A DNA stretch of 22,998 nt, from positions 1 to 22,998 of IMG/VR virus record IMGVR_UViG_3300009314_000090, one strand, 5' to 3'. The stretch is from a virus. A model generated the notes under the pieces. That model ran no database searches and was not told the origin of the DNA. It worked only from the letters and a program-made list of their open reading frames with translations. Shown in pieces: positions 1-22,998 of the stretch. How positions within the stretch are numbered: the stretch's first letter is position 1; every line of letters begins with the position of its first letter. The translations under genes were made by a program, and so were the position numbers.

Positions 1-1243
1 GTATTAAGGCCATGTTCATAGCCTGCTGAGCCGCCACCAAGGCCCACAGGGCGTCCTTGGCTCCCAGAATCCAACCAGCAAACTTGAAAGCCAGGAGCAG
101 CTTCAGCACGTCAACCACCTTGTCAATCACACGCTCAGCACCGCCCATGCGGTCGACGAAACGCTTGAATGCCTTTACTAGATCTAGGACATAGGGCAAC
201 AAGCGATTTCCCATTTCGATCTTCAGAACTTCCACTGAGGCCTTCAGTCGCTTGAACTTGTGGCCTGCGGTCTGTTCCATCTTGGAAACGGCAACCTCCA
301 TGGCCGTCGTGTTGGTCTCCATCTCTTGCATGATAGAGCCGAAGACTTCGCCCTGCTTGCCTGCGAGAGCAAAAGCGGCGGTCATGGCTCGGACATCTGG
401 AAATATCGCGGCTATAGCTTCTTCATCGTCGCCTATGGCCTTTGCCAACTGCTGCATCCACTTCAGCAGGCCGCCTGTGGCCTTGATGCTCTTGGTGGAA
501 AGTTCGATATTCATGTCCCTGTTTGCTTCTTTCACCTTAGCGAATGCCTTTCTGGCCTTCTCAGATGGCGAAAGTACTGCATTCATGGCCCCCCGCAGGG
601 CAGTAAACGACATATCCGTACCCAGGCCAGCGAGGGTAAGCGCAGAGGCAGAAGCTATCAGTTCTCGGAAACTCACACCTGCATTGACAGCCATAGGTGC
701 GGCCTTTCCGAGATTCTGCGCAAGCTCTTGAATGGTCGTCTGCCCGCGCTTCATGCCGACGAACAGGACATTTCCGTATGTGGAGGCGAATTCAGCCCCC
801 TTTCCATAGGCATTCAGGGCGGCAGTGAGGCCCTTAGAGGCTATTTGAGCAGTGGTGATTCCGCCTACCGCCATCTTCATAGAGACATCCAGCACCTTCG
901 CTGCCTTTGAAGACTCGCCAAATCCGGCCGATATCGTGGCGTAGAACGCCTTGGCCGTATCCACGGGCATGGACCCCCAACGCTCGGACAGTTCCAGAGT
1001 TTGCTTGTTCAACGCGGCCATCTCGCTCGCAGAAACGTCTAGCAGGGTGGAGACCTCGCCCATGGCCGTCTGGAATCTTGCGGCTGAACGAATCGATACG
1101 GCAAGCATCCCCACAATAGCAACCTGAGCCAGCTTTGCCGCCTGCTTCAGTCGGTTGAGTCCGCGGTCCATCTTCTTCAACGCGGTTTCGTCCACGTCAA
1201 AGCCCCATCGCGTTATCAGTTCTCTTACTGTGATTCCTGCCAC
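1..1243 (-). CDS. Phage tail tape measure protein (N-terminal part, runs off left edge)
   Basis: About 414 residues of a longer protein are visible; the reading frame is still open at base 1. The N-terminal part (WGFDVDETALKKMDRGLNRL and on) and the stretch around residues 60-250 (GSMPVDTAKAFYATISAGFG, then ALNAYGK and ALTLAGLGTDMSFTALRGAM) match the conserved core of TP901-type tape measure proteins. These proteins set tail length and occupy the tube lumen. The chosen start is a GTG preceded by a good Shine-Dalgarno site (AAGAGGAGATAGCC), two bases after the stop of the chaperone T frame. Lying directly downstream of a G/GT chaperone pair is the expected position for a tape measure gene. The C-terminal half, and any lytic domain it carries, is outside the window. 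Confidence 0.93.
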   Translation of the reverse strand, partial: MAGITVRELITRWGFDVDETALKKMDRGLNRLKQAAKLAQVAIVGMLAVSIRSAARFQTAMGEVSTLLDVSASEMAALNKQTLELSERWGSMPVDTAKAFYATISAGFGESSKAAKVLDVSMKMAVGGITTAQIASKGLTAALNAYGKGAEFASTYGNVLFVGMKRGQTTIQELAQNLGKAAPMAVNAGVSFRELIASASALTLAGLGTDMSFTALRGAMNAVLSPSEKARKAFAKVKEANRDMNIELSTKSIKATGGLLKWMQQLAKAIGDDEEAIAAIFPDVRAMTAAFALAGKQGEVFGSIMQEMETNTTAMEVAVSKMEQTAGHKFKRLKASVEVLKIEMGNRLLPYVLDLVKAFKRFVDRMGGAERVIDKVVDVLKLLLAFKFAGWILGAKDALWALVAAQQAMNMALI

Positions 1244-1245
1244 GG

Positions 1246-1512
1246 CTATCTCCTCTTGCCGCTCGTGGTTTTCGGTACTGCCGCGTGTTCAAGGGCCATC
1301 TGAAAATCCAGCGCCATTGTCGCCCGGTACACATCGAGTAACGACCAGTGCGTTTCAATTTCTGCAAACGTTGCCTTTTCTGCCATAACCAGCCGCCATA
1401 TCAGCCATTGTGATTGCATCTTGGGGCCACATTCCGGCCCCAACACGTAATCAAAGGCTACTGTCGGGCCTCGCTTGCCAAGGCCACGACACTTCCGGTG
1501 CTGGTGGATGAA
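1246..1512 (-). CDS. Tail assembly chaperone T-like extension, expressed by -1 frameshift from the upstream gene
   Basis: This frame is open from 1587 to 1246 and overlaps the end of the upstream chaperone gene. Its C-terminal part (FAEIETHWSLLDVYRATMAL, then DFQMALEHA) resembles the T domain of lambda-type GT proteins, which ends in a short helical pair. The two frames are related by -1, as in G/GT systems. Ribosomes slipping at the T run at 1511-1516 would make a fusion of about 231 residues: 143 from the upstream frame and 88 from this one. Coordinates given here are only the part after the slip. Independent initiation at the ATG at 1386 is possible, but it has no convincing Shine-Dalgarno site. 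In lambda, GT recruits the tape measure to the tail tip during assembly; the same role is inferred here from position. Confidence 0.68.
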   Translation of the reverse strand, partial: FIHQHRKCRGLGKRGPTVAFDYVLGPECGPKMQSQWLIWRLVMAEKATFAEIETHWSLLDVYRATMALDFQMALEHAAVPKTTSGKRR

Positions 1513-1940
1513 AAAACGTCTGCAAAGTTCTCTTGCAGCACCCACCCTACCACCTGCCCGAGCATCGCGTATCGGCCCGCAAAGATATCATCGAACTTGC
1601 CGGTTTCTGGTACTCGCTCGCCCTTGTCATTGGTGCTGAAGGTCGGGCCTACCGCGTCGCCATCTACGCTTACGTACTTGACGATATCCTTGACGAGTAT
1701 GATGATCTGTGCCTCGTCTAGATGCTGTAGAAGCTCTTGTACCGCGCTGGCTATGAGAGCGGTATCTGCCTTCTTGTTCAGGATGCTCTCGATACTCATT
1801 TCTCCATCGGCAAACGCCTTGGTCAATACTGCGCCCAGAAGCCGAGTAATCCGCACAAAGACACTCAGCCCCTCAGTAGCCGGGTACATGACACAGTGCC
1901 ACGTCTGCCCGCCGATCTCTTTTGAGAATCGCTTTCTCAT
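1458..1940 (-). CDS. Tail assembly chaperone (G-like)
   Basis: A 160-residue protein encoded between the tube gene and the tape measure gene, where tail assembly chaperones sit in almost all long-tailed phages. The sequence is mostly predicted helical (LIASAVQELLQHLDEAQII) with acidic patches. I assign it from gene order and the overlapping -1 frame rather than from a decisive motif. The ATG at 1940 is preceded by GGAGAG at good spacing. The C-terminal stretch after VLQENFADVF differs between the unshifted product and the GT-type fusion. It should act in the host cytoplasm by holding the tape measure during tail assembly, and it should be absent from finished virions. Confidence 0.75.
   Translation of the reverse strand: MRKRFSKEIGGQTWHCVMYPATEGLSVFVRITRLLGAVLTKAFADGEMSIESILNKKADTALIASAVQELLQHLDEAQIIILVKDIVKYVSVDGDAVGPTFSTNDKGERVPETGKFDDIFAGRYAMLGQVVGWVLQENFADVFSSTSTGSVVALASEARQ
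1511..1516 (-). promoter_or_regulatory. Candidate -1 ribosomal slip site (run of six T)
   Basis: On the coding strand the zero-frame codons are GAC GTT TTT TCA. A Phe tRNA on TTT can slip back one base onto TTT, after which the T frame reads TTC ATC CAC. This is the only homopolymer run in the 130-base window where both frames are open. The phase is not the classic X-XXY-YYZ heptamer: the second codon would re-pair poorly, so the exact site remains uncertain. Confidence 0.5.
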
Positions 1941-1975
1941 TTGCTCTCTCCGTTATGTAGTGCATCTGCCGACGG

Positions 1976-2455
1976 CTAGAAAATGGATTCCAGCAGATTC
2001 GGCAGGTCTCCAATGATATCGATGGTGGGGATCTCTTGCGGAGTAACGATCAGGGTGGCTTCCCCCAATCCGATTACCCACGCCCGTTCCGGTGACTCCC
2101 CGCCTCCTGCATAGCCGACTCCGGGGGGTGCCTGCACCCAGGCCATAGCAGAGAAAACCTCCGAGTTCATCCCGTCTTTCACCTGACACTGGACGATGCC
2201 GTCACCTGACAGTTTGTCTCTTGCCCTCAATGCCGCAAGAAACGCGTTGCTCTCGCTCTGAGCTTGGAGAGTAACGGTCATAGTGGCGCTATCATCCGAA
2301 ATCAGCACGCGCGTAACTTCTCCGTCGGCACCGACCACAGTAGCAGCGTCATCTGCATTGTAGGCGATATCGATGAATGTGCCGGGAACGAAGCCGTGAA
2401 GGCTCACACCCCCGAGTGATACGCTTACTTGCTTGGGATCAAAAGTAATGCCCAT
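1976..2455 (-). CDS. Tail tube protein, DUF3277-like
   Basis: A 159-residue protein starting MGITFDPKQVSVSLGGVSLH, typical of the DUF3277 structural proteins that form the inner tube of contractile tails. The body is rich in short beta-strand segments and turns (TRVLISDDSATMTVTLQAQS). It ends with PTIDIIGDLPNLLESIF, which resembles the end of other tube proteins. The ATG is preceded by AGGAGG at seven bases. It lies 16 bases downstream of the sheath gene and upstream of the chaperone gene, which is the conserved sheath-tube-chaperone-tape measure order. It should polymerise around the tape measure in the cytoplasm, with sheath outside it. The family assignment rests on recognised sequence style and gene order. 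Confidence 0.85.
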   Translation of the reverse strand: MGITFDPKQVSVSLGGVSLHGFVPGTFIDIAYNADDAATVVGADGEVTRVLISDDSATMTVTLQAQSESNAFLAALRARDKLSGDGIVQCQVKDGMNSEVFSAMAWVQAPPGVGYAGGGESPERAWVIGLGEATLIVTPQEIPTIDIIGDLPNLLESIF

Positions 2456-2471
2456 ATGTATCCTCCTGTCA

Positions 2472-3593
2472 CTACAGCGTGACGATTCCTGCCAGTGTGG
2501 TCTTGTGTATTGCGCCTGCCAGGGTGCAGGTAAATTCTATGTCCGGCAGCAAGCGCAGCCCCTTGTTTGCGGCACTGATATCTCCCACCTTGGGGGCAGA
2601 CAGGGCGTCAATGGACGCCAACAGGCCCACCCTGATTCCTTCTTCCAGGACTGCTCGTATTGCGGCCAAGATGATGTCGATTCCGGCCTGCGTGTAGGGC
2701 ACTTTCGCCAAGGTGATCAGCCGTTCGTAGATTCGCTCACTGATCCGGGCTTCCAACCAGTTGATACCCCGAATTACGTCAAGGAATTCCCCGCTTCCGA
2801 CCGTGCCGTAACGAGTAATCGAGTTATCTGCGACAGTGTTGTAGGTGTTGGCGTTGTGGCGGGCGCTGCCCCAAATCTCTGCACGCTCTGCCGACGTGAG
2901 GCCGTCATCCGGTGAAATGCCGGTAAGCTTCTTGAACGCCCAGGTAGCAGATCCTGGATTTGTGGGAAGCATCCGGCCCAACCACGCCGCATCTGCCCAA
3001 CCTGCTGCCGTGATGGTCAGTGCAGCATCACCGCTGTAGATCACCGCGGACTGGTTGTATCCCTCATTCTGGATTTCATACGCAAGACTGGACGCGTCAG
3101 CGTTATTGTAGGTGTTCACGTCATCAGAGGCAGCCACAAATAGTTTTTTCGGACTTGCCGATTCTACCCACTGAGCGCACTCCCACGGGTCGCCAGCGTT
3201 GCCGTTGGTCCTATCGGTACATAGCAGTCCGTACCAAGAGTTGTCCACGAGGCTCAGGGCATTCAGCCCCTTGGTAATGGTGTCAATTGCGGGGGTTGCC
3301 GAGTCGTAGAATCCCACGGCAATCGTTGACGGCCTGCGTTCCTGCGCGAAAAGCTCGGTAGCCGCCATGTAGATTGCCTTTGCCGGGTCGAAGCCATCAG
3401 CGGCCATTTCCGTCAGTGTCGCATATTCATGGTAAGGCGTTGTGGCCGGAACCCAACCGGCCGGATAGCCCTCGTTGAACGTCTCGGCCAGATCGCCCAT
3501 AACCATCGGCTTGCCAAAGCCAGCCTGAGCAACTACGGCGGTCTGCCGTGTGATTGAAATGGTGATGATTTCTGAAAGTGAGCCACCAGCCAT
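2472..3593 (-). CDS. Tail sheath protein, DUF3383-like
   Basis: A 373-residue protein with the DUF3383 N-terminus (EIITISITRQTAVVAQAGFG) and conserved blocks further along: a stretch where Tyr and Asp alternate around YHEYATLTEMAADGF, the WYGLLCTDRT region, and the C-terminal WLEARISERIYERLITLAKVPYT segment typical of sheath C-domains (written here in two overlapping parts: WLEARISERIYERLITLAK and VPYT). Sheath subunits assemble around the tube and contract to drive it into the host envelope, so this gene fixes the phage as a myovirus. The start ATG has AGGAGG at good spacing. Length agrees with DUF3383 sheaths, which are shorter than T4 gp18. It is followed after 16 bases by the tube gene. 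Confidence 0.92.
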   Translation of the reverse strand: MAGGSLSEIITISITRQTAVVAQAGFGKPMVMGDLAETFNEGYPAGWVPATTPYHEYATLTEMAADGFDPAKAIYMAATELFAQERRPSTIAVGFYDSATPAIDTITKGLNALSLVDNSWYGLLCTDRTNGNAGDPWECAQWVESASPKKLFVAASDDVNTYNNADASSLAYEIQNEGYNQSAVIYSGDAALTITAAGWADAAWLGRMLPTNPGSATWAFKKLTGISPDDGLTSAERAEIWGSARHNANTYNTVADNSITRYGTVGSGEFLDVIRGINWLEARISERIYERLITLAKVPYTQAGIDIILAAIRAVLEEGIRVGLLASIDALSAPKVGDISAANKGLRLLPDIEFTCTLAGAIHKTTLAGIVTL

Positions 3594-3605
3594 GATATGT
3601 TCCTC

Positions 3606-4139
3606 CTAAATCGGGGTGACGAACGTGGTGTCTGCCGCGGTCGTCCCGTCAATGTCCTTCAAAATCATTCGGATCTGTGCCTTTTCAATCCATCCTACAT
3701 TCTCGGATTCCTCTGCCTCTACATGAAGAAAGAGATCGAATTGCCAGCGATCCTCCCATTTGGTGCCGACGATTTCAGGCAACCGAGTGAGTCCGGTTGT
3801 TCCCAGGACTCCGTAACCAGCCGCCACGAAAAGGGCCTTTATGTCTTCTGTAGACAGTGCGGCGTGAGCGTCTGAAGCCAGAGTCAAAGCTGTTGCACCG
3901 TGGAAGTGACAAGAAAGGGTGGCCCTGTACCACTGCCGCACATTCCTGTCACCCAGGGCATCGGGGTGCATGTCAACATCGGCCTGCCCCATGGAGGCCA
4001 GGGCTATTGTGCGTATCTGCGCATAGGGCGTCGCCAATTCGGGCGCGTCCTGATATCCATAGTCAACGTCAGTCACTCCTACGCCCAGGGCTGTCGTCAG
4101 CCAGGTTCTCACGGTCGTCTTGAAATCCGGTAGGCTCAC
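3606..4139 (-). CDS. Tail terminator / neck protein (gp12-like, LIC_12616-type)
   Basis: A 177-residue protein starting MSLPDFKTTVRTWLTTALG. The N-terminal helix, followed by a block with Gln, Pro and Ala near YGYQDAPELATPYAQIRTIA, then a WYRATLSCHFHGA strand and a DRWQFDLFLHVEAEE strand, is the pattern of neck terminator proteins found directly upstream of DUF3383 sheath genes. Terminators cap the proximal end of the tail and form the head-joining surface. The start is GTG, overlapping the previous stop as GTGA, with AGAGGACGAC upstream. I infer the function from the strand pattern and neighbours; sequence conservation in this family is low. Confidence 0.72.
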   Translation of the reverse strand: MSLPDFKTTVRTWLTTALGVGVTDVDYGYQDAPELATPYAQIRTIALASMGQADVDMHPDALGDRNVRQWYRATLSCHFHGATALTLASDAHAALSTEDIKALFVAAGYGVLGTTGLTRLPEIVGTKWEDRWQFDLFLHVEAEESENVGWIEKAQIRMILKDIDGTTAADTTFVTPI

Positions 4140-4486
4140 GTCGTCCTCTGCGCTATCGCCTCATAATGAGCTTCTTCAAGCCCGTATTTGCTGAAATCCT
4201 CCACGTCTGCCACTTCCCACTCAGCACCGTCGTATACTATTCGGTCGGGATTCAGAGCGTTGGCTTTGTCTTCTGTTTGCAGAGCATCGGTCGTGAAGAC
4301 AATGATGCTGGCCTGCTCCCGCCGCCCTTCCGGCAGTCGCAGCAGGTCTTCAGGTGTCGCGGGCTGTATGCACGCGGTAATAGTCACAATCACGTCTGCA
4401 CCATCGGCCCACACGCCGTTTATCCGGGTGCCTGCCGAAGGCCGGTTGACTGTGTAGGTGCTGAAAGTCTCTGCGGGCTGTAGCAT
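4136..4486 (-). CDS. Putative head-tail stopper / neck structural protein
   Basis: A 116-residue protein starting MLQPAETFSTYTVNRP. I take the ATG at 4486 because it overlaps the preceding stop (TAATG) and follows a purine-rich GGGGGCGAG; the longer open frame upstream is out-of-frame shadow of the previous gene. It contains short strands typical of small barrel-shaped head-completion proteins (RINGVWADGADVIVTITACI; ASIIVFTTDAL; YDGAEWEVADVEDF) and ends EAIAQRT. The pattern of a described quantity, a conversion to strand pairs and a closing YEAIAQR resembles phage head-closure proteins located between gp10-like and terminator genes. No decisive motif is present, so the specific role is inferred from position. 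Confidence 0.6.
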   Translation of the reverse strand: MLQPAETFSTYTVNRPSAGTRINGVWADGADVIVTITACIQPATPEDLLRLPEGRREQASIIVFTTDALQTEDKANALNPDRIVYDGAEWEVADVEDFSKYGLEEAHYEAIAQRTT

Positions 4487-5028
4487 TATCTCGCCCCCGT
4501 TCCGGCCACACGGACACCACGCACTACCACGCGAGTCGATACGCTGGCTCGTAGCGTTCCTGTATCGAGCAAGAGTTGGAACTTGCCGCCTACACCGCCC
4601 GGCCCCTTGTGGCGTCGCATTGCCTTGGTTGCCTCTGCCATCGGGGGCCATGAAGAATCGCCGTCGGTGATTTTCCTCTGTATGTCTGTAAGGATGTGCT
4701 CGCCAATAGCCGTGAGCTCCCCCTTCACCGTCCGCGCTCCTCTGCTTCGGGCAATATCTGCCCCTGCCTGTGCAAGCATATTTCGGTATTCTGTACGATG
4801 CTCGTCAACGGTTGAACGGATGAAAGAGCGCTCGGGTATTTTGTCGCTTCGGGAACCGAATTCGTTTGTTGCAGCGATACTGACTACCGTGTCCCCGTCC
4901 GATTCCGGGTGCTTCTTCGGCCCCCAATAGCCGACATCCACGTATGAATCTCGGGCAAGTCGCAGTTCACGTATGATACCGCTGTAGCCGTGATCGATCT
5001 CGACTGTCTTGTTGACGTTCCTACCCAT
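4486..5028 (-). CDS. HK97-gp10-like tail completion protein
   Basis: A 180-residue protein with the recognisable pattern of this family: a VDVGYWG strand near residue 30, AATNEFGS at about 52-59, and IPERSFIRST at about 64-73, where most family members carry a Pro-Arg-Pro/Ser-Phe motif. The middle is a helical stretch and the C-terminus is basic. Family members (HK97 gp10, Mu gpG-like morphogenesis proteins) take part in joining head and tail. I prefer the ATG at 5028 over the GTG at 5040 because GTGAGG lies seven bases ahead of the ATG while nothing precedes the GTG. It overlaps the connector gene by eight bases and ends in a TAATG junction with the next gene, which implies translational coupling. 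Confidence 0.78.
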   Translation of the reverse strand: MGRNVNKTVEIDHGYSGIIRELRLARDSYVDVGYWGPKKHPESDGDTVVSIAATNEFGSRSDKIPERSFIRSTVDEHRTEYRNMLAQAGADIARSRGARTVKGELTAIGEHILTDIQRKITDGDSSWPPMAEATKAMRRHKGPGGVGGKFQLLLDTGTLRASVSTRVVVRGVRVAGTGAR

Positions 5029-5434
5029 CTGACGCCTCACTTGCAGGATCGTCCATCATGCCTACTTCAAACCACGAGTCCGGCCTGTCGGTGTCTTCTT
5101 CTTCCGTCTCAATGTCCGCGAGTGAAATGCCGCCTGCATACATGCCAACGCCCGTTTCCATGCGCAGTTTCAGAGTGGCAACGAGTGACTGATAGTTGCT
5201 GAGCCTCTGTGAATAGTATACCCAGACTTTGCCCACCTTCTGATCAACGAGTTTGGCGAATTTGTTGACGAGCGATTGAGCTGCATAGTAGGCAACCACC
5301 ACGGGATCGGTACCATACTCAGAAATCAACCACGCAATCTCAGCCGCCGTGATATCCGGTGTCGCCGTGGTATCCCCCAAAAGGAACCACACCGCGTCTG
5401 CTGTGCTGTCTGCCGGATTTCCTGAATAAGGCAC
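5021..5434 (-). CDS. Head-tail connector (adaptor) protein
   Basis: A 137-residue protein with the arrangement common in phage adaptor proteins placed right after the major capsid gene: an N-terminal SGNPADSTADAVWFLLGDT segment, a helix ITAAEIAWLISEYG, a long helix YYAAQSLVNKFAKLVDQKVG, then VYYSQRLSNYQSLVATLKLR. The adaptor binds the underside of the portal after packaging and provides the site for later neck proteins. The start is a GTG preceded by AGGGGGC at suitable spacing. The C-terminal tail is acidic (IETEEEDTDRPDSWFEVGMM). Assignment is by recognised motif style and location; the precise structural class is not determinable here. Confidence 0.75.
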   Translation of the reverse strand: MPYSGNPADSTADAVWFLLGDTTATPDITAAEIAWLISEYGTDPVVVAYYAAQSLVNKFAKLVDQKVGKVWVYYSQRLSNYQSLVATLKLRMETGVGMYAGGISLADIETEEEDTDRPDSWFEVGMMDDPASEASDG

Positions 5435-5462
5435 TTTGCCCCCTGCTGTATGGGCAAGGGAC

Positions 5463-5481
5463 GGGCGAGCGGCCCCCGCCC
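5463..5481 (-). terminator. GC-rich hairpin after the major capsid gene
   Basis: A five-base-pair perfect stem (GGGCG pairs with CGCCC) with a nine-base loop begins eight bases after the capsid stop codon. There is no T tract after it, so it is not a classic intrinsic terminator. It could attenuate transcription or protect the 3' end of the capsid message. Confidence 0.3.
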
Positions 5482-5488
5482 AGAGATA

Positions 5489-6460
5489 CTACGCCAGGCT
5501 GTTCGCCAGGAACGCACCGAGCGCGGTTGCGGTCGTCTGCATGGATACGTGCAAGTCACCCTCAACCCGATCAGCCCGCCTTTCCTTCATGCGGAACTTC
5601 TGTATGGCGAACCCTTCTTTGTTGGTGCCCGGCATTCCTGTCCAGGTGATGCTCATCCCGGCTGTCTTGCTGTCTATCGCTACATTCGGCTCTACGTAGC
5701 AGAGCAGCATACCCTCGGACGTGGCTATATCAACCACGTTCGGGGCTGCGGGGTTCGCGCTGTTGTTGTATACCGCGTCGGCCCGATACACGTTGTCGAG
5801 CTCCATCAACTCAGCGATGATCTCTAGAGAAATCGATTTGCTGCTTGTGTACTTGGTTCTGTCCAGCACCGTGGAGTGGTTCTTGAGCACCGGCCATACG
5901 TCGGGCGCAATCACCAGCGTGTTCGGGCGCAAGCCGGAAAGGGCGCGCATCTGTTCTGTCAGATTTGCAATGTCCGTCACCGGATCTGATCCCGCTACGT
6001 TCCACTGCAAGAACTGGTTTGCGGCAGGGGCAGCCCCTACGCCGGTCCAGTCCGTATCCCAGATGCCCGCGCCGAAGAAGTTGGCAACCCAGTCAAGCTC
6101 CTTGCGGGTAAGCAGGATGCGCATTACGTACCGCACCGCGTTCTGGTCGAGCCTGAGAACGGAGTCTGCGTTCGCTCTCTCCGGGTCCGTCACCATCTTG
6201 TGATGTGCGTAGGGAACGCAGAAATAAGCGGCGGTTGACACGCGGAAATCTGACCCTGAGCTCTCAGCGCCGGGTGCTCGTACAGTTGCCAGATCACGCA
6301 TATAGTCTGCTGCGTTGTGGATGAAATACTGGCCGCCCTGAATCTTGACGGGCACGGTAGGGAATACCTTGCCAGCGATGAAGGCGCTCTCTTCCTGTAG
6401 CACCTGAAGCGAAAAGTTGGTCAGAGGCGCTGAAACATACACTTGACTCGGCTGGGGCAT
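5489..6460 (-). CDS. Major capsid protein
   Basis: A 323-residue protein, typical length for an HK97-fold major capsid protein. Its N-terminus (PLTNFSLQVLQEESAFIAGK, then VFPTVPVKIQGGQYF) is the pattern seen in phage major capsid proteins that lack a large cleaved delta domain. Later segments fit the same fold: NTLVIAPDVWPVLKNHSTVL in the A-domain region, and ITWTGMPGTNKEGFAIQKFR near the C-terminus. It is preceded by scaffold and decoration-type genes and followed by the connector. The ATG follows AGGAGGGTGTC, a strong ribosome site suited to a highly expressed product. The virion shell location is known for the family; the processing site, if any, is not visible. Confidence 0.9.
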   Translation of the reverse strand: MPQPSQVYVSAPLTNFSLQVLQEESAFIAGKVFPTVPVKIQGGQYFIHNAADYMRDLATVRAPGAESSGSDFRVSTAAYFCVPYAHHKMVTDPERANADSVLRLDQNAVRYVMRILLTRKELDWVANFFGAGIWDTDWTGVGAAPAANQFLQWNVAGSDPVTDIANLTEQMRALSGLRPNTLVIAPDVWPVLKNHSTVLDRTKYTSSKSISLEIIAELMELDNVYRADAVYNNSANPAAPNVVDIATSEGMLLCYVEPNVAIDSKTAGMSITWTGMPGTNKEGFAIQKFRMKERRADRVEGDLHVSMQTTATALGAFLANSLA

Positions 6461-6536
6461 GACACCCTCCTATCCTGTTTCAATCCGTCAATATCAACGG
6501 CGGGGCAGTAGCCCTACCGGGGTTTGCTGCGGTCGG

Positions 6537-7895
6537 CTACTGCCCGATGATGATGTAGTTCACCTTCTTGCTGAATGTGGTGGCCGCCACCAGCGTATTG
6601 GGTGCAGCCTCATTCAGTTCCCATGTCTTGATCTTGATGTCCGTGCCAGAAATCTCACAGGTTGCGAATTCGGCTTCCGCGGTAATCGGGTCGGAGTCCA
6701 TGACTGCTATTGCAGACAGAATAGTGGTCATCCCACTTGCCACGGTATCGACAGCATTAACGGTAGTATGCTGTGCGGCCTTGAGCAAATACCCTGCCGC
6801 TGCTGGTGCCACAACGACGTTGCCTGCGTCCTGATAGCCGTGCAACAGGACGTAGATCAGATTGCCTGCTCCGGCTGTATCTTCCAGGGCTATGCCCAAC
6901 CTGTAGTATCCGTCCGATGCCACGGCCGGTTGCACGCGCCCAGTCGCGTCTACGTATACTTCATTGCCAAGCGCCACCAGAGCGCCGGAAAGCACCTTCA
7001 CCACACCGGCAACGGCTATCTCGGCTGTCACAGCATTCGGCGCGTTCAGCAGTACGCCCAGTGAAATGGCACCTGCCACACTCGACAGCAAGCATTCGTT
7101 GTCGCTAGCGCCGATCTTCACGCACTTGCCGATATCGGCTGAAAGGTCTGCACCAGCCGTCATCTCGTGAACCACGGTCTCGGGGTAGTAGGTATGCGGA
7201 CACACCACCATAGTGAATGAGGCGTCAGCTACCGCGCTATCGACTGCAATGCCCACAGCATGCTTGCCACCCAGGTATCCGGCGAGTCGGCCCTTACCAG
7301 CAGCATCAGGAACGATAGAATCGCCACGAGTGACGGTATCGCCGGCAGTGCATTCGACCATGCCGCTTACTGCGATGTAGGCGGGATCATTGTTGAGCGA
7401 TGTGACAGCGCAAACGCCAATCGGTTTGTCACCGGCACCAGCGGTCTTGGCATCGCCGTCCGCAGTACCGCTTGTCACGATCAGCCCGGCAGTGATTCCG
7501 CCATCATCAGTCAGACGCTCGATTCCAACGTTGTCATACTGCCCGCACGTAACCAGCATAGAAAACAAAGAACCCGCAGTGGCTGCTTCCAGAGCAATTC
7601 CTACCCGGTAGCCGTCTCCGCTCTGAGTCTGGAGGGTGCCTGTTGCGGTGGACTCTACATTGTCATTTGCGCTGATAGTGCCTCCAGCCATGGCAATGGT
7701 CACGCCAGACACACAAACCTCAGCACCTCGCCCGGCTGCGGCAGGGATTCCCTGGAGAATGCCCACACACTTGCCCGCGAGCGTCCCGACGTTGACAGTA
7801 TCAGCGGCAGTGAGTCGTACCGCGTGGTACTGAGCAGCCGACAAATCAGCGGCAGCCTTGAATGATACGACCTTTTGAGCTTCGTTCCTGGGCAT
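6537..7895 (-). CDS. Three-repeat capsid decoration-like protein (DUF2190-type repeats plus C-terminal domain)
   Basis: A 452-residue protein built from three related beta-rich segments, roughly residues 10-118, 133-233 and 243-354. Each carries a signature of the type GDxVxxxATGxLxxxxGxGYRxGIALExA followed by a closing strand (seen as SGDGYRVGIALEAATAGSLF in the first and SDGYYRLGIALEDTAGAGNL in the third). This signature is typical of DUF2190 proteins that decorate phage capsids. A separate C-terminal domain (about 360-452) reads VASGMTTILSAIAVMDSDP then KIKTWELNE and TTFSKKVNYIIIGQ, a module I recognise as recurrent in phage head clusters. The start follows GGAGGGGAAAC. Location between scaffold and major capsid genes supports a capsid-surface role. 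Most family members have a single repeat. Confidence 0.75.
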   Translation of the reverse strand: MPRNEAQKVVSFKAAADLSAAQYHAVRLTAADTVNVGTLAGKCVGILQGIPAAAGRGAEVCVSGVTIAMAGGTISANDNVESTATGTLQTQSGDGYRVGIALEAATAGSLFSMLVTCGQYDNVGIERLTDDGGITAGLIVTSGTADGDAKTAGAGDKPIGVCAVTSLNNDPAYIAVSGMVECTAGDTVTRGDSIVPDAAGKGRLAGYLGGKHAVGIAVDSAVADASFTMVVCPHTYYPETVVHEMTAGADLSADIGKCVKIGASDNECLLSSVAGAISLGVLLNAPNAVTAEIAVAGVVKVLSGALVALGNEVYVDATGRVQPAVASDGYYRLGIALEDTAGAGNLIYVLLHGYQDAGNVVVAPAAAGYLLKAAQHTTVNAVDTVASGMTTILSAIAVMDSDPITAEAEFATCEISGTDIKIKTWELNEAAPNTLVAATTFSKKVNYIIIGQ

Positions 7896-7947
7896 GTTTC
7901 CCCTCCGGTGATTTCAATATTCAGTCATGCCCCGCAGGGCATTGTGC

Positions 7948-8856
7948 TTACTGCATGTCCTCTGCTCTGCGTGCGGAGGCCAGACGTTCTTTCTCGTATC
8001 GCAGATACAAGGCTTCGTCCTGCTCCAGTATCCGGCGCTCGGCCTCGCCATACGTCATTTTCGGATCGGCAGTGACCAACGCCTCTGCCCTGCTTCGGAT
8101 GATGGCCGCGGCGCTGTTGGGATCAGAACCACCGGCCCCGGAACCCACCTCGCCAAACAGGGCAGAGCGCTTGATAACTGCATCAATGCCGCGCAGGAAG
8201 GTCATCGCCTTGTCATACAGGCCCTTCTTGCCGTCTGCGTGCCGCAGAATCTCGACGATCACGGCATCTTCGCCCGGCACATCAGGGATGGAAGAAACAG
8301 CGCGCTGGATTTCGCCGGTGCGCTTGTCCTCTTCCATGCGCGTGATCCTCTCTTCGTTCTCTTTGGTGCGCGTCCACAAGGCAGACAGGGCCGAATGCTG
8401 TGACCGTTCCACCTTGGACAGATCCAACTCCCCGTTGGCGTCGAGAATCAGGCCCATGCTGCGGGCGAGTTTCTGCTCCGCGCTCTCTTCTGCCGGGACT
8501 TCGACACGCACTTCCTTTTCAGTCGTGGGTAGTTCAAACCCAAGCGCCTTGAACAGGGCCACGGCCCCGTCATTGTCAAGCTTCGCTGCCCGGCAGAGAC
8601 GCGCAACCGAAACCAGGGTATCGGCGTTGTCCCCTTCAGCCAGAGATCCAAGCGCCCGCGTGACTTCCGGGTCAACGTCTGCGGTCAGCAAGTCGAAAAT
8701 TGCGCCCATCGCTTCTGTGACGTCATATTCTTTCTGCGGCATGTCTTGCCCTCCCTGGGAGCGGAAAAGTAATACCTTGCGCCCGTTGGATGGCTGGTTG
8801 TCATCATCCAACAGGGCCAGTTTGGTTACGATGATGTGATTGAGGTCATCGCTCAT
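7948..8856 (-). CDS. Capsid scaffolding protein with XkdF-tail-like N-terminus
   Basis: About 302 residues, strongly charged and mostly helical, as expected for a scaffold (TKENEERITRMEEDKRTGEI; EAERRILEQDEALYLRYEKE). The N-terminus VTKLALLDDDNQPSNGRKVL, then LFRS, resembles the final strand of XkdF-type proteases (hydrophobic-ALVD-x-AN-x-R-x-LL-x-KS), which is normally fused to the protease. I give the ATG at 8856, which includes this segment. The ATG at 8742 has a much better ribosome site (GGGAGGGCAAGAC) and may start a 264-residue scaffold-only product. The scaffold is expected to guide capsid assembly and leave before maturation. It sits directly upstream of the decoration and major capsid genes. 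Confidence 0.78.
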   Translation of the reverse strand: MSDDLNHIIVTKLALLDDDNQPSNGRKVLLFRSQGGQDMPQKEYDVTEAMGAIFDLLTADVDPEVTRALGSLAEGDNADTLVSVARLCRAAKLDNDGAVALFKALGFELPTTEKEVRVEVPAEESAEQKLARSMGLILDANGELDLSKVERSQHSALSALWTRTKENEERITRMEEDKRTGEIQRAVSSIPDVPGEDAVIVEILRHADGKKGLYDKAMTFLRGIDAVIKRSALFGEVGSGAGGSDPNSAAAIIRSRAEALVTADPKMTYGEAERRILEQDEALYLRYEKERLASARRAEDMQ

Positions 8857-8890
8857 GCGTACAAGGATATGGGCACATTGCCGCACTGGT

Positions 8891-8931
8891 CTACATTTTT
8901 GTAGGGATAAAATCTGCACCCCGTAGGGGTG
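8891..8931 (-). terminator. Two adjacent hairpins between the MerR-like and scaffold genes
   Basis: On the minus strand the first hairpin is CACCCC-TAC-GGGGTG (8931-8917), followed by CAGATTTTATC. The second is CTACA-AAAA-TGTAG (8904-8891). The first plus its T-rich tail could be a weak intrinsic terminator or an attenuator that lowers read-through from upstream genes. The pair occupies most of the 92-base gap. The GTG in the first stem is a possible but poorly supported start for the scaffold frame. Confidence 0.4.
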
Positions 8932-8948
8932 TCTAGCGCGAGCACTGC

Positions 8949-9515
8949 CTATGGGATAAGCAGCACCGCCTTCTGAGTCATCCGGTTTACCCGGTCAAAC
9001 GGCTCTCGTCGGGATACCAAACGCACGCCGTTGGCTGTGAGCAGCGTCACCTTATCTGGGCTGGCGTGGTGGCGCATCCTGACTGCCGCGGCGACACTCT
9101 CTAGAGACAACAATGCCCTTACTTCCGCTGCGGTGGCCTGAATGGCGTTGATCAACTCTACGTCCGACTGTGCCCAGAATGACGGTGAACCCTGCTTTCT
9201 GCTCGGGCGGATGGACGGGGCTATCAGGCCTTTTGTTTGCCACTGTGACAGGGCTGGCTCTGACAGTCCGGTCATTTCTGACACTTGGGCGGTACTGAGT
9301 GCCCCGGACGGCCGGAGCAGTGATGTCAGTTCGGGTAGTGCTGGCCCGGAAGGGTGCCCGGCCTTATCTTCAGCTTCAGCCTCAGCTTCAGCCTCAGCTT
9401 CAGCTTCAGCCTTGGCTTCCGCTTTGGCTTTGGCCTCGGCCTTGACCTTCATGGCCGCTTTCCGTGCCGCTTTTTCCTCTTCCGTCAGTTTTCTTCGTTG
9501 CTTCCTTTTCGCCAT
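8949..9515 (-). CDS. MerR-like helix-turn-helix protein with Ala/Glu-repeat N-terminal coil
   Basis: A 188-residue protein in two parts. Residues 1-52 are a highly charged Lys/Ala/Glu stretch (KLTEEEKAARKAAMKVKAEA, then alternating Ala-Glu), probably an extended helix. Residues about 73-105 (LSTAQVSEMTGLSEPALSQW, then QTKGLIAPS) form the helix-turn-helix plus wing of the MerR type, followed by FWAQSDVELINAIQA, matching the fold that follows the wing in MerR proteins. Family members bind DNA and control transcription; a role at a phage promoter or in DNA packaging is inference. It starts with ATG after GGAGG that lies inside the last codons of the protease gene. A DNA-binding protein placed between protease and scaffold genes is unusual. 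Confidence 0.75.
   Translation of the reverse strand: MAKRKQRRKLTEEEKAARKAAMKVKAEAKAKAEAKAEAEAEAEAEAEAEDKAGHPSGPALPELTSLLRPSGALSTAQVSEMTGLSEPALSQWQTKGLIAPSIRPSRKQGSPSFWAQSDVELINAIQATAAEVRALLSLESVAAAVRMRHHASPDKVTLLTANGVRLVSRREPFDRVNRMTQKAVLLIP
9369..9412. repeat. Hexanucleotide repeats encoding alternating Ala-Glu
   Basis: About seven copies of a six-base unit (GCTGAA or GCTGAG on the coding strand) encode the AEAEAEAE stretch of the MerR-like protein. Slippage would add or remove whole Ala-Glu pairs without shifting the frame, so coil length could vary among relatives while the DNA-binding domain stays intact. Confidence 0.85.
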
Positions 9516-9517
9516 GG

Positions 9518-10357
9518 TTATCCTCCTTGTGGCACGGGAAAGCCCTCTATTGAGACGCCGGTACAGGCACGTTCGAAGTGCTCAAACGCGTCTTTGTCCG
9601 ACACAAAACCGCCTACTATCCATGCCGCCTTACCCAGAACCTCGCCTGTCTGATGGAATATACCGCTGCGCTCTATCCAGCACTCTACCGGCACTACCTC
9701 AATATCCTGACCCCGATGATTGAGGTTGAATGCCCGGCTGTCTCGCATCCATTCATGACACCACCGTTCAACGGTGGCTTCGTCTGCATGAGTGTCGTGG
9801 GCGTCCTTGATCGGGTTCTCGTCATCAGCCTCGTAGGCCATGACGTAGAGGATCTGCAACTTCTCGTCGGCTCTCAATACCCTCTGTCCGCTCCTTGTGA
9901 CGCTAGCGAGCAGTTCGCGTGCTTTGTCCTGTAGTGTCGCCTTCTTCTCTGTCGTGAGGCCTGGTGCGTTGCTCTGGGGGATTCGCCCTATGGCGTTGCG
10001 TGCATGCGAGGCATCTACCTTGCCTTCAGCATTCTTGACCGGAAAGTGCCGCTTGTTGCGTGGTGTTGTTTTGCCTTCGCTGTCTTTTTCGCCACCGCTC
10101 TCGATGTAGAGAAAGCTACTGTCCGGCAAGTCGTTGATGTATTTCGTTGTCCAGACTGCCCTCTCTGTTTCGGCAGATCCCCGAGGGGGTAGTGCTGCAA
10201 TCAGTGCCGTCTTTGCCTTTTGACTCAATGCCGCCCAGTCTTCATCGGAAAGGCCATGGTGTGCCTTGGCTCTTTCTTCATCGGTTCTGGGGCCTTCTCG
10301 TGTAGTGACCGTGACACGGATCGTTGGGGTTGTCGTAGTTCTGACTATAATCTTCAT
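9518..10357 (-). CDS. XkdF-type prohead serine protease (peptidase S78_2-like)
   Basis: A 279-residue protein. Residues about 70-150 form a module with DLPDSSFLYIESGGEKDSEG and RHFPV and ARNAIGRIPQ, often fused to such proteases. Residues about 165-275 match the XkdF protease domain: ILYVMAYEADDENPIKDAHD, then FNLNHRG with His214, then WIVGGFVSD, then TGVSIEGF with Ser269. His214 and Ser269 are the likely catalytic pair. The protein should cleave scaffold and capsid proteins inside the prohead. It stops at GFPVPQGG; relatives usually continue with a final strand like the one found at the start of the scaffold gene. The start follows AGGAGAGCG. The next gene starts three bases after the stop. 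Confidence 0.85.
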   Translation of the reverse strand: MKIIVRTTTTPTIRVTVTTREGPRTDEERAKAHHGLSDEDWAALSQKAKTALIAALPPRGSAETERAVWTTKYINDLPDSSFLYIESGGEKDSEGKTTPRNKRHFPVKNAEGKVDASHARNAIGRIPQSNAPGLTTEKKATLQDKARELLASVTRSGQRVLRADEKLQILYVMAYEADDENPIKDAHDTHADEATVERWCHEWMRDSRAFNLNHRGQDIEVVPVECWIERSGIFHQTGEVLGKAAWIVGGFVSDKDAFEHFERACTGVSIEGFPVPQGG

Positions 10358-10364
10358 CGCTCTC

Positions 10365-11270
10365 CTATCTGTCCAGCGTCACTACGCATCGACACTGTAT
10401 GTGAATCGGCGGGGCTACTACACCGCCGGTGAACTGCTTTCCGACAACAACAGACTCGGAATTTAGCGGCCCGCATTGAGGGCACACCCTCTCGTCAGTG
10501 GCCGTGCGCCAAGTGTGCGTTTGATTCTTGGGTAGAATGCCGTCGGCTATCAATTGCAGTCGCGTCTCGTATCTGCCACGGTTCAACGCCGTCATGGTCT
10601 CTGTCCGGGCGATACTCTCGGCCCGTTGCTTCAGCATCTTGGTGGCTGCCCGAGCCATGCGCTTGTCTACCTGGGTCTTGGGTATTCCTTGCGCGGTCCA
10701 GGTAGCTCCGCGGCGTCTCAGGGCGGCGGATTGTCGGCTCGTCAGTCCCACGAAGTCACCCTTGACCGTCTCTGCCATTTCCAAAGCTGACCGGATTGGC
10801 ACTTCTGCATCATAAGGGTGCCTTCCTGTTCTGATTGCGTCCCGCACGACGGAAAGAATCGCCGCTTTCGTAGTCTTGTCGATTTCCTTGATCCTGCGAG
10901 CAGTGTGTTCCTTGAGCCATGCCTTGACGTGAAGGGCGGCAGGATTGAACAGATAGCCACCTTCTAGTGCAAGCTCTCCAAGCTCTACGTCTGAGGCTGC
11001 TACCATGGCTTGCTCTACCTGCATCGGTAGTTGCCTTGCAAGCGTTGCCGTCAGGCTGATTTCCGACGCGTCCATGCCCAACTTGACGCTTCGCACTTCG
11101 ATTGCATGTGCTAGTGACTCCACGTCCACCGCGCTCTTTGCCGCGGCAAATGATGTCAGCACAGTTCTTCGCATCGCCCGCTCAGTAGATGCGGCCAAGG
11201 CCAAGAAACGCTCAGACCAGCCAGGATCAAGACGGTGAGGGGTGAGTGCTCGTTGTATCGCGGGACTCAT
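10365..11270 (-). CDS. MuF-like minor head protein (SPP1 gp7 family)
   Basis: A 301-residue protein whose C-terminal 100 residues carry the MuF signature: RAESIARTETMTALNRGRYE, then HTWRTATDERVCPQCGPLN, and finally PPIHIQCRC. The Cys pairs (CPQC and CRC with a His before) resemble a metal site seen in this family. MuF proteins sit on or near the portal inside the head and may be ejected with DNA. The N-terminal two thirds is helical. The ATG at 11270 overlaps the previous stop as ATGA, which fixes the start; the longer open frame upstream is a shadow of the small basic gene. It lies between portal and protease genes, the usual location. Confidence 0.9.
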   Translation of the reverse strand: MSPAIQRALTPHRLDPGWSERFLALAASTERAMRRTVLTSFAAAKSAVDVESLAHAIEVRSVKLGMDASEISLTATLARQLPMQVEQAMVAASDVELGELALEGGYLFNPAALHVKAWLKEHTARRIKEIDKTTKAAILSVVRDAIRTGRHPYDAEVPIRSALEMAETVKGDFVGLTSRQSAALRRRGATWTAQGIPKTQVDKRMARAATKMLKQRAESIARTETMTALNRGRYETRLQLIADGILPKNQTHTWRTATDERVCPQCGPLNSESVVVGKQFTGGVVAPPIHIQCRCVVTLDR

Positions 11271-11518
11271 GTCGTCGTCGTCTTCCTTGCCTTGGATTTT
11301 GCCTTCTTCTTCGGCTTGGCTGTTGCCTTGCCCTTGGGTTTCGGTAGTTTCGGTGCTGCTTCTGGTTTCGGCTCTGGGCGCGCCTTCATCGTCAAGACCT
11401 TGATCACTGATTCGGCATGCAACCAGTTCTTGCAGTGCGCCAGGGCCTCGCCCGTCTCGGTATTGAAGACGGTGTGTGTTCCGAGGGGGCCGCACGGGTC
11501 GATTGCATATTTGCCCAT
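11267..11518 (-). CDS. Small protein with histone H1-like basic tail, function unknown
   Basis: An 83-residue protein. Residues 1-45 (MGKYAIDPCGPLGTHTVFNT, then ETGEALAHCKNWLHAESVIK) form a small neutral domain. The rest is a Lys/Pro/Ala-rich tail (PKPKGKATAKPKKKAKSKAR) resembling histone H1 C-termini and likely to bind DNA non-specifically. It has a strong ribosome site (AAGGAGGAGTAGGCA) and is coupled to the portal gene (gap of three bases) and the MuF gene (ATGA overlap), so it is a real member of the head operon. A role at the portal-DNA interface or inside the head is plausible but unproven. I do not recognise the N-terminal part as a named family. Confidence 0.82.
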   Translation of the reverse strand: MGKYAIDPCGPLGTHTVFNTETGEALAHCKNWLHAESVIKVLTMKARPEPKPEAAPKLPKPKGKATAKPKKKAKSKARKTTTT

Positions 11519-11521
11519 TGC

Positions 11522-12835
11522 CTACTCCTCCTTCAAGTGCTGTGCCATCGGTGGCAGGTCAGCCAGTGTCCGCAGGTGGTCCTCTGTCTCGTCGTCAGGA
11601 TTCAAGAAACCGGCGTTTGCCAGATCTCGAACGTACACCGCCAACTTTGCCATGTCGGGTTTCTCGATGTCTCCGACCTCGAATGTCGGTAGTCCGTCCA
11701 GGGGCCTGCCGTTGAGTTCAAATAGGCGGGGTACTGCTACTGTATTGAGCGTGTGCCTGATCGTCTGTATCCATGCGCCTAGTGCTGTGGCTGCCATTGC
11801 GGTCTTGTCGGAACTCAAAGCGAAGGAACCGACCTTTTCATGTCCGAGCAGGATGAAATCCATCAGTACCGTCATTGCAATACGCTGGTCGTATCGGGTG
11901 ATGATTTCGCCTGTATCTATCTGGCGACGGCCCCCAGTTGCAAGCAAAGAGACCTCATACTGTATATTGCCCGCGGCATCGTGCAGGGTCGGCACAACGA
12001 TACACGACTGCCGGCCGCGTCGTAGTCGCCTCCCCATCTCCTGAATGTACGCGTACATGGCCTTGTCTGCTGCCGTGGCTTCAGGGTGCATGATGCGGGC
12101 CGGTACTTTGAATAGCGGCACGCCTGTCAGGTCTCGCTCAACGCCGATGCCCTCCGTTTCCTCCATCGTCTTCTTGAACTTCCAGGGTCGGTAGGCTCCT
12201 CTCAGCATGGATACACCAAGCGGGTTGCCTTTGCGCACAGAGGACCGAAACAGCAGGCACTTGTCTAGAGGGATGTACGTCTCTACGTACTGTGGCGGGG
12301 CTGTCTGGTATGCGCCTAGAATCTCACCGTTGTCAGCGAAGTCCCAACGCAGAATCGTTTCAGGTGCCCGGAAGGCCAGTTTCTTCCATCCGACTCTTCC
12401 ATCTGGATGCTTGCTGTTGTCAGTGATCCGCACCTTGTAGACTTCCTCAAACAGAGAAAAGCCGTGTGGTATGAAATCGAGAACCTCAGAGATAAAATCA
12501 TGCCAGGACTCGCCCAGATCTTCCATGCAGGACAGCAGGAAATCAGCGTCGTCCTGTGACTGCTGGTCTTTGTCTGCTGGTGCCACTGTCCATTTGACGG
12601 CCCGCAGAAGCATCTCAATGGCAAAGAGCACGGCCCAGACCATCGGGTCATTGCTGCGCATTTCGTTGATGGTCCTGGCTCGCTGCTCTCCCATCCATGC
12701 TTGCAGAAAATCATCCTCTACGTAGCCGCCGTAGTGATCCAAACCGCTAACGCCGATTTCCGTCATAGGATCAGACGATTCCGGCCTGTCTGCGTCTCTT
12801 GCGTCGCGCTTGAGCAACTGCCACCATTTTGCCAT
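11522..12835 (-). CDS. Portal protein, Mu gp29-like (DUF935)
   Basis: A 437-residue protein, normal for this portal class. Diagnostic segments are NDPMVWAVLFAIEMLLRAVK with TVAPAD following, GNPLGVSMLRGAYRPWKFKK followed by EETEGIGVERDLTGVPLF, and IAMTVLMDFILLGHEKVGSF. The portal forms a dodecamer at one capsid vertex through which DNA enters and leaves. It starts immediately after the terminase stop (TAA ATG), with GTGGAG at eight bases, and is followed after three bases by a small basic protein. The order large terminase, portal, MuF is strongly conserved and supports the call. Confidence 0.93.
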   Translation of the reverse strand: MAKWWQLLKRDARDADRPESSDPMTEIGVSGLDHYGGYVEDDFLQAWMGEQRARTINEMRSNDPMVWAVLFAIEMLLRAVKWTVAPADKDQQSQDDADFLLSCMEDLGESWHDFISEVLDFIPHGFSLFEEVYKVRITDNSKHPDGRVGWKKLAFRAPETILRWDFADNGEILGAYQTAPPQYVETYIPLDKCLLFRSSVRKGNPLGVSMLRGAYRPWKFKKTMEETEGIGVERDLTGVPLFKVPARIMHPEATAADKAMYAYIQEMGRRLRRGRQSCIVVPTLHDAAGNIQYEVSLLATGGRRQIDTGEIITRYDQRIAMTVLMDFILLGHEKVGSFALSSDKTAMAATALGAWIQTIRHTLNTVAVPRLFELNGRPLDGLPTFEVGDIEKPDMAKLAVYVRDLANAGFLNPDDETEDHLRTLADLPPMAQHLKEE

Positions 12836-14335
12836 TTACATGCTCCACTTGTCCGGCTCTACCAGACTGCTACCGGGCCATACTATATCAGGCAATTCGG
12901 CTATCTGTCCACTTTCTTGTTCTCGGGCCTCCTTGCGGAAGAGGTAACTGGCGATCAGCCGGTCGCCGGTATGTGCGCCGATCTGGAAATGCAACATTTC
13001 ATCAATCCAGGCCCGAATCTCGGGGGTTGCCCCCCTCAGGCCGTCCGGGGTAGACGGGATAATCCACTTGCCTTGCTGCATCTCGATTCCGATCGATTCC
13101 ACGCCAGTATAGGGGTCCCATTTTTTCGCCGTGGTAGTGCTGCCAACTATGGGGATTGCGGTATCTTGCACCACGTCTTGCACAAGCCAAACCTGCACGC
13201 CGTTGTCTTCGACTCGGATTTTGCTACCGAATTGATGGTGATGGGCGGCTATCCGTTGCTTCATCTCTGGGCTTGTCATCCTGTCCGCCTCGACGTGCAC
13301 CACCTGTCTGTCGCCGTTGGCAAAGACGGCCCCGGTGAAGAACGCGCAGAGGTCGCCCCTGCCCTCTGCTTTCTTCTTGCCGCCAGCCGGGTCAAGGCCT
13401 GTTGCGCAGAATATCGCCCCCTCTGGCCTCACGCCGGGCTTGACGCCCCGGCCCCGCATGAGAGCAGTCTTGATCCACTCCCACTGAATGCGTCTGAAAG
13501 AATCATCCATGACACGGTTGCGGTAGGTACGTGAGAACTCCACTTCTCCGATTGCCCCCTCTCCGCTGTGGATATTTCGCAATATCTCTTCAGTGAAACG
13601 CTCAGGCCAGAGGATATTTCCGAATGTCTCGTCACATGCCTCGTATCGAAAGCCCTTCCATCCGTAGTCTCTGACAAGGCAATGCCCAACGTCGTCCTTG
13701 TGCCATGTAGTTATGATCACCACGATTTTGCCCCGTCCGTCAAACCGAGTGACGAACGTAGAAAGTATCCATTTCAGGGCCTTTTCTCGTTGTGCTGCCG
13801 TCCAGGTGTTCTCAAAATCGCAGGGATCATCAATGGCCCCGAAGTGCAGACGTGCGCCAATCACTGCTCCGTGTAGCCCTACGGCTTGCAGAGAGGGGTC
13901 TTTGCTCACTATGTCACGGGCACAGTACAGCATGGCGTCGGTCCACGGCATAGACGGGTGCCGCTGGAGTGCCGGGTAGACGGCTTGCAAGCGCGTATTC
14001 GTCTCTATGTCCTCACGGATGGTAATGAGGCGCTTCTTGGCTGCCCCCAGCTCGTTGCAGAGGATGGCCCCATGCTGGTTCGGATTCTCTGCCATCTGAC
14101 GAGTAATCCATGAGCGGGCTATCTGTTCGCTTTTGCCGTGTCCTGCGGGGGCAAACAGCACCACACGGTCATATTTATCAATGATTTCATGCCATTCACG
14201 CTGAAAGTCGGTGGTTTCCCAGGGACAACCCTCTTCTGTGCGGTAGACTAGCCGATTGTAGGCTGAGATATCACGTCTCGCCGTCTCAAGCAGCCACGCC
14301 TCAAGGATGTCTCGGTCTGGTTCACTGTTGGTCAT
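12836..14335 (-). CDS. terL: Terminase large subunit
   Basis: A 499-residue packaging motor. The N-terminal ATPase has a Walker A site APAGHGKS at residues 62-69, a Walker B site LHFGAIDDP at 163-171, and a coupling motif TTWHKDD at 209-215. The C-terminal RNase H-like nuclease has the expected acidic positions: Asp315 in GLDPAGG, Glu376/Asp377 in RVEDNG, and Asp458 in HTGDRLIAS. The protein docks on the portal, pumps DNA into the prohead and cuts the concatemer. All key residues are present, so it should be active. The ATG overlaps the upstream stop as ATGA, and the portal gene follows without a gap. Confidence 0.96.
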   Translation of the reverse strand: MTNSEPDRDILEAWLLETARRDISAYNRLVYRTEEGCPWETTDFQREWHEIIDKYDRVVLFAPAGHGKSEQIARSWITRQMAENPNQHGAILCNELGAAKKRLITIREDIETNTRLQAVYPALQRHPSMPWTDAMLYCARDIVSKDPSLQAVGLHGAVIGARLHFGAIDDPCDFENTWTAAQREKALKWILSTFVTRFDGRGKIVVIITTWHKDDVGHCLVRDYGWKGFRYEACDETFGNILWPERFTEEILRNIHSGEGAIGEVEFSRTYRNRVMDDSFRRIQWEWIKTALMRGRGVKPGVRPEGAIFCATGLDPAGGKKKAEGRGDLCAFFTGAVFANGDRQVVHVEADRMTSPEMKQRIAAHHHQFGSKIRVEDNGVQVWLVQDVVQDTAIPIVGSTTTAKKWDPYTGVESIGIEMQQGKWIIPSTPDGLRGATPEIRAWIDEMLHFQIGAHTGDRLIASYLFRKEAREQESGQIAELPDIVWPGSSLVEPDKWSM

Positions 14336-14862
14336 CTACGAAGCCGCCCCACCATAAAAGAGGATGAGACAAGGCATTCGTTGACAAACAGGTCTTCAAT
14401 CGTGAGGACAGAGAAGCCTGTTGTACCGTCCTTGTTCTTTCTGACTCTGATATCCTTTCTGAGAATGCCCGCATCTATCGCCTTCCATACATCCCACATG
14501 ACCCATGCCGTAATGTCGCGCTCGATACTCCAGCAATAGAGATACCACCGGACGTGGCGCTCGAACAACTTTTCCAGTTCTGTTCGAATACCGTTGGCTC
14601 GCCATGAACGAATCGTGATGTCTCGATAGAGTCTGTGCGACGGAATCGACTCTTCCTTGCGGACGCGGCAGGCAATCTTGCCGTTTTCAATATCAACTTC
14701 AATCACGTAATCGGTACACTCCTTGCTATCCTCGCGTATATTACCAATGCGTACCTCAATGATCTGCCCAACAAAGCGCCGTACGATTTCTTGAATCTGA
14801 GGAAAGAATCTGTCTGCTTCCGCTTTGTCTTGCCGCCACTCAGGCAGGTTGAACTTTACCAT
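14332..14862 (-). CDS. Phage protein of unknown function between the terminase subunits
   Basis: A 176-residue protein. It begins with a helix ADRFFPQIQEIVRRFVGQII, then two strands TDYVIEVDIENGKIACRVRK, then RDITIRSWRANGIRTELEKL and a Trp-rich stretch WYLYCWSIERDITAWVMWDV. The strand pair with an acidic residue before the first and basic residues on the second is reminiscent of the core of PD-(D/E)XK nuclease-fold proteins, but the catalytic Lys triad is not intact. Proteins of this kind are widely seen in phages near terminases and labelled hypothetical. No Shine-Dalgarno site is visible before the ATG, yet the four-base overlap with terL indicates coupled translation. I do not assign a function. 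Confidence 0.82.
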   Translation of the reverse strand: MVKFNLPEWRQDKAEADRFFPQIQEIVRRFVGQIIEVRIGNIREDSKECTDYVIEVDIENGKIACRVRKEESIPSHRLYRDITIRSWRANGIRTELEKLFERHVRWYLYCWSIERDITAWVMWDVWKAIDAGILRKDIRVRKNKDGTTGFSVLTIEDLFVNECLVSSSFMVGRLRR

Positions 14863-14888
14863 ATCACGGATTCGAGAATCGTCAACCG

Positions 14889-15485
14889 CTACTGAATAGT
14901 CTGGCCGCTCTCTTCCCCAATCATGGGTCGCTCTTGCTCTGCGTCACCGCCGTTTCCCCCACTTCTGCGGCGCACCTGCTCTGCTATTACGTCCTGGGCC
15001 AGCCTGGAAAGGTCGTCGTAGTTCAATTCCTCCAGGCTGCGCTCTTTCGGCTCGGGGATGCCATTGTGCTCCACACTGACATTAGCCATGGCTCGCCATC
15101 GGCTCGGCGCGCGGTTGCACAGCCAGAAACGAAGGGCGTGAAAATCCGGGGGCTTGCGGACTGTCTTGACTTCCCCCTTTTTGTTGACGTAGGTGGTCTC
15201 AAAGAGGCCGTTGCCGAGCATAAACAGGGTCGTCTCTGACTTGGCAAGTGCTTTTTCTCGCGCATCCCGTAGGCGTTCGGCAACGTGAGGATTTGCCTTC
15301 AGCCCATCCACGAACCAACCGGCTGAAAAACCAAACACGGCTCGAATCGTGTTGTCTGAGCAACCCGCTTGTGCCATCTTGTATGCCTCGTCAGGCAAGG
15401 AAAAGGGCTTTGTGACTGGCCGTCCGGGTTTACGCGTGCGCGGCTTAGTCTTTCCTTTCTTTGTCGTTGGTTTCTTCTTGGGCAT
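14889..15485 (-). CDS. terS: Terminase small subunit
   Basis: A 198-residue protein with a basic N-terminal tail (KKKPTTKKGKTKPRTRKPGR) followed by a helix-turn-helix at residues about 33-62 (AYKMAQAGCSDNTIRAVFGF), which binds the packaging site. Residues 64-130 are a helical oligomerisation region with a terminase-like PPDFHALRFWLCNRAPSRW. The C-terminus is polar and acidic and may contact the large subunit. The ATG at 15485 follows GGGAGGAAAAAC, far better than any upstream start. It lies just downstream of a good promoter. It is separated from terL by one gene, which is less common than a direct terS-terL pair. Confidence 0.88.
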   Translation of the reverse strand: MPKKKPTTKKGKTKPRTRKPGRPVTKPFSLPDEAYKMAQAGCSDNTIRAVFGFSAGWFVDGLKANPHVAERLRDAREKALAKSETTLFMLGNGLFETTYVNKKGEVKTVRKPPDFHALRFWLCNRAPSRWRAMANVSVEHNGIPEPKERSLEELNYDDLSRLAQDVIAEQVRRRSGGNGGDAEQERPMIGEESGQTIQ

Positions 15486-15507
15486 GTTTTTCCTCCCTAT
15501 CCACCTA

Positions 15508-15536
15508 ATTCTACTGCGTAGTACAGCAGATATCAA
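15508..15536 (-). promoter_or_regulatory. Sigma70-like promoter ahead of terS
   Basis: On the minus strand TTGATA (15536-15531) and TAGAAT (15513-15508) are separated by exactly 17 bases; each matches five of six consensus positions. Transcription would begin near 15501, about 16 bases upstream of the terS ATG. The spacer CTGCTGTACTACGCAG has a short inverted repeat (CTGC and GCAG) that could be an operator. Confidence 0.65.
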
Positions 15537-15553
15537 TGCGGAGATATGAGAGC

Positions 15554-15850
15554 TTATCCTTGGTGCAATGCCTTGGGCGCATCCTCCAGTTTGCCAAAGG
15601 TGGGATCGATCCTGTACCTCATGAGCCGCCCGTTCTCTTCCGTCTGGTCCGCAGTTGCCAAGACGGAATTGACGCGCAGTCTGATCTGGCGCTCATGATT
15701 ATCAATGCCCCTTTGTGCCGGTGCCCACGGATAGCCGGGTTCGGCCATGAAGACCACTAGGCCGATTCGCTCGGGGTCTGGGTGTCTGACTACATGACAG
15801 ACTTCCATTCGCCTCATTTCAGGGTTTGCGCTCTTCTTCTTCTTTGACAT
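15554..15850 (-). CDS. Small phage protein, function unknown
   Basis: A 98-residue protein starting MSKKKKSANPEMRRMEVCHV. The ATG at 15850 has a strong ribosome site (ATAGGAGGAACAGC), so I use it over the upstream start. The middle (RIGLVVFMAEPGYPWAPAQR) looks like a folded core with several prolines, and the C-terminal part is polar (RLMRYRIDPTFGKLEDAPK). I do not recognise a family. It follows the secreted repeat protein gene after ten bases and precedes the terS promoter, so it may be cotranscribed with the former from the promoter at 17630-17659. Confidence 0.75.
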   Translation of the reverse strand: MSKKKKSANPEMRRMEVCHVVRHPDPERIGLVVFMAEPGYPWAPAQRGIDNHERQIRLRVNSVLATADQTEENGRLMRYRIDPTFGKLEDAPKALHQG

Positions 15851-15860
15851 GCTGTTCCTC

Positions 15861-17606
15861 CTATTCGATCCAAGCGTCAAATCCGGCTGAGACAGCGCCT
15901 GCGCCGCCGAGTGACTGAGAGCGGATCGATACTATTCCCTGTGCTGGTACTTCAATGGGTGACTCCAGTCTGACAACCCCCGAGTCACTTTTCAGTACTC
16001 GCTGATACGCGAGCAAATACGGCGAGGTGGGTGAGGCCTGGACGAATACAGCGATCTTGCTGGCATCGGCTGCGACCTCGGAGCCGTGTATGGTGTGTAT
16101 CTTGAGATTTTCCCCGGACGCTACTGGATACCGGGCTGCTGCTGATTCATTGTCATACGGCATCATGACGAGCATCTTGGTAGCCCCGTCATTTTTATAC
16201 AGGGTGATCGTACCCTCGTTGGCGAAGGACGTACCGACTGTGATTACCTCCATCTTCCATGCGTGTAAGCAATTCTGGGTCATCGTTACGGCTGCTACCC
16301 CATTCATGGTGATGGTTTCGGTTTGCTGTGCCCAGGCCCCGTCTACGCAGTATACTTTGACTGTTCTGGCCCCGTTGCCCACAGGTGCTCCGTCGTCATC
16401 TGCATCATCACTCTTGATTTTGTGAAGTTCCTGTGCTGCGAGTTGCGGGATTACTCCCGTATCTGACCAAACGTCTTCCCACGTAGCCCCTACAGCAGTG
16501 TTGTACCCGTACATTGACAGGGCAGTAACGCCCGTCATTTCTCCGTCTACCACGGCTTGCCCGTAGTCTCTGATCGTCACTTGATACTGACTGCCTGCCA
16601 CGTCGCAGAGGTTGCCCGATCCGTCTTCGAGGGCGGTAGAGAGGGCTCCAGTCTGGCTATCAATGACGTTGCCTGCTCCGTCTTGGGTGCGGCTGCTCCA
16701 GTTGCCCGATTGAGTTGCGGCCACTGTGCCGTCTATGGTGATGGTGTTGCCCCCATCCTGTATGTTCACTGCGGCTCCGGCCCCTGCATTGTCCACAGTG
16801 ACGTTGTGGCCGTCTGGCAGTTGAGCGGCATTTGTTGCGGCTCCGGCTGGTAATGGCAGGGCCGCGGCTGAGACAGGCTGAGTGACTTGCCAGAATGTGC
16901 CGTCTACAGTCAGACTCCCGGCACCGTCATCTACTGAGACAAGGCCCGTGCTATCGTTGGCAAGGGTGACGCGGAGGGCAGTGGCTTCAGCCCCGCCGCC
17001 CACCACTACGAGAGAATCCGTGTTTGTCTCCACTGTAGCAAGGGTGACTTCGGTCGCCACTTTTCCGTCAATGGACGTGGTGTCTGCCAGGATTGCCGTC
17101 GTGTCAGCAAGAATCGCCGTTGTATCTACGAGGATCGCGGCGGACGTGACCTCTGTCCCGAGAGTGGCAGCCGTTGCCTCTGTTGCGACTTTTCCATCAA
17201 TGCTGGTAGTATCAACCAAGATCCCGGCAACATCAATAGAAGTCAAATTGAGGGTCGTTTCTGTTGCTACATCAACCAGATTCCCTGCTCCGTCCTCTTG
17301 GACGACGGCCAGCGCCCCGGTACGGCTGTCTATCGCGTTGCCGGCCCCATCCCTGACATTTACGTCTATTCCGCCGGCGGGGAACGCGGTAATGGCTACG
17401 TGGAGTGCATCGCCGGTACTTCCGAGACTCACCCCAGACCCATCTGACATGTAGCACTGCTGCGAGGGTAGCCCGGTTACTGAATCGACGACAATAATAT
17501 GCCACTCGTTGTCATCGCCCATGAAGCGGTAGATATCGGCACCCTGGGCGGTTGTGGGCAGTAGCAGCATAATCGCCGTCAGGAAAAACAGGACTGTTCG
17601 TTTCAT
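15861..17606 (-). CDS. Repeat-rich protein with signal peptide, fibre- or decoration-like
   Basis: A 581-residue protein. Residues 1-22 (MKRTVLFFLTAIMLLLPTTA then QG) form a clear Sec signal peptide, with a likely cut after AQG before ADIY. Residues about 75-330 contain degenerate repeats of the type DGAGNxxDxxTGAL and TTSIDGKVATEATLAT, as in extended virion fibre stalks. The C-terminal part (about 350-581) holds strands such as TETITMNGVAAVTMTQNCLH and EGTITLYKNDGATKMLVMMP and resembles an immunoglobulin-like or receptor-facing domain. The ATG follows GGAGGACCTC. It has its own promoter. Structural phage proteins normally lack signal peptides, so it may be an envelope- or surface-directed factor (for example superinfection exclusion), or a virion protein that carries a leader. 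Function is not assigned. Confidence 0.78.
   Translation of the reverse strand: MKRTVLFFLTAIMLLLPTTAQGADIYRFMGDDNEWHIIVVDSVTGLPSQQCYMSDGSGVSLGSTGDALHVAITAFPAGGIDVNVRDGAGNAIDSRTGALAVVQEDGAGNLVDVATETTLNLTSIDVAGILVDTTSIDGKVATEATAATLGTEVTSAAILVDTTAILADTTAILADTTSIDGKVATEVTLATVETNTDSLVVVGGGAEATALRVTLANDSTGLVSVDDGAGSLTVDGTFWQVTQPVSAAALPLPAGAATNAAQLPDGHNVTVDNAGAGAAVNIQDGGNTITIDGTVAATQSGNWSSRTQDGAGNVIDSQTGALSTALEDGSGNLCDVAGSQYQVTIRDYGQAVVDGEMTGVTALSMYGYNTAVGATWEDVWSDTGVIPQLAAQELHKIKSDDADDDGAPVGNGARTVKVYCVDGAWAQQTETITMNGVAAVTMTQNCLHAWKMEVITVGTSFANEGTITLYKNDGATKMLVMMPYDNESAAARYPVASGENLKIHTIHGSEVAADASKIAVFVQASPTSPYLLAYQRVLKSDSGVVRLESPIEVPAQGIVSIRSQSLGGAGAVSAGFDAWIE
17080..17142. repeat. Three 21-base tandem repeats in the secreted protein gene
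   Basis: Three consecutive 21-base units (17080-17100, 17101-17121, 17122-17142) encode the peptide series AAILVDT, TAILADT, TAILADT. Unit similarity is high and each unit is seven codons, so copy changes keep the frame. A longer diverged repeat of the neighbouring TTSIDGKVATE segment flanks this block. Confidence 0.8.
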
Positions 17607-17629
17607 GAGGTCCTCCATTGTCTGCTGGT

Positions 17630-17659
17630 AGTATATGCGCGGGTTGTGCGGTTGGTCAA
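17630..17659 (-). promoter_or_regulatory. Sigma70-like promoter ahead of the signal-peptide protein gene
   Basis: On the minus strand TTGACC (17659-17654) and TATACT (17635-17630) are 18 bases apart, both close to consensus. The -10 ends 23 bases before the ATG at 17606. It sits in a 69-base gap that otherwise has no gene, which supports a genuine promoter for the secreted protein and perhaps the structural operon behind it. Confidence 0.55.
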
Positions 17660-17675
17660 GTTTGGGGTGGGGGTT

Positions 17676-17903
17676 TCAGATCAGCAAGGCCTCAAAGGGA
17701 TCTCCCGCTTTTTCGTCGCCCTCACACTCGTTTTCGTCCCTGATCGCTCGACATCCGTCATAGACGCGGCTGTCTGTTTCACATACCATGTGGCTGCGAA
17801 TGCGGCAAACAGGAGAGTGCTCCCCGTAGGCGCCATTTCGTAGGTACACGGGCAATCCAGGGGCGTATTCTGTAAGTTTTCTGATCAGTTCTGCTACTGT
17901 CAT
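17676..17903 (-). CDS. Small phage protein (MTVAELIRKL-type), function unknown
   Basis: A 75-residue protein starting MTVAELIRKLTEYAPGLPVY, then LRNGAYGEH. This N-terminal pattern (a helix for a pairing surface, then a strand and Gly-Tyr-Gly) recurs in small phage and bacterial proteins of unknown role. The C-terminus is acidic (RDENECEGDEKAGDPFEALL). The ATG is preceded by GAGGAGGAATC. It is the last of a run of closely spaced small genes before the promoter at 17630-17659. Confidence 0.72.
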   Translation of the reverse strand: MTVAELIRKLTEYAPGLPVYLRNGAYGEHSPVCRIRSHMVCETDSRVYDGCRAIRDENECEGDEKAGDPFEALLI

Positions 17904-17920
17904 GATTCCTCCTCGGGTTC
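17901..17920. repeat. Copy 1 of a 20-base direct repeat at a gene start
   Basis: This 20-base sequence, read on the coding strand as GAACCCGAGGAGGAATCATG, contains the ribosome site and ATG of the small gene that follows. The same 20 bases occur at 18258-18277 ahead of another small gene. Confidence 0.9.
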
Positions 17921-18260
17921 ATTCTCGACTCCGTATCATGCGCAACGCTCGGCATTCTGCAATCAATGCACGCACTGCCTTTTGTGTCTCAGGGGCTATG
18001 CTGATCTGGTTTGCGCTCGCTTCCAAAAGCGTGAACTGGTCCTCAGAAACGGGCGGATAGCGGCGGGCGAGTTCAGAGCGAAGGCGGGAAAGTTCGATTT
18101 GATCATTGGCAATTGTATTGGCTCTCTCATGACAGCGGTTGCGCATATTCTCAACTTCGGCCCTCATCACGTTGATCTGACGCTCATGGTCCATCACTGC
18201 CACGGCGAGTTCTTCCAAGCTAATCTGGGCGTGGTGCCCTCTGCATAAGTGAAAACTCAT
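17919..18260 (-). CDS. Small coiled-coil protein, function unknown
   Basis: A 113-residue protein starting MSFHLCRGHHAQISLEELAV. The middle (VMDHERQINVMRAEVENMRN) has heptad-like hydrophobic spacing and should form a helical coil. The last third (SANQISIAPETQKAVRALIA) is also helical. The ATG at 18260 follows GAGGAGGAATC. It overlaps the upstream gene by four bases (ATGA). No family is recognised. A short Cys-His segment near the N-terminus (CRGHH) is not a complete metal site. Confidence 0.7.
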   Translation of the reverse strand: MSFHLCRGHHAQISLEELAVAVMDHERQINVMRAEVENMRNRCHERANTIANDQIELSRLRSELARRYPPVSEDQFTLLEASANQISIAPETQKAVRALIAECRALRMIRSRE

Positions 18261-18622
18261 GATTCCTCCTCGGGTTCGTCCCCTTCTTCCGTGATTTTCA
18301 CCACGGACACTTGCCACGTCCCCTGCTCTGTGCCCGCGGGATCAACGAATTCTCGCAATTCATGTATCTCCGATGTCTTTTTCTGTACCAACGCACTCAG
18401 GACCAGTACAGCACATGCTTTTCTTGTAGATTCCCGACGTGCACAATCCTGTGTGCATAGTAGATCAACGCGGTCTTCGTCTATTTTTCGCCATCGAGAA
18501 CCGCACGCGTATCTGAGGGCCGAGACTTCTTGGGCTCCGCATCGGCGACAGTACTCTGTCGGTATTCCTGCCTTCAAGAGACGCTGCAAGACATCAGCGT
18601 GCAATAGAATTATGTTGCTCAT
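18257..18622 (-). CDS. Cys-rich small protein, function unknown
   Basis: A 121-residue protein starting MSNIILLHADVLQRLLKAGI. It has CRRCG near residue 25, then CGSRW and a CTQDC pair, so four or more Cys in zinc-ribbon-like spacing. The C-terminus is acidic (KITEEGDEPEEES). The ATG has a strong ribosome site (ACGGAGGAACC) and the stop overlaps the next gene as ATGA. It likely binds a metal and contacts a nucleic acid or a host protein; this is inference from the Cys pattern only. Confidence 0.7.
   Translation of the reverse strand: MSNIILLHADVLQRLLKAGIPTEYCRRCGAQEVSALRYACGSRWRKIDEDRVDLLCTQDCARRESTRKACAVLVLSALVQKKTSEIHELREFVDPAGTEQGTWQVSVVKITEEGDEPEEES
18258..18277. repeat. Copy 2 of a 20-base direct repeat at a gene start
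   Basis: Identical over 20 bases to 17901-17920. Here it lies within the last codons of the Cys-rich gene (EPEEES) and supplies the ribosome site and ATG of the coiled-coil gene. Confidence 0.9.
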
Positions 18623-18655
18623 GGTTCCTCCGTTGTGTAGTCAGGCTTGCCCTCG

Positions 18656-18814
18656 TCAATGCTGATGGTTCCCCTGTCTGAAATGCCGATCCACGAGCCA
18701 GCCGTGCATCCTGTGGAGCCGTAAAAACGACGGTAGGCGTAGGCGAATCAGCCATCGCACCACCACGAGTGGTATCCTGTACCTGAGTCTCCAGTCTCGG
18801 GGCTGGTAGGCCAT
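18656..18814 (-). CDS. Possible 52-residue Arg-rich ORF
   Basis: ATG at 18814 is preceded by GGAGGGCAGCGAA, a strong ribosome site. The product starts MAYQPRDWRLRYRIPLVVVR and is very rich in Arg with no recognised family. The Arg-rich composition is also what out-of-frame GC-rich DNA gives, so the ribosome site is the main support. Confidence 0.3.
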   Translation of the reverse strand: MAYQPRDWRLRYRIPLVVVRWLIRLRLPSFLRLHRMHGWLVDRHFRQGNHQH

Positions 18815-18836
18815 TTCGCTGCCCTCCGTCAGTTAT

Positions 18837-18898
18837 GCCCCCGTCCTTGGCCGGGGGCCTCCCGGTTCCCGCACTGCTACCACGGGACTTGCGCCGGG
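18837..18898. other. Two strong hairpins, possible structured RNA element
   Basis: The first hairpin pairs GCCCCCG (18837-18843) with CGGGGGC (18852-18858), a seven-base perfect stem with an eight-base loop. The second nests TCCCG (18867-18871) with CGGGA (18883-18887) inside CCCGG (18861-18865) with CCGGG (18894-18898). They could form on either strand. No known RNA family is recognised. Confidence 0.45.
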
Positions 18899-19029
18899 CC
18901 GCTATCCCACGCTGCCAAGGCAGACGCCGGAGTGACCTGTGTCTCCGAGTGCAAGAGCGGTTCTACTGCGGGCACTAGCGCGGCCCTCCCCGGTCTTTCC
19001 ACGTCGGCAGGCTCTCCGTATGGGTTCAT
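18877..19029 (-). CDS. Possible 50-residue ORF coupled to the upstream gene
   Basis: ATG at 19029 overlaps the stop of the zinc-ribbon-like gene as ATGA, the coupling used throughout this phage. The product starts MNPYGEPADVERPGRAALVP and ends at a TAG at 18879-18877. It has no clear Shine-Dalgarno site and no recognised family; part of it lies in the structured region, so I hold it at low confidence. Confidence 0.3.
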   Translation of the reverse strand: MNPYGEPADVERPGRAALVPAVEPLLHSETQVTPASALAAWDSGPAQVPW

Positions 19030-19445
19030 GGTTGGTCCGTGTTGCTGCATTCATCATCACAAAAGCCGAGAGGATTTCCGCATTCCGGGCAGAGGCGCTT
19101 GATTTCTCCGTCAATTTCCTCGTATATCACCGGACATATTGGTCCGAGGTTTCGTCCATGACATTCCCCCCTCCTGTTCCAGAACATTTTGCATCCGTTC
19201 CGGCACACTGCCTCTTCGGGATATCGGACAAGTCGCCACAGGGCCTCCCTCTCTGAGCGGAGTAATGCGATTTCTTCACAAGCAGATGATTGTCTGAGGT
19301 TGCCGTCAGGATCTATCAGCGAACAACAAGCATAGAAGATTCCTTTTGATGTCTCGTTCACACGTCTCATCATACACTTCGGGCAAATTTCGCTCACTCC
19401 ATCCCTCCTCGCCGCTTGACATTGGAAATCGTCTGTTGCCTTCAT
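19026..19445 (-). CDS. Zinc-ribbon-like Cys-rich protein, function unknown
   Basis: A 139-residue protein with several Cys pairs: CPKC near residue 22, CRNGC in the middle, then CHGRNLGPICP, and a final CPECGNPLGFCDDEC. The last block is a good zinc-ribbon candidate. The start ATG at 19445 follows AAGGAGGAAGAAG, a strong site, so it is a real start even though it lies 140 bases inside the upstream gene. The central part (EEIALLRSEREALWRLVRYP) is helical. It may bind nucleic acid or a protein partner; no named family is recognised. Confidence 0.72.
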   Translation of the reverse strand: MKATDDFQCQAARRDGVSEICPKCMMRRVNETSKGIFYACCSLIDPDGNLRQSSACEEIALLRSEREALWRLVRYPEEAVCRNGCKMFWNRRGECHGRNLGPICPVIYEEIDGEIKRLCPECGNPLGFCDDECSNTDQP

Positions 19446-19863
19446 CTTCTTCCTCCTTTGCGGCCCACAATATCCAGCACTCACTCTTCCGCTCTTCTGT
19501 GGGGTCGCCACAGTCCGCAAACGGACATTCGTCCATCAAGGCCATTTCTGCCGGGCAGCTAATCAGCAGCTCCGCCAGTATCCCCACCATCTCCGTCAAC
19601 CGCAGCACTGCTCGGCACATGGCCGGGTAGGACGTGCGGGCGTGGGCAAATAATTCAGCGTTCGCCTCGTCAGGCGCATAGCCTGCGGCCATTCGGGCTA
19701 TTCTCGGATACTGGTCGCCGCAGGGACGGACGCCGCGCACCCTGTTGACTGCCTCTATCGTTGGAATAGACCCCTTCCATACGACCTCAAACGGCCCCTT
19801 CGTCGCCTTCTCCGCAATCTCCAGCCCCTCGCTGGCTTGCTTCTTCAGTTTGTCAAGATTCAT
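19306..19863 (-). CDS. Phage accessory protein, function unknown
   Basis: A 185-residue protein starting MNLDKLKKQASEGLEIAEKA. The motif ANAELFAHARTSYPAMCRAV, then LRLTEMVG, is a segment common in small phage proteins (reminiscent of the lambda Ea22 type NAxFIAxAR pattern). Then it has Cys residues (CPFADCGD, SECWILW) and an acidic C-terminus. The ATG follows AGAGGGGATGAGCG and overlaps the upstream gene by 11 bases. Its C-terminal 46 residues overlap the next gene by 140 bases in another frame. Either the overlap is real or this gene has an altered C-terminus. Function is not known. Confidence 0.72.
   Translation of the reverse strand: MNLDKLKKQASEGLEIAEKATKGPFEVVWKGSIPTIEAVNRVRGVRPCGDQYPRIARMAAGYAPDEANAELFAHARTSYPAMCRAVLRLTEMVGILAELLISCPAEMALMDECPFADCGDPTEERKSECWILWAAKEEEDEGNRRFPMSSGEEGWSERNLPEVYDETCERDIKRNLLCLLFADRS
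19839..19857. repeat. Copy 1 of a 19-base direct repeat
   Basis: The coding-strand sequence CTTGACAAACTGAAGAAGC occurs at the start of this gene (encoding LDKLKK) and again, identically, at 20053-20071. Confidence 0.9.
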
Positions 19864-20074
19864 CGCTCATCCCCTCTATTTGCAGCCGCACCTGTTCCCA
19901 ATAGCCCCACCTACGGTAACGCTTCTTGTTCTTGGGCGATAGATAGAAACGAATACATATCATCGGAAGAGGGCAGACATACAGGCAGCGAGACGAGCGG
20001 TCCCAATAGGCACCGATCCACATATCATACCAGAGCAGTCTAAGGGTGAAGTGCTTCTTCAGTTTGTCAAGCAT
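19853..20074 (-). CDS. Small phage protein with a WxDxWxGAYWDR-type core, function unknown
   Basis: A 73-residue protein starting MLDKLKKHFTLRLLWYDMWI, then GAYWDRSSRCLYVCPLPM. The WYDMWIGAYWDR...LYVCPLPM pattern is a small family I recognise from many phages and prophages without a known role. The ATG at 20074 follows GAGGAGGATAGTG. The C-terminus is basic and aromatic (KNKKRYRRWGYWEQVRLQI). It overlaps the downstream gene by 11 bases and the upstream gene by eight. Confidence 0.78.
   Translation of the reverse strand: MLDKLKKHFTLRLLWYDMWIGAYWDRSSRCLYVCPLPMICIRFYLSPKNKKRYRRWGYWEQVRLQIEGMSDES
20053..20071. repeat. Copy 2 of a 19-base direct repeat
   Basis: Identical over 19 bases to 19839-19857, encoding LDKLKK at the beginning of this gene. 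Copies are 214 bases apart and in the same reading phase. Confidence 0.9.
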
Positions 20075-20378
20075 CACTATCCTCCTCAATCTGAGCTTCG
20101 GCCCAAGCTAGCCAACATTCATCACAGCCCAAAACGCGAGAGTTGCCCACTTCGTCTGGCTCGGAGGTCGGGCAGTCTTCATCAAGAGGTAGCGGGCAAA
20201 TATCCGTTTTTGCCAATTGCTGTTCGTCTGTGGCCTGAACTAACTTTTTGAGCAGTACAACGAGTATCCTCAACAAAAGCCGTCTGTCCTTGCAGGCCTG
20301 CGGAACTGTACTCCAATCCCCCCGTCGTACTCTGTCCAACTGCTCGTCTCTTCTTTTGATTTTGTCGATTTTGCTCAT
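20067..20378 (-). CDS. Small phage protein, function unknown
   Basis: A 103-residue protein starting MSKIDKIKRRDEQLDRVRRG. The first half is basic and helical (LLLRILVVLLKKLVQATDEQ). The second has two Cys pairs (CPLPLDEDCP and CDECW) with acidic residues. The ATG overlaps the methyltransferase stop as ATGA, so translation is likely coupled; the ribosome site (AGTAAGAAG) is weak. No family recognised. Confidence 0.65.
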   Translation of the reverse strand: MSKIDKIKRRDEQLDRVRRGDWSTVPQACKDRRLLLRILVVLLKKLVQATDEQQLAKTDICPLPLDEDCPTSEPDEVGNSRVLGCDECWLAWAEAQIEEDSDA

Positions 20379-20944
20379 CTTCTTACTAACCCTCCGTCTC
20401 TGTCAAAGCTGAGAACATGCGGACACCAATATGCCTCTCTCGTGCTCGCTTCTACGCAACTCTCCCGAAAATACACAAGCAAGCTCGCATGATTCGGACT
20501 TCCGAGCGGTGCCCCGTCTCGCCAGAAGTCAATTCGGCCCCTTACTGGATAGATCGCTGTAGCTCCTGGTCCACCGTCGTTTATGATCAGGTCGTGAAAC
20601 CACGCGTACTCCGACTTCTTCGCCGGGAACAGACAGAGCGTTGAGCACCTGCCGGCAAGTGCTTCAGCAAGCGCCTTGGCGACGATTGGTCCTATCAGGC
20701 CCTCTGCATAGGGAGGATTGCAGAAGGCCCTTGATGGGCAGTCTATGTCGCCCCACTGCCGCGTAAGGCAGTCATCGCCTATGGTGAAGTACCGGACGCA
20801 CTTGGCCGTTGCCGGACTGGCACATACATCAAGGTCGAACGGCCCGAAGGCCCTGTCGAGCAGGGCGAAGAACGCCGGTGGCGTCTCCAGGTCGTTGTCG
20901 TATCCTTGGCCCCGTCTCGGCGGGTGTGTGAGTTGGAACGTCAT
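20375..20944 (-). CDS. Phage DNA N6-adenine methyltransferase (Dam-like)
   Basis: A 189-residue protein of the phage Dam type (PF05869-like). It has ETPPAFFALLDRAFGPFDLD near residues 20-39 (an AdoMet-side region), then CASP, and the catalytic-type NPPY at 76-79 in the segment FCNPPYAEGLIGPIVAKALA. Further conserved blocks are LFPAKKSEYAWFHDLI and PVRGRIDFW and GSPNHASLLVYF. It would methylate adenine N6 in phage or host DNA, plausibly to protect from restriction or mark replication. The ATG at 20944 has a strong ribosome site (GAGGAGGAATAGG) and overlaps the upstream stop (ATGA). The target sequence is not deducible here. Confidence 0.88.
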   Translation of the reverse strand: MTFQLTHPPRRGQGYDNDLETPPAFFALLDRAFGPFDLDVCASPATAKCVRYFTIGDDCLTRQWGDIDCPSRAFCNPPYAEGLIGPIVAKALAEALAGRCSTLCLFPAKKSEYAWFHDLIINDGGPGATAIYPVRGRIDFWRDGAPLGSPNHASLLVYFRESCVEASTREAYWCPHVLSFDRDGGLVRR

Positions 20945-21753
20945 CCTATTCCTCCTCGCCTCCATGCTGGCAATCGTATTAGTTGCTCCTCTGTCACAAC
21001 AGTGCCCCTTTCTCGTAATTCGCAAGCGAACTTGTGCAGCATCCTCGGGACACTGCTTGACCCTGCGCTATATCCGATACGGTAATTCACGTATTCAGCG
21101 ACCTCTTCAACGGTATCCAGGCTCATGGCTGCCCGGAGCAGACGGAGACACTTGAGGAGTGTCAACGGGTTGTCTTTTGCACGCCACTTACGCAGGCCTT
21201 CGTTGATGGTTTTGGCAAATACTCTGCTTGTTCTGTGATCGCACTTCATGCCAAGCTGAAGCAAAAATGCCTCCCGTTGAGCAGTGTCCGTTTCTTGTAG
21301 TTCACCAACCCGGTGAAACTTGAACCTGTCAGATTTTCCGATTCTCTCCAGTCCAAACCAGCCCGCTGGCAGTTCTTCTTGATGAATCAGACCGGAAGGA
21401 TACGCCACTATCAACAGATTCGCCGGGTTGGTGAACTGGCACTCGGCAGGAGGCCACTTATATCCGAAATCTTTGCGAAAATCAGAGCGAGACACTTTGA
21501 CCTCAACAACCGCTGTCAGATAGCCTCTGTCGGCTACAGACTCCGACAATCCAGGCACATTCAGCAGTCTCATTTCGGTATCTGTGGGGATGATTGCTCC
21601 CGCCACATCTGCACGCCATGTGCGTGTACGTGTGAGATGGTCCACGCCCTCACTGTCAGGGAAACGCGGTTCTACGTAAGAGCAGACCGGCACCTCCACT
21701 TCCACAGGCTTGAATCCCTTGCCGCGCAGCCAATCGATGACAAGCGCAGTCAT
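20941..21753 (-). CDS. MmcB-like PD-(D/E)XK nuclease family protein
   Basis: About 270 residues. The core has WRADVAGA with the catalytic Asp (residue 49 from the ATG used), then TAVVEVKVSRSDFRKDFGYK with the E-x-K pair (84 and 86), and NLLIVAYPSG with a supporting strand, the D...ExK arrangement of PD-(D/E)XK enzymes. The VVEVKxSRxDFxxD stretch is the signature of MmcB-like DNA repair proteins. A helical C-terminal region follows (INEGLRKWRAKDNPLTLLKC). The ATG at 21753 follows AGAGGAGACGGC; GTG starts at 21783 and 21789 are also possible. It is flanked by helicase and methyltransferase genes, which suggests replication or repair. Target is inferred, not shown. Confidence 0.78.
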   Translation of the reverse strand: MTALVIDWLRGKGFKPVEVEVPVCSYVEPRFPDSEGVDHLTRTRTWRADVAGAIIPTDTEMRLLNVPGLSESVADRGYLTAVVEVKVSRSDFRKDFGYKWPPAECQFTNPANLLIVAYPSGLIHQEELPAGWFGLERIGKSDRFKFHRVGELQETDTAQREAFLLQLGMKCDHRTSRVFAKTINEGLRKWRAKDNPLTLLKCLRLLRAAMSLDTVEEVAEYVNYRIGYSAGSSSVPRMLHKFACELRERGTVVTEEQLIRLPAWRRGGIG

Positions 21754-21785
21754 GTTAGCCGTCTCCTCTGCCGTTCGGCTCACCC

Positions 21786-21959
21786 TCACCCTCCCGGCCC
21801 GGCGCAGTCGTCGGACCAGTCGATTACCGGCTTGCCGCCTAGCAGCCTGTCTACCTCTGCCTCCTGCTTTGGCGTGAGCGGTTCCAGGTGTCCCGCGGCT
21901 ACCTGCTCGTTCCTCAGGACCAAAATCCGCCTCAGTATGTCCGCCATCGTCTCTTTCAT
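21786..21959 (-). CDS. Small protein (57 residues), function unknown
   Basis: A 57-residue protein starting MKETMADILRRILVLRNEQV. The ATG at 21959 follows AAGGATGAC at good spacing and starts 10 bases after the helicase stop. The C-terminus (LTPKQEAEVDRLLGGKPVID) is helical. It may be a helicase-linked accessory; no family is recognised. Confidence 0.6.
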   Translation of the reverse strand: MKETMADILRRILVLRNEQVAAGHLEPLTPKQEAEVDRLLGGKPVIDWSDDCAGPGG

Positions 21960-21969
21960 GTCATCCTTC

Positions 21970-22998
21970 TTAGTTATCCCACCATTCATTTTTGGCTGCG
22001 GCCACGTTCGAGTCAAATTCTGATCGCTCAGCCACATGAGAAAAGGCCGTCAGCAGCACATATCGACACCGCGGAAACTTGCCGGTTATCCTGTTCTTGA
22101 CGACTTTCAGCTTGCCCTCTATCTCGTCGGTTTCGTCTCCTTCTGCCCGCTCCGGTGCCCACATGAGGCACACGAATGAGGCGTCATTCTCTATCTGTCC
22201 TGAGTACCGCATGTCCGTCATCTGCGGTTCTCTGCCTCTTGCGTCCCGCGATAGCTGAGAGAGGAGCACCACGGGTAGCCGCAGTTCCTTTGCGAGGGCC
22301 TGGCATGTGCCGCTTATGCGGGCCACCTGCTGTTCCCGTGAAAGCCTCGGTTCTGAGACGCCAACTTTTTCGAGATAGTCCACAACGAGAACCGCGGGGT
22401 TGCTTACTCTGGCCCGCCATTCCTTTGCCTTGGCTCTGAGTTGATCAGTATTCGCCATCTTGTCTGTGCACTCAATATTCTTGGGCACCTGAGCGGCCAT
22501 ATCTGCAAATTCCTGATCCGTCACCTGCCGGAGCCGTATCCGGGCTGCGTCCCGGCGTCCGTTGTGGCCCATGAGCCGATATAGCACTTCTTCACGCGTC
22601 GTCTCGAAGCTGAAGATCAGTCCGTCCCCGCCTTGCTTTGCGACGTGGTTGAGTATCGTCAGTGCCAGAGCAGTCTTTCCGACGTGGGTACAGGCCCCGA
22701 ATACGTACAGGTGGCCCCCATGGAGACCCCCGCACTGGTTGTCGAGGATGGGTATGCTGGTTGTCCATGGTTGCGGCATATCGCCAGCCTTCAGTCGGGC
22801 CTGAATGGCGTTGGCGATTTCAACGATGTTCTGCGAGTCCGCGCTTTCAACCAGAGCCTCCAATCGGTCCAAGGTGGCCCGCGTCGGTGCAATGAATTCC
22901 TCGGGCCTCATGCCGGGAGTCCACTGCTTCTTGACTTCGAGGCCCTGCAAGAGGATATGACGGCTCACGTAGACCTCTGCCAGTGCTCGGGTATCCAC
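21970..22998 (-). CDS. DnaB-type replicative helicase (N-terminus outside window)
   Basis: At least 342 residues. The frame is open at the right edge, so the true start is probably upstream. Counted from the edge, it has Walker A GACTHVGKT at 101-109, FSFETTREEV at 129-138 with the catalytic-type Glu, Walker B VVDYLE at 205-210, a LLSQLSRDA motif at 245-253, and SGQIENDASF followed by VVKNRITGKFPR near 299-310, the region that includes the arginine finger in DnaB helicases. The visible N-terminal part (SRHILLQGLEVKKQWTPGM) belongs to the helical linker-type region. DnaB-type helicases unwind the fork as a ring. All ATPase motifs are intact. The next genes begin within 10-30 bases and are likely cotranscribed. 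Confidence 0.92.
   Translation of the reverse strand: MDTRALAEVYVSRHILLQGLEVKKQWTPGMRPEEFIAPTRATLDRLEALVESADSQNIVEIANAIQARLKAGDMPQPWTTSIPILDNQCGGLHGGHLYVFGACTHVGKTALALTILNHVAKQGGDGLIFSFETTREEVLYRLMGHNGRRDAARIRLRQVTDQEFADMAAQVPKNIECTDKMANTDQLRAKAKEWRARVSNPAVLVVDYLEKVGVSEPRLSREQQVARISGTCQALAKELRLPVVLLSQLSRDARGREPQMTDMRYSGQIENDASFVCLMWAPERAEGDETDEIEGKLKVVKNRITGKFPRCRYVLLTAFSHVAERSEFDSNVAAAKNEWWDN

Follow-up and report, generated by a model that had tools for sequence, protein, structure and literature searches.

A small MerR-type gene in the head module of an uncultured phage was, with a probability of about 0.85, added between two genes that had long been separate, those of the prohead protease and the scaffold, at a site of the module where extra genes recur. 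The window (the whole stretch of DNA analysed, an IMG/VR virus record of 22,998 bases) holds an ordinary tailed-phage head gene module of MuF, protease, scaffold, cement and major capsid protein (MCP). These genes belong to a minus-strand late block in the order TerL, portal (Portal_Mu), MuF, XkdF-type protease, MerR-type gene, scaffold, cement protein and MCP. Our reading builds on observed gene order, homologies, motif conservation and recurrence of inserts. The features concerned are as follows.

10365..11495, minus strand: MuF-like head morphogenesis gene (PF04233), upstream of the protease
9518..10357, minus strand: prohead protease ORF, XkdF-type, 279 aa; Peptidase_S78_2 at aa 160-273, N-terminal accessory domain at aa ~63-150
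8949..9515, minus strand: MerR-type winged-HTH gene, complete, 188 aa; predicted HTH at aa ~74-127
8917..8931, minus strand: terminator-like hairpin CACCCC-TAC-GGGGTG, then CAGATTTTAT
8891..8904, minus strand: hairpin CTACA-AAAA-TGTAG, the second hairpin 3' of the MerR-type gene
7948..8856, minus strand: scaffold ORF, 302 aa, most likely start ATG 8856; phrog_17741 at the C-terminus
8770..8829, minus strand: conserved scaffold N-terminal motif VTKLALLDDDNQPSNGRKVL, scaffold residues 10-29
6537..7895, minus strand: cement/decoration-like gene, three matches to phrog_673, downstream of the scaffold
5489..6460, minus strand: MCP (phrog_1005), the query used for finding relatives

The cement-like protein (6537-7895, 452 aa) consists of three diverged copies of one unit and is matched three times by phrog_673; the unit measures ~110-130 aa in many relatives, and copies 1 and 3 of the window align well. 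Elsewhere in the window, a phage N-6-adenine methyltransferase is found at 20375-21025 in the downstream region (TIGR01712, E 1.7e-14, under the curated cut-off), and a 585-aa ORF at 15861-17618, upstream of the terminase genes, seems to carry a signal peptide and contains DTTxI/DGAGN segments in repeats.

The protease ends in ...GVSIEGFPVPQGG* (GFPVPQGG), with its stop codon at 9520-9518. PF14550 (Peptidase_S78_2, XkdF) matches it at aa 160-273 with 42.2 bits against a cut-off of 24 (E 9.4e-11), and D37 and the catalytic H66 and S121 (aligned-domain numbering), invariant across 35 sequences, are all present. The enzyme would work on the scaffold within the procapsid. Unlike in Lactococcus phage 98201, where they form one polypeptide, protease and scaffold occupy separate ORFs in the window. 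The N-terminal domain of the protease (WTTKYINDLPDSSF...ARNAIGRIPQS; window 9900-10170, aa ~63-150) is mobile. Across the relatives covered (L001, L002, L003, L004-L019, L020 and L030), it occurs alone in ORFs of ~150 aa, N-terminally in further protease-scaffold ORFs and, in Thermoanaerobacterium phage THSA-485A, after the motif; in L050 a ChaB domain replaces it. XkdF-type proteases are also widely labelled DNA methyltransferase in public phage records (Pseudomonas K8, LPS-5 and others) and in the description of PHROG phrog_1530, apparently a propagated misannotation.

As the original prediction had it, the protease stops at GFPVPQGG and is followed by a complete MerR-like gene (ORFs 10357-9518 and 9515-8949). 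The latter begins 2 bp after the protease stop, and its strong Shine-Dalgarno sequence, AAGGAGG, is made of the last protease codons. The Pfam matches of its product to MerR (E 1.8e-4) and MerR_1 (21.5 bits against 21.6) both lie just under the gathering scores, and a core tblastn search retrieves plasmid genes annotated MerR (best E 1e-3). Among the nearest matches of the putative HTH are CarH, HspR and CueR, with CarH and CueR among the PDB matches, while the first 60 residues are A/E/K-rich and of low complexity; the HTH assignment from sequence is weak but consistent. The GC content of the gene (0.587) matches that of the neighbouring head genes (0.548-0.589), so base composition does not point to a late acquisition. 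A promoter scan just upstream recognised no sigma-70-like site, nor was a target promoter for the protein recognised. The full-length protein found no match by tblastn against phages, and no counterpart of the gene was found in the same slot or module of the relatives examined. Since none of the relatives proved to have a MerR gene at this place, we infer the role of this cargo from the predicted fold only, and that role is most likely regulatory. The protein would most likely be a cargo regulator, translated off the late head transcript via the ribosome site that the final protease codons provide.

Two hairpins had been described after the MerR-like gene, and both are there, at 8931-8917 and 8904-8891 on the minus strand (fold z -2.24). 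The former, directly after the gene and with a weak T-run, is the sole minus-strand terminator-like site within 7800-10500. A full terminator at this position would cut scaffold expression, which makes partial read-through or stabilisation of RNA the likelier role; the hairpin may lessen read-through or stabilise the upstream RNA. No Shine-Dalgarno sequence is visible ahead of the scaffold start codon at 8856, whereas many other genes of the block have one; the two hairpins lie just upstream of this codon.

From ATG 8856 the scaffold begins MSDDLNHIIVTKLALLDDDNQPSNGRKVLLFRS, and its N-terminus carries VTKLALLDDDNQPSNGRKVLLFRS. It has phmmer homologues in related contigs (L050, 1e-13; L043, 8e-13; L045, grouped with L113, 2e-12) and matches phrog_17741 at E 5.6e-6, which places it with the phrog_17741/13547 scaffold type. 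A tblastn search of the scaffold against phages gave no match, and single-protein scans of viral contigs with the scaffold, MerR or portal query returned nothing. A short motif HMM built from 15 sequences does not detect the window motif because of a 3-residue insertion in its turn (LLDDDNQPSN vs LVD---EGAN), and the significance of the motif was therefore taken from pairwise alignment and shuffles. Aligned with the scaffold N-termini of ten relatives (examples are MPNKLTNIDVAEVSLVRKPANKRAFLIYKA and MSSKLTDLVITKVALVDEGSCSDAHIKLYKRK), the first 40 aa score 337, where shuffles average 187 (SD 17.5). This is 8.6 SD over the shuffles, none of 2000 of which reaches it, and 40-residue stretches from elsewhere in the window scaffold do not exceed 260. 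The resemblance exceeds chance, and the conserved segment that had been noticed at the start of the scaffold is confirmed at residues 10-29 (8829-8770). The scaffold would open with a conserved motif retained from an older protease-scaffold unit.

Whether the boundary between the two genes is old was read from relatives collected through the capsid protein, namely annotated phages, 80 IMG/VR loci and 4 loci from bacterial genome bins. An alignment-based scan of the collection with nine MCPs yielded no stretch conserved enough, so three MCPs were used. When protease and motif profiles were run over all ORFs of the relatives, 55 loci (window not counted) had both features. Not one of these joins the protease to the motif-bearing scaffold in a single ORF, and the motif always stands at the start of the scaffold ORF. 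All 55 proteases end without the motif, usually a few residues past FS-I/V-x-G and 4-11 residues past the conserved match; some continue with other C-terminal sequence, never with the motif. In 21 loci, the gap between the two genes is -16 to 62 bp and nothing is inserted. Such tight junctions occur in phages of Rhizobium, Pseudomonas, Enterobacter, Klebsiella and Erythrobacter (for example RHph_Y52, Mulvp2, RSP and KP13-27) and in close scaffold relatives of the window (L050 and L045/L113). Vibrio 1.250.O also has separate, adjacent protease and scaffold genes. In rV5-like DrSchubert, the head scaffold follows the prohead protease with a 1 bp overlap, and K8 and ICP1 encode the two proteins separately (in ICP1, capsid protease gp125 and scaffold gp124). 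Pairwise scores of the rV5 and ICP1 scaffold N-termini are near chance, so these phages were used for gene order only. Because the boundary exists without an insert in the 21 loci and in rV5-like and ICP1-like phages, it predates the MerR gene and is independent of it. Protease and scaffold would have been separate neighbours since before the window lineage arose.

The original prediction was that the MerR gene had been inserted into a single protease-scaffold ORF, splitting it at the final protease strand. One-ORF units do exist, since THSA-485A carries protease, motif and scaffold in one 661-aa ORF, and the window junction falls precisely at the passage from the FSI-type end to the motif. 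However, the same junction is an insert-free gene boundary in 21 loci of many phage groups and in rV5-like phages, K8 and ICP1, and the other 34 loci, which have gaps, keep the boundary at the same point whatever the gap holds. Relatives with the same protease end and scaffold start and no inserted gene thus count directly against a split, which we consider very improbable in the window. What survives is the addition of a gene at the junction and the kinship of the motif to segments of protease-scaffold polypeptides; the splitting of one ORF does not, as the two genes are separate in 55 of 55 loci. Our result corrects this misleading split-gene reading of the locus. As a general cause of the protease/scaffold boundary, splitting by insertion is refuted by the insert-free boundaries in diverse phages.

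The junction itself has changed state repeatedly. In 34 of the 55 loci, 250-2776 bp lie between protease and scaffold, and the ORFs in these gaps, where callable, are mostly of unknown kind, unrelated, and different between clades. On the MCP tree, the tight or inserted label needs six changes, five of them forced by supported branches. These repeated changes, together with the unrelated gap genes, make the junction a recurrent cargo slot of which the MerR gene is one occupant; within this capsid lineage, additional genes recur there. In L043, the same junction (L043:5658-6791) holds a 378-aa gene without a Pfam or PHROG match. Given that the MerR gene is absent from the relatives and that tight junctions occur in deep branches, gain is likelier than loss; the window sits on a long branch of the MCP tree, which fixes neither its closest sister nor the date of insertion. 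Like a moron, the MerR gene is absent from the same place in relatives, 21 of which have tight junctions and the others different genes. It is a cargo gene in a phage head operon, a kind already known. A role of the MerR-like protein as a true head or late-gene component would agree with its co-orientation, the 2 bp gap, the strong Shine-Dalgarno sequence and a GC content like that of its neighbours; but no relative examined carries the gene in this module and the slot holds unrelated genes elsewhere, so we regard such a role as improbable.

The original prediction also held that in XkdF-type units the protease is followed by a strand with the motif. This order is not general. In Lactococcus phage 98201 (fused XkdF type, 349 aa), the motif precedes the protease (motif HMM at residues 2-32, E 1.5e-7; protease at 43-149), giving the order motif, protease, scaffold. 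The 661-aa ORF of THSA-485A, in the order protease, motif, scaffold, is the sole case of a motif after the protease in one chain; here a Peptidase_S78 (PF04586) match below the Pfam cut-off spans the motif up to profile position 155 of 165. The separate scaffold of L042 has an N-terminus that matches phrog_80 (351-389) and phrog_21715 (117-177), the segment after the catalytic serine, as well as the XkdF N-terminus (phrog_3017, 2-36); separate scaffolds give PHROG matches of marginal significance (E 8e-5 to 1e-2). Of the scaffold N-termini of six sipho-type relatives, five reach z 5-9 against the THSA-485A segment (the sixth, L049, only 0.5), and all six reach z 5-11 against the XkdF N-terminus, whereas the window motif aligns with the THSA-485A segment weakly (z 2.1). 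By sequence resemblance, then, the motif may precede the protease, follow it or lie on the neighbouring gene. Such a distribution would suit either a strand completing the protease irrespective of how the two are linked or a docking tag of the scaffold.

A plain N-terminal docking tag for protease, portal or coat, lying outside the protease fold and with the XkdF protease inserted behind it, has in our judgement about an even chance. In the separate and XkdF types alike, the polypeptide that bears the scaffold carries the motif at its N-terminus. In addition, ICP1 gp124 assembles particles and scaffolds the coat protein when expressed without its protease (PMC10945586), so the scaffold role is independent of the protease. 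Less easily accommodated by a tag is the presence of the same segment directly after the catalytic strand in THSA-485A and in the Peptidase_S78 profiles. It is possible, though doubtful, that the motif represents the final conserved piece of the S78 fold, transferred to the scaffold gene, and completes the protease in trans, the enzyme being docked or active only where the scaffold is. The PF04586 match across the THSA-485A motif, the L042 matches after the catalytic serine and the alignments of the sipho-type N-termini would fit such completion, as would the varied placement of the motif, which a permutable structural element would show. Against it stand the weak window alignment, the marginal PHROG E-values and the barely alignable rV5- and ICP1-type scaffold N-termini. 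AlphaFold2 modelling also gave it no help: the window protease domain with 34 relatives reached pLDDT 69 and no PDB match, and the one-chain THSA-485A homologue, with a 2-row alignment, gave pLDDT 39, which is not usable. An alignment mixing protease and motif rows set FSIGG on EVSVV and was left out of folding. Sequence searches of the PDB with both proteases gave no match, and a literature search on split or permuted prohead proteases found nothing on point. We think it unlikely that throughout a large set of phages the scaffold-gene start encodes the last S78-type protease segment, with the scaffold completing the protease in trans and confining docking or activation of the enzyme to the interior of the scaffold core. 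That the motif occurs on either side of the protease or on a different gene makes a simple testable case of a protease fold completed by its own scaffold.

Among known systems, the window is close in layout to siphophages such as Pseudomonas RSP, Enterobacter Mulvp2 and Rhizobium RHph_Y52 (MCP 33-36% identical), which share its gene order, a protease ending after FS-I/V-GG and a scaffold starting with the motif, but have no gene between protease and scaffold and a shorter cement protein. DrSchubert (rV5-like), the Pakpunavirus K8 and ICP1 likewise encode protease and scaffold in separate, adjacent genes, with genes for decoration and coat proteins next in line and PF14550 in the rV5-like phage; they differ in being myophages with divergent scaffold N-termini and no insert. 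Lactococcus 98201 combines a PF14550 protease, the motif and a scaffold-like C-terminus, as the window does, but in one ORF with the motif N-terminal, before the protease. The THSA-485A protein resembles the window in having the protease and then the motif, and in its WTTKYINDLPDSSF domain, but it is one ORF and its protease is closer to Peptidase_S78. Like morons and late-operon cargo genes, the window MerR gene is an additional, unrelated gene lodged among conserved head genes, is missing from relatives and is followed by a terminator-like hairpin; unlike morons, it has no own promoter detected and no compositional difference.
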